Of a stretch of 64,000 bases of DNA, positions 1 to 64,000 are shown piece after piece; position 1 is the first letter of the stretch; each line of letters opens with the position of its first letter. Position numbers and translations under genes: made by a program. The stretch is taken from the NCBI GenBank assembly GCA_021608145.1, contig JAKIHM010000003.1, positions 62,001 through 126,000 on the forward strand, in the 5' to 3' direction. Source of the DNA: Thermovorax subterraneus (GTDB taxonomy: Bacteria; Bacillota; Thermosediminibacteria; Thermosediminibacterales; Thermosediminibacteraceae). The notes beneath the pieces were generated by a model. That model searched no databases. It was not told the DNA's origin and saw only the letters and a list, made by a program, of their open reading frames with translations.

Positions 1-751
1 TGGCCTCCAGCACAATGCTATATATCTTTCTGGCCTCTTCCGAAGCTTTTTTATAAAACACAGTTCTGGTCATATCAGAGCAATAGGAATCCTTTACACA
101 ACCGATATCTATTACTATTGAATCTCCTTCCTTAACGGTAAAGTCCCCTGGAACATGGTGGGGGTCTGCAGCATTCGCACCGTAGGCGATGATGGGCTCG
201 AAGGAAAAGCCATCAGCCCCTAAATCTTCGTAAATTTCAAGTAGCATCCGACCAATCTTCTTTTCTGGATATCTTTCTGGTATCAATTCTAAAATTTTCT
301 TTACAGCTTCGCTGTTTATCTTAGATGATTTCCTCATCAAGTCAATTTCCGACGGATCTTTTTTCATTCTCACCTTTTCGACAATATCCGAGGTGACAAA
401 TTTGCAGCCCTTCTTAAATTCCATTAACCTCAGCAAAAACCTCGCAGGCCAGTTTTTGTCCACTCCTAAAGTTTCTCCATCCTTTACGTGCTCCGAAAGT
501 AGCTTCACGGGGTCTGCCATGTCGTTAAAAAATATTTTTTCTAGTCCCAAATCCTCATCGACCGGGAAAAGTTCGTTCACAAAAAGCTTGCATTCACCAC
601 CGGCTTCGATATAAAGTACAAGCATCCTTTCGCCCGGATGTATCCATTTTCCCGTGAGATAAAAAATCGAGGCAGGGTCGGAAATTACAAGCTGCGGTAT
701 GTTTTGCCTTTCCATTTCTTGCCTAATTTTCTCGAGTCTATGTTTGTTCAA
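1..751 (-). CDS. M24-family Xaa-Pro aminopeptidase/dipeptidase (3' part outside window)
   Basis: Metallopeptidase expected to remove N-terminal residues next to proline in the cytoplasm. The minus-strand reading begins at a TTG at 749-751, preceded by GGAGGG, and runs open to the window edge. The N-terminal part reads LNKHRLEKIRQEMERQNIP, a creatinase-type N-domain. The later part contains GADGFSFEPI, GANAADPHHVPGD and DIGCVKDSYCSDMTRT, which are the M24 pita-bread metal-site region (the two Asp ligands lie in DIGC and SDMTRT). The last ligands and the stop are beyond position 1. It lies about 100 bp downstream of ilvB in the same direction with no clear terminator between them. A TATAAT at 804-809 (minus) could start its own transcript, but the possible -35 (829-834) is 19 bp away. 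Confidence 0.85.
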   Translation of the reverse strand, partial: MNKHRLEKIRQEMERQNIPQLVISDPASIFYLTGKWIHPGERMLVLYIEAGGECKLFVNELFPVDEDLGLEKIFFNDMADPVKLLSEHVKDGETLGVDKNWPARFLLRLMEFKKGCKFVTSDIVEKVRMKKDPSEIDLMRKSSKINSEAVKKILELIPERYPEKKIGRMLLEIYEDLGADGFSFEPIIAYGANAADPHHVPGDFTVKEGDSIVIDIGCVKDSYCSDMTRTVFYKKASEEARKIYSIVLEA

Positions 752-848
752 AAAATATCCCTCCTTATACTTTTCCTTCTTTTCTCACTTTCCCGACAGT
801 TTAATTATATCAGAATCCTGCCTGCCAGCATCAATTTTTTTATTAACT

Positions 849-2540
849 TCAATCTATTCCTAACATCTGATATATAGGCCTTCCGGGAGGGACTATCGGG
901 ACTGCCTTTTCATCCTTATCTATCACTACCTCGACGACAGCCGGTTTTCCTTCATTTATCGCCCTTTTTATCGTCTCACGCACTTCGTCTCTCCTCGCAA
1001 CTCTGTACCCTGCAGCACCGAAACCTTCGGCAATTCTTGCATAATCGGCTTCATCCCCCAAATCCGAATGGGAAAACCTGCCCCCGTAAAACATTGCCTG
1101 CCATTGCCTGACCATTCCAAGGCTTCTGTTGTTAAAAACCACCACTACTACTGGTATATCGTACCTCAGGGCCGTCAAGAGCTCATGGCAGTTCATCTCG
1201 AAACTTCCATCACCCGCTATATCCAAAACAACCTTATCAGGCCTTCCTACTTTTGCACCTATAGCTGCAGGGAGACCGAAGCCCATCGTACCGAGGCCAC
1301 CCGAGGTTATAAAACTCGAAGAATCTTCAAATTTGTAATATTGAGCAGCCCACATCTGGTGCTGTCCCACTTCCGTCGCTATTATTGCCTTGCCTTCTGT
1401 GAGTTTGTTTATTTCCTCTATTACAAACCTTGGGGTCAAGTCATTCTCAGAATCTTTTAAAATATACTTGCTTTTAAAATGTCCAATCCTCTTTAACCAA
1501 TTATCGTGACGTTTTTCCGGAATAACCTCAGCAAGCGCGGCAAGCAATTCTTTCGCGTCTCCATGCATGGAAAGGTCCGCCCTCACGTTTTTGCCTATTT
1601 CTGCAGAATCTATGTCGATATGGATTATCTTGGCGTTTTTTGCAAACTCGTCGGTCTTCCCCGTCACCCGGTCGTCGAACCGGGCCCCTACCGCAATTAA
1701 AAGGTCGCACTCACTAACCGCAAGATTTGCCCATGGGGTGCCGTGCATACCCAGCATCCCAAGGTAAAGCTCGTGGTCGTGCGGAAAACATCCGATACCC
1801 ATAAGGGTGGTTGTGACGGGACAGCATATTTTTTCTGCAAAAGTTTTCAAAACCGAAGAAGCGCCTGATAATTTCACACCGCCGCCGGCATAAATTACCG
1901 GTCTTTCCGACTTCATTATCATTTCCACAGCTCTTTCAATGTTCTCTTTTCCAAATTTGGAATAATTTATTTTCTCTGAAAGCGCTTTAAAAGATGGGTT
2001 CATGTCATTCTTTTGTTCTTCCATATTGGTTTCCGAAGCCATTATGTCTTTAGGCAGTTCTATGACTACAGGACCTGGCCTGCCCGACTTTGCTATGTGG
2101 AAAGCTTCTTTCACAGTCTTTAATATTTCCCTTTTGTCCCTCAGCATAAAGCTATGCTTCGTTATCGGCAGGGTAATCCCACATATATCCACTTCCTGGA
2201 AAGAATCCTTACCTATCAAATCGGTAGAAACCTGGCCTGCAAGCACCACCATCGGCACGGAATCCATGTACGCGTTGGCTATGCCCGTCACCAAGTTGGT
2301 GGCCCCCGGACCAGAAGTGCTCATCACCACCCCTACTTTTCCCGTTGCCCTGGCGTATCCGTCTGCTGCATGGGCAGCTCCTTGTTCATGGACGGTCCTG
2401 ACATGCTTTATCTTCCTGTTATTGTAAAGCGCATCGTAAATAGGAAGCACGGCTCCTCCCGGAAATCCGAATATGACCTCTACACCCACATCTTCAAGAG
2501 CTTTTAAAAGTACTTCCGCTCCAGTCATCTCCTTCTCCAC
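849..2540 (-). CDS. ilvB: Acetolactate synthase large subunit (copy 1)
   Basis: Thiamine-diphosphate enzyme that condenses two pyruvates to acetolactate, or pyruvate plus 2-ketobutyrate, the first common step of valine, leucine and isoleucine synthesis. It is 563 aa, normal for the family. It shows the N-terminal catalytic Glu region (HEQGAAHAADGYAR), the central FAD/TPP fold and the C-terminal TPP motif GDGSFEMN followed by FNN. It is preceded by its own T-box leader with an Ile specifier and is not followed by an ilvN. The only small-subunit gene in view (5520-6020) belongs to the other ilvB, so the two large subunits may share it. RBS is a weak GGTGGAGAAGG-type stretch just upstream. Confidence 0.95.
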   Translation of the reverse strand: MEKEMTGAEVLLKALEDVGVEVIFGFPGGAVLPIYDALYNNRKIKHVRTVHEQGAAHAADGYARATGKVGVVMSTSGPGATNLVTGIANAYMDSVPMVVLAGQVSTDLIGKDSFQEVDICGITLPITKHSFMLRDKREILKTVKEAFHIAKSGRPGPVVIELPKDIMASETNMEEQKNDMNPSFKALSEKINYSKFGKENIERAVEMIMKSERPVIYAGGGVKLSGASSVLKTFAEKICCPVTTTLMGIGCFPHDHELYLGMLGMHGTPWANLAVSECDLLIAVGARFDDRVTGKTDEFAKNAKIIHIDIDSAEIGKNVRADLSMHGDAKELLAALAEVIPEKRHDNWLKRIGHFKSKYILKDSENDLTPRFVIEEINKLTEGKAIIATEVGQHQMWAAQYYKFEDSSSFITSGGLGTMGFGLPAAIGAKVGRPDKVVLDIAGDGSFEMNCHELLTALRYDIPVVVVVFNNRSLGMVRQWQAMFYGGRFSHSDLGDEADYARIAEGFGAAGYRVARRDEVRETIKRAINEGKPAVVEVVIDKDEKAVPIVPPGRPIYQMLGID

Positions 2541-2571
2541 CTCTTATAAAAGTATAATTTTTTGCCAAATT

Positions 2572-2860
2572 AAAAAAGGCCCTTCGCCTCTTATTAAAAT
2601 AAGGGGCGAAGGGCCTTCGCGGTACCACCCTCTTCATCCGCACCTTGCGGTTGCGGACCTCTGCAGGTACGGGACTTAAAAAGTCCGATACCCGGCACTT
2701 TAACGGGTGCCAATTCCCTAAAAAAGGGCCCGACCGGAGCTACTCAACTTCACCCCGGCAGCTCGGAGGTGATTTTCGGTAAATCCCTCGGTATCGGCTC
2801 TCACCTTGCCCGACTCTCTGTAACCTTGGGAAGTTACCTACTGTCCTCTTCATCGCCGTT
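2572..2860 (-). promoter_or_regulatory. T-box riboswitch, Ile (AUC) specifier, ahead of ilvB copy 1
   Basis: On the minus strand the leader contains the Stem I distal-loop signature AGAGAGTCGGGCAAGGTGAG, the T-box sequence GGGTGGTACCGCG (2618-2630) and a terminator stem AAGGCCCTTCGCC/GGCGAAGGGCCTT followed by T residues. In Stem I, GAGG/CCTC and GGTAA/TTACC helices enclose an internal loop with AGTA on the 5' side and GAAAATCA on the 3' side. This places ATC (2771-2773) in the specifier position followed by the usual purine, so the sensed tRNA should be tRNA-Ile. Uncharged tRNA would favour the antiterminator and raise ilvB expression. Confidence 0.93.
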
Positions 2861-2891
2861 CATGCTCTTTTTTGAATATTTATTGTGTTTG

Positions 2892-2920
2892 ATTATACAA
2901 CAAAAGTCTTCATTTTGCAA
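2892..2920 (-). promoter_or_regulatory. Sigma-A type promoter of the Ile T-box transcript
   Basis: TATAAT at 2892-2897 and TTGCAA at 2915-2920 (minus strand) are separated by 17 bp. It lies directly behind the leuA stop codon, so the second ilvB can be transcribed separately from the upstream ilv-leu operon. Confidence 0.6.
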
Positions 2921-2921
2921 G

Positions 2922-4448
2922 CTAATTTGAAATACCCCCTCCATTCGTCGCAAAACTCTTATTCAAAGCGTTTACATAAGCAATGGCACTTGCTTCTATT
3001 ATATCAGTGCTGAGACCACGACCTGTAAAAATCTTTCCATTTCTTTCGACTTTGACTACGACTTCGCCCATGGCATCTTTTCCGCCCGATACTGCTTTTA
3101 TCGAATAATCCATAAGTCTGCAATTGATGCCGCAAGCTCTGTCTATTGCCTTGTAAGTGGCATCGATAGGTCCATCGCCAGTTGAAGCTTCCTCTATAAC
3201 CTTGCCTTCCTTCTTCACTCGCACAGTTGATGTAGCTATGGATTGATTGCCGCAAGAAACCAAAAAGTATTCTAACTCGATTACTTTTGGAATATTGACC
3301 ACCTGTTCCCCAAGAATGGCCTCTATATCTTCATCGGTAACCTCCTTTTTCTTGTCCGCAAGGTCCTTAAATCTTTCAAAAGCCTTCAATGCCTCTTCCT
3401 CCGGAAGATCATATCCCAATTCCTTTAACCTGTGCATAAACGCATGTCTGCCGGAGAGCTTTCCGAGGACAATCCTGTTGGATGGAAGTCCTATGGACTC
3501 CGGCGTCATTATCTCGTAGGTGGACCTTTCAGCGAGCACGCCGTGCTGGTGAATGCCCGACTCGTGGGCAAAGGCGTTTGCACCTACTATCGCTTTATTT
3601 GGCTGGATGAAGATTCCAGTAAGCGAGCTCACCAGTTTGCTCGTGCGGTAAATTTGCCTGGTATCCACTCCTACATCCACCTGGTAGACGTCTTTCCTTG
3701 TCACAAGGGCCATTACTATTTCTTCTAATGCCGCATTTCCCGCCCTTTCTCCGAGGCCGTTAACCGCACATTCCACCTGAGTCGCCCCGTTTTTCACCGC
3801 CGCGAGGGAATTAGCCACCGCCATCCCCAAGTCGTTGTGGCAGTGGACGCTAACAACCACTCGGTCCAGCTCCGGCACTCTTTCCCTGAGCACCCTTACC
3901 AGTTCGCCGAATTCCTCAGGGGTCGAATAACCTACCGTATCGGGGATATTTATCACAGTCGCACCGTTTTTAACGGCAACGGAAAAAAGCCTGCAAAGGA
4001 ACTCCAGATCTGACCTGCTTGCGTCTTCCGCTGAAAACTCCACATCGGAAATGTAATTTTTGGCTCTTTTTACAGCTTCGGCTGCAGCCTCCAAAACCTC
4101 TTCGGGCGTCATTTTGAGCTTGTATTTCATGTGTATGGGGGAAGAAGCAATGAATGTGTGTATCCTCGGATTTTCGCTGTTTTTCAATGCTTCCCAAGCA
4201 GTATCTATGTCCTTGGGATTAGCTCTAGCTAGAGCCGCTATAACAGGCCCCTTCACGTTTTCAGCGACTGTCTTTACCGCTTCAAAATCTCCCTTTGAAG
4301 CTATCGGAAACCCTGCTTCGATTACATCCACTTTCATTTTCGCAAGCTGTTTCGCTATTTCCAGCTTTTCCCTCGCATTTAGCGCTACGCCGGGGGTTTG
4401 CTCTCCATCCCTCAGAGTAGTATCGAATATCCATATTCTCCTGGTCAT
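2922..4448 (-). CDS. leuA: 2-isopropylmalate synthase
   Basis: Condenses acetyl-CoA with 2-ketoisovalerate, the committed step of leucine synthesis. The 508-aa protein has the DRE-TIM metallolyase start ([13 protein letters not shown]), the metal-ligand [13 protein letters not shown] and [14 protein letters not shown] motifs, and a C-terminal LeuA regulatory domain (from about residue 385) ending in a typical allosteric fold, which argues for leuA over homocitrate or re-citrate synthase. It starts 19 bp after ilvC and is the last gene of the Leu T-box operon, so leucine control reaches the leucine-specific step. leuC, leuD and leuB are not in this window. Confidence 0.94.
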
Positions 4449-4467
4449 AATAAGACCCCCAGATTTT

Positions 4468-5472
<1,005 letters not shown>

Positions 5473-5519
5473 CTAAATTTTTTTATGATTTTATGTTCTG
5501 CGCCTTTTCAGGCGCACAT

Positions 5520-6020
5520 TTACTGCTCCGGACATTCGATGCATTTACTACCCCTGTTCATCGCTATTATTCCGGTCCTGACAAGCTCCTTTATTCCGAA
5601 AGGCCTCAATATCTCCTCCATGGCATTGACCTTATCCTTATCCCCTGTAAGTTCGATAATCATCGAATCCCTGCTGACATCGATGATATTCGCCCTGAAA
5701 ATCTCTGCTATGCCTATTATCTCTGACCTTTTTTCGGGTTCAGTGTTGACCTTAATCATCACAAGTTCGCGGCTCACGGAATTTTCGGGCTCTATAAAAC
5801 TCACCTTTATCACATCAATTAATTTATTTAGCTGCTTTTTTATCTGCTCGATTATCCTCTCATCCCCATCCACCACAATTGTCATTCTGGAAATCTCGGG
5901 ATTGTCTGTCGGGCCAACGGCGAGGCTTTCGATATTGAAGCCCCGCCGGGCAAAAAGTCCTGCTACTCTCGCGAGGACCCCGGGATGGTTTTCAACCAAT
6001 ACTGCCAGAGTAGCTTTCAT
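5520..6020 (-). CDS. ilvN: Acetolactate synthase small (regulatory) subunit
   Basis: 166-aa regulatory subunit that binds valine through its N-terminal ACT domain (KATLAVLVENHPGVLARVAGLFARRGFNIESL) and activates the IlvB catalytic subunit. The C-terminal half is the second ACT-like domain. The ATG lies inside the end of ilvB copy 2 (29-bp overlap), which suggests translational coupling and 1:1 pairing with that large subunit. The C-terminus ends in a short Cys-containing tail (RGSKCIECPEQ), not usual for the family but of unknown meaning. Confidence 0.95.
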   Translation of the reverse strand: MKATLAVLVENHPGVLARVAGLFARRGFNIESLAVGPTDNPEISRMTIVVDGDERIIEQIKKQLNKLIDVIKVSFIEPENSVSRELVMIKVNTEPEKRSEIIGIAEIFRANIIDVSRDSMIIELTGDKDKVNAMEEILRPFGIKELVRTGIIAMNRGSKCIECPEQ

Positions 6021-7662
6021 AAGCCTCCTCCTTCCTTAGCATACTCTTTACCCGTACCTCCATCGTCAATATGCATTCCAAGAGAAAACTGCCCTCTTCT
6101 TTAAGCATCGCCGAAATGGCTTTTTTAAGCTCATTTTTTCTTTCCACCTTCAGCGCTTTTATCCCGTAGCTTTCGGACAGCTTTACAAAATCGGGGAGAA
6201 ACCCGAAGTGCACCTGGCTATACCTACCCCCGCAGTGAATATCCTGCAGTTCCTTTACGAGCCCCAACCCTCCGTTGTTAAATAGCATTATCTTCACCGA
6301 AAGTTCATTTTCCCTGAGGGTCGCAAGTTCTGCAAAATTCATCTGGAAACTGCCGTCCCCAGTTATGTGAATCACCTGCTTTTTAGGGTTTGCAATTTTA
6401 GCACCTATAGCTGCCGGAAGGCCGTAACCCATGGTGCCAAGCCCGCCGGATGTTATGAAGCTCCCCGGGTACTTAAATTTATAGTACCTGGCCGTCCACA
6501 TCTGATGAGCTCCGACGTCAGTAGTAATTATCAAATCGCCTTTCGTTTGTTCGTAAAGTTCGCCTATTATGTCCAATGGTGAAATATCGCTACACCCCTC
6601 CACGAGTTCCTTGCCTTTCAAACCTTCCAAATATTCTTTCCAATCTTTTCTAGACCGCTTTTCTATTCTCTTTAAAAGTTCACAGAGGACATTTTTTATA
6701 TCTCCCACGATTGGGATATCGACTTTTACATTCTTTCCTATCTCTGCCGGGTCCACATCAACGTGTATTATTTTCGCATTCTCATCGAATCCTCCGGCTC
6801 CACCGGTTAATCTGTCGTTAAACCGGCAGCCTAAAGCAATTATCAAATCGGCCTTTTTCAAGGCTTCGTTCGCCCAGGGCATACCGTGGGTGCCCGCCAT
6901 CCCCAAAAAGAGAGGATGCTCCCCTGGAAAGGAACTTATCCCCATCAAGGAAACCGTTACGGGAATATCGGCAGTTTCGGCAAGAATCCGTAGCTCTTCA
7001 TAAGCTTTGGAGGATATAACCCCACCGCCGGCTAAAATTACCGGCCTTTTTGCACTATTTATTGCCTCCGCAGCCTTTATAATTTGCAGCGGATGGCCTT
7101 GCAACGTAGGCTTATACCCTTTTAAAAACACTTCCCTTGGGTAAACAAAGTCTATTTTATCTCTGGCCACATCTTTCGGCAGATCTATTAAAACGGGCCC
7201 CGGCCGACCTGTGGAGGCTATGTGGAAAGCCTCCTTAACTATCCTCGGTATATCGCTTGCATTTTTGACAAGATAATTGTGTTTTGTAAAAGGCGCAGTA
7301 GCTCCAGTTATATCTACTTCCTGGAACATGTCGCCGCCTATCTGGCTTAGTGGCACCTGTCCCGTTATGGCGACGATCGGTATTGAGTCCATATATGCCG
7401 TCGCTATGCCTGTTACCAAGTTAGTTGCACCAGGCCCCGATGTGGCAATACAAACCCCCACCTTGCCGGAAACCCTGGCATATCCGCTGGCCGCATGGGC
7501 TGCCGCCTGTTCCGAACGGGTAAGCACATGTCTAATATTTTTGTTGTGAAACAGAGCGTCGTATACTTCTAACACCGCTCCTCCCGGATAACCGAAGATC
7601 ACTTCTACTTTTTCTTCTTCCAAACACTTTACTAATGCCTCGGCTCCTGTAATTCGCATCAT
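5992..7662 (-). CDS. ilvB: Acetolactate synthase large subunit (copy 2)
   Basis: Second acetolactate synthase catalytic subunit, 556 aa, paralogous to the copy at 849-2540. It has the HEQ-like glutamate region (TRSEQAAAHAASGYAR), the FQEVDITG segment and the TPP motif GDGSFQMN followed by FNNGGLG. It opens the operon ilvB-ilvN-ilvC-leuA under a Leu-specifier T-box. Its C-terminus overlaps ilvN. The two ilvB copies differ throughout, so this is an old duplication or separate acquisition, not a recent copy. Confidence 0.95.
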   Translation of the reverse strand: MMRITGAEALVKCLEEEKVEVIFGYPGGAVLEVYDALFHNKNIRHVLTRSEQAAAHAASGYARVSGKVGVCIATSGPGATNLVTGIATAYMDSIPIVAITGQVPLSQIGGDMFQEVDITGATAPFTKHNYLVKNASDIPRIVKEAFHIASTGRPGPVLIDLPKDVARDKIDFVYPREVFLKGYKPTLQGHPLQIIKAAEAINSAKRPVILAGGGVISSKAYEELRILAETADIPVTVSLMGISSFPGEHPLFLGMAGTHGMPWANEALKKADLIIALGCRFNDRLTGGAGGFDENAKIIHVDVDPAEIGKNVKVDIPIVGDIKNVLCELLKRIEKRSRKDWKEYLEGLKGKELVEGCSDISPLDIIGELYEQTKGDLIITTDVGAHQMWTARYYKFKYPGSFITSGGLGTMGYGLPAAIGAKIANPKKQVIHITGDGSFQMNFAELATLRENELSVKIMLFNNGGLGLVKELQDIHCGGRYSQVHFGFLPDFVKLSESYGIKALKVERKNELKKAISAMLKEEGSFLLECILTMEVRVKSMLRKEEAYESYSGSIG

Positions 7663-7681
7663 CTTCCCACCCCTTTTTGGT

Positions 7682-7922
7682 AAAAAAAAATCGCCCCCGA
7701 TACGTTTAACGTATCAGGGGCGAGGTTTTCCTCGCGTTACCACCCTGCTTTACCCGAAATTCTCTATTTCGGGCCTCATTTTTTAACGCTCTAAAGCGGC
7801 TCCGAGCTACTTTAAATTTTCACCCGGGCTGTTCAGGAGCGAGAAAGAACGCTAGCTCGGTACCGGCTCTCACCTTCCCCGGCTCTCTTTGACCGGCCAG
7901 CCGTCCTGCTCTCCTTCATCAC
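7682..7922 (-). promoter_or_regulatory. T-box riboswitch, Leu (CUC) specifier, ahead of ilvBNC-leuA
   Basis: The minus strand shows Stem I with AGAGAGCCGGGGAAGGTGAG, the T-box GGGTGGTAACGCG (7733-7745) and a long terminator hairpin (7691-7723) followed by a run of T. GGAG/CTCC and GGAC/GTTC plus GCTGGC/GCTAGC helices enclose a loop with AGCA opposite TTTCTCG. By analogy with the other T-box here, CTC (7841-7843) sits in the specifier position and is followed by a purine. It should read tRNA-Leu, matching an operon that ends in leuA. Confidence 0.9.
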
Positions 7923-7949
7923 AATTGACTATTTTATATTTTGAGCGTT

Positions 7950-7979
7950 ATTTTAACATCTTAAATTCTCTTTTGTCAA
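7950..7979 (-). promoter_or_regulatory. Promoter of the ilvBNC-leuA operon
   Basis: TTGACA at 7974-7979 and TAAAAT at 7950-7955 on the minus strand, 18 bp apart, about 30 bp before the start of the T-box. Confidence 0.7.
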
Positions 7980-8023
7980 GGGGGGATTAAATATTTTTTG
8001 TGTATTTTTATAAAATTCCTTTA

Positions 8024-8052
8024 TTGACAGGCTTCCCTTGGTTTCATATAAT
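8024..8052 (+). promoter_or_regulatory. Consensus sigma-A promoter of ilvD
   Basis: TTGACA (8024-8029) and TATAAT (8047-8052) are perfect consensus hexamers with a 17-bp spacer. Transcription would start about 50 bp before the ilvD ATG. No T-box or other leader fits in this distance, so ilvD seems to be uncoupled from the tRNA control of the other ilv genes. Confidence 0.9.
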
Positions 8053-8110
8053 ATCAAAAAATGTCTTATTCCGCATAAGTATTAATCTCACGATGCAGGG
8101 AGGAGCAAAA

Positions 8111-9775
8111 ATGTTGAGTGATAGGGTCAAATCAGGCCCCGAGAGGGCACCGCATCGGTCGCTGTTTTATGCAATGGGCTATACCCCTGAAGAACTTCGA
8201 AGGCCCCTCATTGCAGTGGTAAACGCCCATAATGAAGTGGTACCAGGGCATTATCATCTTGACCAGGTAGCTTACGCCGCAAAGAGGGGTATTCTGGAAG
8301 AAGGGGGAACTCCCATAGAATTCCCGGTCATAGGTATTTGCGACGGGATTTCCATGAATCACTTTGGCATGAAATACCCCCTTGCTTCCAGGGAACTAAT
8401 CGCCGATTCCATCGAGGCCATGGTGTTGGCCCACGGATTCGACGGGATGCTGCTCATAGGGAACTGCGACAAGATCGTGCCGGGGATGCTAATGGCTGCG
8501 GCACGCTTGAACATTCCTGCCGTTTACGTGAGCGGGGGCCCGATGCTGGCAGGATGGTATCACGGAAAGGTAATAGACCTGATATCTGGACCTTTCGAAG
8601 GTGTCGGTTCTTACGCCGCTGGAAAGATAACCCTCGAAGAGCTTGAAGAAATAGAACTCAACGCATGTCCGGGTTGCGGCTCCTGCGCAGGGCTATTCAC
8701 CGCAAACACGATGAACTGCATGGCAGAGGTCTTGGGTCTAGCATTACCAGGAAACGGAACTATACCCGCCGTGACCGGAAGGCGCCTGCAGCTTGCAAAT
8801 CGCGCGGGAAGAAAGCTCATGCAGATGGTTAAGAATAACATAAGACCTCGAGACATTTTAACCTTAGAGGCTTTTGAAAATGCAATAGCAGTAGATATGG
8901 CCATAGGCGGCTCGAGCAATACGGTGCTGCACCTCATGGCAATAGCCCACGCAGCTGAAGTTGACCTTCGACTTAGCGCCTTTGACAGGATATCCAGAAA
9001 AGTCCCGAACCTATGCAAATTAAGCCCTGCGGGAGAACATCACTTAGAAGACCTCGATAAGGCAGGCGGGATCCCAGCAGTATTAAATAGGCTCTTAGAA
9101 CTCGGAGTTTTAAACACCGAATGTATCACAGTATCCGAAAGGACTATAGGGGAAATCGCATCATCCGCAAAGGTGCTCGATTCTAACGTCATAAGGCCCC
9201 TTGAAAACCCCTACCTTCCGGAAGGTGGAATCGCGGTGCTTTACGGAAATCTCGCCCCCGAGGGTGCGGTGGTCAAGCAGTCGGCGGTAGCACCTGAGAT
9301 GATGCGCCACGAAGGCCCGGCCAGGGTATTTGACTCCGAAGAGGACGCATTCAAGGCCATCACAGGCGGCATGATAAAGCCGGGAGATGTGGTCGTAATA
9401 AGGTATGAAGGCCCAAAAGGAGGGCCGGGTATGCGCGAAATGCTGAGTCCAACCGCTGCCCTTGCCGGCATGGGACTCGACAGGGAAGTGGCTCTCATTA
9501 CCGACGGCAGGTTCTCGGGAGGTACAAGGGGTGCATCGATAGGCCACGTATCTCCGGAAGCCATGGAAGGAGGCCCGATAGCTGTAGTCCGCGACGGGGA
9601 TATTATAAGCATAGATATCCCTGCCAGGAAACTCGATTTAAAATTGAGCGACGAAGAGATAAAAGAAAGGCTCGCTTCGTGGAAAAAGCCCCCTATAAAG
9701 GCACCTAAAGGTTATTATTTGGAAAGATACGCAAGGCTAGTGAGTTCTGCAAGCAAAGGAGCCGTAATGGAATAA
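8111..9775 (+). CDS. ilvD: Dihydroxyacid dehydratase
   Basis: Fe-S enzyme that dehydrates dihydroxyisovalerate and dihydroxymethylvalerate to the 2-keto acids. The start chosen is ATG 8111 behind GGGAGGAG, giving [18 protein letters not shown] and 554 aa; a longer reading back to 8000 would run through the promoter. Cluster ligand regions [10 protein letters not shown] and [20 protein letters not shown] are present, as is the C-terminal [10 protein letters not shown] segment. It is divergent from the ilvB copy 2 operon. Confidence 0.96.
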
Positions 9776-9782
9776 CATCCTT

Positions 9783-10316
9783 TCAAAAATCGACAGCATG
9801 TTTTTTATATACTTCATCTATTTCCTCTCTGGTCAGTACACTTTCTATCAAGTATGCCATTGCAATTATACCGAACAGATTTACTATCCACCGGGTTACC
9901 GCAAATTCATAACCTAGAGAAGATATCTCGAAGAGAAACATAGGTATTTTTAACGTAGACCATGCCCCGAGGAATATCAGTATATTTGTGAGCTTTACTC
10001 CTTTTCTTATCATCACGCTGGCAAAGGGAAAGGCTCCGTAAAGGGGACCTGCTGCAGCTGATCCCAGGAAAATGCTGAGGAGCACCCCTTTTACGCCAGC
10101 CCTTTCCCCCATAAATTTTACTACCGTCTCCCGTGGCACCCAGGCGTCCAATAGTCCTAAGAGCAAGAATATGGGAGGTATTACGCCGGCCATCTGGAGA
10201 AAATTCTTCAAAGTATTGGCAAATATTTTTAGACCTAGTTCTCTATTGAAAACGACAATGATGAAATCAACGGCAATCATTGCAAAAAAAGGAACATAAG
10301 CCTTTATGCTCTTCAC
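9783..10316 (-). CDS. Permease, C-terminal half of an ArsP/YraQ-like (DUF318) transporter
   Basis: 177-aa membrane protein with about five hydrophobic segments. The stretch GLLDAWVPRETVVKFMGERAGVKG, then GSAAAGPLYGAFPFASVMIRKG, is characteristic of the DUF318/ArsP_1 permease family, which in many bacteria is a single protein of about 300-350 aa. Here it is encoded as two half-size genes that overlap by 4 bp (ATGA), so they probably form a heteromer. Substrate unknown; family members export organoarsenicals or are linked to metals. Confidence 0.75.
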   Translation of the reverse strand: MKSIKAYVPFFAMIAVDFIIVVFNRELGLKIFANTLKNFLQMAGVIPPIFLLLGLLDAWVPRETVVKFMGERAGVKGVLLSIFLGSAAAGPLYGAFPFASVMIRKGVKLTNILIFLGAWSTLKIPMFLFEISSLGYEFAVTRWIVNLFGIIAMAYLIESVLTREEIDEVYKKHAVDF

Positions 10317-10792
10317 GATACTACCACCCCTATGATAAAAGCTACGAGAAACGAAAATATAAAAGCAAGACCGTTTCGCAAAAAGGCTATCTTCCGGCCA
10401 AAATAGCTAATTTCAAGAGGGAGTGTCGCAAACCCAACCATCATAAGTGTCGAAATAAATACAGCAAGCTGCATTACACCCGCTCCTTTTTCCAAAAGCG
10501 ACGCAGCCAGGGGGAATGCCACAAAACCCGGGATTAAAGTTATGGCTCCTATGACGGACGTAATGATCATTCCCTTTATACCGGTTTCTGCTCCTATAAT
10601 TTTTGAAATTAAACCGGGATTTAAAACTGTCAATGCCAATCCCACAAGAGACAGAACGGTCAACAAGGGCGGCAATATATTAGCGAAAGACTTCCATGAT
10701 TTGATCAGAGCCACCCTGGTTTTATTCACATCTTTAGCTAGTGAAACGAGAAAGGCTAGTATAGCAATTACATAAATGAATGCCGTAAACAC
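10313..10792 (-). CDS. Permease, N-terminal half of an ArsP/YraQ-like (DUF318) transporter
   Basis: 159-aa hydrophobic protein with about four to five membrane segments, starting at a GTG behind GGGGGAATTAAAA. The motif pattern GAETGIKGMIITSVIGAITLIPGFVAFPLAASLLEKGAG mirrors the partner protein's GERAGVKGVLLSIFLGSAAAGPLYGAFPFAS, showing that the two halves are related inverted or tandem repeats. Its gene follows the PadR regulator by 25 bp and overlaps the second half. Confidence 0.75.
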   Translation of the reverse strand: MFTAFIYVIAILAFLVSLAKDVNKTRVALIKSWKSFANILPPLLTVLSLVGLALTVLNPGLISKIIGAETGIKGMIITSVIGAITLIPGFVAFPLAASLLEKGAGVMQLAVFISTLMMVGFATLPLEISYFGRKIAFLRNGLAFIFSFLVAFIIGVVVS

Positions 10793-10817
10793 TTTTAATT
10801 CCCCCTATTTTACGCTT

Positions 10818-11222
10818 TCAGTTAGAGTTACCCTCACCGTTTCCGAAAATTTTCTCGTATTTATCGAGAAAACCCTTTAACCTCTCCATCTGGTATCTCA
10901 CATGGACGGCAAAGCCGTGAATAGCGTCTTCTCCCTCGGGTGTAATGATGTAACGCCTTCTTGCGGGCCCCGATTCGCTGCTTTCCCATTCCGACTTAAC
11001 CCATCCCTCTTCCTCCATCTTTCGCAGGTTCCTGTACACAACTCCCGGATCAACATTCCCTGAAAAACCGCACCGCTGGAGCCTTTCCATCAGTTCATAG
11101 CCATGGGCGGGTCTTTCGTAAAGCAAAAGCAATATACACGGCTGAACGAATTTTTCCATCCTGAAACCCGGACAGCCTTCCTTCAGGTGGCGAAAATGGT
11201 GGACTTTATGGCAGTTGCACAT
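10818..11222 (-). CDS. PadR-family transcriptional regulator with Cys/His-rich N-terminus
   Basis: 134-aa PadR winged-helix protein: the core LLLYERPAHGYELMERL, VDPGVVYRNLRKMEEEGWV and RRRYIITPEGEDAI motifs are clear. Ahead of the domain is an unusual N-terminal tail, MCNCHKVHHFRHLKEGC, with Cys2, Cys4, His5, His8, His9, His12 and Cys17, suited to bind a metal or react with thiol-active compounds. It is the first gene of the operon with the split permease and probably represses it. A palindrome overlapping its leader is a likely operator. Confidence 0.85.
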   Translation of the reverse strand: MCNCHKVHHFRHLKEGCPGFRMEKFVQPCILLLLYERPAHGYELMERLQRCGFSGNVDPGVVYRNLRKMEEEGWVKSEWESSESGPARRRYIITPEGEDAIHGFAVHVRYQMERLKGFLDKYEKIFGNGEGNSN

Positions 11223-11238
11223 ATTCTCATTCCTCCTC

Positions 11239-11257
11239 TATATGTTGTATGCATATA
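11239..11257. promoter_or_regulatory. Candidate PadR operator palindrome
   Basis: TATATG-TTGTATG-CATATA: perfect 6-bp arms around a 7-bp centre, lying between the likely transcription start and the PadR start codon. Position and symmetry fit autoregulation by the PadR dimer; binding is inferred. Confidence 0.55.
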
Positions 11258-11270
11258 GCTGTTTGATGTT

Positions 11271-11279
11271 ATTATACCA
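11271..11279 (-). promoter_or_regulatory. Extended -10 promoter of the padR-permease operon
   Basis: Minus strand TGGTATAAT fits an extended -10 element (TGnTATAAT). The -35 position holds only a weak TGGTAA. Confidence 0.5.
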
Positions 11280-11302
11280 TAGACATCGAAATTTTACCAG
11301 TA

Positions 11303-11356
11303 TAAAAAAGCCCATCGAAGTAAGCAGTTTTATTTCAACTGCCTACTTCAATGGGC
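11303..11356 (-). terminator. Rho-independent terminator of the nrdD-nrdG operon
   Basis: Long hairpin, about 20 bp with one or two mismatches (GCCCATTGAAGTAGGCAGTT on one arm), followed by TTTTTT on the minus strand. Confidence 0.9.
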
Positions 11357-11413
11357 GCATACACAAAATCTCACTATTGTTCATTTAAGGGGGATTACGA
11401 CCATTCTCAACTA

Positions 11414-11656
11414 TCATCGCCCACCCCGGTCGGTCATAGTAACAGTAAATATTACCTTGCCGCCTTCTTTCAAGCCTTCTTCGTAAAGGGCCCGAACCGC
11501 CTTCCACACCTCTTCGTCATCGCCCCTTATGATAGTGCTCAATGGTGTCAGCTCCATTTCTACGTCAAAATCTTTAAGCCGGTCGAGGGCTTTCAACACT
11601 ACTTTCTCGTAATCTTCCCTCCCCAATGGAAAAAGGGAAACCTGGCACGTAATCAC
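11414..11656 (-). CDS. Thiamine-binding/MTH1187-family protein (COG0011)
   Basis: 80-aa protein of the MTH1187/YkoF ferredoxin-like family: CQVSLFPLG at the start, VEMELTPLSTIIRGDDEEVW in the middle and VIFTVTMTDRGGR at the end. Some members bind thiamine or its precursors as oligomers, but the role of most is unknown. It starts at GTG 11656 behind GGGGTGC, 13 bp after nrdG, and is the last gene before the terminator. Co-transcription with the anaerobic ribonucleotide reductase is unusual and gives no obvious functional link. Confidence 0.8.
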   Translation of the reverse strand: MITCQVSLFPLGREDYEKVVLKALDRLKDFDVEMELTPLSTIIRGDDEEVWKAVRALYEEGLKEGGKVIFTVTMTDRGGR

Positions 11657-11668
11657 ATTAATGCACCC

Positions 11669-12364
11669 CTAACTTCTGATAACAACCTCACCGAAATGCT
11701 CTGATATCTCCTCTTTTGCTCTCTCAAGAAAAGCTTTATCGCATGGTTTTTTACCGCAAAATTCAGGGTCAATCACCCCTTCAGAGTACCTGTACCCCTG
11801 CAGTACGTACCTCTTTGCCCCTGAGAGCCAGCGAGCAACAGCTTTTATATCTTCTAACGAAAGGATTCTTTCGTGGACGGTCGTCCTGAATTCGTAATCC
11901 ACCGAAGAAGTTATGACAAGCTCCACGGTTTTTAAAACTCCTTCAACATGCTCTTTTTGCTTCGTAAAAAGGTTATAACCTTCCGGCGGCGCCTTTATAT
12001 CTACTGCCACATAATCGACGAGACCCTTATGAAGAAGCTTTTTTAGGTTTTCGGGCCGCGAACCGTTAGTGTCGAGTTTGACCTTCAATCCCCTTTTTTT
12101 TAGCTTTTCCAAAAAGTCTCCAAGGTCGCTCCACAAAGTGGGTTCGCCACCGGTTACACACACGCCGTCGACAAGATTTTTCCTCTTCTCAAGATATTCG
12201 AAAAGGGCGCTTTCAGCGACATTGCCTCTGGGGCTTTGCGTGACCAGAGGTCCGTTGTGGCAGTAGGGACACCTGAAATTGCATCCCGGCAGAAATACGG
12301 TGCACGCCACAACACCCGGGTAATCTGAAAGGGATACAGGCATGAAATCATATATTAACGGCAT
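11669..12364 (-). CDS. nrdG: Anaerobic ribonucleoside-triphosphate reductase activating enzyme (radical SAM)
   Basis: Radical-SAM activase that generates the glycyl radical on NrdD. The Fe4S4 motif is CNFRCPYC near residue 25, within GCNFRCPYCHNGPLV, and VTGGEPTLW is the SAM-binding GGE motif. I place the start at ATG 12364 (MPLIYDFMPVSLSDYPG), 12 bp after AAGGA, because the longer reading (to 12391) has no RBS; this gives 231 aa and a 17-bp overlap with nrdD. The domain order is like the short pyruvate-formate-lyase-activase type found with Firmicute NrdD. Confidence 0.9.
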   Translation of the reverse strand: MPLIYDFMPVSLSDYPGVVACTVFLPGCNFRCPYCHNGPLVTQSPRGNVAESALFEYLEKRKNLVDGVCVTGGEPTLWSDLGDFLEKLKKRGLKVKLDTNGSRPENLKKLLHKGLVDYVAVDIKAPPEGYNLFTKQKEHVEGVLKTVELVITSSVDYEFRTTVHERILSLEDIKAVARWLSGAKRYVLQGYRYSEGVIDPEFCGKKPCDKAFLERAKEEISEHFGEVVIRS

Positions 12365-14438
12365 ATATTTTGTATTCCTTTCTGTCCGCAAATTCGGCTT
12401 TCTTGCCGTTGTTCCAGCACTGTACCGGCCTGTAATATCCCACTATTCTGCTGTATACCTCGCATTCTTTCCCGCACGAGGGGCACTCAAAATGCTCTCC
12501 TGTGATGTAGCCGTGGTCCTCGCAAACGGAAAACGTGGGAGTCAATGTGTAGTAAGGTATGCGGTAATTCTCCGCGATTTTCTTCACCAAAGTCTTGCAG
12601 GTGGCCTTATCGATTTTTTCTCCCAGGAACATGTGAAATACCGTGCCGCCAGTGTACTTACATTGCAGCTCTTCCTGATGGTCCAAAGCCGCAAAAACAT
12701 CGTCAGTAAAATCCACCGGAAGCTGGGTAGAATTGGTGTAATAGGGCTCGTCCTTGCCGCAGGTTATAATTTTTTCTCCGAAAAGCTCCCGGTCCTTTTT
12801 GGCCAACCTATAAGAGGCACCCTCCGCAGGGGTTGCTTCCAGGTTGTAAAGTTCTCCAGTCTCTTCCTGGTACTCCTTGAGCTTTTCCCTCATAAAATCG
12901 AGAACTTTCAGCGCAAAATTCCTTCCCTCCGGGGCTTCGATGCCGCATCCCATGAAATTTTCCAGGGCCTCGTTCATGCCCACAAGGCCGATGGTGTTAA
13001 AGTGGTTCTGCCAGTACGCTCCGAATCTGTCGTATACATCCCTGAGGTAGAATCTGGCATAAGGATAAAGCCCCTCCCTGGTCATGCGCTCTAATACCTT
13101 TCGCTTAATCTCCAAGCTGGTTTTCGCGATGTCCATGAGGCGGGAAAGCCTCTCGAAAAATTCGTCTTCAGATTTGGAAAGGTAACCTATGCGGGGCATA
13201 TTGATGGTAACGACGCCTATGGACCCTGTGAGGGGGTTAGCGCCGAAAAGCCCGCCGCCGCGTTTTCTGAGCTCCCGGTTGTCCAGCCTCAAGCGGCAGC
13301 ACATCGACCTTACATCTTCGGGCTTCATGTCGCTGTTTATGAAATTGGAAAAGTACGGAAGTCCATATTTTGCCGTCATTTCCATTATTTTGTCAACGAC
13401 GGGACTATCCCAATCAAACTCCTTCGTTATGTTGTAAGTGGGTATGGGGAAGGTAAAAATCCGGCCGTTGGCGTCTCCCTCCATCATCACTTCGGCAAAG
13501 GCCATGTTTAGCATGTCCATTTCCCTTTGAAATTCGCCGTAGGTTTTATCCATCAACTTTCCGCCGACTATGGCCGGTTCCTTCGCAATAATTTCCGGTG
13601 GCACCAGGTCTAAAGTGATATTTACGAAAGGCGTCTGAAAACCCACCCTCGTCGGCACGTTCAGGTTAAATATGAACTCCTGCATGGCCTGTTTTACTTC
13701 TCTGTAGCTCAGGCCGTCGTAGTATATGAAAGGCGCAAGATAGGTATCGAAATTGCTCAGGGCCTGAGCTCCTGCGGCTTCACCCTGCAAAGTATAAAAG
13801 AAGTTAACTATTTGTCCTAACGCTGACCTGAAGTGCTTCGGTGGCTTGCTGGCCACCTTCCCCTTTACCCCGGTAAAGCCGGAAAGCAAAAGGTCTTTGA
13901 GGTCCCACCCGCAGCAGTAAACCGACAGGAGTCCCAAATCGTGAATGTGAAAATCTCCAGTCAGGTGGGCATTTCTCACTTCTTCCGGATAGATTTTGCT
14001 CAGCCAGTATTTGGAAATCACCGCACTGGATATGTGGTTGTTGAGCCCCTGGAGCGAAAATCCCATGTTGCTGTTTTCGTTTATCCTCCAGTCGTTTCTC
14101 CCGATATAGTTGTCAACGGTTTCCTCTATGTCCAAAAATACTTTTCGGAATTCCCTCATGTCCTGGTGCTGCTTGCGGTATAGTATGTAAGCTTTTGCCG
14201 TCCTTGCATGGCCGTTTTCTATGAGCACCTTCTCCACGACGTCCTGCACATTTTCTACTGATGGAACTGAATCGACGTATTTTTCTTCCAAAATTTTCAC
14301 AACCTCATCGGTCAGGCGCTTTGCGATGTTCCTGTCGCTTCCTCCTACCGCCTTTGCTGCCTTAAAGATGGCGTTTTCTATTTTGGTCCTGTCGAATTCC
14401 TGGATGCTTCCATCCCTTTTAACAATATGTGTCAACAT
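12348..14438 (-). CDS. nrdD: Anaerobic (class III) ribonucleoside-triphosphate reductase
   Basis: Makes deoxyribonucleotides without oxygen through a glycyl radical. It has an N-terminal ATP-cone (KRDGSIQEFDRTKIENAIFKA, about residues 8-90), the ten-stranded barrel with FNLNVPTR and CCRLRLDN segments, and a C-terminal zinc-ribbon/glycyl region (CEDHG, ECPSCGKEC, then SRIVGYY, where the Gly is the radical site). The start ATG 14438 follows GGGGG by 8 bp; an upstream in-frame TTG at 14453 is less likely. The 696-aa length is normal. With nrdG it points to anaerobic growth. Confidence 0.95.
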   Translation of the reverse strand: MLTHIVKRDGSIQEFDRTKIENAIFKAAKAVGGSDRNIAKRLTDEVVKILEEKYVDSVPSVENVQDVVEKVLIENGHARTAKAYILYRKQHQDMREFRKVFLDIEETVDNYIGRNDWRINENSNMGFSLQGLNNHISSAVISKYWLSKIYPEEVRNAHLTGDFHIHDLGLLSVYCCGWDLKDLLLSGFTGVKGKVASKPPKHFRSALGQIVNFFYTLQGEAAGAQALSNFDTYLAPFIYYDGLSYREVKQAMQEFIFNLNVPTRVGFQTPFVNITLDLVPPEIIAKEPAIVGGKLMDKTYGEFQREMDMLNMAFAEVMMEGDANGRIFTFPIPTYNITKEFDWDSPVVDKIMEMTAKYGLPYFSNFINSDMKPEDVRSMCCRLRLDNRELRKRGGGLFGANPLTGSIGVVTINMPRIGYLSKSEDEFFERLSRLMDIAKTSLEIKRKVLERMTREGLYPYARFYLRDVYDRFGAYWQNHFNTIGLVGMNEALENFMGCGIEAPEGRNFALKVLDFMREKLKEYQEETGELYNLEATPAEGASYRLAKKDRELFGEKIITCGKDEPYYTNSTQLPVDFTDDVFAALDHQEELQCKYTGGTVFHMFLGEKIDKATCKTLVKKIAENYRIPYYTLTPTFSVCEDHGYITGEHFECPSCGKECEVYSRIVGYYRPVQCWNNGKKAEFADRKEYKIYAVNI

Positions 14439-14495
14439 TTCGAAAACCCCCAATTTCCTGTAAATTATCCTAGCGCTCTGCTTTTTGAATTCCGA

Positions 14496-14524
14496 ATATT
14501 ATTTTACAATGAAAAATTAGTCAA
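14496..14524 (-). promoter_or_regulatory. Promoter of nrdD-nrdG
   Basis: Minus strand TTGACT (14519-14524), 17-bp spacer, TAATAT (14496-14501), about 60 bp before the nrdD start. No NrdR-box pair is evident nearby. Confidence 0.7.
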
Positions 14525-14544
14525 AAAAATAAGCACAATTGACT

Positions 14545-14617
14545 ATAGTTGCCGGGAATCTAAGCCTAGCTTTTCCGTAAAAAAACCGACCTTACGGTAA
14601 GCTAGGGCTTCTTTTTT
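14545..14617. terminator. Hairpin with T-tract between the nrdD promoter and the 14.6-kb hypothetical gene
   Basis: An imperfect long stem pairs AAGCCTAGCTT with AAGCTAGGGCTT (14560-14612). On the plus strand it is followed by CTTTTTT. On the minus strand the smaller ACCG/CGGT stem runs into TTTTTTT and could end the minus-strand gene, whose TAG stop lies inside the larger stem. Direction is therefore uncertain; a minus-strand terminator makes most sense from gene order. Confidence 0.6.
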
Positions 14618-15036
14618 ATCCCGGTAATTACCTTCTGACCATTATCATCAACGTAGTAGGTAAATTCAATCCTGTCGTTTTCCTCTAAATTCAATTTGTC
14701 AAAATTTTCTTTCATCTGCGGTGAAAGCCTGTAAGCCTCGTAAGTTTCTCCTTCTTTGACTTCTATGGAGTTTATATCAATCTGACCGATATATACCGCT
14801 TCGCCTTTTAGCTTTTCCGATGCCACGGATGCATCCTTTTCATCATTATTTTCCTTGTTTTCTTCCTTTTCCACATCGTTATTTTTACCGTTATTCGAAG
14901 GCTCTTGCTCTTGCTCAACAATCACCGGGCTTTTCCCATCTGCCGCCTGCCTATTATCGTTTTGCCTTTCCTTTATAAAGAAAAAAGCCACAGCCACGAC
15001 CACAAGCACAATCACAAGGGTTTTTCCAACCTTCAT
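14602..15036 (-). CDS. Hypothetical membrane-anchored protein
   Basis: Not recognised as a named family. Starting at ATG 15036 behind GGAGGGATG, the 144-aa protein has one N-terminal membrane segment (VGKTLVIVLVVVAVAFFFI), a low-complexity Asn/Glu/Lys linker (about residues 45-80) and a compact extracytoplasmic domain with VYIGQIDINSIEV and DRIEFTYYVDDNGQKVITGI. This looks like a membrane-tethered external domain with a small beta fold. It is a single gene, divergent from niaR, with a hairpin at its 3' end. Confidence 0.6.
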   Translation of the reverse strand: MKVGKTLVIVLVVVAVAFFFIKERQNDNRQAADGKSPVIVEQEQEPSNNGKNNDVEKEENKENNDEKDASVASEKLKGEAVYIGQIDINSIEVKEGETYEAYRLSPQMKENFDKLNLEENDRIEFTYYVDDNGQKVITGIKKKP

Positions 15037-15193
15037 AAAACATCCCTCCGATTTTCGTAACCTCATTATATCCCAACTTCTTTTTCAAAACAAGGGCGGT
15101 AAAAAATCGTAAAATGCTAAAATGGACAATTAATTTCACCGGAAGCTTAAATCTGATATAATTTATTCAGCCTAGAAATTGGGGTGAAAACGA

Positions 15194-15703
15194 ATGAACG
15201 CCGAAGAAAGACGGGAAAAAATTGTCGAAGTATTAAAATCCTCGAAAAAGCCGATATCCGGCAGCGAACTTGCCAAAATCTTTAACGTCACCCGCCAGAT
15301 TATCGTCCAGGACATCGCCATTCTTCGGGCCGCAGGAAAGGAAATTCTAGCTACGTCTCAAGGGTACGCGATTATGGAACCTTTAGATTTGGTCACGAAA
15401 AAAGTTGCATGCCGCCACGGCAGAAAAGAGACAAGAGAAGAACTCATGATTTTTGTTGAATCGGGCTGCAGGGTTCTCGACGTAATAGTGGAACATCCTA
15501 TCTATGGCGAAATCCACGGAATGCTGATGCTCAACAGTTCCAGAGACGTGGAAGAGTTCATTAAAAAAATGTCCGAAAACAATGCCTCTCTTCTTTCCGA
15601 ACTGACCCAGGGAGTCCACCTTCATACTGTCCAGGCGATAAATGAGGATTCCATAAAAAAGGCCTGCGAGGCTCTGAAGAAAAAGGGAATATTGCTCAGC
15701 TAA
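15194..15703 (+). CDS. niaR: Niacin-responsive transcriptional repressor (NiaR/YrxA, 3H domain)
   Basis: 169-aa repressor of NAD synthesis and niacin uptake. The N-terminal HTH_11 domain is ERREKIVEVLKSSKKPISG...SELAKIFNVTRQIIVQDI, and the C-terminal 3H domain carries its three histidine motifs: CRHGRKETREEL, IVEHPIYGEIHG and TQGVHLHT. The 3H domain binds nicotinate or a related NAD precursor and a metal. It is followed by a terminator and then by an ECF niacin transporter whose promoter contains a matching palindrome. A TATAAT lies about 30 bp upstream of the start. Confidence 0.93.
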   Translation: MNAEERREKIVEVLKSSKKPISGSELAKIFNVTRQIIVQDIAILRAAGKEILATSQGYAIMEPLDLVTKKVACRHGRKETREELMIFVESGCRVLDVIVEHPIYGEIHGMLMLNSSRDVEEFIKKMSENNASLLSELTQGVHLHTVQAINEDSIKKACEALKKKGILLS

Positions 15704-15711
15704 ACGTTAAA

Positions 15712-15747
15712 AAGGAAAGCCTGAATTTATAAGGCTTTTCTTTTTTG
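15712..15747 (+). terminator. Terminator of niaR
   Basis: GGAAAGCCT / AGGCTTTTC hairpin followed by a T-rich run. Confidence 0.85.
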
Positions 15748-15782
15748 TTTTTTGCCTTTTTCGGAAAAAGTTTAAATTGTTC

Positions 15783-15811
15783 TTGACATATAGGTGTATA
15801 TACACTAGAAT
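15783..15811 (+). promoter_or_regulatory. niaX promoter with NiaR operator in the spacer
   Basis: TTGACA (15783-15788) and TAGAAT (15806-15811), 17-bp spacer. The spacer and first -10 bases form the near-perfect palindrome TAGGTGTATATACACTA (15791-15807). A repressor bound here would block RNA polymerase directly. The gene pair (niaR, niacin transporter) makes NiaR the obvious protein, though binding is inferred. Confidence 0.8.
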
Positions 15812-15843
15812 ATACTTAAAACTGTTTTTGAGGGGGAATTTTT

Positions 15844-16335
15844 ATGAAAGCAAAAAACCTTGTCCTAGGGGCGCTTCTTACTGCTCTTGCCCTAGTCATA
15901 CCAATATACTTCGGCGGCTATCTTCGAATATACATCCCCCCTTTTTCGGCGACTTTAGCTTCTCACGTTCCCGTCATGCTTGCCTTTTTGGTAAACCCGC
16001 TTGTAGCGGTAATGGTGGGGCTCGGTTCAACGATTGGATTTTTGGTTATGCTAGGACCGGTCATAGCAGCGAGGGCCTTTATCCACGTCGTATTTGGTTT
16101 CGCGGGGGCAAAACTAATCCAGAAGGGCTGCCCTTTTGAAAAAGCCCTGTTGTTGACGGCTCCTCTGCACGCCCTTGGGGAATCCCTCGTAGTATTGCCT
16201 TTCGGTTTTACTCTATATAGCGCGCTGGTTCTGGTGGGGATAGGGACGCTCCTTCACCACTTGCTCGATAGTGCCGTTGCCGTGATTTTAGCAAGGACGG
16301 TGCTCTCCGGTATTATAGTTAAGGTAAAAAATTGA
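15844..16335 (+). CDS. niaX: Niacin ECF transporter S component
   Basis: 163-aa integral membrane protein with about five to six hydrophobic segments and the S-component feel of the ECF family (N-terminal LGALLTALALVIPIYFGGYLRI, then FSATLASHVPVMLAFLVNP). It should bind niacin and work with a shared ECF energising module encoded elsewhere. Assignment rests on the family pattern plus its place next to niaR and the operator in its promoter; a different S-component specificity is possible. Confidence 0.8.
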   Translation: MKAKNLVLGALLTALALVIPIYFGGYLRIYIPPFSATLASHVPVMLAFLVNPLVAVMVGLGSTIGFLVMLGPVIAARAFIHVVFGFAGAKLIQKGCPFEKALLLTAPLHALGESLVVLPFGFTLYSALVLVGIGTLLHHLLDSAVAVILARTVLSGIIVKVKN

Positions 16336-16362
16336 GCCTGCATCGAAAATGCAGGCTTTTTC
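16335..16362 (+). terminator. Terminator of niaX
   Basis: AGCCTGCAT/ATGCAGGCT perfect hairpin followed by TTTTTCT; its end abuts the stop of the convergent iadA remnant. Confidence 0.9.
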
Positions 16363-16967
16363 TATTGCCAGGCTTCAAAGGTCCCGAAAACCTCCGTCTT
16401 CCCATCCCTTACCATCCATTTGCCTTTTGCCAAGACGCCCTTTACGTTCAAGTTTTCGTCCATGACAACCAAGTCCGCATCGTATCCTTCTTTTATTGCC
16501 CCTTTGCCCTCCAGGCGGTGTATCTTTGCAGGATTCTTCGTTACCGTCAAAAGGGCCGTATCGAGGGGGATGTCGTAGCGCAATACCATGGCCTTCAAAC
16601 TATCAAGGAGCGATGAAACCCTGCCAATCCCCAATCCCACCAGTCTTTTTTTCGAATCGAAAACGGGCATGCTACCGTTGCCGTCAGAACTTATAGTTAT
16701 GTTTTCGATGGGAGCGCCGGCTTTCAACGCCTCGTAAACGGCCCGAGCCGCTGTAATCGCAGAATCCTCGTTTTTATCCTCTCCCGCTGTATAGTCGCAG
16801 TAACCGCCGGCTTTTGCAAACTCGATGGATTCCTCGAAAAGCCTGCGGCATCGATTTAGGTGGGTGGGCTGAAATTGCGAAAGGGGAACGTCGGTGAGGT
16901 TTGATGCGCGAAAGAGGACCTTAAGCCCCATCGGGCCGTCCCCCACATGCAGGTGCACCTTGCCTGG
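16362..16967 (-). pseudogene. iadA: Isoaspartyl dipeptidase, 3' half only
   Basis: The reading PGKVHLHVGDGPMG... to ...FGTFEAWQ matches the C-terminal half of IadA, a zinc amidohydrolase that cleaves beta-aspartyl dipeptides. HLHVGDG holds metal-binding residues, SSDGNGSMP is the catalytic Asp region and DADLVVMDENLNVKGVLAKGKWMVRDGK is the usual C-terminal beta sandwich. Only about 200 of some 390 residues remain. The 5' half is missing: upstream sequence is the right end of an IS607-type element from about 16965, with an in-frame TGA four codons before the first GTG. No 5' fragment is found on the other side of the element, so a deletion accompanied or followed the insertion. Confidence 0.88.
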
Positions 16968-17110
16968 TCATCCAAACTGTGCAAAACCGCACCAGTTTAG
17001 ACGGCTGGGCTATTTATAGTCCGCCCTTTCAGAGAGTGCTCATTCCCAGCAGGCGGTATTTAAGCACTCTCATAGCCCCTGCCCCAAGAAGCAGGAACTC
17101 GCGCACTTAT
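16965..17110 (-). ncRNA. Predicted omega (re)RNA scaffold of TnpB copy 1
   Basis: Downstream of the tnpB stop, the minus-strand RNA would contain a CCTGC/GCAGG hairpin, a 9-bp stem GAGAGTGCT (17063-17071) / AGCACTCTC (17032-17040), and CCGCC (17052-17056, in that stem's loop) able to pair with GGCGG (17021-17025) as a pseudoknot. A last hairpin lies near the element end. The tail is largely conserved in copy 2, with the 9-bp stem kept through an A-U to G-U change. The guide would begin at about 16964, reading into iadA. The 5' end probably lies inside tnpB. Confidence 0.7.
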
Positions 17111-18660
17111 CCGGGTCTCCCCACTTGCCCTGTCTGTAATACTCCCTTCAGGACAGAGACATCCCTTAATACCCTCTCAGGGGAGAGTGGCGTTACCACC
17201 GCTACCTTGAGAACTCGCCAGAGGTTGTAGCTTTCGCTATAGGCACTAATACTTGTTCCATCCAGAGGTATTAGTGCCTTCCCAGGCTCACTCCCAAGGC
17301 TTTTTATCAGTTTTATTGCTTCGTCTATCTCTTTTAGTTGCCTTTTCTTTAGTTGTTTGCTTCTAACCGTCCTCTTTACGTGCTCTTTTAATTCTTCCAA
17401 TTCGTCAGCATCTAAATCTTTTAGAATTGCCATATATCCTTCGGGAATTTGCTCTTTTAACCCAAGTCCTCTTCTTGCTATGACATACGCTGCTGCTACG
17501 TCCTTGCTTATCATATACTGCGGTGCATATTTCAGCATCCCTATCACTGATGTGTAGGCGGGATTGACCTCTATGACTTGTATACCCTTCCTCTTCGCTA
17601 ATACCTTTATTTTTTCCAACAGCGACCTGTAGCTAAAGCTGTGCCTTATCCTCCTCGATTTCCTCCCTGAAAAGTCTCCTCTTTTTCCTTTGTCTCTTAT
17701 GTCTAATCTTTCGATTGCTATCGCCTTTTTCTTTTCTTCTGCTAGCCTTACTACTTCGTGGGCATACTGCCATCTGTAATATTCCCTCTTATTTGAATTG
17801 CCACTTATAAGTTTGGGCATCGGAATTTTGCCGTGTCCTGCTAATTGTCCTTTCTCATCTGTTTCTGACCATGCTATATGGTCCGGGTATGCGTTGATGT
17901 CTATGCCTATAACCCCATTTTCCTTTGTTATCCCAACTTCCGGGAAGTTTTCTTCAATCGTAAAGTAAGCATATACCTTGCCGTTTTTGAGCTTTAGCTC
18001 TACAGAATAAGGCTGTCCAAAAGTGCTGATTGCTTCCAGTAATTCCTCACGGCTCTTTTCTTTCTTCCATCCCGCTTGTATCCTTGCATATGCATATTTT
18101 CTTTCACCTACGTTGATTCTAAGTACAGCACCATTTTCATCTATCTCGATCCTTGTGTTGAGATTCCCTTTCTTGCTCTTGTCTCCTCTGGAATAAAGAT
18201 TGCCCTTTCTTTTTTCTTGCCACTCATGTTGCAGCTTCTTATATGCATTTCCATTTATGTGCCGCTTCTTGAGCTTCTCAAACAAACTCCTGCCACCGAA
18301 AATAACCTTGCTTGGATTTTCGCCTCTTTCTTTGCATGACTCAAGAACGCTTTTTGCCTTAATTATCGCATCGTCTACATACCTCGAATTTAAATTGAAA
18401 ATCCCCTGCAGTTCTCTTTTGAGTTCATTTCTGCTATATCCTTCTAAAAGCCTGTTATATGCAAATCTCATGCAGGATGTCCATCTTCTCATAAGGTCTA
18501 ATACTTTCTGCTTATCTTCGTTGCTGTTAAAAATCAGCTTTGCCTGAATTGTTACCATGCCTTTTCGCACCTCATTGTCCGTTACTACCGCTACAAGGTC
18601 TCTTGCTAATGCCGTATATATGTTTTCTTTTTTTGCACACTTAATAATGTCAATTATCAT
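17107..18660 (-). CDS. tnpB: TnpB RNA-guided nuclease, fused to a tnpA remnant
   Basis: IS607-associated TnpB, 517 aa in this reading. The TnpB part begins at Met35 (MVTIQAKL, codon at 18558). RuvC-type catalytic residues are present: Asp254 in IGIDINAYPDHIAW, Glu317 in AIAIERLDI and Asp387 in ISKDVAAAYVIARRG. The CxxC zinc-finger pair usual between the last two motifs is absent, replaced by NPAYTSVIGMLKYAPQYM, as in one TnpB subgroup. Residues 1-34 include ALARDLVAVVT, which matches the TnpA C-terminal ELAEDLIAIVT of copy 2, so tnpA has been reduced to about 34 codons joined in frame. The protein lies between the left end and the omega RNA tail. Nuclease activity is inferred from motifs. Confidence 0.88.
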   Translation of the reverse strand: MIIDIIKCAKKENIYTALARDLVAVVTDNEVRKGMVTIQAKLIFNSNEDKQKVLDLMRRWTSCMRFAYNRLLEGYSRNELKRELQGIFNLNSRYVDDAIIKAKSVLESCKERGENPSKVIFGGRSLFEKLKKRHINGNAYKKLQHEWQEKRKGNLYSRGDKSKKGNLNTRIEIDENGAVLRINVGERKYAYARIQAGWKKEKSREELLEAISTFGQPYSVELKLKNGKVYAYFTIEENFPEVGITKENGVIGIDINAYPDHIAWSETDEKGQLAGHGKIPMPKLISGNSNKREYYRWQYAHEVVRLAEEKKKAIAIERLDIRDKGKRGDFSGRKSRRIRHSFSYRSLLEKIKVLAKRKGIQVIEVNPAYTSVIGMLKYAPQYMISKDVAAAYVIARRGLGLKEQIPEGYMAILKDLDADELEELKEHVKRTVRSKQLKKRQLKEIDEAIKLIKSLGSEPGKALIPLDGTSISAYSESYNLWRVLKVAVVTPLSPERVLRDVSVLKGVLQTGQVGRPG

Positions 18661-18694
18661 CTAATCGAAATTATACCCTTTTGCATTACTATCT

Positions 18695-20344
18695 TCAACT
18701 GTTGTGGCCCTCCAGCAACAATCTTACGGTCTTTTCCACAATTTCTGGCACCACTTCAAAAGAATAGGGGATGTTAACCCTCTCCGTAAACTTGTGGGCA
18801 TCCTTTCCGTAAGGGCCAATGTTTACCACCGGAACATCTAATTTTCTTATACACTCAACGGGAAGTGAGTAAATCTCGCCCCATCCTGGCATGTTATCAG
18901 TAAGGGCCTCAACAGCATTTTCTTCAGGTATCGAAAAATAGCTCAAATCCGAAATGTAGGGATAAAATTTTTTTATTTCGAATTTATACGGAAAGCGGGC
19001 CGCCGCTTCGGCAACAGCTGAATTTACCGCCGTGATGAGATTTTTTTCCTTTTCGTTCTGGCCTTTTACGTATATGTGGGGGTAATACGGCGGAGCAAAA
19101 AACAGGACCACAGCAGGATTCTTGTTAGACCACTGCCTAGAAAGTTCCCTCACTATCTGGAGGCAGTAAATTCGATCATCGAGTTTTTGCTCCATAAGTT
19201 TTTCTTTAAAATTCCTTAAATGCTCCTTAATTTTCCCATCTGTCTCTCTTTTAACCTCATCGTAAAGTTCTTTAAACGTCAATACCTGAGGTTTCCAAGG
19301 CAGTTTTTTATAAGGAATGCCGGAGGCCTGACAATAGCGCATATAATCGTCGTTGAGTTTTTTTAGCACGTTTTCGAAGGCCTTTTGTGCCTTGGCTTTA
19401 AGTTTTTCAAGAACCTCATCAGGCTTGCTGCTATGGGTCGAGTAATTGAAGTAGAGGTATGCTTCGTTTACGGTTTGAACGGAATACTCTGACTTTAAAT
19501 CCCTCTGCCCCAGGCTTATGGGAGGTGTCGACGCCTCGCCTTCGACCACGTCGCACAGGTCAAAGGCAAGATCCACCTCCTTTAAAATTTCCGAAGCCAG
19601 GAGGTTTGCGTCCAAACCTTCAAAAGCCTGCCCCACGTGGGTCTCCTTGCCGCAGATGTAAAAGCAGGGTAGTATCTTCCCCACCGTCCCTATATAGATG
19701 TATTTCTTATCATCGCCAGGAAAGCGGGGCGCCATATAATCGGTATCTATAGCCGCTACGTATTCTAAATTGTGAGTTTCTGCAAGGCGCACCAGGTCTT
19801 CTGCCGCTGAAAGCATACCTTTGGAATTTCCCTCTTCGTCTGGCACTGCAAGGAAGAGGATATTCCCTTCAATCTCGCTTATTTTTTCCGAAAAATACTT
19901 TATCAATGCCATACTTATGGCAACCCCTGACTTCATATCAAATATTCCTCGTCCGAACAGCCAATTTCCGCTTTCCAAGTCTTTTGACGTATCTTCATCG
20001 AGCTCTTTAGTTCTTAAGAGGTCTTTTAGTTTTTCCGGGTAAGTAGCATATTCTTTTATATTTCCATAATCTTCTATCCCCACAGTGTCTATATGTCCTA
20101 TTAAAACAACGGTTTTCCTTGAATTTCCCTTTTGCCCCTTTAGCAAGGCTAAAACGTTTTTCCTGTTCAAAACGTCACCTTTTAGGTTAGAAAGCAAAAG
20201 GTAATTAGGGTGTTCTTTGTAGTAATCCAGCGTTTTGAAAAAATCGTAAATCCATCTTGCTATTTCGACTTCACCTTCGCTTTCAACCACGCTTTTTATT
20301 CTAGTCAGCTGTAAAGCTAAATTCAAAATAAATTCTTTTTCCAA
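18695..20344 (-). CDS. rocB: M20-family peptidase, RocB-like
   Basis: 549-aa M20/M25/M40 metallopeptidase of the RocB type, linked in Bacillus to arginine use; the actual substrate is unknown. Motifs: VVLIGHIDTVGI (metal His/Asp), WLFGRGIFDMKSGVA (bridging Asp), LAVPDEEGNSKGM (catalytic Glu-Glu) and a late metal region GPYGKDAHKFTERVN. It starts at TTG 20344 behind GGAGGG. The last residues HNS and the TGA stop are supplied by the left end of the IS607-type element, so the native C-terminus has been replaced, though the domain looks complete. A sigma-54 activator gene is divergent from it. Confidence 0.88.
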   Translation of the reverse strand: MEKEFILNLALQLTRIKSVVESEGEVEIARWIYDFFKTLDYYKEHPNYLLLSNLKGDVLNRKNVLALLKGQKGNSRKTVVLIGHIDTVGIEDYGNIKEYATYPEKLKDLLRTKELDEDTSKDLESGNWLFGRGIFDMKSGVAISMALIKYFSEKISEIEGNILFLAVPDEEGNSKGMLSAAEDLVRLAETHNLEYVAAIDTDYMAPRFPGDDKKYIYIGTVGKILPCFYICGKETHVGQAFEGLDANLLASEILKEVDLAFDLCDVVEGEASTPPISLGQRDLKSEYSVQTVNEAYLYFNYSTHSSKPDEVLEKLKAKAQKAFENVLKKLNDDYMRYCQASGIPYKKLPWKPQVLTFKELYDEVKRETDGKIKEHLRNFKEKLMEQKLDDRIYCLQIVRELSRQWSNKNPAVVLFFAPPYYPHIYVKGQNEKEKNLITAVNSAVAEAAARFPYKFEIKKFYPYISDLSYFSIPEENAVEALTDNMPGWGEIYSLPVECIRKLDVPVVNIGPYGKDAHKFTERVNIPYSFEVVPEIVEKTVRLLLEGHNS

Positions 20345-20388
20345 CGTAACACCCTCCTGCTAAACAGAAATCAATCGAAACCGACTTT

Positions 20389-20427
20389 AACAATTTCGAC
20401 GCCTCTTTTAAAATTCCCTGCAGGAAT
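20389..20427 (-). promoter_or_regulatory. Possible sigma-54 promoter and activator site for rocB
   Basis: Minus strand AGGCGTCGAAATTGTT (20389-20404) resembles a -24/-12 element (GG at -24, TTG at -12) but has T in place of the conserved C of GC. Just upstream is the palindrome ATTCCCTGCAGGAAT (20413-20427), a possible site for the divergent RocR-like activator. Weak sequence evidence strengthened by the presence of the activator gene. Confidence 0.4.
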
Positions 20428-20458
20428 ATCCAGAACCGTGTAGAAAAACAATAATTGG

Positions 20459-21892
20459 GTGATGGAAATGGAAAAGCAAGAGGAGCGCCTTAAAAAAATT
20501 CTCTCTTATGAAACGGTAAATAAAATTTTTGACGCATTAGACGAAGGCATCATCATCGTCGATAGGGATTATAACATACTTTTTTACAACAAGACGCTAA
20601 GTCGTATCGAAGGGCTGGAGTCCAACAGCGTAATAGGCAAGAAGCTCCTCGAGGTCTTTCCATCGCTTACCCCTGAAGAGAGCACAATTTATCAGGTTAT
20701 AAAAAGTGCAAAGCCCATATTCAACAGGTATCAAGCTTATCTGAACTATAAGGGGAAAGAGATAAGAACTGTCAATTCCACCATCCCTATCGTTGAAGAC
20801 GGCCAAGTGCTTGGGGCCCTAGAGATTTCCAGAGATGTATCGGAATTATATGAACTTTCCCAGAAGGTACTGGAACTCCAGCAGAAACTCATAGGAAGAA
20901 AACATCGCTCAGTCAACATCGGCTTGAGATACACTTTCGACAGTATAATCGGGAAGAGCCAAAAAATCCGGGAACTTGTATGTCTTCTTAAAAAAGTCGC
21001 CGGCACCACTTCTTCGGTGCTGATCTACGGCGAGACAGGAACCGGAAAAGAACTTTTCGCCCAGAGCATCCATTCCGAAAGCCCCCGCCGAAACAAACCT
21101 TTCATCGCCCAAAACTGTGCAGCTCTCCCCGAAACTTTGCTTGAGTCGTTGCTCTTTGGTACCACCAAGGGGAGCTTTACCGGCGCCGAAGATAAACCTG
21201 GTCTTTTCGAGCAGGCCGACGGCGGCACTCTGCTCCTCGATGAAATCAACTGCATGGGACTTTCTCTGCAGAGCAAGCTGCTGAGGGTGCTCCAGGAAGG
21301 GGTCGTGCGGCGTATAGGGGCAACTTATGATATCCCCGTAGATGTAAGGATAATAGCCACAACTAACGAACACCCTGTCGAATTGATTAAAAGTGGCCGA
21401 TTGAGAAATGACCTCTTTTACCGGCTGAGCGTCATTTACGTGGAAATTCCCCCACTTAGGGAGCGACTCGAGGATATAGAGGATCTGGTCATGCATTTTA
21501 TCGAAAAATACAACGAAAAATTCAAAAAGAACGTAAAGGGCATAGACCGTAAGGTACTAAGCCTTTTTAAAGAATATTCCTGGCCTGGTAACGTAAGGGA
21601 GCTAGAACACGTTATAGAGGGCGTCATGAATTATGTGGACGAAGGTTATATTTCTCTTCCGGACCTTAAATATCTGAGCTTTGGAAGTTTCAAAAACTAC
21701 GTTGAACATAGGGCCGAACGGCCTTCTACCGTAAAATCCCGGGTGGATGAATATGAAAGGGACCTTATAATAAATGCTCTAAAAAGCACCAAGGGGAACA
21801 TAACAAAAGCTGCACACCTGTTAGGTATCAAGAGGCAGGCCCTTCAGTACCGCCTGAGAAAGTTCGGCATCGATAAGAAGCTCTTCAGTTAA
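20459..21892 (+). CDS. rocR: Sigma-54-dependent activator, RocR-like (PAS-AAA-Fis)
   Basis: 477-aa enhancer-binding protein. An N-terminal PAS domain (about residues 20-130: FDALDEGIIIVDRDYNILFYNKTL) likely senses a ligand. The AAA+ domain (about 155-395) has Walker A GETGTGKELFAQ, the sigma-54 contact loop as GSFTGA (canonical GAFTGA), Walker B GGTLLLDEINCM and an arginine-finger region. The C-terminal Fis-type HTH is ITKAAHLLGIKRQALQYRLRKFGI. PAS-AAA-Fis order and divergence from a RocB-like gene suggest a RocR-type regulator of amino acid breakdown. Start uncertain: GTG 20459, ATG 20462 or ATG 20468. Confidence 0.85.
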   Translation: MMEMEKQEERLKKILSYETVNKIFDALDEGIIIVDRDYNILFYNKTLSRIEGLESNSVIGKKLLEVFPSLTPEESTIYQVIKSAKPIFNRYQAYLNYKGKEIRTVNSTIPIVEDGQVLGALEISRDVSELYELSQKVLELQQKLIGRKHRSVNIGLRYTFDSIIGKSQKIRELVCLLKKVAGTTSSVLIYGETGTGKELFAQSIHSESPRRNKPFIAQNCAALPETLLESLLFGTTKGSFTGAEDKPGLFEQADGGTLLLDEINCMGLSLQSKLLRVLQEGVVRRIGATYDIPVDVRIIATTNEHPVELIKSGRLRNDLFYRLSVIYVEIPPLRERLEDIEDLVMHFIEKYNEKFKKNVKGIDRKVLSLFKEYSWPGNVRELEHVIEGVMNYVDEGYISLPDLKYLSFGSFKNYVEHRAERPSTVKSRVDEYERDLIINALKSTKGNITKAAHLLGIKRQALQYRLRKFGIDKKLFS

Positions 21893-21909
21893 CTCAATTT
21901 TAAATTTGC

Positions 21910-21946
21910 CAAAAAGGGCTGTCCGCAAAGAACAGCCCTTTTTTAT
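21910..21946. terminator. Bidirectional terminator between convergent rocR and the COG2403 gene
   Basis: AAAAAGGGCTGT / ACAGCCCTTTTTT hairpin with A and T runs on the two sides. Confidence 0.9.
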
Positions 21947-23259
21947 TATCTGAACTTCTGAAGTACATCTTCCAATGTCGGAGAGCCTATTTCCTGCAGC
22001 CTGTACCTAACCCTCACCGCCGGTTTGTCAATTTTCATAATCCTCCCCAAGTCAATAGGTGTACCCACCACTACCGCATCACATTCAGCCCTGTTGATGG
22101 TTTCCTCAAGCTCTTTAATCTGAGCCTCACCGTAGCCCATGGCAGGCAGGATTACAGAAAGGTGGGTGTATTTGGCGTAAGTTTCCTTTATGCTCCCCAC
22201 GGCGTACGGCCTCGGGTCGATTATGCAAGAAGCACCGAACTTTTTGGCTGCCACATATCCTGCACCGTAAGTCATTTCGCCATGTGTGAGCGTAGGCCCA
22301 TCCTCAACTACCAGTACTTTCTTGCCCTTTATCTTAGCCGGGTCGTCGACAAATATGGGCGATGCGGCTTCTACCACCTGGGCCTTATGGTTAACCTCTT
22401 CGATGCTTCTTCGCACCGCATCGATCCCTTCTGGAGAAGCTGTATCAATCTTGTTTATCACCACCACATCCGCCATCCTAAGGTTGGTCTCGCCCGGGTG
22501 GTATTTTACCTCATGACCCGGCCTGTGCGGGTCAACCAGCACGATATGCATATCGGTATGGTAAAATGGGAAGTCGTTGTTCCCGCCGTCCCATACTATC
22601 ACATCGGCTTCCTTTTCCGCCTCTTTCAAGATCACGCCGTAGTCCACCCCTGCATACACCACTATTCCCATATCGATGTGGGGCTCATATTCTTCTCTTT
22701 CTTCGATTGTACATTTATGTCGGTTCAGGTCTTCATAAGTCGCGAACCTCTGGCATATCTGCTTCGACAGGTCTCCGTAGGGCATAGGATGCCTTATTGC
22801 CACAACTTTTTTCCCCATGTCCTTTAGAATCTCGCAAACCCTTCTGGTGGTCTGACTCTTTCCAACTCCTGTCCTTACAGCACCCACAGAGACCACAGGT
22901 TTTGTTGACTTTATCATGGTGCTCTTCGGCCCCATGAGTCTGAAATCAGCACCGGAGCTTAGAACCCTCGAAGCCTTGTGCATCACTTCTTCGTGAGAAA
23001 CATCGCTGTATGCAAAGACAACCTGGTTGACTTTGTATTCTCCTATCAGCGATTCCAGCTCGCTTTCGGGGTAAATAGGTATGCCATTGGGGTAAAGATT
23101 TCCTGCAAGTATAGGAGGATATTTCCTTCCTTCAATATTTGGTATCTGGGTTGCCGTGAAGGCCACGACTTCATATAAATCGTTGTCTCTAAAATAGGTG
23201 TTAAAAACGTGAAAGTCTCTTCCCGCAGCTCCCATTATTATGGTCCTTATGCGTTTCAT
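21946..23259 (-). CDS. COG2403 GTPase-like protein (cyclic 2,3-diphosphoglycerate synthetase family)
   Basis: 437-aa protein starting at ATG 23259 behind GGGAGGG. It has an N-terminal Rossmann-like region (IRTIIMGAAGRDFHVF), a P-loop GAVRTGVGKSQTTRRV at about residue 130, a VWDGGNNDFPFY segment and a later NKID (VVVINKIDTASPEG), a G-protein signature. Archaeal members are called cyclic 2,3-diphosphoglycerate synthetases; bacterial members have no established role. Its place beside RocB/RocR-like genes fits a recurring link to amino acid (arginine, carbamoyl) catabolism, but this is inference. Confidence 0.75.
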   Translation of the reverse strand: MKRIRTIIMGAAGRDFHVFNTYFRDNDLYEVVAFTATQIPNIEGRKYPPILAGNLYPNGIPIYPESELESLIGEYKVNQVVFAYSDVSHEEVMHKASRVLSSGADFRLMGPKSTMIKSTKPVVSVGAVRTGVGKSQTTRRVCEILKDMGKKVVAIRHPMPYGDLSKQICQRFATYEDLNRHKCTIEEREEYEPHIDMGIVVYAGVDYGVILKEAEKEADVIVWDGGNNDFPFYHTDMHIVLVDPHRPGHEVKYHPGETNLRMADVVVINKIDTASPEGIDAVRRSIEEVNHKAQVVEAASPIFVDDPAKIKGKKVLVVEDGPTLTHGEMTYGAGYVAAKKFGASCIIDPRPYAVGSIKETYAKYTHLSVILPAMGYGEAQIKELEETINRAECDAVVVGTPIDLGRIMKIDKPAVRVRYRLQEIGSPTLEDVLQKFR

Positions 23260-23304
23260 ATCACACCCTCCCCTCTTATTTTTCCCGTAACCTATAAAAA
23301 GCAA

Positions 23305-23497
23305 AACTTATGCCATTACAGAATTGCCAATTTTAAAGCCATATCTATTATGATCACTGCAAAATTTTTTTGCCCTAGGTTATTAATTTTTGCATAATCA
23401 GTAATCAGAATTTCTTTATATTCTCCTCAAAATTTCATCACATTTTATGGATATAATAGAGTCAAAAGAAAAATTAAACTAATGAGGGAGTGATATT
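23305..23497. other. Intergenic region between the COG2403 gene and the Spy-like gene
   Basis: 193-bp divergent promoter region. A TATAAT at 23452-23457 on the plus strand probably serves the Spy-like gene; I see no good -35 and no other structure. Confidence 0.45.
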
Positions 23498-23980
23498 ATG
23501 ACAAAGAAAATCCTGGCCTTTGGAATAGCAGCGGTATTGATCCTGGGAACCGCTGCAGTGGCCATAGCGGCAGTGCCCGGCATTTTTCCAAGCTCAGGCA
23601 GTAATTTTGGGCTGCAATCCAAGCTCAATTTGACTGATGAACAGTACAGCAAACTCAGGGATATACAGGCAGAATTCTTCCAGAAAATGACTGAATTCAG
23701 GAGTGACATGGCAAAAATTAGTCTCGAGCTGCAGGACCTATACTTATCAAAAAACCCCGACCAGAAAGCCATCGACGAAAAGCTAAAGGAATTAAACGAC
23801 CTCAGAAACAAGATGTTTGACCTAAAATGGGAATATTACGAAAAAATTAAAGGCCTTCTGACCGAGGAGCAGCTCTCGCAGCTTGGGGGACTGTGGGGAC
23901 TTGGTTTTGGGGTGGGTCCCGGCTTTTGCCACGGCTTTGGCAATGGCATGATGGGAAGAGTTTTAGGCCCCGGAATATAA
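23498..23980 (+). CDS. Spy/CpxP-like exported protein
   Basis: 160-aa protein with an N-terminal signal sequence (KKILAFGIAAVLILGTAAVAIA), then LNLTDEQYSKLRDIQAEFFQKM and LLTEEQLSQL, the repeated LTxxQ motif of the Spy/CpxP/ZraP fold: a helical, cradle-like extracytoplasmic chaperone or metal-stress protein. The C-terminal tail is rich in Gly, Phe and Met (GFGVGPGFCHGFGNGMMGR) with Cys and His, suggesting metal contact. It starts behind GAGGGAG. Single gene, followed immediately by the promoter of the cobalamin riboswitch. Confidence 0.75.
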   Translation: MTKKILAFGIAAVLILGTAAVAIAAVPGIFPSSGSNFGLQSKLNLTDEQYSKLRDIQAEFFQKMTEFRSDMAKISLELQDLYLSKNPDQKAIDEKLKELNDLRNKMFDLKWEYYEKIKGLLTEEQLSQLGGLWGLGFGVGPGFCHGFGNGMMGRVLGPGI

Positions 23981-23984
23981 ATAC

Positions 23985-24014
23985 TTGACAAATTGCCTTC
24001 GCAAGATTTATAAT
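23985..24014 (+). promoter_or_regulatory. Promoter of the cobalamin riboswitch transcript
   Basis: TTGACA (23985-23990), 18-bp spacer, TATAAT (24009-24014); it begins within 5 bp of the Spy-like stop codon. Confidence 0.85.
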
Positions 24015-24033
24015 TGTTGTGAAACTGAAAATA

Positions 24034-24200
24034 TGCGCCTTCAAGGTGCCCTTTTTGGGGGAGAATAGGGAAGTCCGGTGAAAGTCCGGCGCGGACCCGC
24101 CACTGTAACGGGAAGCCGCCTTAAAAAAGGCCACTGGGGAACCGGGAAGGCATAAGGCGGCGATGAACCGGAGCCAGGAGACCTGCCTTGCAAGGTAGCA
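24034..24200 (+). promoter_or_regulatory. Cobalamin (B12) riboswitch
   Basis: Contains GGGAAGTCCGGTGAAAGTCC, CCGCCACTGTAACGGGAAG and the B12 box GAGCCAGGAGACCTGCC, all in the order expected for an adenosylcobalamin aptamer. It controls the cblT-cblS pair through the terminator that follows. Bound cobalamin should turn uptake off. Confidence 0.95.
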
Positions 24201-24217
24201 GTCCGGGGATGATGGCA

Positions 24218-24259
24218 AAGTCCACGGTCTAATTTGCAATTAGACTGTGGGCTTTTTTG
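24218..24259 (+). terminator. Riboswitch-controlled terminator
   Basis: Hairpin pairing CCACGGTCTAATT with AATTAGACTGTGG, followed by CTTTTTT; placed 20 bp after the aptamer, so it is the likely expression platform. Confidence 0.85.
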
Positions 24260-24294
24260 TTTATAATAATTTTCAGGCAGGAGGTATTAATCTT

Positions 24295-24810
24295 ATGTTA
24301 AACCAAAAGACAAAAGCCCTCACCCTAAGTGCCATTTTTGTAGCCCTGAGCTTCATAGGTGCCGGCATAAAATTGCCCAGCCCTACGGGAACCGTGGCCT
24401 TTGATTCAGCCCCGGGGTATATGGCAGCATTGTTCCTGGGCCCCTCTTACGGCGCTCTCACTTCTTCCTTAGGACACATCTTCACCAGCATGAATGCAGG
24501 ATTTCCTCTCTCGGCCCCGATCCACCTTCTAATAGCCATCGAAATGGCATTTTTTGCAGCAGTATTTGCCATTATAGCTAAAAGGAATTTAACTTTAGCG
24601 GTAATAACTGCAACACTGCTAAACGGCGTATTAGCCCCAGCGAGCCTGCTGCTCTTCCCCGGCTTTGGCAGGGGCTTTTTTACGGCAATTGTAATCCCGC
24701 TTACGGTGGCATCGGCTTTAAATCTATTGCTGGCCGCTCTCGTTTATTCGCTTATAAAAAAGACAAAGGGGGAAAGCTATGTGGATAAAAAACGAAGCTC
24801 TGCCGAATAG
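24295..24810 (+). CDS. cblT: ECF transporter S component, alpha-ribazole type
   Basis: 171-aa membrane protein with about five to six segments, starting at ATG 24295 behind GGAGG. The N-terminal TLSAIFVALSFIGAGIKLPSP and GPSYGALTSSLGHIFTSMNAGFPLSAPIHLL are typical ECF S-component features. The cobalamin riboswitch upstream and an AIR-synthase-like gene overlapping its end match the CblT/CblS pair that salvages alpha-ribazole for cobalamin synthesis in some Firmicutes. A different corrinoid-related substrate cannot be excluded. Confidence 0.8.
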   Translation: MLNQKTKALTLSAIFVALSFIGAGIKLPSPTGTVAFDSAPGYMAALFLGPSYGALTSSLGHIFTSMNAGFPLSAPIHLLIAIEMAFFAAVFAIIAKRNLTLAVITATLLNGVLAPASLLLFPGFGRGFFTAIVIPLTVASALNLLLAALVYSLIKKTKGESYVDKKRSSAE

Positions 24811-25519
24811 AGATGTGGTGCTGATAAGGATTGGCGGGGGAAAATTTCTCGCGGTTGCTTGCGACTCAGCTGGAGGTATAGGGGAAAAGGAACATGACCT
24901 TGTAAAGGTTTCCCCTTACATTACCGGAAGATTTACATGCCGGGTGACCTTGATGGAACTTTTTGCGATAGGTGCAAAGCCTCTGACATTGACGGCTACC
25001 ATTTCGTGCGAACCGTCACCCACGGGAGAAGGTCTTCTTAAGGGAATCAAGGATGAGCTTACCGCCTGTGGGCTTGATGGCATCCCCTATGCCGTGAGCA
25101 CCGAGAAAAATATACCAACATGCCAGACAGCACTTGGAGTAACAACAATCGGAATCGCAAGCGGTGATGAAATACGCATGGGTAAAACAAAGTCTGGAGA
25201 TATAATTTACTGCCTAGGCGTTCCCAAAGTTGGAAATGAAGTGTCCCTCAAAGACCCCGACATTGCCGATGCCATGGCCGTAAAGCGGCTTTTGGCCATA
25301 TCTGATGTGCACGATATTATTCCGGTAGGTTCAAGAGGAATAAAAGGCGAGGTGGAATACCTCGCCGAAGTATCGGGTTTTTCAGTGCAGTGGGAAAGGT
25401 TATTGCCTGTAGATATTAAAAAATCCGCTGGACCTGCTACCTGTGTCGTTTTTACCGCGCCTGAAACCCTTGAATTAAAGGGTCTCAGACCGGTCTTCCG
25501 GTTGGGGACCCTCTCGTGA
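24779..25519 (+). CDS. cblS: AIR-synthase-like protein, probable alpha-ribazole kinase
   Basis: 246-aa PurM-like ATP-binding protein: VVLIRIGGGKFLAVACDSAGGIG at the start, a FTCRVTLMELFAIGAKP helix and ALGVTTIGIASGDEI. Short members of this fold with CblT phosphorylate alpha-ribazole (CblS), bypassing the DMB phosphoribosyltransferase route. It starts inside cblT (32-bp overlap) behind GGGGGAAAG, so translation is coupled. The assignment depends on context; thiamine-monophosphate kinase and HypE share the fold but are longer. Confidence 0.75.
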   Translation: MWIKNEALPNRDVVLIRIGGGKFLAVACDSAGGIGEKEHDLVKVSPYITGRFTCRVTLMELFAIGAKPLTLTATISCEPSPTGEGLLKGIKDELTACGLDGIPYAVSTEKNIPTCQTALGVTTIGIASGDEIRMGKTKSGDIIYCLGVPKVGNEVSLKDPDIADAMAVKRLLAISDVHDIIPVGSRGIKGEVEYLAEVSGFSVQWERLLPVDIKKSAGPATCVVFTAPETLELKGLRPVFRLGTLS

Positions 25520-25525
25520 TTATCT

Positions 25526-26393
25526 TTACTGGAATTTTTTTCAGCCTCTTTAATGTTTTTTTCTGCAATTTGGCATTTCATCTTAATTAGATTGGGATCT
25601 TTTATTTCAACGGCTTCTTTCAATTCTTTAAGTGAAAACTCTACTTTATTTGCCGTTAAACTATCCTTCAGCCGGGTTTTGCCCATCTTCCATTCCTCCT
25701 GGGCTTTCATCATGGAGGCTGAAGCTTCCTCGTTTTGGTCGCCTAGGGCCCTGTAAGCCGCATCTCGCAGATAATACAGGGTTCTTTTGGCGCTCACGGC
25801 AGGGCTTGATTCAAAAAGGCTTTCGAAAGCCACGGTCCTGTAGTAAAGGTCATTGGCTGCCAGCAAGCCGCCGTAAAGGTCCTGTTTTGTCAGCATTTTT
25901 GTGACTTCATTTAGCTTTTCGTTAAAGGCCGTTATCATATCTATTTGTGCTCCTTGCTGCATGGCCTGTTCTCTAAATTCATTCCATTCGCCGTGGATGA
26001 GAAATACCATTTTTTCGTACTTTGCCCAGTCGGGCTGCTGACTTGAGCCTTTCTGCTGACTTGCCCCCTGCTGCCCTTCCTTACTTTGTTGATGTCCCTG
26101 TTTGCTCTGATTTTCCCCGCCGCTTTGCACTCCCTGAGCGCCTTGAACACCTGTGCCTCCTGCAGGAGGAGCCTTTAATGCAAAATAATCCTTCTCGAAT
26201 TCTTTTACCAGCTTTTCTACGTCTTCCTCGAGCTTTTTAAGAGCAAACATCCCTTTTTTTTTTGTTGACCGGAGCTTTCCGGTGAAGGCCTTGCTGAACT
26301 TTTTGAGCAGCCTGCAATTAAAGCCAGTGTGATAAAAAGCAGTAAAACTTTCCACGTGTACGTTAAAAATACTCTTAAGGTTTTTGGAGGCAT
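25526..26393 (-). pseudogene. Lipoprotein with two apparent homopolymer frameshifts
   Basis: No known family. It starts at ATG 26393 behind GGAGAGGTGA: MPPKTLRVFLTYTWKV, a hydrophobic stretch, then lipobox LIAGC with Cys29, so a membrane-anchored lipoprotein. After SSGQQKKK the frame breaks at a run of ten A (minus; 26254-26263). One added A restores GMFALKKLEEDVEKLVKEF and the rest: a Gly/Gln/Ser-rich linker and a helical domain (about 26110-25545) with DWAKYEKMVFLIHGEWNEF. At a second run, seven A (25535-25541), the open frame runs on antisense to cblS; one added A gives EKKFQ and a TAA at 25526. Two one-base losses in homopolymers suggest sequencing error or recent decay. Confidence 0.65.
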
Positions 26394-26430
26394 CACCTAA
26401 ATCACCTCTCCTCACCTTAAGAGTATTTTT
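26365..26430. repeat. 16-bp perfect inverted repeat around the lipoprotein start codon
   Basis: AAAAATACTCTTAAGG (26365-26380) and CCTTAAGAGTATTTTT (26415-26430) are exact inverse complements with a 34-bp loop. The loop contains the Shine-Dalgarno and ATG of the lipoprotein gene. On the minus strand the second arm ends in TATTTTT, so the structure could also act as a terminator behind fabZ. Confidence 0.85.
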
Positions 26431-26451
26431 CCCCCGCTTTCGGCATTTTAT

Positions 26452-26874
26452 TTATACTAAAGCAAACATGAGAATACCTTCAGCCGCCGTCTCATCATTT
26501 ACCGTAGCCCTTGCCTTTCCCTTCCCTACAGGACCTTTTAGTTTAATGACTTCAACCTCTAGGGTTAGGACATCTCCCGGAACTACCTGCCTTTTGAACC
26601 TCATTTCGTCTATCCCGGCAAAAAGCGCGAGCTTCCCCTTATTTTCCTCCAAGCTTAGTATGGCCACGGCGCCTACCTGCGCCAGAGCCTCAACAATGAG
26701 GACCCCGGGCATTATGGGCTTGCCCGGGAAATGGCCCTGGAAATAGGGTTCGTTGGCCGTAACGTTCTTTACACCTTTTGCCCTTTTCCCGGGTTCCACC
26801 TCCACTATCCTATCCACCAGCAAGAAAGGATACCTGTGCGGTATTATTTTTTGGATTTCTTCAATTCCGAGCAT
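26452..26874 (-). CDS. fabZ: 3-hydroxyacyl-ACP dehydratase
   Basis: 140-aa hot-dog fold enzyme that dehydrates 3-hydroxyacyl-ACP in fatty acid synthesis. [13 protein letters not shown] is the family N-terminus, [19 protein letters not shown] holds the catalytic His and the following [11 protein letters not shown] holds the catalytic Glu. Length is normal. It ends the cluster spoIIID-mbl-flhO-flhP-flgJ-fabZ, as in B. subtilis. Confidence 0.96.
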
Positions 26875-26904
26875 ATAAAACCTCCATTTTTCAAATCATT
26901 GCTT

Positions 26905-27180
26905 TTAAGCGTATTTTGAAAGCTGCTTGTATAATTCTTCCGCAATTCCCATCCCGTTATTCTTTGAAATTTCTTCGGACAAAGCGTCGTCATACAATGA
27001 CTGGAAAATATTGTACGATAGGCTGTTGTCAAAAAGCCCACCATTCGGAACGGTCTTTCGCATTTCTTTTAAAAGATACTTCAAAAAAATGGCCTCGAAT
27101 TGCTCGCACGCCCTTTTAAGTTCAGCCTTTCTGGCTTCGGCACTTCCTGAAGGCGAGTAAAAATTCAATGGTTCAATCAA
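26905..27180 (-). CDS. flgJ: FlgJ-like flagellar rod-binding protein
   Basis: 91-aa protein matching the rod-binding N-terminal domain of FlgJ: ACEQFEAIFLKYLLKEMRKTVPNGGLF and MGIAEELYKQLSKY. It has no C-terminal muramidase domain, as usual for Firmicutes. It sits 13 bp behind flhP and likely acts as a rod cap during flagellar rod assembly. Confidence 0.85.
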   Translation of the reverse strand: MIEPLNFYSPSGSAEARKAELKRACEQFEAIFLKYLLKEMRKTVPNGGLFDNSLSYNIFQSLYDDALSEEISKNNGMGIAEELYKQLSKYA

Positions 27181-27193
27181 GTCTCAAAGCCCC

Positions 27194-28000
27194 CTATCTT
27201 CTCAGGTTATTCGCCTCTCCTAACATCTCATCCGCGGCCTGAATGGCTTTGGTATTTATTTCATAAGCCCTCTGTGCCACTATCAAATTTACCATCTCCT
27301 CGACAACCTGAACGTTGGAAAGCTCCAGAAAGCCCTGGAGTATATTCCCGAATCCCGGCTCTTCAGGCGTTTGTTTCAAAATATACTCCCCCGAAGCTGC
27401 GGTTTGTTCAAACAGGTTGTTTCCTATGGCCAGCAGTCCTTCTGGATTCAAAAACCTCGCGATGGCTATGGTGCCTATTTCTTGGATAACCCCCGATGCA
27501 TCCTTTCCGGTGATCGTACCTCCTGCCGATATGCTGATGTCCGTCACATCCTGGGGTATGGAAATATAATCTTCATCGGTGCTGAGAACGTAATACCCTT
27601 CCGATGTCACCAGATACCTGTCGCTTCCGTCCATCGAAAGTTTAAAAGAACCGTCTCTCGTAAAAACTCGGCTCCCATCGGGTCTTTCAACCATAAAGAA
27701 GCCATCCCCATCTATGGCCAAATCGAAGGTGTTTCCCGTCTGCTGAAGGTTGCCCGTTGTAAAGACCCTCGAGGTGGAAGAAGGCCTCACGCCGTGTCCT
27801 ACCTGCAGTCCCACCGGATTTCCCTGTCCCGGTTCATAAATGTCGGGCCTCTTCAAAGTCTCGTAAAGCAGGTCCTTAAACTCTATTCTGCTTTTTTTGA
27901 AACCCGTCGTGTTTACGTTGGCCAGGTTGTTGGCTATAACATCCACGTTGAGCTGCTGAGCCAGCATACCCGACCCGGCACTCCACAAAGCCCGCATCAT
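27194..28000 (-). CDS. flhP: Flagellar basal-body rod protein FlgG/FlhP
   Basis: 268-aa rod protein. N-terminal ALWSAGSGMLAQQLNVDVIANNLANVNTTGFKK is the conserved flagellar rod/hook motif; the C-terminal EEMVNLIVAQRAYEINTKAIQAADEMLGEANNL is the matching coiled-coil end. It exports through the flagellar secretion system without a cleaved signal. Pair with the preceding flhO, as in B. subtilis. Confidence 0.94.
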   Translation of the reverse strand: MMRALWSAGSGMLAQQLNVDVIANNLANVNTTGFKKSRIEFKDLLYETLKRPDIYEPGQGNPVGLQVGHGVRPSSTSRVFTTGNLQQTGNTFDLAIDGDGFFMVERPDGSRVFTRDGSFKLSMDGSDRYLVTSEGYYVLSTDEDYISIPQDVTDISISAGGTITGKDASGVIQEIGTIAIARFLNPEGLLAIGNNLFEQTAASGEYILKQTPEEPGFGNILQGFLELSNVQVVEEMVNLIVAQRAYEINTKAIQAADEMLGEANNLRR

Positions 28001-28084
28001 ACCGAAACCCTCCTTAAAATATGTTTTGCTGCCTCTGTCATTCAGCAGCAGAGGGCCCCTGCCAAGCAGTCCGGCCCTTGTTTT

Positions 28085-28870
28085 TTATATCCTCGCGATT
28101 TCCGAAACGGCTTTTGCCAAGGTTTCATCGTGTGCCGTAATCATCCTCTGGTTTGCTTCGTACGACCTGAACGCTGATATCAAATTTATCATTTCCGATA
28201 CCGCGTTTACGTTAGAGCGTTCCAGAGCTCCCTGGATGATTTGCGCATTAGATTCCGAGGGCTGGCCTTGCACCCTGAAAAGGTTGTCCCCTATTTTTTC
28301 AAAAAACGCATTTTGCGGAAAAGCAATCACTCTCAGCCTGTCTATAATCCTTCCATCCATATAAATCTCGCCTTCAGTATTTACGACTATCTTGGTCCCG
28401 CCGCCCAAATTAATCGGCCCGCCTTCACCCATCACGTAATGTCCTTCTTTCGTAACAAGAAAACCTTCTTCATTGATGGTAAAACTGCCGTCTCTAGTGT
28501 AAAAGAACTCCCCGTTCGGCGCCTGTACTTGAAAAAATGACTTTTCGCCTGGCACTTCATCCTTTATTGCCAGGTCTAAAGGATTCGAAGTGGTAATGAA
28601 TTCGCCCTGAGTAAAATCCACGTAGGTTTGATCCACGCTCGCGCCAGTGCCCAGCACCCCGATAAATGGAACGGCGGCCCTTCCAAGCCCTGTCCCCGTT
28701 ACAGCCGGATCGTCAAAGCGGTGAATGTTCATTTCCGGAAAAGCCCTGAAAACTGCTCTATCTTTCTTAAAACCAAAAGTGCCCACGTTAGCCAGATTAT
28801 TTGATATAACGTCAGTCCTCGCCATTTCCGCCAGCATCCCGGAAGCACAAGTGTAGAGCCCCCTTATCAC
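28085..28870 (-). CDS. flhO: Flagellar basal-body rod protein FlgF/FlhO
   Basis: 261 aa from GTG 28870, which follows GGAGGTGGCAGAG; a longer reading overlaps mbl and lacks an RBS. The N-terminus GLYTCASGMLAEMARTDVISNNLANVGTFGFKKDR and the C-terminus EMINLISAFRSYEANQRMITAHDETLAKAV are the rod-protein heptad ends. Start overlaps the mbl stop by 4 bp. Confidence 0.93.
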   Translation of the reverse strand: MIRGLYTCASGMLAEMARTDVISNNLANVGTFGFKKDRAVFRAFPEMNIHRFDDPAVTGTGLGRAAVPFIGVLGTGASVDQTYVDFTQGEFITTSNPLDLAIKDEVPGEKSFFQVQAPNGEFFYTRDGSFTINEEGFLVTKEGHYVMGEGGPINLGGGTKIVVNTEGEIYMDGRIIDRLRVIAFPQNAFFEKIGDNLFRVQGQPSESNAQIIQGALERSNVNAVSEMINLISAFRSYEANQRMITAHDETLAKAVSEIARI

Positions 28871-29889
28871 CTCTGCCACCTCCTTTCGGAAATTTTTCTT
28901 TGCGCATTCTTTTGCCCCAGCACATCGAGGGATTCGAGAGCCTTGCCCGCACCCATTGCTACGCACGATATCGCATCTTCCGCAACGTATACGGGTATAT
29001 TGGTCCTTTCGGCAATAAGCTTGTCCAAACCCCTTAAAAGAGAACCGCCACCCGTCAGCACCATCCCTCTTTCCGTAAGGTCAGCTGCAAGCTCCGGTGG
29101 AGTCTTTTCGAGGACGCCGAATATGGCCTCTATTATCTTTTCTACCGGCTCCTGAAGGGCTTCGCAGGCCTGGGAAGAGGTAATGGTGACCGTCTTAGGC
29201 AATCCACTCACCAAACTTCTACCCCTGATTTCTAGAGACTGCTCGAAACCTTCTTCAGGGAAAACCGTCGCAATCGAAATTTTTATTTCTTCCGCAGTTC
29301 GCTCTCCTATTGCCAGATTGAACTCTTTTTTCACATATTTGATTATAGCCTCGTCGAACGTATCCCCCGCTACTTTCAGCGATGTGCCACAGACGATCCC
29401 CCCTAGCGAAAGCACGGCTATGTCCGTGGTACCTCCTCCTATGTCGACGACCATATTCCCTGCCGGTTTCGAAATATCAAGCCCCGCTCCTATGGCAGCC
29501 GCAACGGGTTCTTCAATTAGAAATGTTTGCCTTGCCCCAGCTGCGGCACATGCCTCTATAATCGCTCTCTTTTCCACTTCAGTTATCACTGCCGGCACGC
29601 ATACCATTACCCTTGGCCTGAAGAGTTTACGCTCCACTATTTGCTTTAAGAAATATTTTAGCATTATTTCCGTTATGGTGTAATCGGCTATTACTCCTCC
29701 TTTCATAGGTCTTATGGCCACTATGTTACCCGGAGTCCTTCCCAGCATGTCCCGCGCCCTTTCGCCTACCGCTAGGACCTTGCCAGTATTCTTGTCCAAC
29801 GCAACAACAGAGGGTTCTCTGAGGACGATACCCTTTCCCTTTACATAAATCAAAACGGATGCTGTTCCGAGGTCTATGCCTATATCCAT
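28867..29889 (-). CDS. mbl: Rod shape-determining actin homologue Mbl/MreB
   Basis: 340-aa bacterial actin that polymerises under the membrane and directs lateral cell-wall synthesis. Motifs: phosphate-1 GIDLGTASVLIYVKGKGIVLREPSVVA, the phosphate-2 region DIGGGTTDIAVLSLGGIV, and adenosine motif LTGGGSLLRGLDKLI. It starts at ATG 29889. Its position behind spoIIID and before flhO-flhP is that of mbl in Bacillus, which favours Mbl over MreB. Confidence 0.94.
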   Translation of the reverse strand: MDIGIDLGTASVLIYVKGKGIVLREPSVVALDKNTGKVLAVGERARDMLGRTPGNIVAIRPMKGGVIADYTITEIMLKYFLKQIVERKLFRPRVMVCVPAVITEVEKRAIIEACAAAGARQTFLIEEPVAAAIGAGLDISKPAGNMVVDIGGGTTDIAVLSLGGIVCGTSLKVAGDTFDEAIIKYVKKEFNLAIGERTAEEIKISIATVFPEEGFEQSLEIRGRSLVSGLPKTVTITSSQACEALQEPVEKIIEAIFGVLEKTPPELAADLTERGMVLTGGGSLLRGLDKLIAERTNIPVYVAEDAISCVAMGAGKALESLDVLGQKNAQRKISERRWQR

Positions 29890-29974
29890 GAAGATTTTGT
29901 AACCTCCTGTCAAAAATTAGATGGCATTTTATAGATTCTACATTTATGCAAAAACTCCTTCTTTTTCTATGGCA

Positions 29975-30226
29975 TTAATTAACATTGAGGTATTTCCTCC
30001 TGGTTGCCCTACCTCCTCTTATGTGCCTTTCTGCCTTGTTAAATTCCAATACTTTTTTTACAAGTTGAGCCTTTTCCGGGTTTATTTCAGGAAGCCTTTC
30101 CGTCATATCTTTATGGACAGTACTCTTGCTCACGCCGAAAATCTTTGCCGCCTGCCTGACGGTTGCCTTGGTTTCAATTATGTAAGATGCGATTTCAAGA
30201 ACTCTTTCTCTCATGTAGTCCTTCAC
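29975..30226 (-). CDS. spoIIID: Sporulation transcriptional regulator SpoIIID
   Basis: 83-aa DNA-binding protein of the mother cell that modulates sigma-E and turns on sigma-K. The HTH is KATVRQAAKIFGVSKSTVHKDMTERLPEINPEKA, followed by a basic C-terminal helix GRATRRKYLNVN. Size and sequence are typical. Confidence 0.96.
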   Translation of the reverse strand: MKDYMRERVLEIASYIIETKATVRQAAKIFGVSKSTVHKDMTERLPEINPEKAQLVKKVLEFNKAERHIRGGRATRRKYLNVN

Positions 30227-30287
30227 ATCTATTCCCCCTCAGAGCTGTTTTTAGTAAATATATATGTGTTTTTGCGTCTCCTTAGAA

Positions 30288-30328
30288 GAAAAAAATAAAG
30301 CGCGGCTTTTTAACCTCAAGCCACGCCT
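30288..30328 (-). terminator. Terminator of spoIIQ
   Basis: Minus strand GCGTGGCTT / AAGCCGCGC hairpin with one G-U pair, followed by TTTATTTTTTT. Confidence 0.8.
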
Positions 30329-30345
30329 TTTGAAAATATTAGGTT

Positions 30346-31119
30346 TCAAAGATTAGGGAGAAAGTTTCTGGGATCAACGCTCTCGTTTTTAATCAGCACC
30401 TCAAAGTGAAGATGGGGAGGGTCTTCTATCTCAAAGGGGGCGGTTTTTCCTACCCCGCCTATTACCTCACCTTTTTTGACCTTCTTCCCTTTATGTACAA
30501 GATTGTCAGTCATTAAATTCCCATAAAGAGTCTTTATGCCGTTGCCGTGGTCAATAATTACCACAACACCGAGCTTTGGATCGGGATTCCTTATTTCTAC
30601 AACCGTTCCTGCCAATGCAGCTTTAACCTGTGTTCCAACATCAGCCGCTATATCAACCCCTTTGTGAACACACCACTGCTCTAAGGTTTTCGAGTAAACG
30701 AGCTCGTCTGAAGTGTGTTTTGTAATGACCTTCCCGACCACAGGCATTATCATGGTTGCGGGGTTTTTAGCAAAAACTTGTACCGCTTCATATTTCTCAG
30801 TTTGCCCCTCTTCATCCACAATTTTTGTTTCTCCATTTGCCTCTTCCTGCACTTCATTTTCCTGCGAAACGCCATATTTTTCAGGTTGGTTTTCGGGTAT
30901 CGCTCCCTCGTTTAAACTGATTTCCCACTCCTTCGGTTCAGAAGGACTTTCGGGCTCCGAGGGCGGACTATTTGAAAGCCTCAAGTACCAAAACGCACCA
31001 TTTGCAGTAAATAGAACCGCCAGGAAGCCCAGCAGAAGTAATTTTTTAATAGATACTCTTTTTCTCACGTTTTGCATAACGGAGGAAAACCTTTTGATTG
31101 CCCGCCCTCCGCGGAACAT
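30346..31119 (-). CDS. spoIIQ: SpoIIQ-like M23 peptidase-domain protein
   Basis: Forespore membrane protein that meets SpoIIIAH across the engulfing septum to form the feeding-tube channel. Starting at ATG 31119 (behind GAGGTGAT) it has a membrane segment (KKLLLLGFLAVLFTANGAFWYL), a charged linker, and an M23 LytM domain. Zn-binding HKGVD and HLHFE motifs are both present, so the site looks complete, unlike B. subtilis SpoIIQ, which lacks the first ligand. Follows spoIID in the conserved order. An upstream ATG (31161) is possible. Confidence 0.9.
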   Translation of the reverse strand: MFRGGRAIKRFSSVMQNVRKRVSIKKLLLLGFLAVLFTANGAFWYLRLSNSPPSEPESPSEPKEWEISLNEGAIPENQPEKYGVSQENEVQEEANGETKIVDEEGQTEKYEAVQVFAKNPATMIMPVVGKVITKHTSDELVYSKTLEQWCVHKGVDIAADVGTQVKAALAGTVVEIRNPDPKLGVVVIIDHGNGIKTLYGNLMTDNLVHKGKKVKKGEVIGGVGKTAPFEIEDPPHLHFEVLIKNESVDPRNFLPNL

Positions 31120-31176
31120 GCACATCACCTCGTTTTTATTTTGACCATAATTTTCCTCCATTATGCATCTATTTTT

Positions 31177-32175
31177 TTAATTTATTTTTTTAATTTCAAT
31201 ACCAGTGTAATAATGCTTTAAAATATCTACAAAACTGGCACCTTTTTCAGCCATGGCATTTGCTCCGTACTGACTGAGGCCCACACCGTGACCGTAACCT
31301 ATAGTGGTAAACTTTATTTGGTCTTTATTCCTTTCCCATTTGAAATTAGTCGAATTAAGCTCGAACAGCTCCCTTATTTCGGTTCCGTTCACTATCCTGT
31401 TTCCTATCCGCATCTTCTTTATACGTCCCCCCTCGCTCCTTTCGATTACTTCCCATTGACTTTCGGGCTTTTGTGGATCAATAGAGATATCGGGCCATTT
31501 TTGCCTTATCTTCGAAACAACTTCGCTCACCGGTAGCTGTTTTATCGCAATAAATTTCGGCGAAGCTTCTTCTCCGGGACTTGTCACGCTTCTTAGATAC
31601 GGAACAAAATTGCCCCATACATCTTCGGAGTTTTCTGTCTTTCCTCCACTAGTAGAATGAAAGAGAGGATCTATCGGTTTTCCCTGATAGAGAATGATCA
31701 TTCCTGAAGTGCTATTCACTGCCTGGGATATTTTGCTGTAATAATGATAAAATGCAAATATCCCCCATTTTTTCAACATCTGACCGGTACTTATCCAAGC
31801 CTGACAGTGAGTAGGATCATCACAGACATCCGCTTCTTTATGCAGGCTGCAACCCGTCCCCCCTTTGGACCTCATTCTCTTGTAAACATAGGTTCTAGCT
31901 GCCACCGCCTGGGCTTTCAAAGCCTCGATTTTAAAAGACGCCGGCATCTCTGCTGCCACGACTCCCTTTACGTATTCTTCCAGGAGGATTTTTTCTATCC
32001 TATTTTTTGAAGTTATGTAAAGCGACACCGTTAATTCCTGGGGTTTTACTATTTTACCTTTTTCATCTAACCTTTCGTGCAAAAGGCTGCTGCAGCTTCT
32101 AACTATAGCCGCAGGTAAAACAATAACTAGTAAAAACATAAAAAAAATGAGGCAATACGCAATATTTTTCATCAT
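31177..32175 (-). CDS. spoIID: Stage II sporulation protein D (lytic transglycosylase)
   Basis: 332-aa mother-cell peptidoglycan hydrolase needed for engulfment. It has an N-terminal membrane anchor (IAYCLIFFMFLLVIVLPAAIV) and the SpoIID domain with LLEEYVKGVVAAEMPASFKIEALKAQAVAARTYV, HSTSGGKTENSEDVWG and GYGHGVGLSQYGANAMAEKG. It follows murA after a terminator, with a likely sigma-E promoter in the gap that I cannot define with confidence. Confidence 0.95.
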   Translation of the reverse strand: MMKNIAYCLIFFMFLLVIVLPAAIVRSCSSLLHERLDEKGKIVKPQELTVSLYITSKNRIEKILLEEYVKGVVAAEMPASFKIEALKAQAVAARTYVYKRMRSKGGTGCSLHKEADVCDDPTHCQAWISTGQMLKKWGIFAFYHYYSKISQAVNSTSGMIILYQGKPIDPLFHSTSGGKTENSEDVWGNFVPYLRSVTSPGEEASPKFIAIKQLPVSEVVSKIRQKWPDISIDPQKPESQWEVIERSEGGRIKKMRIGNRIVNGTEIRELFELNSTNFKWERNKDQIKFTTIGYGHGVGLSQYGANAMAEKGASFVDILKHYYTGIEIKKIN

Positions 32176-32242
32176 ATCCCCTACCCCTCTTTGTCCTTTT
32201 AAAATTTTATTTTCTTATCTCGGGGAATATGATGAATCCAAA

Positions 32243-32270
32243 TAAAAAAGAGCCTCAATCGGCTCTTTCT
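32243..32270 (-). terminator. Terminator overlapping the murA stop
   Basis: AAAGAGCC / GGCTCTTT hairpin whose loop holds the murA TGA, followed by TTTTTTATTT on the minus strand. Confidence 0.88.
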
Positions 32271-33505
32271 ATCTTCCCACCCAGTCCCTTTATCTTCTCG
32301 ACAATATTTTCATAGCCCCTATCTACATGATGAGCGTTTAAGACTGTCGTCTTTCCTTCGGCTGCAAGACCGGCCAGTATTAGCGCTGCTCCCGCTCTCA
32401 GGTCTGTCGCCTTCACCGGGGCCCCGGTAAGCCGCTCTACTCCTACAATAATCGCGCTTCTCCCCTCTATCTTTATTTTCGCCCCCATTCGCTTCAGTTC
32501 CTCAACATGCATAAATCTGTTCTCAAATACGGTTTCCGTTATCAGACTCGTGCCGGTACATAGGCTAAGATAAGCCATCATCTGAGCCTGCATATCGGTT
32601 GGAAAACCCGGATACGGCATGGTCTTTACATCCACCGGACCCGGCCTTCCCTTTCCTATAACCCTCACGCCATCCTCGCTCTCTTCAAGTTCCGCACCGC
32701 TCTCGATGAGTTTTGCAATAAGAGGCTTTAAGTGTTCTGTTACAACATTTTCCACAAGCACGTCTCCGTTTGTAATGGCTCCGGCTATCAAATACGTCCC
32801 TGCCTCTATTCGGTCGGGTATCACAGTATACGAGATTCCCTTTAAACTTTTGACCCCTTCTATTTTTATGACATCTGTACCAGCACCCCGGATATGGGCT
32901 CCCATCGAATTTAGGAAGTTTGCAAGGTCCACAATCTCCGGTTCTTTGGCTGCATTTTCTATGATGGTCTGGCCTTCAGCCATGGTAGCCGCCATCATGA
33001 TGTTTTCGGTAGCACCTACGCTAGGAAAGTCAAGATAAATTATGTTCCCTTTGAGCCTTTCGCATTTAGCTTCTACAAACCCATGCCCCATTTCTATTTC
33101 TGCTCCAAGGGCTGCAAAACCTTTCAAATGTAAGTCAATTGGCCTGCTTCCTATAGCACACCCACCTGGCAAAGATATCTTTGCCCTTTTGAACCTCGCT
33201 AAAAGAGGCCCCATCACCAAAAAAGAAGCTCTCATTTTCCTTACAAGCTCATAAGGGGCCTCAACTTTATTTATATCAGATGAATTTATTTTCAAAGCTC
33301 TGTCTTCTTTCTCACATCCTGCCCCTAGGGCTATGAGCACCTCTCTCATGACCCTGACATCTTCAAGTTCGGGAACATCCTCTATCGTACATTCTCCATC
33401 CGCGAGGAGAGCTGCAGCCATTACGGGCAAAACGGCATTTTTGGCACTGCTGGCTCTTACAGTTCCTTTAAGGCTTACACCACCTTCTATTACGAAACTC
33501 GCCAA
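32255..33505 (-). CDS. murA: UDP-N-acetylglucosamine 1-carboxyvinyltransferase
   Basis: 416-aa enzyme that transfers enolpyruvate from PEP to UDP-GlcNAc, the first step of peptidoglycan synthesis. The catalytic loop reads [13 protein letters not shown] with the catalytic Cys (fosfomycin target), preceded by [15 protein letters not shown]. The C-terminal [12 protein letters not shown] and GMPTD-like [11 protein letters not shown] are present. Located between ywmB and spoIID as in Bacillus. Confidence 0.96.
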
Positions 33506-33522
33506 TCTCTTTCCCCCCGAAT

Positions 33523-34269
33523 TTAATATTCAATCGAAAGAACCGGTACCCCCAACCAGACATAAGTTTTTTGATCCTGGTCACTATACCTTACGGCTAT
33601 ATTTATGTTGTACCTTTTTCCCATTATCTCAAGGCTCTCCTGGAAAAGCGGGCTGTAACCTATAAAGTTTTGCATTTCGAGGTCTTCCATCTTCTCCACT
33701 TCTTTTGTCCTGAGCTCTTCCAGTATTCCCGTTACAATTTTATCTTGTTCCACCCGATTAAGTTTACCATAAATACCCCCGGCAAGGCAAGTAGTAATTC
33801 TTGATTGCCCTCCGCTTGATGTAACAGCCAAGGCTATTTTTTGCTTCATATCTTTTAGTTTTCTCACATCGCTGCCGGTCGCGCTGACCGCCAGATAAGT
33901 TTGGGGTTCTTTCTCGAACTCCTCGGGCAATTTTACGCTCTGGACTACTATCCTAACGTAATTTCCATCATGCAGCAAACTTTCCAGTATAAACACCCTG
34001 TACATATCGTCCTGTTCCTGGGTCACTGTAAATTCCTCGTTTGAAGTTTGAAAAATTAGAAAGACATTTTCTGCGATTTTCTTCATATCTGAAAACTCCA
34101 TAAAATTTTTATTTATTACAGACCAGTCCGCCACATCGAACGATTCAATCTGGACTTTGTTAGCTGTCAAGGCTTTAACCAAAAAGTCTTCTTCAGCCAT
34201 GCTGTATGAGGAAAAGGAGCTTGCCAGCATAAAAAATACCGTTATGGCAATTATTTTCATAAATTTCAC
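33523..34269 (-). CDS. ywmB: YwmB-family (TATA-box-binding-like fold) exported protein
   Basis: 248-aa protein with an N-terminal signal-like segment ([24 protein letters not shown]) and a two-repeat fold assigned to the YwmB family; function unknown. It starts at GTG 34269, 7 bp after GGGAGGAG. In B. subtilis ywmB lies between the atp operon and murA; here it lies between the V-ATPase operon and murA. Confidence 0.85.
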
Positions 34270-34435
34270 AAATATCTCCTCCCTGATAAGGATATTCATT
34301 TTAGATTATTGCCATAAATTGTATTTTTTATGCCCATCTCCTTTTGAAATATTCGGTCATGACGTTCCCATACCATAATATTCTTTAAATCTTTTTCGCG
34401 CACTTTTTAGCTTTTCTGCGTCCTTTTCTAAAAGC

Positions 34436-34465
34436 AAAAAACCCGCCTCTTCTATTGAGGCGGTT
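34436..34465 (-). terminator. Terminator of the V-type ATPase operon
   Basis: CCGCCTC / GAGGCGG hairpin followed by GTTTTTTG on the minus strand, 23 bp after ntpD. Confidence 0.9.
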
Positions 34466-34486
34466 CAAATTATGACTATTATTCCA

Positions 34487-35113
34487 TTACCCCTGCATTA
34501 CCATTTCCTTTATCTTCATTAATCTCGTGCGGCTGGAGCGCTCGTTTTCGTCCAGCTTCATCGTTATATATTTTATTGTTTTTTCCAACTGAGGAATAAG
34601 CACGTACTCTAGAGCATTCACCCTTCTTCTTGTCTTTTCGATTTCATCTGCCATTAACTGGCATGCTTTTTCGAATTCGGCAAGTTTCAGCATTTTCGGG
34701 AGGATAGACGATAAAGTCCGGATGGCAAAGTCCATCTCGGCAGAAGTCCCTGCAAAGCCATATGGGTACAAATTTTTCCCTTCTTCCATGGATATCTCTA
34801 TGCGGGGCACATTTACGCTCATTATATTGCTCTTTTTAATATCTATGCTGACTTCAGCCGTGGGAATCATCAGGCTTTCTTCCACTACGCTTGCAGGCAT
34901 TTGGCTGCGAGCCATCGTAAAACTTTGGAAGGCTGCTATAAGTTCGCGCTCTACTTCCTCCCGCAGGGCCTTATTCTGCTTCACCATATCTATAAATTTC
35001 TTTATGAGCTCATCCTGCTTATCTTTTAAGAGCTTGTGGCCCCGCTTTGCCGTCACAAGCCTTCTTTTCAGCCTGGAAAGCTCCATCCGGTTTGGATTAG
35101 CCCTTATTTCCAT
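34487..35113 (-). CDS. ntpD: V/A-type ATPase subunit D
   Basis: 208-aa central stalk (rotor shaft) subunit with long N- and C-terminal helices: NPNRMELSRLKRRLVTAKRGHKLLKDKQDELIKKF at the start and RTRLMKIKEMVMQ at the end. Last gene of the cluster, 2 bp behind ntpB. Confidence 0.94.
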   Translation of the reverse strand: MEIRANPNRMELSRLKRRLVTAKRGHKLLKDKQDELIKKFIDMVKQNKALREEVERELIAAFQSFTMARSQMPASVVEESLMIPTAEVSIDIKKSNIMSVNVPRIEISMEEGKNLYPYGFAGTSAEMDFAIRTLSSILPKMLKLAEFEKACQLMADEIEKTRRRVNALEYVLIPQLEKTIKYITMKLDENERSSRTRLMKIKEMVMQG

Positions 35114-35115
35114 TT

Positions 35116-36498
35116 CTATTCTTCTCCTTTTTTGGGAAGGTACTTTTCGATGTATTCGTCCCTTATCCTCTTGAGTTCAGCTCTCGGAAGTATGGTCAAG
35201 AGTTCCCATCCTATCGTCAGGGTTTCCTCAATGCTCCTGTCCTCGTCTTCCCTCTGGGCCACATACCTTTTCTCAAACTCGTCCGCGAATTTCGCATATA
35301 GCTTATCCGTATCGGAAAGGGCGGCCTCACCCAGTATCACTGCCAGCTCTTTAGCCTGCTTGCCGCGGGCATAGGAAGCAAAGAGCTGGTTCATTGTATC
35401 TGCGTGGTCCTCTCTCGTCTTGCCCTTTCCTATACCTTTGTCCTTGAGACGCGAGAGGGATGGGAGCACGTCAATGGGAGGATAAATGCCCTTTCTGTGA
35501 AGTTCGCGGCTCAAGATTATCTGTCCTTCGGTTATATATCCCGTAAGGTCCGGTATCGGGTGAGTCTTGTCGTCTTCCGGCATCGTCAGAATCGGTATTT
35601 GCGTTATAGACCCTTTCTTGCCCTTTATCCTTCCCGCTCTTTCGTATATTGTAGAAAGGTCCGTGTAAAGGTACCCGGGATAACCCCTGCGTCCCGGGAC
35701 TTCCTTTCTTGCAGCCGAAACTTCCCTTAGGGCCTCGCAGTAATTGGTCATGTCAGTCAAGATTACAAGTACATGCATATCTTTTTCATAAGCCAGAAAT
35801 TCTGCACAAGTCAATGCCATTCGCGGTGTGGCTATACGTTCTATAGCGGGGTCATTGGCCAAATTAATGAACAGAACCGACCTTTCTATGGCTCCAGTGC
35901 GCCTGAAATCCGAGATGAAGTAGTCGGCTTCCTCAAAGGTGATGCCCATTGCTGCGAAAACTACCGCAAATTTGCTTTCGGTGCCGAGAACTTTTGCCTG
36001 TCTTGCTATCTGCGCCGCCAGCTGGGCGTGAGGAAGACCAGAACCCGAGAAAATCGGTAGTTTCTGCCCCCTTACCAGTGTGTTTAGACCATCGATGGCC
36101 GAAATTCCCGTCTGAATGAATTCTGAAGGATAGTCGCGGGCAGCCGGGTTTATAGGGCTGCCGTTTATATCAAGCCTTTTTTCCGGTATTATCATTGGGC
36201 CTTTATCCCGTGGGCGGCCGAAGCCGTCGAATACTCTGCCCAGCATATCTATAGAAACGCCCAGCTCTATGCTCTTCCCTACAAACCTGACCTTGCAGTC
36301 GTTTATATTAAGTCCAGTCGAACCCTCGAAAAGCTGGACCAAAGCTTTATCGCCGTTTACTTCTAACACCTGTCCCCGGCGAATCTCACCGCTGCCGGTT
36401 TCGATTTCTACAAGCTCATTGTACTTTACCCCTTCCACATTCTCAACAAGCATCAGCGGCCCGACGATCTCTTTTGCTGTTTTATACTCTTTAAGCAT
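35116..36498 (-). CDS. ntpB: V/A-type ATPase subunit B
   Basis: 460-aa non-catalytic head subunit starting at ATG 36498 behind GGAGGT. The P-loop region is replaced by [39 protein letters not shown] and [20 protein letters not shown] are typical. It forms the A3B3 head with ntpA and overlaps it slightly. Confidence 0.96.
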
Positions 36499-38263
36499 CG
36501 GCTGCACCTCCTTCTACGAGGTCCTGCATTGCTTTCCTTATTTCGTCTTCGATTTCGTCGAACAGGCGCATGCTGGATTCCTCTATATACTTGGCTCGGG
36601 CTATCCTCTCGCGCACCGGATGTTTTTCTATATCGGAGAAAGATGCACCTTTTTCTAACGCCTTTTGTGCTTCGTGGTAAAACATAAGTATCAACTTCAG
36701 CATCCTGTATTGCTTTTCCTTAGAAGAGTAGGTATCGACTTCGTGAAAAGCATTCTGATGCAGGAAGTCTTCTCTTATGGATCTTGCCACTTCCAGCACC
36801 AGGCGGTCTCCTGTAGAAAGGGCATCTATACCTACGAGCCTCACTATCTCCTGCAGGCTGTCTTCTTCCTGCAAGAGCCTCATGGCTTCGGAGCGGAGCT
36901 GTCCCCAATCGCTGCTTACATTTTTGTTCATGTATTCTTCTACTACATCAGAGTAAAGAGAATAGCTCGTCAGCCAGTTGATTGCGGGGAAGTGGCGCGC
37001 ATAAGCAAGTTGTGCATCTAACGCCCAGAACACCTTTACAACGCGCAGCGTTGCCTGGGTAACAGGTTCAGAAAGGTCTCCGCCGGGTGGCGATACAGCT
37101 CCGACTACCGTTAGGGCTCCTTCTCGGTTGTCGCTGCCAAGGCAAATAACCCTTCCGGCCCTCTCGTAAAATTCCGCAAGCCTTCTTGATAGATATGCAG
37201 GATAACCCTCTTCGCCCGGCATCTCTTCGAGCCTGCCCGACATTTCGCGAAGGGCTTCCGCCCAGCGGGAAGTGGAATCGGCCATCAGAGCCACGCTATA
37301 TCCCATATCCCTGAAATATTCGGCAATGGTTATTCCCGTGTAAATTGATGCTTCCCGGGCCGCAACCGGCATGTTGGACGTATTTGCAATTAAAACGGTG
37401 CGCTTCATTAGCGGCTCGCCGGTCTTTGGATCTTTTAATTCCGGGAACTCCAAAAGAACGTCTGTCATTTCGTTGCCTCGCTCGCCGCAGCCGATGTAGA
37501 CTACAATTTCCGCATCGGCCCATTTTGCCAGCTGATGCTGCACCACCGTCTTTCCGCTGCCGAAGGGTCCCGGTATGCAGGCGGTCCCACCTTTTGTCAC
37601 GGGGAAGAACGTATCGATAACCCTCTGGCCCGTCGACATGGGAATCTCGGGCGGCAGTTTTTCTTTATAGGGCCTGGTCTTTCTTACCGGCCACTTTTGC
37701 ATCATTGTAAGCTCCAGCGTCTTTCCCGATTCGGTCCTCACTACGGCTACCGGCTCCGTTACCGTGAACTCCCCTTCCCTGATGTCTTCTATAATTCCAG
37801 AAATACCAGGGGGCACCATTATACGGTGTTCCACTATCACCGTCTCCTGCACCGTGCCGATTATATCACCGCCGGCAACCCTGTCTCCGGGCTTTACTCT
37901 GGGCGTAAATTTCCATTTTTTCTCACGATTCAAAGCCGGCACGTCGATACCCCTAGTTATAAAGCTGCCGACCTTTTTCTCTATTACGTCAAGAGGTCTT
38001 TGAATTCCATCGAAAATACCTTCGAGCATTCCCGGTCCCAGTTCAACGCTGAGGGGTTCTCCTGTGGATACCACCGGGTCTCCGGGGCCCAATCCCGAAG
38101 TTTCTTCGTAAACCTGAATCGAAACTTTATCTCCCCGGATCTCTATGACCTCACCGACGAGGCCCTGCGTTCCCACCTTTACCACGTCGAACATCTTTGC
38201 CTCGGGAAGACCCGTAGCTACCACGAGGGGACCGGAAACTTTTGTTATTATTCCCTGGCTCAT
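36491..38263 (-). CDS. ntpA: V/A-type ATPase catalytic subunit A
   Basis: 590-aa catalytic subunit. Walker A is GPFGSGKT (about residue 235), the catalytic GERGNEM follows, then [27 protein letters not shown]. The extra bulge domain between the N-terminal barrel and the nucleotide fold marks it as V/A-type and not F-type beta. Position third from the end of the operon. Confidence 0.97.
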
Positions 38264-38595
38264 TCCCTTCCCTCTCTTTCAAAAATGATATCCACTCCAA
38301 TAGCTTTTTCTACAGATTTTTTCACGTCAGTCATGCCGATTCCCAGAGTACCCCGGTTGCTGGGAATCAGAGTAATTATGGGCAAGGTTTTGTTCCTAAA
38401 AAGGTCTATTTTGTCCATGATTTTTTCCGCCAAGTGCTCCGTAATGAATATCACAGCATAATTCTCCCGTGCTAGCTTCAATAGCTTTTCTGCAGCCTCC
38501 GACTCATCGATGATGGGGAAAGTATCAATGCCTGTCGACTTAAAAGAAAGAGCCGTATCGTGGTCTGCAATTACTCCAATTTTATACATAGACAT
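38260..38595 (-). CDS. ntpF: V/A-type ATPase subunit F
   Basis: 111-aa rotor stalk subunit with a Rossmann-like N-terminus ([21 protein letters not shown]) and C-terminal helix. It contacts subunit D. The gene overlaps ntpC upstream and ntpA downstream. Confidence 0.9.
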
Positions 38596-39586
38596 CCCTC
38601 AACCTTTCTCGAATTACGTCTTCCGATATCCCGTTTATTTTCCCCACCATCAGTACCCGGAGTATCTTAATTTCGTTCTCCTTTGCTCCTATATATCCCG
38701 CCACCGTTTCAAGGCCGTAGGGTTTATATATCCCTTTCTTGAGAATGCCCAGCAGGAAATCGTCCGACAGTTTTTCGTAGGTAGCCGGACTTCCCGTGGA
38801 AATCCAGTTTTCCAGTCCTTCCTTGACAACTTTGGCATACCTTGAGGAAGAAAGAGCGTCCACCAGGGACTGTACCGGTTCTTTGAAATATTTTTCGAAA
38901 AATGCCTGTTCGATTGTCCCACCGGGCAGTAAGGACTTTTCTAAAGCCTTTAAATCGGATTCCATGTATTTTAATCTTACCATCGTCTTAATATTGATTA
39001 AGTCCACCAAAGCGACCAGATAGTCCTTCAGAAATTCATGTCCTATTTCCTTTGTAAGCTCAATTAATTCTTCGTACAGAGCCCTATCCAGAAAAAGGTC
39101 TATCTGCTGGGGGTCCTGCGTTTCCTCAAACAACCTCATTGCTTCGCCGTATGCAGCCTTCATAGCCTCCGGAACTTTCGCGTCACCTTCGCCTTTGCCC
39201 AGTTTAATTAGTTCATCGACGGGAATTTCACCTAAATTTGAAAGATTTTCAGGAACATCCGCGCCTAAAATCCTGCTCTTTGCTATAACCTTGAGGTTGT
39301 GATAATCGTATTTCAGTGTGAAAAACCTCACTATCCTGTGATCTTTCAGCGATTCCCTTACCGTATTAAGGGTTTTTTTCATGCTGTTCTCGAGCGCTTT
39401 CTCGAAATCGTATACCGACTCGAGTTCTTCAAATTCGGGAGCGTAATCGGTCTCAGACAGGACCCTCAGCACCGCTTCCATATTTTCCGCCTCAAGTACC
39501 CTTTCGATGACGCTCCTGCCCAACAGCCTGTTTTCCAGGACTTTTACCCTGCCTGACGCATAGAGGAATTCCTCATCCCTCGGCAT
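38582..39586 (-). CDS. ntpC: V/A-type ATPase subunit C (d-type, rotor adaptor)
   Basis: 334-aa all-helical protein that links the central stalk to the membrane c-ring. FLYASGRVKVLENRLLGRSVIERVLEAENMEAVLRVLSETDY is the usual N-terminal domain; the three-fold repeat pattern continues through the protein. Between ntpE and ntpF. Confidence 0.92.
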   Translation of the reverse strand: MPRDEEFLYASGRVKVLENRLLGRSVIERVLEAENMEAVLRVLSETDYAPEFEELESVYDFEKALENSMKKTLNTVRESLKDHRIVRFFTLKYDYHNLKVIAKSRILGADVPENLSNLGEIPVDELIKLGKGEGDAKVPEAMKAAYGEAMRLFEETQDPQQIDLFLDRALYEELIELTKEIGHEFLKDYLVALVDLINIKTMVRLKYMESDLKALEKSLLPGGTIEQAFFEKYFKEPVQSLVDALSSSRYAKVVKEGLENWISTGSPATYEKLSDDFLLGILKKGIYKPYGLETVAGYIGAKENEIKILRVLMVGKINGISEDVIRERLRDVYV

Positions 39587-39593
39587 TATGGCA

Positions 39594-40199
39594 TCACTCC
39601 TCGAAAAGTAGTCGAGCCACTTCGGTTTCTAACTCTTGCCGCTGGGCTTTGAGCAGGTATTCGAAAGCACAATTTATTTCCACAGTTTCCGACTTCAATA
39701 TAAATCCGCTTCTTATAGGCCTTCTTTCTTCGGAAAGGCGCAGGTTGCCCAATTTCCCCTGTTTTTTTAGTGCATCGTTGACCACTGTGAGAAACTCCGG
39801 GGTTATCTTTGTTCTATCGTTTTCAGAAATTATAACCTCTTCGTTGCCATCAACCGAAGTCAAAAGAAGCATCCTCCGGATGAGGTCAAGGTAACTTTGC
39901 TCATCCAGGCTGCAGAGCTTTTTCTCGGCTTGTGCAAAGACCTCATCTATCAATGCCTGCTTTGCTTCAAGAAAGCGCTTTTTTTCTTCCAACTCCGCCA
40001 TAGAGAGGATCTTCCGTTTTTCTTCAGCGGCCATCTTTTGTGCTCTTTTTTTTGCCTCAATTTCAATTTCGTTCGCTTTTTCTCTTGCCTTTTCTAGTAT
40101 TTCGGATGCTTTTTTTTCTGCCTCTTTAATTATCCGGTTTTTCTCCTCAGAGGCTTCTTCCATTATCCTTTCTTTTATTTTTGTAATGCCTTGCATCAT
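39594..40199 (-). CDS. ntpE: V/A-type ATPase subunit E (peripheral stalk)
   Basis: 201-aa protein with a long N-terminal Glu/Lys-rich coiled coil (about residues 5-85) and a globular C-terminal head-binding domain. It pairs with the small coiled-coil subunit encoded at 42674-42997. Confidence 0.92.
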
Positions 40200-40209
40200 T
40201 GAGCACTCC

Positions 40210-40707
<498 letters not shown>

Positions 40708-40779
40708 TCATTATTGTTTAATTTTTTATGATTATTTTTATAATGCAATCCTATTTAATCTCTCCTTAATCTTTTACCA

Positions 40780-42687
40780 TTAATGTCCTTCTATATCAAG
40801 GTATTCGGTTTTCATCCTCAATGGGTCAAAGGCCCTTCCACCGCCCTCGTAAAACTTTCCAAAAAACTCAATATACTGCAGACGGCTGCTGTGGACGTAA
40901 GCACCAAGGGCATTCACCGCAATATTAAACAGATGGCCCCCAGCCATTATTATTACCATTGCTATATATCCAATGATATTTACTCCGAGCATTTTAGCCA
41001 TGGTATTTATAACGGTGGCTATCACACCTGTCGCCAGGCCTAAAGCCAAAAGTCGCGAATACGAGAGCACATCGCTGAGGTAACTCGTCACGTTGTAAAG
41101 GCTGAGCAATCCCGACGTGAATTTTTTTATTATGCTCCGCTGCGTTCTACCCTGGGTTAGTACAAGACCCATAGCTCCGACTAAAGCAACGTATTTAGCC
41201 ACCCCTACAGTCCCTGGAAAAGCCAGCATTATGAGCCCGGTCAGGAATACCAGCCAAAGCCCTTGATCCATCAAAGCATCGGCAACTTTCCCTTTTCTTA
41301 TGTCTTTGTAAGCACTTAAAACTATTCCAGTATATATTTGTACAAGGCCCATAGCAAAACTCAAATATAAAACCGCCATGGGGTTATCCAAAGGATTAAG
41401 CCAGAGGGGTTTTACTTTTATTAGATCTCCAAACCAGCTACCGAAAATAATTCCCCATATAAAGGTAGAGATGCCGCATAAAAAGAGAAGTTCCACTAAT
41501 TTTTTGCCCATCCCCGCTAACTTAAGTTTCCACAATGCAAGGGCTGAAAGTAGCGACAGCACCAATCCGTAAGCTGCATCGCTTACCATCATTCCAAAAA
41601 ACACGAAATAAAACGGCGCCATGTAAACATTGGGGTCGATTTCCCTTGGATCTGGAAGGCTGTAAAGCTCAGTCACTATTTCAAAAGGCTGTACCAATCG
41701 CGGGTTTGATAAAGCAACCGGTATGTCGTCATCTTCTGCGGGGTCTTCAAATTCAAGATGCACCGTATCTGTAACGGAATTTATCGCACTATTTACCGAT
41801 TCTACCGAATTTTCGGGAACATACGCCTTCATTACAAATATCTTTTCGGTGTCGGCCATCTTTTGCAGGTTTTCTTTCTTTTGCTTTTCTAAAAGCAAGT
41901 AGTCGTAAAACGCCTTGAGGTCCAGCAGATTGTCTGAGAGTTTGGTAATCTCCTCTTTTATACTCTTCCTTTCGGATTCTATAGCCTCCAACCTCTCCTG
42001 TAATTTGCAAACAATCTCCTGAGGCGTTCCAGTAAATCCGCTAAATTCTTCGGTATTTACCGAAAATTCCTTGGAGAGCTCCTGTGCCTCAGTTCTAATG
42101 GAGCTATGATATACAGCAAGGGCCAGGCTTTCTTCTCGGCTTTCGCCAACTGGAATTACTTCCAGCGGCAAGTCGCTCTCTTTAACCTTGTTCATAAACT
42201 CTTTGAAATTCTTTTTCGGCACAGTGATAGCCTTTATATCAACCTTTCCCGTGGTACCAAGGTCCTCTACCGGGATATCTAGGGCTCCCCAAGGTTTTAT
42301 TAATTCTATCTGGTTTACTATCCTTCCTTCTTCAGTTTTTAGCCTTGAAAACCTCTGCTCAAAGCGGTAAATGGAATCTACTATTTTAAAAACTTCTGCC
42401 TCACGGCTTAAAATTTCCTCAAGTTTTTTCCAACTGACTTTGGGCCTTCCATAAATAAGCGGATTTTGTTCCTTGGCATAAGGTCTTAGAAATTCTATGG
42501 CAAATTTCAACCTTGAAAGCTTTGTCTCCAGTTCTGAAAGCTCGGCAGTTATTTTTGAATTGCCTCCCTCTTCTTCTTTTACATCCGCTATCTCAACTGT
42601 TCCTAGCCTTTGCAAAGCGCCAAGGAGGCTGTCCAAATCATCCTTCAAACCCAAAAGGAACATTTTTTTCATTTTAACTATCGCCAT
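40780..42687 (-). CDS. ntpI: V/A-type ATPase membrane stator subunit I
   Basis: 635-aa subunit with a cytoplasmic coiled-coil half (about residues 1-330) and a membrane half of seven to eight segments. The essential Arg lies in DVLSYSRLLALGLATGVIA. It forms the ion half-channels against the NtpK ring. Overlaps the small subunit gene upstream by 14 bp. Confidence 0.95.
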   Translation of the reverse strand: MAIVKMKKMFLLGLKDDLDSLLGALQRLGTVEIADVKEEEGGNSKITAELSELETKLSRLKFAIEFLRPYAKEQNPLIYGRPKVSWKKLEEILSREAEVFKIVDSIYRFEQRFSRLKTEEGRIVNQIELIKPWGALDIPVEDLGTTGKVDIKAITVPKKNFKEFMNKVKESDLPLEVIPVGESREESLALAVYHSSIRTEAQELSKEFSVNTEEFSGFTGTPQEIVCKLQERLEAIESERKSIKEEITKLSDNLLDLKAFYDYLLLEKQKKENLQKMADTEKIFVMKAYVPENSVESVNSAINSVTDTVHLEFEDPAEDDDIPVALSNPRLVQPFEIVTELYSLPDPREIDPNVYMAPFYFVFFGMMVSDAAYGLVLSLLSALALWKLKLAGMGKKLVELLFLCGISTFIWGIIFGSWFGDLIKVKPLWLNPLDNPMAVLYLSFAMGLVQIYTGIVLSAYKDIRKGKVADALMDQGLWLVFLTGLIMLAFPGTVGVAKYVALVGAMGLVLTQGRTQRSIIKKFTSGLLSLYNVTSYLSDVLSYSRLLALGLATGVIATVINTMAKMLGVNIIGYIAMVIIMAGGHLFNIAVNALGAYVHSSRLQYIEFFGKFYEGGGRAFDPLRMKTEYLDIEGH

Positions 42688-42997
42688 ATAAAGTCACTAC
42701 CTTCTTTACTATAAAGTCGGCTGCTTGAGGAATTCGTTCTTTTGACCTTTCAACCAATTCTTTTATCTTTTCTTCATACTCCTCTTTTAAAGACAGGGCT
42801 TTTCTTTCCGCTTCCTTTTTAGCATCTTCAACGATGCTATTGAAGACCTCTTCTCCCTTTTTTTGAGCACTCAAAATTACTTCTTCCGCTTTTCTATTGG
42901 CTGCAGCTACAATAGACTTGGCTTCTTTCTCGGCTTCTTCTATTATAGCTTTCGCCCTACTTTCGGTCGCCCTTATATCGTCTATGACCTCTCTCAA
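42674..42997 (-). CDS. V/A-type ATPase subunit G/H (peripheral stalk)
   Basis: 107-aa almost fully coiled-coil protein rich in Ala, Glu and Lys (AKAIIEEAEKEAKSIVAAA), the partner of subunit E in the peripheral stalk. Between the AtpZ-like gene and ntpI. Confidence 0.85.
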   Translation of the reverse strand: MREVIDDIRATESRAKAIIEEAEKEAKSIVAAANRKAEEVILSAQKKGEEVFNSIVEDAKKEAERKALSLKEEYEEKIKELVERSKERIPQAADFIVKKVVTLYGDS

Positions 42998-43027
42998 GCT
43001 AAAATCACCTCCCGATGATAAAATAAA

Positions 43028-43246
43028 TTATTTCTTTTTTTTGAATTCTAACGATAAAAGTTTATATACACTCATCGCACCTGAAAAAGCCCCTAACAGT
43101 ACTCCTAGAATCAAAAAAAGGCTGCCTGACGAAAGCCTCCTGTCCAAATAGGCTCCGACATATACACCACCCAGGATAGGCAAGGCCATATTCAAGCCGA
43201 TTTGAGTCAAAAGTGCAATATGTTGAACTAATCTTATATCTTTCAT
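43028..43246 (-). CDS. AtpZ/AtpI-like small membrane protein
   Basis: 72-aa protein with two membrane segments (IALLTQIGLNMALPILGGVYVGAYLDRRL and LFLILGVLLGAFSGAMSVYKLL), matching the AtpZ/ATP synthase I family that normally precedes F-type atp genes and helps assembly or Mg2+ supply. Here it precedes a V-type cluster. It starts at ATG 43246 with no Shine-Dalgarno; the -10 of a strong promoter ends 7 bp upstream, so the transcript may be leaderless. Confidence 0.8.
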   Translation of the reverse strand: MKDIRLVQHIALLTQIGLNMALPILGGVYVGAYLDRRLSSGSLFLILGVLLGAFSGAMSVYKLLSLEFKKKK

Positions 43247-43253
43247 AGTGGTA

Positions 43254-43282
43254 ATTATACAATATAGCAAAAAAAAATTCAA
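43254..43282 (-). promoter_or_regulatory. Promoter of the V-type ATPase operon, placed for a leaderless mRNA
   Basis: TTGAAT (43277-43282), 17-bp spacer, TATAAT (43254-43259) on the minus strand; then TACCACT and the ATG. A start 7 bp after the -10 would be the A of the ATG. Confidence 0.75.
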
Positions 43283-43373
43283 ACCAGATGATTGGAAACA
43301 TACAATCGATTTCTCACGCTATCTTCTTTATAATCACAATTACAGCAATTTTTGTGAACTGTATCACAATCTT

Positions 43374-44399
43374 TCAATTTTTCTTCTGATTTCCAGGGCT
43401 ATTATTAGATTTTCCCTTTATCTGAAGTGCTTTGTCTTTTTCCGGCTTTTCCTGCTGCTTGCTTTGACCTGCATCATTTACTTTTTTGTCAACCCGTGCT
43501 TCTTGCCCATTACTTATTTCTTCATCTTTCGTTTTCACAACTTCATTATTATAATTTCCGATAGCCGGGTTTTCTTTCGGTTTTTGAGGTGTCTGTTTTT
43601 GAGGCGTCTTGTTTACTTTATCTTTATCCTCTGCCTTTTCTTCATTTCCTGAGCTAAACTTCAGCTCCTTGATTAAGTCCTTAACCTGCATTTTTTTTAT
43701 GTTCTCTAGCTCCAAATTAATACCCTTTTCCTTCAACTTCTCATAAAGCACTAGTTTTCCCTCGGATATTCCAAGTTTTTTCGCCTCATTGTGCAATTTT
43801 ATGGAGGAATGCTGCACGTACAGTTCAACCTTATTCTCACCTTCCTGCTGTATGGAAATGCCGCCTTCACCTTTAATTTTTTCTAATTCCTTCATTGCAG
43901 TTTGTTCCAGTTTCTTTCCAAGAGCCAACTTTTTCTCGTCCTTCAAGTTAGATATCGTAATCATTACCACCGATTCCGGGTTTAGGAACTTTTGCTCTCT
44001 GGCCCTTTCAAGCAGGGTTTCCATAACTTCTTCTGCGGGCAAAGCCCTATAAGATTTCTCGTTCCCTACCAATCGTTTTCCCTCTTCGTTTAAACCTACG
44101 ACGTCTACTGTCCGGTCGAACCTGTTTAGTGATATTTCTACGCTCGGATTCACGTCCATCGTAACGTAGGTCACTGGCCGGTAAAAGGCCATCCCGTATC
44201 CCGCAAGGACCGAAACTATTATCAAAGCAGCCGCTATGGATGCTATTTTTCTAAATGACGTGCGGGTACCTATCTCGCAAATCTCTATTTCGTCGCCAAT
44301 CTGCCTGTCTTTATATTTATTTTGCACTTTTATGAACTCGCCTTTGTGATTGACTACTATAATGTAGTCATCTTGAATATCTACAATAATAGCCTTCAC
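43374..44399 (-). CDS. rsgI: Anti-sigma-I factor RsgI-type
   Basis: 341-aa membrane protein that holds SigI. The N-terminal RsgI_N domain (MKAIIVDIQDDYIIVVNHKGEFIKV, residues 1-55) binds sigma-I inside the cell, one membrane segment spans about 53-75, and the outer domain has YVTMDVNPSVEISLNRFDRTVDVVGLN with the Asn-Pro where RsgI proteins self-cleave. The C-terminal tail (about 235-341) is Lys/Gln/Asn/Pro-rich, without a carbohydrate-binding module. Directly behind sigI. Confidence 0.9.
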   Translation of the reverse strand: MKAIIVDIQDDYIIVVNHKGEFIKVQNKYKDRQIGDEIEICEIGTRTSFRKIASIAAALIIVSVLAGYGMAFYRPVTYVTMDVNPSVEISLNRFDRTVDVVGLNEEGKRLVGNEKSYRALPAEEVMETLLERAREQKFLNPESVVMITISNLKDEKKLALGKKLEQTAMKELEKIKGEGGISIQQEGENKVELYVQHSSIKLHNEAKKLGISEGKLVLYEKLKEKGINLELENIKKMQVKDLIKELKFSSGNEEKAEDKDKVNKTPQKQTPQKPKENPAIGNYNNEVVKTKDEEISNGQEARVDKKVNDAGQSKQQEKPEKDKALQIKGKSNNSPGNQKKN

Positions 44400-44403
44400 C
44401 TTT

Positions 44404-45111
44404 TTACCTCCATTTTATGTAATCTTTTATGTACTTATAGTCTCCCGAGAGGATTACGACCGCCGCTATTATATAATTTCGCCCGCGCTCTATTTTCTTT
44501 CTGGGTATTTTTGTGGCTTTTTCAATTTTTTCTATGGGCAGATACTTTTTCTCCATTATAGTCTTCAAGATTTCGGGAGAAGACATAATGTAATCTATAA
44601 CCTGAAGATAAACCCTTCGAGTGCCTTCCTGTTTGGGCGAGCTTTTTGCAACATCCGAAAAGGAAATCCCCCATTTGCCAAGTTCTTCTTTAATCTCCAG
44701 TATTTCAAGCCTTCTTAATCGACTTACCTCATCTTCCCGGTGTTTTTTTATGGATTCTTCGGTGCCTATTTCCGGTTCGATTTCATCCTCATCATCCGCA
44801 CTATGCCACATATAAATCAAAGTATCCGAACTCTTTTTTTCCTTCCTATAGTAGTCTATGAGCCGGTTTTTTATGACATTTCTCGCAAAGGCGAGGAAAT
44901 TGCCTTTATTAATGTCAAATTTTTGAATGGCTTCGTTAAAGGCTATCATCGCTATGCTTAGCTCATCGTCTATGCCGTATTCAACCCGGCGCCCTATGCA
45001 TTTTTCGACAACCGATGCTATAAAGGGCTTGTATTCTTCTATGAATAGACTTATATTGTCCATATTTCCCTTAATCGCCATTACTCGTTCATTTATTGAA
45101 GGTTGATTCAT
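44404..45111 (-). CDS. sigI: RNA polymerase sigma factor SigI
   Basis: 235-aa sigma-70-like factor for heat or cell-wall stress. FIEEYKPFIASVVEKCIGRRVEYGIDDELSIAMIAFNEAIQKFDINKGNFLAFA is region 2; the C-terminal SigI-C domain follows. It starts at ATG 45111 behind GGAGGTAGCC. An extended -10 (TGCTATAAT, 45146-45154) lies upstream. rsgI follows after 4 bp. Confidence 0.93.
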   Translation of the reverse strand: MNQPSINERVMAIKGNMDNISLFIEEYKPFIASVVEKCIGRRVEYGIDDELSIAMIAFNEAIQKFDINKGNFLAFARNVIKNRLIDYYRKEKKSSDTLIYMWHSADDEDEIEPEIGTEESIKKHREDEVSRLRRLEILEIKEELGKWGISFSDVAKSSPKQEGTRRVYLQVIDYIMSSPEILKTIMEKKYLPIEKIEKATKIPRKKIERGRNYIIAAVVILSGDYKYIKDYIKWR

Positions 45112-45264
45112 GGCTACCTCCGCATAATGAGAATAACTCTTTTAAATTATAGCAAAAATTTTCGCAGTTATTAAGTCAAAGGCCCGTTGATTTTGCTTCT
45201 TTCATTTGGTAGGATTTGAAATATAAAATTTATTAACCGCAAAGAGAGGTAGAACGTTGAAAAA

Positions 45265-46518
45265 ATGTACATCTTCTGGGTTCCCGGCATATTGTCTTTT
45301 CTCTTAGCAAGCCTTTTTTTCACGGAAAATAAGTCTGCATCCTATTTTGTGGATTTTGCAAAAGGCTACCTCGCTTTAAGACTTGCCGGTATTTTTTCTC
45401 ATTCTGGCCTTTCATACCTTTTTGCAGCGGCTGGACTTTTACTAGGACAATCCAGACCTATTTTTAGAGGTTTTAAAGGAGATTCTGCCGAAGTTTTAAG
45501 CCTCGGGATTTTAACTTTTATGTCGCCAATTTTAGGCCTTATTCTGCTTTTCTTCTTTTTACTTTTAAAATTCCTTTTTCATGACTACGACGATGCGGTC
45601 TTTGCAACTTCGTTTCTAATGCCCATCCTGGCATTAAAGTTTTTCAAAAGCGACGCATATGTTCTTATATCTTTTTTCGCTTTCGGGGTTCTAATTATTC
45701 AATTTCTACCGCCGGCAATTGAAAAATATATAAAACCCAGGTTTTTGACAAGGGTAGCCTTTGCCTTCTTGTTGTTTTTTGCATGTGCCCTGTTTTTTTT
45801 CAACAAATACGTCTATAAAGGCTTTGGAGCCCAAAAAGATTTAATACGGCACGGACCCGGGCATTTTAAGTATGTAGCAATTACCTTCGATGATGGCCCT
45901 GATCCATTATATACGCCGCAAATTCTAGATATATTAAAGGAAAAGGACGTTCGGGCCACGTTTTTCCTCATAGGCAAGAACGCACAGCAGTATCCGGAAA
46001 TTGCAAAAAGAATAGCAAAGGAAGGTCATACTATCGGAAACCACACCTATTCCCACAGGAGCCTTATTCCACTCTCGGTCGCCGCTACAAGGGATGAAAT
46101 TAAAAAGGGAGAGGAAGCAATTATTAAAGCTACCGGGATAAGGCCTACCTTGTTCAGACCGCCAAGGGGAGTATATTCTATTTATGCCCTTAAGTTTCTG
46201 AGGCAGGAGCGCTATACGGTGGTGCTCTGGGATGTATCGGCTATGGACTGGGCGGAACTTCCTCCTCAAAGTATTGTTTCCAACGTTTTGCGCCACGTAA
46301 GGCCCGGTTCGATAATACTTTTTCACGACAGCGGGGATATAGTCTCTTTTAAAGGCGGCGACAGAACCAACACTGTAAAAGCCCTTCCCCTCGTGATAGA
46401 CGAACTAAAAGCTCAAGGTTACGAATTTATTACCATAGACGAAATGATATTCTTATCGGAATTAATGGGGACTGAGGACAATGGTGAGGATAGTGAAAGC
46501 CAGAATCCAGCACATTGA
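45265..46518 (+). CDS. PlsY-like membrane domain fused to a polysaccharide deacetylase
   Basis: 417-aa two-part protein. Residues about 1-155 align with PlsY glycerol-3-phosphate acyltransferase: VDFAKGYLA (PlsY DxxKG motif, D30, K33, G34) and LGQSRPIFRGFKGDSAEV (PlsY GHxxPxFxxFKGGK). Key residues are changed (His to Gln, GGK to GDS) and the N-terminal SGN motif is missing, so it is probably not an acyltransferase. Residues about 200-390 are a complete NodB deacetylase: TFDDGPD (D209, D210), HTYSH (H260, H264), RPPRG, DVSAMDW and ILFHD. The deacetylase lies outside the membrane and may act on peptidoglycan or another glycan. Confidence 0.85.
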   Translation: MYIFWVPGILSFLLASLFFTENKSASYFVDFAKGYLALRLAGIFSHSGLSYLFAAAGLLLGQSRPIFRGFKGDSAEVLSLGILTFMSPILGLILLFFFLLLKFLFHDYDDAVFATSFLMPILALKFFKSDAYVLISFFAFGVLIIQFLPPAIEKYIKPRFLTRVAFAFLLFFACALFFFNKYVYKGFGAQKDLIRHGPGHFKYVAITFDDGPDPLYTPQILDILKEKDVRATFFLIGKNAQQYPEIAKRIAKEGHTIGNHTYSHRSLIPLSVAATRDEIKKGEEAIIKATGIRPTLFRPPRGVYSIYALKFLRQERYTVVLWDVSAMDWAELPPQSIVSNVLRHVRPGSIILFHDSGDIVSFKGGDRTNTVKALPLVIDELKAQGYEFITIDEMIFLSELMGTEDNGEDSESQNPAH

Positions 46519-47094
46519 GGCGGTAGTTGATATTTTCTGTGCCGCCTTTTATAAAAGCATAACCTTTTTTACACCCAATATCTCTGGTGTGAAAGAGGCA
46601 TTTAAAGATTTTTTAGGCTTCTTATGGAGACCTTTAATGGTGGATTTATGGTAGCCTTACATAATGATGAAGTATACGGATATATAATAATGGCGGATGA
46701 TGTGAGAAGACTTTGGACAAAAGCGCTTTTTTCCGGTTTTATTTTCAAGGTAGCAGCAAAAGCCTTGAAGGGAATATATGGGATTGGGCCTGCAACGATT
46801 TATAAGGTGGTCAAAAACAAGCTGTATTATTTGAAGTTTGAGATTTCGACAGAAAAGACAGCCCAACTCCTTTCCATAGCGGTCCACCCGTCGCACCACG
46901 GAAAAGGCATAGGTAAAAAGCTGTTAGAGGCCGGTCTTAAATATATAAAATACCGGGGGATTAAGAAAATAAAGCTAGAGGTGAGGCCTGACAATAAATC
47001 TGCACTTTCGATTTACGAAAAATACGGCTTCCAAGAGGTAGGAAAAGCAAAAGACCTTCAGGGCGATTGGCTCATAATGGTGAAAGAGCTATAA
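46481..47094 (+). pseudogene. GNAT acetyltransferase with one homopolymer frameshift
   Basis: An ATG at 46481 (behind GAGG, inside the deacetylase end) opens MVRIVKARIQHIEAVVDIFCAAFYKSITF but the frame stops at 46657-46659. The frame from 46624 carries the rest: MVALHNDEVYGYIIMADD, the acetyl-CoA loop VHPSHHGKGIGKKLL and NKSALSIYEKYGFQEVGKA. Adding one T to the six-T run at 46609-46614 joins the two as KDFFRLLMETFNGG, giving a normal RimI-like protein of about 205 aa. Either a sequencing error or a recent frameshift. Confidence 0.75.
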
Positions 47095-47148
47095 CGGGCA
47101 ATTTAAAAAGAGTATGTCCCGAGATACATTGCTCTCGGGACATATGCG

Positions 47149-48378
47149 TTATTCTTTCGGAAGCAATTGGTTCAATATAATGCCCAAAACCGCTGCGAGA
47201 CCTACACCACCCAGTTTAACCCCTCCGGGGAAGTTGATTACCGCTCCCCCTATTCCGACTACCAGAATAATACTTGCAATTATCAGGTTTCTAGTCTTTT
47301 TAAAATCCACGCTGTTTTCCACAACAGTCCTAACTCCTATGCTTGCTATCATTCCGAACAGGATTATGGATATGCCTCCTATAACTGGTTCAGGAACCGT
47401 CCTGATTAAAGCGGTAAGCTTTTGAAAGCTCGAAAGCAGGATGGCGATAAAAGCTGCCACCCTCATCACTTGAGGCTTCCAAACGCCGGTAAGAGCAAGA
47501 ACCCCAGTGTTTTCGGAGTATGTGGTATTGGCAGGCCCACCAAAAAGTCCGGCCAAGGACGTAGCTATACCGTCACCTATCAAGGTCAAGTGGAGTCCCG
47601 GATCTTTGACGAAATCTTTACCCACCGTTGCCCCCACCGCCAGCATGTCACCCACGTGTTCCACCATCGTCGCTACGGCTACCGGAGCTATCAACCCTAT
47701 AGCGGCAAGGTTGAATTCGGGCCTTGTGAAATTCGGCACGGCAAAAAGAGCCGCATCCTGAACAGGTTTTAGGTCAACGATCCCGAATATCAAGCATGCA
47801 ATATAGCCGGCGATCAACCCCACCAAAACGGGCACGAGTTTAAAAAATCCCCTGCCGTAAACGCTCACCACCATAACCGTGGCTAGCACTATTAATGCAA
47901 TGGTCCAGTTTTTGGATGCACTTTGAACCGCCACCGGCGCAAGATTCAAACCTATTACCATTATAATCGGCCCTGTTACTATTGGAGGAAGAAGCCTTTC
48001 CATAAATTCCCTTCCTAGAAAATAGACCAAGATGGCCATTACTACGTACAAAAGCCCTGCCACTATTATGCCGCCTTGAGCTGCCGGAACGCCCCACTGC
48101 TTTACTACAAGGGCTATAGGGGCGATGAATGCAAAGGACGAACCCAAGAAGATCGGCACTTTTCTTTTCGTCACAAGATGGAAAAATAGTGTACCTATCC
48201 CCGCAGTAAAAAGTGCAACACCGACATCCAGTCCGGTAAGAAGCGGAACCAGCACAGTAGCTCCAAACATCGTAAAGGTATGCTGAAGTCCCAGGATTAA
48301 AAGCTGTAACAGCGATATTCTGTCTTCCTCTTTCAAAGGCCCTGACAGTTCCTTTGAATTTGCAGTCAATTCTTTCAC
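47149..48378 (-). CDS. uraA: Uracil permease (nucleobase:cation symporter-2 family)
   Basis: 409-aa transporter with about 12-14 membrane segments. HTFTMFGATVLVPLLTGLDVGVALF is the family N-terminus, and VGHVGDMLAVG-like EHVGDMLAVGATVGKDF plus GLFGGPANTTYSENTGVLALTGV are the substrate-site stretch of uracil permeases. It is preceded by a PyrR-type attenuator, supporting uracil as substrate. Its gene starts at GTG or nearby behind GGAGG. Confidence 0.9.
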   Translation of the reverse strand: MKELTANSKELSGPLKEEDRISLLQLLILGLQHTFTMFGATVLVPLLTGLDVGVALFTAGIGTLFFHLVTKRKVPIFLGSSFAFIAPIALVVKQWGVPAAQGGIIVAGLLYVVMAILVYFLGREFMERLLPPIVTGPIIMVIGLNLAPVAVQSASKNWTIALIVLATVMVVSVYGRGFFKLVPVLVGLIAGYIACLIFGIVDLKPVQDAALFAVPNFTRPEFNLAAIGLIAPVAVATMVEHVGDMLAVGATVGKDFVKDPGLHLTLIGDGIATSLAGLFGGPANTTYSENTGVLALTGVWKPQVMRVAAFIAILLSSFQKLTALIRTVPEPVIGGISIILFGMIASIGVRTVVENSVDFKKTRNLIIASIILVVGIGGAVINFPGGVKLGGVGLAAVLGIILNQLLPKE

Positions 48379-48384
48379 ACTTTT

Positions 48385-48535
48385 CCTCCTTTCAACATTA
48401 AAGCCCCTGCTGTGAGGCAGCAGGGGTTTCCTTATTTAAAAAGCCTTCCTCTGTCAGGCAGAGAAAGGCTTTTTTTCTTCCCTTACGCCTTACTAGCCTC
48501 ACAGGACCAGTTTAAAGGCTTGCCTATTAACTTTC
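48385..48535 (-). promoter_or_regulatory. PyrR-type attenuator leader of the uracil permease
   Basis: Minus strand CTGGTCCTGTGAGGCTAGTAAGG resembles the PyrR-binding loop (GTCC...GAGGCTNGNAAGG). It is followed by a strong terminator AAAGCCTTTCTCTG / CAGAGGAAGGCTTTTT (48439-48477) and then a second hairpin CCCCTGCTG / CAGCAGGGG (48404-48426) before the RBS. UMP-bound PyrR should favour termination. Confidence 0.8.
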
Positions 48536-48568
48536 CTTTTAGAATCATAACACATAGCAGGATTACAG

Positions 48569-49435
48569 TCAATACTTAAAATTTTCAAGGGACCAGAGGC
48601 GCTCCAGTGCCTTTTTCATATACTCTTCGTCTATTTCAAATCCGATTGCACTTATATTCAACTTTAAACAGGCAACCGCCGTGGTCCCGATTCCCATAAA
48701 AGGATCCAGGACAAGTTTGGTCCTCTCAACCCCATGGAGTTTTATACACATTTCCGGAAGGGCAACCGGAAAAGTAGATGGATGTGGGCGCTGTTTTTCC
48801 CTGTCCCGTATGGTTTCATACGGAATAAACCAGGTATTCCCACGGCATCTCCTATCTTGCTTTGCGCTTTTCCATCGTCCTATATTTGACTTATCCTGAT
48901 AGGGCACTCCTATGGCAAGTCTATCAAGCTCAACCTTTCCGGTCTTTGTAAAGTGAAAGATGTATTCATGATTATCGTGTAAAAAGCGCTTTCCCTTAAT
49001 GGGTTTATAATGACCTACTGCCACATCACCGGATATGGCGGGATATTTGCCGACAGAGCTTTTCTCTATGGCGATGGATTTTACCCAATGGATAACATTC
49101 TGAAGCTCAAAATGCTTCCTAAGCCTTTGCGCCACATCTAAGGGTATCCATGGATCGCTCGGTTTTCCACCTATATTTAGGAAAAAAGAACCGTCATTTT
49201 TCAGCACCCTTTTAATCTCAACAGATACCTCTTCCAACCAGTCCAAATATTGCTCCCGTGGCATATTGTCATAATGGCTGTTGTAACGTATGCCTATATT
49301 GTAAGGCGGGGAAGTGACTACCACGTCCACTTCTTCCTGCTTCAAGTATTTTCTCATACCCAATAAGCAATCCTCAAGATAGAGGGTAATTTTCCCCCCT
49401 ACCTTATAAACCCTTTCCGAAGGCAAATCCGGCAT
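48569..49435 (-). CDS. Solitary DNA methyltransferase (N4-cytosine or N6-adenine, beta-type order)
   Basis: 288-aa site-specific DNA methyltransferase. Catalytic motif [10 protein letters not shown] comes first (about residue 40) and the SAM motif [14 protein letters not shown] comes late (about residue 247), the beta-class order. [59 protein letters not shown] is a likely target-recognition segment plus motif. No restriction gene lies next to it; neighbours are a transporter and cell-wall genes. Target sequence cannot be told from sequence alone. Confidence 0.88.
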
Positions 49436-49453
49436 AACCTTGCCTCAACTCCT

Positions 49454-50632
49454 TCAGGAACGGTCCATTCCGGAAGCCCGTTCCGGCCTAAACTCCTCCG
49501 GCCTTTTTTCTGATATTCCAAAATAGTACAGGATGCTCTCTACAATCCGCTTTGAGGCAAATCCATCTCCGTAGGGATTCACAGCATTTGCCATGCGGAG
49601 GTATTCAGACTCATCTTTCAAGAGTATTTCTGCCTCTTTGAGTACATTTTCTCTTGCCGTTCCTATCACCTTCACAGTGCCTGCTTTAACAGCCTCAGGT
49701 CGTTCTGTCTCGTTTCTCAGCACCAATACAGGCTTCCCCAAGGAAGGCGCCTCTTCCTGCAGGCCTCCCGAGTCGGTCATGACCATGTAGCACCTAGCCA
49801 TCAAGTTGTGCAGCTCGTCGGTATCCAGTGGAGGAAGGAGTATTATTCTCTCGCTATTTTTGAGTATGCTGTAAGCCGTATCACGGACCGCAGGGTTCAA
49901 GTGTACGGGATAAACGAGAACAACATCTGGATTGCGCTCCACCACGTCCCGAAGCCCCCGGCATATTTCTTCAAGGGGTCTCCCCAGGTTCTCCCTCCTG
50001 TGGGCGGTTACAAGTATCACACGATTTTCCTCGAATTTCAACGAATTGAGGACCGGTTGTTTGAATACATAGTCTTTTTTCACGGTAGTTCTCAAAGCAT
50101 CTATTACTGTATTTCCCGTAACGAAAATAGATTTGGAGTCAACACCTTCTTTGATTAGGTTCATCTTTGCCGTCATCGTCGGCGCAAAGTGAAGGTCCGC
50201 AAGAGCTCCTGTGAGCTTCCGGTTCATTTCCTCAGGAAAGGGCAGCCACTTGTTGTGGGTTCTCAATCCCGCTTCCACGTGTCCCACCTTGATGTGCAGA
50301 TAAAAGGAAGCAAGAGCTCCAACAAACGTCGTAGTAGTATCGCCGTGTACCAGCACTAAGTCGGGTCTTACCTCATTTAGCACATCCCTTAACCCGGAAA
50401 GCGCCTTTACGGTGATGTCAAACAAGCTCTGCCTTTCTTCCATTATGTTCAGGTCATAATCGACCTTTACATCAAAAAGGCTCAACACCTGGTCGAGCAT
50501 CTGGCGGTGTTGAGCTGTAACGGCCACCTTGCAATCAATATAATCGCTCTTTTTGAGTTCCTGCACCAATGGGGCCATTTTTACGGCCTCAGGTCTGGTT
50601 CCAAATACCGTCAAAACTTTTATCCTTTCCAA
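49454..50632 (-). CDS. mnaA: UDP-N-acetylglucosamine 2-epimerase
   Basis: 392-aa non-hydrolysing epimerase that makes UDP-ManNAc for teichoic acid or other wall polymers. KVLTVFGTRPEAVKMAPLVQEL, LVHGDTTTTFVGALASFYLHIKVGHVEAGLRT and VMTDSGGLQEEAPSLGKPVLVLR are the family motifs. Adjacent to tagO, consistent with wall polymer linkage-unit synthesis. Confidence 0.95.
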   Translation of the reverse strand: MERIKVLTVFGTRPEAVKMAPLVQELKKSDYIDCKVAVTAQHRQMLDQVLSLFDVKVDYDLNIMEERQSLFDITVKALSGLRDVLNEVRPDLVLVHGDTTTTFVGALASFYLHIKVGHVEAGLRTHNKWLPFPEEMNRKLTGALADLHFAPTMTAKMNLIKEGVDSKSIFVTGNTVIDALRTTVKKDYVFKQPVLNSLKFEENRVILVTAHRRENLGRPLEEICRGLRDVVERNPDVVLVYPVHLNPAVRDTAYSILKNSERIILLPPLDTDELHNLMARCYMVMTDSGGLQEEAPSLGKPVLVLRNETERPEAVKAGTVKVIGTARENVLKEAEILLKDESEYLRMANAVNPYGDGFASKRIVESILYYFGISEKRPEEFRPERASGMDRS

Positions 50633-50651
50633 AGCTCGCTCCCCTTTTTAT

Positions 50652-51683
50652 CTATAGTCCTTCAGACTTTTTGTCTTGCGAGATAATGAACTGCCTTCCT
50701 CCCATTAAAAATAGAGCAAGAAAAATAGCAAGCATCAGGAAAGCCTGCTTTACACCCACCCATATTAGCAATACCGCACATAGTCCCAGCGCCAGGCTCA
50801 TGAGGTACATATATATGACAGCTTGTCTATGGGAAAAACCCACATCCAGCAGTCGATGATGGATATGTCCCCTGTCGGCCTGCATTATAGGTCTTCCTTT
50901 GATGAGCCTCCTAACTATAGCAAAGGCAGTATCAAAGATGGGAAGTCCCAGCGCTAAGATGGGAACAATAAGAGCTATGGCCGTTGCACTCTTTACAGCC
51001 CCATCTACGGCTGCCGCAGCCAGGATATATCCCAGAAACATAGCTCCGGTGTCCCCCATGAAAATCTTCGCGGGGTTGAAGTTGTACGGCAAAAATCCCA
51101 AAGCAGCTCCCGCAAGCAAGGCTGTAACTAATGTTGTGTTCAGTTGGCCCAAGCTTATGTCGACCAGCATCATCGTCATAGATGCTATGACGGCGATTCC
51201 TGCTGCCAGTCCGTCGAGTCCGTCGATGAAATTCAAGGTATTCGTAATGCCCACCACCCAAAAAAGCGTAACCGGAATGCTCCACTTGCCGAGATAAAAC
51301 ATCCCTCCGAAAGGATTAGTCACCCACTCTACCTTCAGCCCGAAAGCCACAAGGATATAAGCTGCAACTGTTTGAAGCAAGAGCTTTACTTTTGCAGGAA
51401 GCCCATAAATGTCATCCAACACGCCCACCAATACCAGGAAAGCTCCGCCTATCAACATGCCGCGGATGGAACTCTGCTCAAGTGGTAATGTAATCAATCC
51501 TACCGCAGTAAAAGCTGCAAAAATGGCAAGCCCTCCCAATCTCGGCGTGGGCTTTTTGTGAACCCGCCGGGTATCCTTCGGTATATCGACGGCGCCTATC
51601 TTCCAGGCTAATTTTATAACCCTCGGTGTAGCCAGGTAAGATAAGGCCATCGACATTATAAATGCGTATATGTATAACGGCAT
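50652..51683 (-). CDS. tagO: Undecaprenyl-phosphate GlcNAc-1-phosphate transferase (TagO/WecA)
   Basis: 343-aa membrane enzyme with about ten to eleven segments that starts teichoic acid or polysaccharide synthesis on the lipid carrier. Motifs LVGVLDDIYGLPAKVKLL, NTLNFIDGLDGLAAG, KIFMGDTGAMFLGY and HIHHRLLDVGFSHRQAV are complete. Confidence 0.95.
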   Translation of the reverse strand: MPLYIYAFIMSMALSYLATPRVIKLAWKIGAVDIPKDTRRVHKKPTPRLGGLAIFAAFTAVGLITLPLEQSSIRGMLIGGAFLVLVGVLDDIYGLPAKVKLLLQTVAAYILVAFGLKVEWVTNPFGGMFYLGKWSIPVTLFWVVGITNTLNFIDGLDGLAAGIAVIASMTMMLVDISLGQLNTTLVTALLAGAALGFLPYNFNPAKIFMGDTGAMFLGYILAAAAVDGAVKSATAIALIVPILALGLPIFDTAFAIVRRLIKGRPIMQADRGHIHHRLLDVGFSHRQAVIYMYLMSLALGLCAVLLIWVGVKQAFLMLAIFLALFLMGGRQFIISQDKKSEGL

Positions 51684-51745
51684 TTTATAATCGCCCCTCT
51701 ACGCCAAATTTACTTTTTTAATTTTATTCCATAAATCCTTTCTTG

Positions 51746-54087
<2,342 letters not shown>

Positions 54088-54103
54088 AAAAACCCTCCTA
54101 TTT

Positions 54104-54544
54104 TTATCGATTTTCGTAAGAGCTTATTTTGTCTATCCTCTTCTGATGGCGTCCTCCTTCAAATTCCGCATCGAGCCATTCTTCAACTATGGCTCTCGCA
54201 AGTCCAGGGCCTATTACCCTCCCTCCCATGGTCAGGACGTTGGCATTGTTGTGAAGCCTGGACATCCTTGCCGAATACACATCGTGGCATAAAGCAGCGC
54301 GGATTCCCTTTACTTTGTTGGCGGCTATGGTAACTCCTATACCTGTCCCGCAAATCAAAATACCCCTGTCGTACTCACCGCGGGCAACCGCTTCGGCGAG
54401 TTTAAATGCGATATCGGGATAATCCACCGGCTCTTCGGAAAAGGTACCCATATCTTCGTATTCTATGCCTTTCTCTTCTAAAAATTTGATAATCTCCTCT
54501 TTCAAACCAAATCCACCATGGTCGCTGGCTACGGCTATTTTCAT
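54104..54544 (-). CDS. rpiB: Ribose 5-phosphate isomerase B
   Basis: 146-aa Rpi[17 protein letters not shown] is the substrate-binding N-terminus; [31 protein letters not shown] carries the catalytic Cys. Just upstream of glyA. Confidence 0.95.
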
Positions 54545-54587
54545 TGCACTTTCCCCCTTTGTGCTAACTACATTATATTTAAAACCA

Positions 54588-55052
54588 TCAACCCCTGTCC
54601 AGCTTTTCCAGAACCTTTTCGAGCTTCTCCTTCAATGCTTCCGCCACACGGCGGTAAGTATCCTCATCGCCGCCGTAAGGGTCGGCGACATCTACCCCTT
54701 CGTCGCCTTCGTCTTCGGCAAACTCGGCAAGGACAAAGACCCTGCCCTTCGTATGGGGAAACTTATTTATAATATAGTCCTTATGGCTTTTAGTCATGGT
54801 AAGTATAAGGTCAGCCTTTAGAAGCTCTTCGGAAAGGGTTTTCGCTCTATGCGACGAAATGTCCACTCCTATATCCTTCATAACCTTTATGGCTTGCGGT
54901 GACGCAGGCATTCCCATTACTGCAGCTATCCCGCATGAATCCACATCTATTTCCCCTTCTTTCCCGCGCTCCTTTATCATTTTCCTAAAAATGCCCTCTG
55001 CCATGCTGCTGCGGCAGGTATTGCCAGTGCATACAAAAAGCACTCTCTTCAT
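54588..55052 (-). CDS. ywlE: Low-molecular-weight phosphatase, YwlE-like protein-arginine phosphatase
   Basis: 154-aa phosphatase with the C(X)5R loop FVCTGNTCRSSMAEG. The Thr in CTGNTCRS is the residue that distinguishes arginine phosphatase YwlE from tyrosine phosphatases. DPYGGDEDTYRR holds the general-acid Asp. No McsB arginine kinase is in the window. Confidence 0.9.
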   Translation of the reverse strand: MKRVLFVCTGNTCRSSMAEGIFRKMIKERGKEGEIDVDSCGIAAVMGMPASPQAIKVMKDIGVDISSHRAKTLSEELLKADLILTMTKSHKDYIINKFPHTKGRVFVLAEFAEDEGDEGVDVADPYGGDEDTYRRVAEALKEKLEKVLEKLDRG

Positions 55053-55073
55053 AACCGGGCGCCTCCCAATATA

Positions 55074-56138
55074 TCATTCGAGCTTAATTATATTATACCC
55101 TGCGGCTTTTCGAAGCCTATTCATGACCGCAAGGCCCAACCCCGCCTCCGGTATACCCTCTGCCAGTATCTGGTCTACCCCCATCCTGTCAAATTTCCTC
55201 AGCACTGAAAAAAGGTTTGCCGATATGGTCAAAGGGGCATTTCTATCCCCAACGGAAATCACATACCCTACTTTATAATACATGCGCGTCTGGGCGGTAG
55301 CCATTATGCCTACTTTCTTGCCCTTGATGGAAAGCCTTTCTGCCACTTCGGAGATTTTTTTTATTTGAGCTTCAACTGGGCCCTCTACCACCAGCATGGG
55401 GGCTTTCGGCGAATAATGCCTGTACTTCTGGCCTGGCGATTTGGGCTTCTGCCCGGGCAAAAGCCCTGCATCCAGTTCCACCCTGCCTATCACTTCCTCC
55501 AATTCCTCTCGGGTAATTCCGCCTGGCCTCAAAATCACCGGGACATCACCTGTCAAATCAAGGACCGTAGATTCCACGCCGACCTCGCATGGACCCCCAT
55601 CCAGGATCACTTCCACCTTCCCGGCCAAGTCTTCATATACGTCTTCTGCGGTGGTGGGACTCGGCCTTCCCGATATGTTGGCGCTCGGAGCGGCTATGGG
55701 CACTCTCGATTCCTTTATGAGCGCTAAAGCCACGGGGTGTTTAGGCATTCTAACCGCAACCGTATCAAGTCCCCCCGTAGTACCGTAAGGAACTTTATTC
55801 GACTTTTCGAGGACCAGTGTGAGGGGGCCGGGCCAAAATCTCTCCATCAATTTTCGGGCTTCGGGCTTCATATTGCGGACGAGCCCTTCCGATTCTTCAT
55901 GAGATGAAATATGGACGATTAAAGGGTTGTCTTGAGGCCTATTTTTAGCTTTATATATTTTGCGGGCAGCATCCTCGTCAAGGGCATTGGCCCCAAGGCC
56001 GTATACCGTTTCTGTCGGGAAGGCCACAAGTCCTCCCGCTTTTATGACATCTGCCGCAATTTTTATGCTCTCTAAATCCACATCTTCGGGATTTATTTTA
56101 ATCAATTTTGTCTCCATAGCATCCCATTCCCCGTTCAT
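55074..56138 (-). CDS. ywlC: L-threonylcarbamoyladenylate synthase (Sua5/YwlC)
   Basis: 354-aa enzyme of tRNA t6A synthesis. The YrdC domain (about residues 15-210) has KAGGLVAFPTETVYGLGANALDEDAA and SGRPSPTTAEDVYEDL; the Sua5 linker PGQKYRHYSPKAPM and C-terminal Sua5 domain follow. An upstream ATG (about 56120) could also serve as start. Confidence 0.94.
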   Translation of the reverse strand: MNGEWDAMETKLIKINPEDVDLESIKIAADVIKAGGLVAFPTETVYGLGANALDEDAARKIYKAKNRPQDNPLIVHISSHEESEGLVRNMKPEARKLMERFWPGPLTLVLEKSNKVPYGTTGGLDTVAVRMPKHPVALALIKESRVPIAAPSANISGRPSPTTAEDVYEDLAGKVEVILDGGPCEVGVESTVLDLTGDVPVILRPGGITREELEEVIGRVELDAGLLPGQKPKSPGQKYRHYSPKAPMLVVEGPVEAQIKKISEVAERLSIKGKKVGIMATAQTRMYYKVGYVISVGDRNAPLTISANLFSVLRKFDRMGVDQILAEGIPEAGLGLAVMNRLRKAAGYNIIKLE

Positions 56139-56653
56139 CCCAGTAATATCCCCAAAAAGGAAGCAAGAAATATTATCAAAATGGGATTAACCCTAAACTT
56201 GTAAAGCCCAAGCAAAGCCAGCAAGGCTATGAGGACATCCTTTATGCCCGTTATGGAATTCTTGCCTAGCGAATAGGCGGCATTTATAATAAGGGCGATC
56301 ACCGCAGGCCTTACCCCTAAAAAAAAGCGGTCCACCCATTTTAGACTTCTGTATTTTTTTATCAGGAAAGCCAATGTAATAATGATTACCGCCGACGGGG
56401 CAGCAACACCACAAGTAGCAGACACCGAACCTAAAAAACCTGCAATCTTATATCCAACAAAAGTTGCCGCATTGACCGCAATGGGCCCCGGAGTCATCTG
56501 GGAGATGGCAATAATATCCATGAATTGCTCGAGGGTAAGCCAGCCGTTTATCTCTATTATCTCCCTTTGTATGAAAGGTATCATCGCGTAGCCGCCGCCG
56601 AAGCTAAAAAGGCCTATTTTAAAAAAAGCCCAAAAAAGCTTTATTAATATCAC
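56135..56653 (-). CDS. chrA: Chromate transporter family protein, second half
   Basis: 172-aa CHR-domain protein with about five to six membrane segments: FFKIGLFSFGGGYAMIPFIQREIIE and ITPGPIAVNAATFVGYK-like MTPGPIAVNAATFVGYKIAG. Half-size chromate transporters usually work as pairs; its partner lies directly upstream with a 4-bp overlap. Real substrate unknown. Confidence 0.88.
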   Translation of the reverse strand: MILIKLFWAFFKIGLFSFGGGYAMIPFIQREIIEINGWLTLEQFMDIIAISQMTPGPIAVNAATFVGYKIAGFLGSVSATCGVAAPSAVIIITLAFLIKKYRSLKWVDRFFLGVRPAVIALIINAAYSLGKNSITGIKDVLIALLALLGLYKFRVNPILIIFLASFLGILLG

Positions 56654-57234
56654 CCGATATCGCCTTCTTCCCCGTGTTCCTTCCTCAAATTAAAAAGGAC
56701 TCCGCTGATTCCCGCGGCAAGAATGGTAAAAACGGGATGCACATCGAATATAAATAGCGCTACCAGGCACGCTGCGGCTATACCTATATCGACATAGTTT
56801 TTAAAGGCCGCTTTCCAGAGATTAACGGCGGCGCTCATAACCAGCACCACCAGGGCGGGATATACTCCCCTGAAAGCCTTTTGAATAGCCGGCATTGACC
56901 TAATTTTTGCATAAACCAAAGCAACTGCCAAAATTATGAGGAAGGACGGAAGAACCGTTCCCAAGACGGCAATAGCCGCGCCCAAAAGTCCGTAAAGCCT
57001 GTAACCTATGTAAATCGAAGAATTTATGGCGACAGCTCCCGGAGCACACTGGGATACCGCTATTATGTCGAGAAATTCATCTTCGCTGAGCCACTTCAAT
57101 TTATCTACAAATTCCGCTTTCATGAGAGGAATCATGGCAAACCCGCCCCCGAGCGTGAAGGCTCCTATTTTAAAGAAAGCCCAAAACATAAAAAAGAGCT
57201 TGCGAAAAGGTATTTTTTCATTCACTTTTCCCAT
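56650..57234 (-). CDS. chrA: Chromate transporter family protein, first half
   Basis: 194-aa CHR-domain protein from ATG 57234 (GTG 57225 is an alternative): FFKIGAFTLGGGFAMIPLMKAEFVD and CAPGAVAINSSIYIGYRLYG. Overlaps the prmC end and the partner gene. Confidence 0.88.
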   Translation of the reverse strand: MGKVNEKIPFRKLFFMFWAFFKIGAFTLGGGFAMIPLMKAEFVDKLKWLSEDEFLDIIAVSQCAPGAVAINSSIYIGYRLYGLLGAAIAVLGTVLPSFLIILAVALVYAKIRSMPAIQKAFRGVYPALVVLVMSAAVNLWKAAFKNYVDIGIAAACLVALFIFDVHPVFTILAAGISGVLFNLRKEHGEEGDIG

Positions 57235-58090
57235 CTCCAGCATGTAGTGATGCGGCTATCACCCGTTCAAAGCCGCCGTAATCCTTTATAATCCTGATAT
57301 CCTCAAAGCATTCTCCTTTGAGGAAACTACAGACCCTCTCCCGCTGGTCATTGCCGATTTCCAAGACGATACTTCCCCTGGATTTTAAAAATTTGGGAGC
57401 CCCTGTAATTATGCGCCTGTAAAAATCCAGCCCGTCGGGACCTCCGTCGAGAGCTTCTCTCGGTTCTTTTTTTACCTCTGGAGGCAGGTTTTCCAGTTCA
57501 TTGGACGGGATATAAGGGGGATTGGCCACCACCACATCAAATCCTTTTAGTCCCTCTTTTTCAAAAGGTTGCCAGAGATCCCCCCTTAAAAAGCGAACCC
57601 GGTCCTCCACACCGTGCTTGGCAGCGTTCAGCATGGTCACTTCTCCGGCTCTTTCCGATATGTCTGAAGCGTACACGATAGCGTCCTTTTTAAAAAAAGC
57701 TATAGATATTGCGACAGCTCCGCTTCCGCAGCATAGTTCCGCCACTTTAGGCGTTTTTATGCTCGAAATACGGTTTAGAACTTCTTCCACCAGAAACTCG
57801 GTCTCCGGCCGGGGAATCAATACCCCTTCTTTCACGAAAAATTCCAGGGTAAAAAACTCCTTTTTCCCGGTAATGTACGCCACCGGAATCCGCGAACTCC
57901 GCTTTTCTATCAAGGCTTCGTAGGTTTTGATTTCCTCTTCTTTCAGCTCTCTCCGAGGTTCAAGGTACAGGTCCATCCGCCTTACCCCGAGCACGTGAGA
58001 AAGTATGACCTCTGCATCCAGCAAAGGATTTTCGACTCCCGCCTCAAGCAGCACTTTTTTACCGTAATTCAAACCTTCAAGGACGTTCAT
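57218..58090 (-). CDS. prmC: Release factor glutamine methyltransferase
   Basis: 290-aa SAM-dependent enzyme that methylates the GGQ glutamine of release factors. [17 protein letters not shown] is the SAM motif and [13 protein letters not shown] is the NPPY catalytic motif. Overlaps prfA (its substrate's gene) by 4 bp. Confidence 0.95.
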
Positions 58091-59187
58091 TGCACCGCCC
58101 TCATCTCATTCTCGTCGGCCTCGGCAAGTTTCTTCGCCTGGTCTTCCGCTATCAACCTCTCTATAAGCTCATCTAGTTCCCCATCCAATATGTTCTCCAG
58201 CTGGTGCGTCGTGAAGCCAATGCGGTGGTCGGTAACCCTACCCTGCGGGAAATTGTAAGTCCTTATCCTTTCGCTCCTGTCCCCCGTACCTACTTGACTC
58301 CTCCTGCTCTGGGCTATCTTTTCTTCTTGTTCTTTCCTTTTTATCTCCAGGAGCTTTGCCCTCAATATCTTAAGGGCCCGTTCCCTATTTTTTAGCTGCG
58401 AACGCTCATCCTGGCAGGTGACAACAATCCCGGTAGGAAGGTGGGTTATCCTCACCGCCGAATCGGTGGTGTTCACCGACTGACCTCCGTGACCCGAAGA
58501 CCTGAAGACATCTATTCTTATCTCATTAGGATTAATTTCCACATCCACCTCTTCGGCTTCCGGCAATACCGCCACCGTGGCCGTGGAAGTGTGGATTCTC
58601 CCTCCGGCCTCGGTCACCGGTATCCTCTGAACCCTGTGGACACCGGATTCATACTTCAAGCGGCTGTAGGCGCCCTTTCCCATCACCTCGAAGATGACTT
58701 CCTTAAATCCGCCCAATTCCGTGGGGTTTGAACTCATAACCTCAACCTTCCAACCTTTTCGCTCAGCATAGCGGGTATACATCCTGAAAAGGTCTCCGGC
58801 AAACAGCGCCGCCTCTTCTCCTCCGGCTCCGGCTCTTATTTCCACTATGACATCTTTTTCATCATTCGGGTCCTTTGGCAGGAGCAGTATCTTTAGTTTT
58901 TCCTCGAGCTCCTTTTCCCTTTCTTTCAACCGCTCTATTTCCTCTTTAATGAATTCTTCCATCTCGCGGTCGTTGGAACTCTCTTTAAGAAGTTCCCTGC
59001 TTTCTTTTATTTCCTCTACGACCTTTTTATACTCGCGATAACAGGATACTATCTCTTCCAAAGAGGCGTGCTCCTTGGCCAATTTCCTCCATTCTTCCTG
59101 CCTTGCAATAACTTCAGGGTCGCTTATCTGCTTTGTGAGCTCCTCGTACCTTCTCTCTATAGACTCCAGCTTATCCAGCAATTCCAT
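58087..59187 (-). CDS. prfA: Peptide chain release factor 1
   Basis: 366-aa RF1 starting at ATG 59187. It has PVT as the stop-codon-reading PxT tripeptide ([18 protein letters not shown]) and the GGQ motif [20 protein letters not shown]. The SPF tripeptide of RF2 is absent. Confidence 0.96.
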
Positions 59188-60046
59188 CACCTCCAGATAG
59201 TACACACTTCAAAGCCTCTAGAGCTACTTCCAGCTGGGAATCGTCGGGTTCACGGGTGGTTAGTTTTTGAAGCCACAAACCAGGGGCACTTAGTAACTGA
59301 ACAAAGACTGAGTTACTTTTCCCGGCAAACCTTATGAATTCATAAGATATGCCAGCCACCACCGGAAAGAGCAAAACCCTGAAAGTAATGCGGGCCCCTA
59401 TTCCCGGCCATCCCAGCATTGAAAAAAGCAAAATGCTTACGACCATGACCACCAACAGGAAGCTGGTACCGCAGCGCGGATGAAGGGTCGTGTATTTTCT
59501 TGCGTTTTCTACCGTCAATTCCTCTCCGCTTTCGTAGCAGTGAACAGCCTTGTGCTCCGCACCGTGATATTCGAAAAACCTTTTTATATCTTTCATCGAA
59601 GAAATGGATATCAAATACAATAGAAAAACCAGAATGCGAACAAGCCCTTCTATGAGGTTGAGCAAAAAGGGACTCTTTATGCTTCCAGCTATGAATTTTG
59701 TCAAAATGGTCGGAAAAACGATAAAAAGCAGCAGCGCAAATGCCAGGGCCATCACAACAGCTAAAAAAATATCCCTGCTATTTAGCTCTTCCTCACCATC
59801 GGAGACTACCTCTGCCGAATAGGAAAGCGCCCTTACTCCTATTACCAGCATCTCTATTAATGCCACGGCTCCTCTTAATACGGGAGCTTTTAAGAAAGGA
59901 TACCTGTCGGAAATTGAAAAATTTTCTTCCCTTTTAGTTACGATTTCGTTGTCCTTCCTCACGGCTATGGCGGTGTACTTAGGGCTCCTCATCATGACTC
60001 CTTCCAAAACCGCCTGACCGCCTATCACCGGTCCTTCCCTCTTCAT
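59171..60046 (-). CDS. DUF1385 membrane protein (YqhQ-like)
   Basis: 291-aa protein. [23 protein letters not shown] and the [18 protein letters not shown] segment are the family hallmarks; about four membrane segments. Function unknown. Commonly between rpmE and prfA in Firmicutes, as here. Confidence 0.93.
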
Positions 60047-60071
60047 CTTTTCTCCCTTTCTATAATACGAA

Positions 60072-60100
60072 TAAAGGCTAGAGTTGAAACTCTAACCTTT
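60072..60100 (-). terminator. Terminator of rpmE
   Basis: GGTTAGAGTT / AACTCTAGCC hairpin followed by TTTATTC on the minus strand; read-through to DUF1385 is possible. Confidence 0.7.
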
Positions 60101-60103
60101 TAA

Positions 60104-60313
60104 TCATTCTTCATCCTTTATGCCGTACTTCTTCTTGAAACGTTCCACGCGCCCGCCAGTGTCAACCAGCTTCTGCTTGCCGGTAAAGAAGGGATGGCAC
60201 TTGGAGCAAATCTCGACGTGGATTTCGGGCTTGGTAGAACCGGTCTCGAAGGTCTCCCCGCATGCACACCTCACGATGGCTTTACCATAATTGGGGTGTA
60301 TGCCCTTTTTCAT
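60104..60313 (-). CDS. rpmE: 50S ribosomal protein L31, zinc form
   Basis: 69-aa ribosomal protein. Cys16, Cys18 (RCACGE), Cys36 and Cys39 (CSKC) form the zinc site of the C+ type, used when zinc is plentiful. Confidence 0.97.
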
Positions 60314-60426
60314 TTATATCACCTCACCGAAAATTGTTTTCACATTCAAACCTAAACCTAACCTTTGTTATTATAGCATACGCGGCTTATTAACACAAGG
60401 TCCTGTAGAAAATATTTGAAACACGC

Positions 60427-61599
60427 TCATGCGTACTCCCTGTCCACTGTTATCACAGGATTGTAACCCGGATACACCTTTTTTATCTCCGATATTATTT
60501 TATGTTTTATTTCACGTTCTTCGTGTTCCTTTACATCGCTCGATACAACCACATCGAATATGACATTCTTTTTTTCGCCGGAGCCCACCACCCGAAGGTC
60601 GTGGATGGAAAGCACTCCGGGAACTTCATTTACTATCATTTCTATTTCTCGTCTCGTTTTCACTATTTCTTCATCATCTACATTCAAGGGGTCCATGTGG
60701 ATGGTTATAAAAACCCCGAGTTCCTCGGAAAGCTCCCTTTCCACGTTATCTATTATATCGTGGGCTTTCACCACCGACATGTTCTCCGGGACCTCGGCGT
60801 GAAGCGATACCACACACCTCCCCGGGCCGTAGTTGTGAACCATCAGGTCATGCACTCCTATTATACCCTCGTAGGATAACACCTTCCTTTTTATCTCCTC
60901 CACCAGGTTTGGATCTGGTCTTGTGCCTATTAAAAGGTCCACCGCTTCCCTTACCAGGTTGTAACCGGCGTACATAATGAATAGGGAAACCAATAAACCT
61001 ACGTATCCGTCTACCGGAAATGAAGTAAACCTTGAAGAAAGCAAGGCTAAAGCCGCGGTAAACGTCGATACCACGTCGCCGTAGCTGTCCATAGAGCTGG
61101 CATCCAAAGCCTTGGAATCTATTTTTTCCGCAAGTTTTCCTGTAAATTTTCCCAGCCAAAGCTTTGCACCTATAGAAAAAATCAAAATAATAAAAGAAGG
61201 AAGGCTGAAGACCACTGGGGAAGGATTTGCTATCCTTCCTATGGAATCCCTAAAAAGTTCGAATCCCACCAGGATTACTAAAAGGGAGATTATTAGACTC
61301 GTAATATATTCAGCCCTTCCGTGTCCGAAGGGGTGTTCCCTGTCGGGTGGTTTTGATGCCAGTTTAAATCCGATTATCGTTACCACCGAAGACCCTATGT
61401 CCCCTAGGTTATTGAATGCATCGGCAAGAATAGCTATGCTGTTTGTAGCCCTTCCTATGGCAAGTTTAACAAAAAAAAGCATCGCATTCACGACTATTCC
61501 CACGACGCCGCTCAACATTCCGTAGGCGTTTCTCAAAGCTTTTTCCTTATCCTTTTCTGTACTGGAAAATAATTTTACCGCAAGTTTCTCCAAAGTCAT
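60427..61599 (-). CDS. Cation diffusion facilitator transporter with two C-terminal domains
   Basis: 390-aa metal/proton antiporter, probably for Mn2+, Zn2+ or Fe2+. Six membrane segments, with metal-site motifs ADAFNNLGDIGSS in TM2 and SSMDSYGDVV in TM5 (Asp-rich, as in Mn-type CDFs). The C-terminal half holds two similar ferredoxin-like modules: YEGIIGVHDLMVHNYGPG (about 240-305) and VPGVLSIHDLRVVGSGE (about 320-388), so the regulatory domain looks duplicated. Confidence 0.9.
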   Translation of the reverse strand: MTLEKLAVKLFSSTEKDKEKALRNAYGMLSGVVGIVVNAMLFFVKLAIGRATNSIAILADAFNNLGDIGSSVVTIIGFKLASKPPDREHPFGHGRAEYITSLIISLLVILVGFELFRDSIGRIANPSPVVFSLPSFIILIFSIGAKLWLGKFTGKLAEKIDSKALDASSMDSYGDVVSTFTAALALLSSRFTSFPVDGYVGLLVSLFIMYAGYNLVREAVDLLIGTRPDPNLVEEIKRKVLSYEGIIGVHDLMVHNYGPGRCVVSLHAEVPENMSVVKAHDIIDNVERELSEELGVFITIHMDPLNVDDEEIVKTRREIEMIVNEVPGVLSIHDLRVVGSGEKKNVIFDVVVSSDVKEHEEREIKHKIISEIKKVYPGYNPVITVDREYA

Positions 61600-61619
61600 A
61601 TTTTACCTCCTTCCAAAGG

Positions 61620-62102
61620 CTAGAGGGGCAGTTCCAGTTCTATCTCGTCCCGCAACGGAATGCCGTCCATACCAATCAGGGGTATCTGAGGCTTCAGCCT
61701 GCGAGCCTGTTCCAGGGCATTTCTATGAACAGCTACCAGTAAGAAACCTCTTTTCTGGTAAAATTTCAGGGCCCTCATATTGTCGTTGGTGGTAATAAGC
61801 CACAGCCTCCTGCATCCGGAGGAAACGGCCGCTCTTTTTACGGCTTCTACCAGAGCCGTACCTATACCCCTGTTTTCGACCAGACTTTCAAGCACCACGA
61901 TTTCGCACTGGTCGTCCTCAATATTGTAAATAATGACGCCCAATGGCTCTTCTCCCTCTACCGCAAGAAATCCGGGAAGATTGACGGCTTCATGAACCCG
62001 ATTTCTGCTTACAATTTTTGTCGAACCCCAGTTTTTTTCTAAGAACTGAGCTACCCACTCCCGGTCGGCTGCTGTTATTTCCTTTATTGTAAAATTCATC
62101 AT
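61620..62102 (-). CDS. GNAT-family acetyltransferase
   Basis: 160-aa N-acetyltransferase: ESLVENRGIGTALVEAVKRAA is the acetyl-CoA loop, NMRALKFYQKRGFLLVAVH the C-terminal strand-helix. Substrate unknown. It starts at ATG 62102 (or 62099) behind GGGGGCAAT. The IS607-type element ends about 10 bp upstream, so the native promoter region has been displaced. Confidence 0.85.
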   Translation of the reverse strand: MMNFTIKEITAADREWVAQFLEKNWGSTKIVSRNRVHEAVNLPGFLAVEGEEPLGVIIYNIEDDQCEIVVLESLVENRGIGTALVEAVKRAAVSSGCRRLWLITTNDNMRALKFYQKRGFLLVAVHRNALEQARRLKPQIPLIGMDGIPLRDEIELELPL

Positions 62103-62111
62103 ATTGCCCCC

Positions 62112-62240
62112 TGGTTACCCAAACTGTTTGAGCAGCTGGGCTATTTATAGTCCGCCCTTTCAGAGAGTGCTCATTCCCAGCAGGCGGTTTTTAAGCACTC
62201 CCTTAGCCCCTGCCCCAAGAAGCAGGAACTCGCGCCCTTA
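62112..62240 (-). ncRNA. Predicted omega (re)RNA scaffold of TnpB copy 2
   Basis: Matches the copy 1 tail: 9-bp stem GGGAGTGCT (62194-62202) / AGCACTCTC (62163-62171) with one G-U pair where copy 1 has A-U, and CCGCC (62183-62187) able to pair with GGCGG (62152-62156). The 3' hairpin region differs and is shorter. The guide would begin at about 62111 and read GGGCAATATGATGAATTT, the RBS and start of the acetyltransferase gene. Confidence 0.7.
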
Positions 62241-63692
62241 CCCGGGTCTCCCCACTTGCCCTGTATGCAATACTCGCTTCAGGACAGAGACGTCTCTTAA
62301 GACTTTCTCAGGGGAGAGTGGCGTTACCACCGCTACTTTGAGAACTCGCCAGAGATTATAGCTTTCGCTATAGGCACTAAGACTTGTTCCATCCAGAGGT
62401 CTTGGTACCCTCCCTGGCTCACTCCCAAGGCTTTGTAATAGTCTTATTGCCTTTTCTATCTCCTTTAGTTGCCTTTTCTTTAGGTGTTTATTATTGACCG
62501 TTTTCTTTACGTGCTCTTTTAATTCCTCCAGTTCGTCAGCATCTAAATCTTTTAGAATTGCCATATATCCTTCGGGAATTTGCTCTTTTAACCCAAGTCC
62601 TCTTCTTGCTATGACATACGCTGCTGCCACGTCCTTGCTTATCATATGCTGCGGGGCATATTTCAGCATCCCTATCACTGATGTGTAGGCGGGATTGACC
62701 TCTACAATTTGTATGCCCTTCCTCTTTGCTAAAATCTTGATTTTCTCTATGAGCGACCTGTAGCTAAAGCTGTGCCTTATCCTCCTCGATTTCCTCCCCG
62801 AAAAGTCCCCTCTTTTTCCTTTGTCTTTTATGTCTAATCTTTCGATTGCTATCGCTTTCTTCTTTTCTTCTGCCAGCTTTACTATCTCATGGGCATACTG
62901 CCATCTGTAATATTTCCTCTTGTTTGAATTGCCGTTTGCAAGTTCAGGCATCGGTATCTTGCCGTAACTTGCAAGGTTGCCGTTTTCATCGGTTTCCGAC
63001 CACGCTATGTGGTCCGGATATGCGTTGATGTCTATTCCTATGGTCCCATTTTCCTTTGTTATCTCGACTTCCGGGAAGTTTTCTTCAATTGTGAAGTAAG
63101 CATATACCTTGCCGTTTTTTAGTTTTAGCTCGACGGAATAGGCTTCCTGACAGGTGCTTATTGCTTCAAGTAATTCTTCACGGGTTTTTCCTTTTTTACA
63201 TCCTGCTTGTATTGTAGGATATACATACTCTCTTTCTCCTACATTTATCCTCAATCTTGTACTGCCGTATTCATCTATCTCGATTCTCGTGTTGAGGTTC
63301 CCTTTCTTGGTCTTATCTCCTCTTGAGTAGAGATTGCCTTTCCTTCTTTCTTGCCATTCTTGCTTCCGCTTTTCATATTCATTCCCATTTATGTGCCGTT
63401 TCTTGAGCTTTTCATATAAATTCCTGCCACCGAAAATAACCTTGCTCGGATTTTCTTCTCTTTCTTTGCATGACTCAAGAATGCTTTTCGCCTTCATTAT
63501 CGCATCATCTACATACCTTGAATTTAAATTGAAAATCCCTTGCAGTTCTCTTTTGAGTTCATTTCTGCTATATCCTTCTAAAAGCCTGTTGTATGCAAAT
63601 CTCATACAGGATGACCATCTCCTCATCACATCCGCTACTGCTTGTTCATCTTCCTTGCTTTGAAAACCAAGTTTAGCCTGTATTGTTATCAC
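62238..63692 (-). CDS. tnpB: TnpB RNA-guided nuclease, copy 2
   Basis: 484-aa TnpB, very similar to copy 1. RuvC residues are Asp221 (GIDINAYPDHIAW), Glu in AIAIERLDIKDKG and Asp in MISKDVAAAYVIARRG. Like copy 1 it lacks the CxxC zinc ribbon. It starts at GTG 63692 overlapping the tnpA remnant's stop (GTGA), the usual coupling of IS607 orfs. Confidence 0.9.
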   Translation of the reverse strand: MITIQAKLGFQSKEDEQAVADVMRRWSSCMRFAYNRLLEGYSRNELKRELQGIFNLNSRYVDDAIMKAKSILESCKEREENPSKVIFGGRNLYEKLKKRHINGNEYEKRKQEWQERRKGNLYSRGDKTKKGNLNTRIEIDEYGSTRLRINVGEREYVYPTIQAGCKKGKTREELLEAISTCQEAYSVELKLKNGKVYAYFTIEENFPEVEITKENGTIGIDINAYPDHIAWSETDENGNLASYGKIPMPELANGNSNKRKYYRWQYAHEIVKLAEEKKKAIAIERLDIKDKGKRGDFSGRKSRRIRHSFSYRSLIEKIKILAKRKGIQIVEVNPAYTSVIGMLKYAPQHMISKDVAAAYVIARRGLGLKEQIPEGYMAILKDLDADELEELKEHVKKTVNNKHLKKRQLKEIEKAIRLLQSLGSEPGRVPRPLDGTSLSAYSESYNLWRVLKVAVVTPLSPEKVLRDVSVLKRVLHTGQVGRPG

Positions 63693-63944
63693 GCTTTATT
63701 TTCACCTCTTTGCCCGTAAATCCTGGCTGCAAATGATGTAACTATAGCTATTAAATCCTCTGCTAACTCTTTGTTTACATCTTGTTCATTTTCTTTCCCA
63801 TTTAAAACTATAAGTTCTACTCCAAAACTTTCCATTCCCTGTTGGTGTCCTAATTGGAGTTATTAACCCTTCCTTTTCCCAGTTTATCAATGTACTTCTG
63901 CTGATGTTGTATGTTTCTTTAACTTTTTGTATGCTCAACAACAT
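63690..63944 (-). pseudogene. tnpA: IS607 tnpA remnant with internal deletion
   Basis: The 5' part from ATG 63944 reads MLLSIQKVKETYNISRSTL, then INWEKEGLITPIRTPTGNGK, a MerR-like HTH that starts IS607 serine recombinases. After the junction near 63824 the frame shifts and FGVELIVLNGKENEQ, then NKELAEDLIAIVTSFAARI and YGQRGENKA, appear: the recombinase C-terminus. The catalytic serine domain in between is missing. Confidence 0.85.
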
Positions 63945-64000
63945 CAATAATCACCCAATTAAAGTTATATCATTTTGTATTGTTATTTTTAACTGTTTTA

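What the first reader, a model, noticed from the sequence alone, without database searches (positions are those of the whole stretch)
16965..17110. Conserved structured tail behind tnpB, likely omega RNA, with a pseudoknot
The tails of the two copies keep a 9-bp stem with an A-U to G-U change, a CCGCC/GGCGG pseudoknot and the element-end sequence, while lacking coding potential. This is the pattern of a TnpB guide RNA. The guides would differ: iadA here, the acetyltransferase start in copy 2.
Basis: partly seen in the sequence, partly recalled or inferred. Interest (0 to 1): 0.75.

Follow-up and report, generated by a model that had tools for sequence, protein, structure and literature searches.

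The report
TnpB guide RNA at gene starts
The tail behind this transposon nuclease gene is very probably its guide RNA, a conserved double-pseudoknot RNA; the transposon inserts at ribosome-binding sites, and related bacteria that have lost the transposon still keep just this RNA in front of ordinary genes, as if it had been put to a new use.

Summary
The tail (minus strand, about 17095-16963) is a structured RNA with three covarying stems (P0, P1, P3) and two pseudoknots. In 80 relatives 94.8% of cells pair (27-54% when partners are slid), and 15 pairs change on both sides. No Rfam family matches. The element is IS607-family (serine-recombinase TnpA plus TnpB with an intact RuvC triad), not IS605; tnpA is deleted in the window copy. 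Element ends map to GGAGG at the left (GGAG in 22 of 27 distinct flanks) and CCAGG at the right, with a start codon just after the right end in 61 of 82 junctions: it inserts into Shine-Dalgarno sites. Fervidicola ferrireducens has the empty rocB-GGAGG-iadA site. An omega/reRNA for TnpB is the best reading, much like published IS607 reRNAs with TAM AGGAG but with another scaffold.

Unexpected: the RNA also occurs alone, without transposon genes, 5' of unrelated genes at orthologous positions in several genera, including genomes without IS607 TnpA or this TnpB. There P1 and P3 sequences are replaced but pairing and core are kept while flanks diverge. These look like guide-RNA scaffolds exapted as mRNA leaders. 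Transcription, TnpB binding and leader effect are untested.

The parts
18695..20344 (-). M20 peptidase gene (rocB-like), left flank; its stop codon TGA lies in the element's left end
   Evidence: ORF, ArgE/DapE-family match; same junction in G004 L275, empty in G002 L273
18709..18713 (-). GGAGG: target site / presumed TAM, which is the Shine-Dalgarno of iadA in the empty site
18660..18708 (-). Left end of the element (GCCACAACAGTTGAAGATAG...), with a sigma-70-like promoter TTGAAG (18698-18693) / TATAAT (18675-18670)
   Evidence: 27 distinct left ends compared, coordinates; promoter by eye only
18559..18660 (-). remnant of tnpA (IS607 serine transposase), internally deleted and fused in frame to the tnpB ORF
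   Evidence: compare L083, which has an intact tnpA, NF033518
17107..18558 (-). tnpB: RuvC nuclease, D218/E281/D351 invariant in the family (numbering of A4), no zinc ribbon; the listed ORF is 17107-18660
   Evidence: TIGR01765 E 4.6e-25, TIGR01766; alignment; fold matches Cas12f and Fanzor2, low-confidence model
17078..17095 (-). P0 hairpin CCTGC-TTCTTGGG-GCAGG
   Evidence: CCTGC/GCAGG 46 copies, CCTGT/ACAGG 9 copies
17032..17071 (-). P1 stem (GAGAGTGCTT / GAGCACTCTC) enclosing the conserved loop AAATACCGCCTGCTGGGAAT
   Evidence: 7 of 8 counted pairs changed on both sides
17021..17056 (-). Pseudoknot 1: CCGCC 17056-17052 with GGCGG 17025-17021
   Evidence: 98.0% of cells paired, nearly invariant
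17004..17050 (-). Pseudoknot 2: GCTGGG 17050-17045 with CCCAGC 17009-17004
   Evidence: 91.9% paired; three pairs with double changes in solo copies
16970..17002 (-). P3 terminal hairpin: GTCTAAACT 17002-16994 with AGTTTGGAT 16978-16970
   Evidence: 6 of 9 pairs changed on both sides, 95.9% paired
16963..16967 (-). Right end of the element, CCAGG; GG is the presumed crossover dinucleotide
   Evidence: similarity between copies stops here; GG overlap of IS607, PMC4058570
16943..16962 (-). Presumed guide CAAGGTGCACCTGCATGTGG (iadA codons)
   Evidence: position inferred from IS607 reRNA with a 20-nt guide (PMC11061315)
16362..16958 (-). iadA remnant, C-terminal half only
   Evidence: TIGR01975 positions 194-389 of 389; N-terminal half present in G003 L212
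62110..62211 (-). Copy 2 of the RNA (P3 loop shortened), followed by the start of an acetyltransferase-like ORF
62241..63704 (-). Copy 2 tnpB, two in-frame stops (TGA, TAA)
   Evidence: G000:C33:124241-125704

Best explanation
The tail is the omega/re-RNA of an IS607-family element. TnpB would bind the P0/P1/P3 double-pseudoknot scaffold and use the roughly 20 nt beyond the right end as its guide. The TAM is GGAGG, the sequence beside the left end. An excised or empty site (GGAGG + guide) would be cut and refilled by copying. Because GGAGG is a Shine-Dalgarno sequence, insertions fall between the ribosome-binding site and the start codon, and the element's own end (CCAGG) gives the gene a substitute. 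The RNA thus becomes part of the mRNA leader. When tnpA and tnpB decay, the RNA alone stays, and at several loci it has been kept under selection, most likely as a structured 5' leader acting on translation or mRNA stability. Shown here: structure and covariation, element ends, target motif, empty/full/RNA-only states at one locus, orthologous solo copies in genomes without this TnpB. Inferred: transcription, TnpB binding, cleavage, and the leader's function.
For: Covariation in 80 RNAs. tnpB tails keep the fold down to 62% TnpB identity, in Thermodesulfobacterium. GGAG immediately 5' of the left end in 22 of 27 distinct flanks against 4.4% background. Start codon with long ORF 3-16 nt after the right end in 61 of 82 junctions against 13-17% at other CCAGG/AGG sites, peak at 6-9 nt. 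Empty site in G002, full in G000 and G004, RNA only in G003 at rocB/iadA. Published IS607 TnpBs use TAM AGGAG or GAGGG and a CDS-independent reRNA with three stem-loops and two pseudoknots (PMC11061315). TnpA of a full copy is IS607 and RuvC triad residues are invariant. Solo RNAs: 42 sequences, 90.6% paired against 39-54% slid, covariation 0.294 against 0.096; P1 helix p<=0.05 in 38 of 42 without an alignment. G003, G023 and G024 have RNAs but no TIGR01766 TnpB; G025 has only an unrelated 341-aa one; none has a recognisable IS607 TnpA.
Against: No transcript, binding or cleavage data. The RNA matches no Rfam family, RAGATH-18 included if it is held there (E up to 5). This TnpB lacks the zinc ribbon and stays below the NF040570 cut-off (66.9 bits against 100), although it passes TIGR01765 and TIGR01766; no solved relative is found by sequence. 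In the window copy tnpA is broken and the two flanks do not belong to one insertion. PK1 is almost invariant, so covariation says little about that helix. For the solo copies the leader function is inferred from conservation only.
Confidence: 0.85

Rival explanations
1. The tail is only a DNA signal: the right end recognised by the serine transposase, whose inverted repeats make it look structured.
For: P3 sits at the element end and resembles motifs of the left end. IS607 ends carry repeats for TnpA binding (PMC4058570).
Against: P0, P1 and P3 covary as RNA, including G-U pairs, and two pseudoknots are kept. Solo copies keep all but P0 in genomes without recognisable IS607 TnpA, and P3 is rebuilt there with other sequences.
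Confidence: 0.05
2. The RNA is primarily a cis-regulatory leader (riboswitch-like or attenuator) that the transposon picked up, not a guide RNA.
For: Orthologous solo copies 5' of genes across genera, directly before the start codon, some right behind promoter-like sequences.
Against: Downstream genes share no pathway (threonine aldolase, YjbQ, amidase, LigB/Memo-domain protein, histidine phosphatase, RadA, ComEC, GH2 beta-galactosidase). No U-run follows P3, so no intrinsic terminator. The RNA abuts the element end behind tnpB and spreads with it into other phyla. rocB/iadA shows empty, full and RNA-only states.
Confidence: 0.08
3. The solo RNAs are still working guide RNAs, used in trans by TnpB copies elsewhere in the genome (for instance to repress or protect the downstream locus).
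For: Some genomes with solo RNAs also have intact tnpB.
Against: G003, G023, G024 and G025 keep solo RNAs without a TnpB of this family. Several solo copies have replaced CCAGG by a full Shine-Dalgarno such as AAGGAGG, which would put a TAM next to the guide's own DNA and invite self-cutting.
Confidence: 0.12
4. The solo RNAs are neutral leftovers of old insertions, not selected.
For: They derive from insertions, and some copies are visibly decayed (L197, L198, L184).
Against: LigB/Memo-gene orthologues at 55-79% protein identity keep RNA cores 57-92% identical while the 90 nt upstream are 15-49% identical. P1 and P3 change in compensating pairs.
Confidence: 0.08

Closest known systems
IS607 TnpB with RAGATH-18-derived reRNA (ISFba1; Cell Res 2024, PMC11061315)
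   Same: IS607 element, RuvC TnpB, reRNA outside the CDS ending at the right end, stem-loops plus two pseudoknots, purine-rich TAM AGGAG or GAGGG beside the left end
   Different: TnpB about 480-490 aa of the TIGR01765 type without zinc ribbon (ISFba1 387 aa); RNA not matched by any Rfam model; pseudoknots arranged differently (here both cross P1)
IS200/IS605 TnpB omega RNA (ISDra2; PMC8612924)
   Same: guide RNA at the right end of the element, RuvC nuclease, TAM equals the insertion motif (general knowledge)
   Different: transposase here is a serine recombinase; RNA and TAM unrelated
TldR, TnpB-like nuclease-dead repressors (e.g. PMC13418256)
   Same: exaptation of a TnpB system for host gene control
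   Different: here the protein is lost and the RNA is kept
Mobile attenuators (Naville and Gautheret 2010, PMC2965389)
   Same: 3' structures of insertion sequences left directly 5' of cellular genes and proposed to be exapted as 5' regulators
   Different: those are terminators; this is a TnpB guide-RNA scaffold with no terminator, conserved by covariation across genera

Membership tests
IS607-family transposon | serine recombinase TnpA with N-terminal MerR-like HTH | tested here: met
   L083 TnpA: NF033518 E 1.5e-68, PF00239, PF00376; only a deleted remnant in the window copy
IS607-family transposon | GG overlap dinucleotide at both ends | tested here: met
   GGAGG at left end, CCAGG at right end; empty site G002 L273; GG from PMC4058570
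TnpB RNA-guided nuclease | RuvC domain with D-E-D triad | tested here: met
   D218, E281, D351 invariant in 10 members; Cas12f/Fanzor2 top fold matches, low-confidence model with pLDDT 60
TnpB RNA-guided nuclease | zinc-ribbon (CxxC ... CxxC) insertion in RuvC | tested here: not met
   no cysteine pairs between residues 331 and 351 of A4; Pfam TNB matched over 28 of 60 positions only
TnpB RNA-guided nuclease | score above NF040570 cut-off | tested here: not met
   66.9 bits against 100; TIGR01765 and TIGR01766 are above theirs
omega/re-RNA of TnpB | structured RNA, conserved up to the element's right end, variable sequence beyond | tested here: met
omega/re-RNA of TnpB | TAM beside left end; target = TAM + right flank at the empty site | tested here: met
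   one natural empty site found
omega/re-RNA of TnpB | transcribed, bound by TnpB, directs cleavage | not testable with these tools
   needs RNA-seq, pull-down and cleavage assay
RAGATH-18 RNA | match to the Rfam covariance model | tested here: not met
   cmscan of all 4227 families at E up to 5 gave only an unrelated weak hit; other copies likewise. That RAGATH-18 is in the library is inferred from PMC11061315.

The most novel reading that the evidence does not exclude
Guide-RNA scaffolds of a Shine-Dalgarno-targeting TnpB transposon have repeatedly been exapted as structured mRNA leaders: the protein partner is gone, the double-pseudoknot RNA remains just before the start codon of unrelated host genes, conserved across genera with compensatory changes, and controls their expression.
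Probability: 0.6. Interest if true: 0.8.

Novelty: new variant of a known kind. Interest (0 to 1): 0.7.

Why it matters
It adds a new guide-RNA scaffold (absent from Rfam) for a zinc-ribbon-less IS607 TnpB family. It shows that a TAM equal to the Shine-Dalgarno sequence makes ribosome-binding sites the landing sites of a transposon that brings its own replacement. And it gives dozens of natural cases in which an RNA-guided system seems to have left behind only its RNA as a gene leader. Exaptation of TnpB proteins is known; retention of the guide scaffold alone was not found in the papers searched here. It can be tested by deleting the RNA in front of the beta-galactosidase gene of Thermoanaerobacter.

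Tried and rejected
Rfam at gathering and relaxed thresholds for the window and 19 other loci: no family fits. RF02686 proved to be RAGATH-6, no match. Riboswitch for one metabolite: rejected, downstream genes share no pathway. Intrinsic terminator or attenuator: rejected, no U-run after P3. The 563-aa TnpB family in the same genome as owner of the RNA: none of its copies has an R1 hit directly behind it. Sequence search for a solved TnpB relative: only a chance hit to a cytochrome fusion. The AlphaFold model from 10 sequences is weak (pLDDT 60) and used only as support. Literature searches for IS605-orfB motifs, TnpB with Shine-Dalgarno, IStron TAMs and exapted guide RNAs gave no prior report of solo omega RNAs as leaders; only open-access papers are covered.

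Full report
OBSERVATION. On the minus strand the tail behind the TnpB ORF (17107-18660) runs to CCAGG at 16967-16963. The stem, the A-U to G-U change between copies (GAGAGTGCTT against GGGAGTGCTT) and the CCGCC/GGCGG pseudoknot are all present. Copy 2 carries in-frame stops in tnpB and a shortened terminal hairpin.

RELATIVES AND COVARIATION. The tail DNA has about 75 matches in five genomes of the genus, 19 of them in the window's own genome; the protein has relatives in Fervidicola, Caldanaerobacter, Thermoanaerobacter, Caldisericum and Thermodesulfobacterium. An alignment of 80 RNAs supports P1, PK1, PK2 and P3: 94.8% of cells paired against 27-54% with slid partners, covariation 0.299 against 0.156 +/- 0.006 in shuffles (0 of 500), 15 pairs with changes on both sides. 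P1 has 7 of 8 and P3 6 of 9 such pairs. PK1 is nearly invariant and so rests on conservation, not covariation. A further 5' hairpin P0 varies as CCTGC/GCAGG (46) and CCTGT/ACAGG (9). No Rfam family matches.

THE ELEMENT. It is an IS607-family element. Copy L083 has an intact tnpA of 197 aa (NF033518 E 1.5e-68; resolvase plus MerR HTH) ahead of tnpB. In the window tnpA is internally deleted and its remains are fused to the tnpB reading frame. TnpB matches TIGR01765 and TIGR01766. Its RuvC residues D218, E281 and D351 are invariant in ten members; the zinc ribbon is absent. The predicted fold, from a shallow alignment and of low confidence, ranks Cas12f chains first, with Fanzor2 among the eight matches at E <= 0.001.

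TARGET SITE. GGAG lies directly before the left end in 22 of 27 distinct flanks (background 4.4%). A start codon opening a long ORF lies 3-16 nt after the right end in 61 of 82 distinct junctions, mostly 6-9 nt, against 13-17% at other CCAGG or AGG sites. Several of the 21 exceptions also look like starts of short genes, or of selD with an in-frame TGA. The element therefore usually sits between Shine-Dalgarno and start codon and supplies CCAGG as substitute. The rocB/iadA locus shows three states: empty in G002 (CTGGAGGGATAAAAGTG, rocB end overlapping the Shine-Dalgarno of iadA), filled in G000 and G004 (CTGGAGG|GCCACAACAGTTG), RNA only in G003. That the G003 RNA descends from the same insertion as in G000 is the simplest reading, not proven. 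IS607 TnpBs with TAM AGGAG or GAGGG and reRNAs outside the CDS have been shown experimentally (PMC11061315), and GG is the IS607 overlap (PMC4058570).

THE WINDOW COPY ITSELF. Its right flank is not the start of iadA but codon 190 or so; only profile positions 194-389 remain. In G003 the same codons read GGGCGG|GAAGGTGCACC, a GGNGG-like site. The simplest account (inferred) is a second insertion inside iadA followed by recombination between the two direct copies, which removed the first half of iadA. The presumed guide CAAGGTGCACCTGCATGTGG would thus come from the second insertion.

SOLO RNAs. In the own genome 19 RNAs were found: 6 beside tnpB, 3 at contig ends, 10 with no TnpB of this family nearby (compare). 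A covariance search gives all 9 genomes of the family and none of the 17 others of the class, and 21 of 398 genomes of the phylum. G003, G023, G024 (one contig, 99% complete) and G025 have RNAs but no TnpB of this family; TIGR01766 finds none in the first three and one 341-aa protein in G025; no IS607 TnpA was found in them (the only match in G024 is inside a 656-aa ORF). G003 is 81% complete, so absence there is weaker evidence.

The solo RNAs stand at orthologous places: threonine aldolase in five species, a LigB/Memo-domain gene in eight genomes of four genera, yjbQ in four, an amidase in four, a histidine phosphatase in three, and a GH2 beta-galactosidase in seven Thermoanaerobacter genomes (identities of the genes). 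For the LigB/Memo gene, orthologues with 55-79% protein identity keep RNA cores 57-92% identical while the upstream 90 nt are 15-49% identical. In 42 solo RNAs 90.6% of cells pair (39-54% slid), covariation 0.294 against 0.096; without any alignment, 38 of 42 have a P1 helix better than shuffled arms at p<=0.05. Many have replaced CCAGG by a stronger Shine-Dalgarno such as AAGGAGG. In a genome with active TnpB that would place a TAM beside the guide's own DNA, which argues that they no longer serve as guides.

MECHANISM. Most likely: an omega/re-RNA of an IS607 TnpB (0.85). Its accidental position in leaders, created by the Shine-Dalgarno TAM, was then exploited, so that RNA-only remnants became structured leaders (about 0.6). 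How such a leader acts is not shown; no terminator follows P3, so an effect on translation start or mRNA stability is more likely than attenuation (inference).

NOVELTY. TnpB guide RNAs, IS607 TAMs and exaptation of IS 3' terminators as 'mobile attenuators' (PMC2965389) are known. New, as far as the open-access literature searched here shows, are the RNA family, the reading of the TAM as Shine-Dalgarno with a built-in substitute, and the conserved solo guide scaffolds.

Noticed in passing
window 16362-16958: iadA is N-terminally truncated exactly at the element's right end while the left flank is rocB. Probably two insertions and recombination between them deleted the first half of iadA.
   Followed up: partly
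G000:C33:56670-56785 (L117, L199); L109: A solo RNA precedes what looks like selD, whose reading frame has an in-frame TGA in the motif LTELTCSSG(U), suggesting a selenocysteine codon.
   Followed up: no
L244-L250: In seven Thermoanaerobacter genomes a solo RNA lies between a sugar-kinase-like gene end and a GH2 beta-galactosidase gene, with P3 rebuilt into a longer hairpin.
   Followed up: yes
L186, L188, L191-L195, L183: Solo RNA before a LigB/Memo-domain gene in four genera; in L191 P1 is completely replaced and PK2 shows a U-A to C-G double change.
   Followed up: yes
L182 and L214: The yjbQ locus of G022 (other genus) is identical to that of G003: probably cross-contamination of one metagenome assembly.
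   Followed up: no
G000: C11:157283, C11:274257, C42:1852, C19:30861, C10:440 (L011-L024): A second, 563-aa TnpB-like family with several copies; its tails do not match this RNA.
   Followed up: no
window 24027-24204 (+), 2599-2862 (-), 7713-7928 (-), 48397-48522 (-): Cobalamin riboswitch, two T-box leaders and a PyrR binding site (Rfam).
   Followed up: no
L128 692-857: A c-di-AMP riboswitch lies on the opposite strand next to the solo RNA that precedes a membrane-protein-like gene.
   Followed up: no
L002, L037, L116: Element inserted between a KhpA-like gene end and rimM, exactly at rimM's AGGAGG, in two species.
   Followed up: partly
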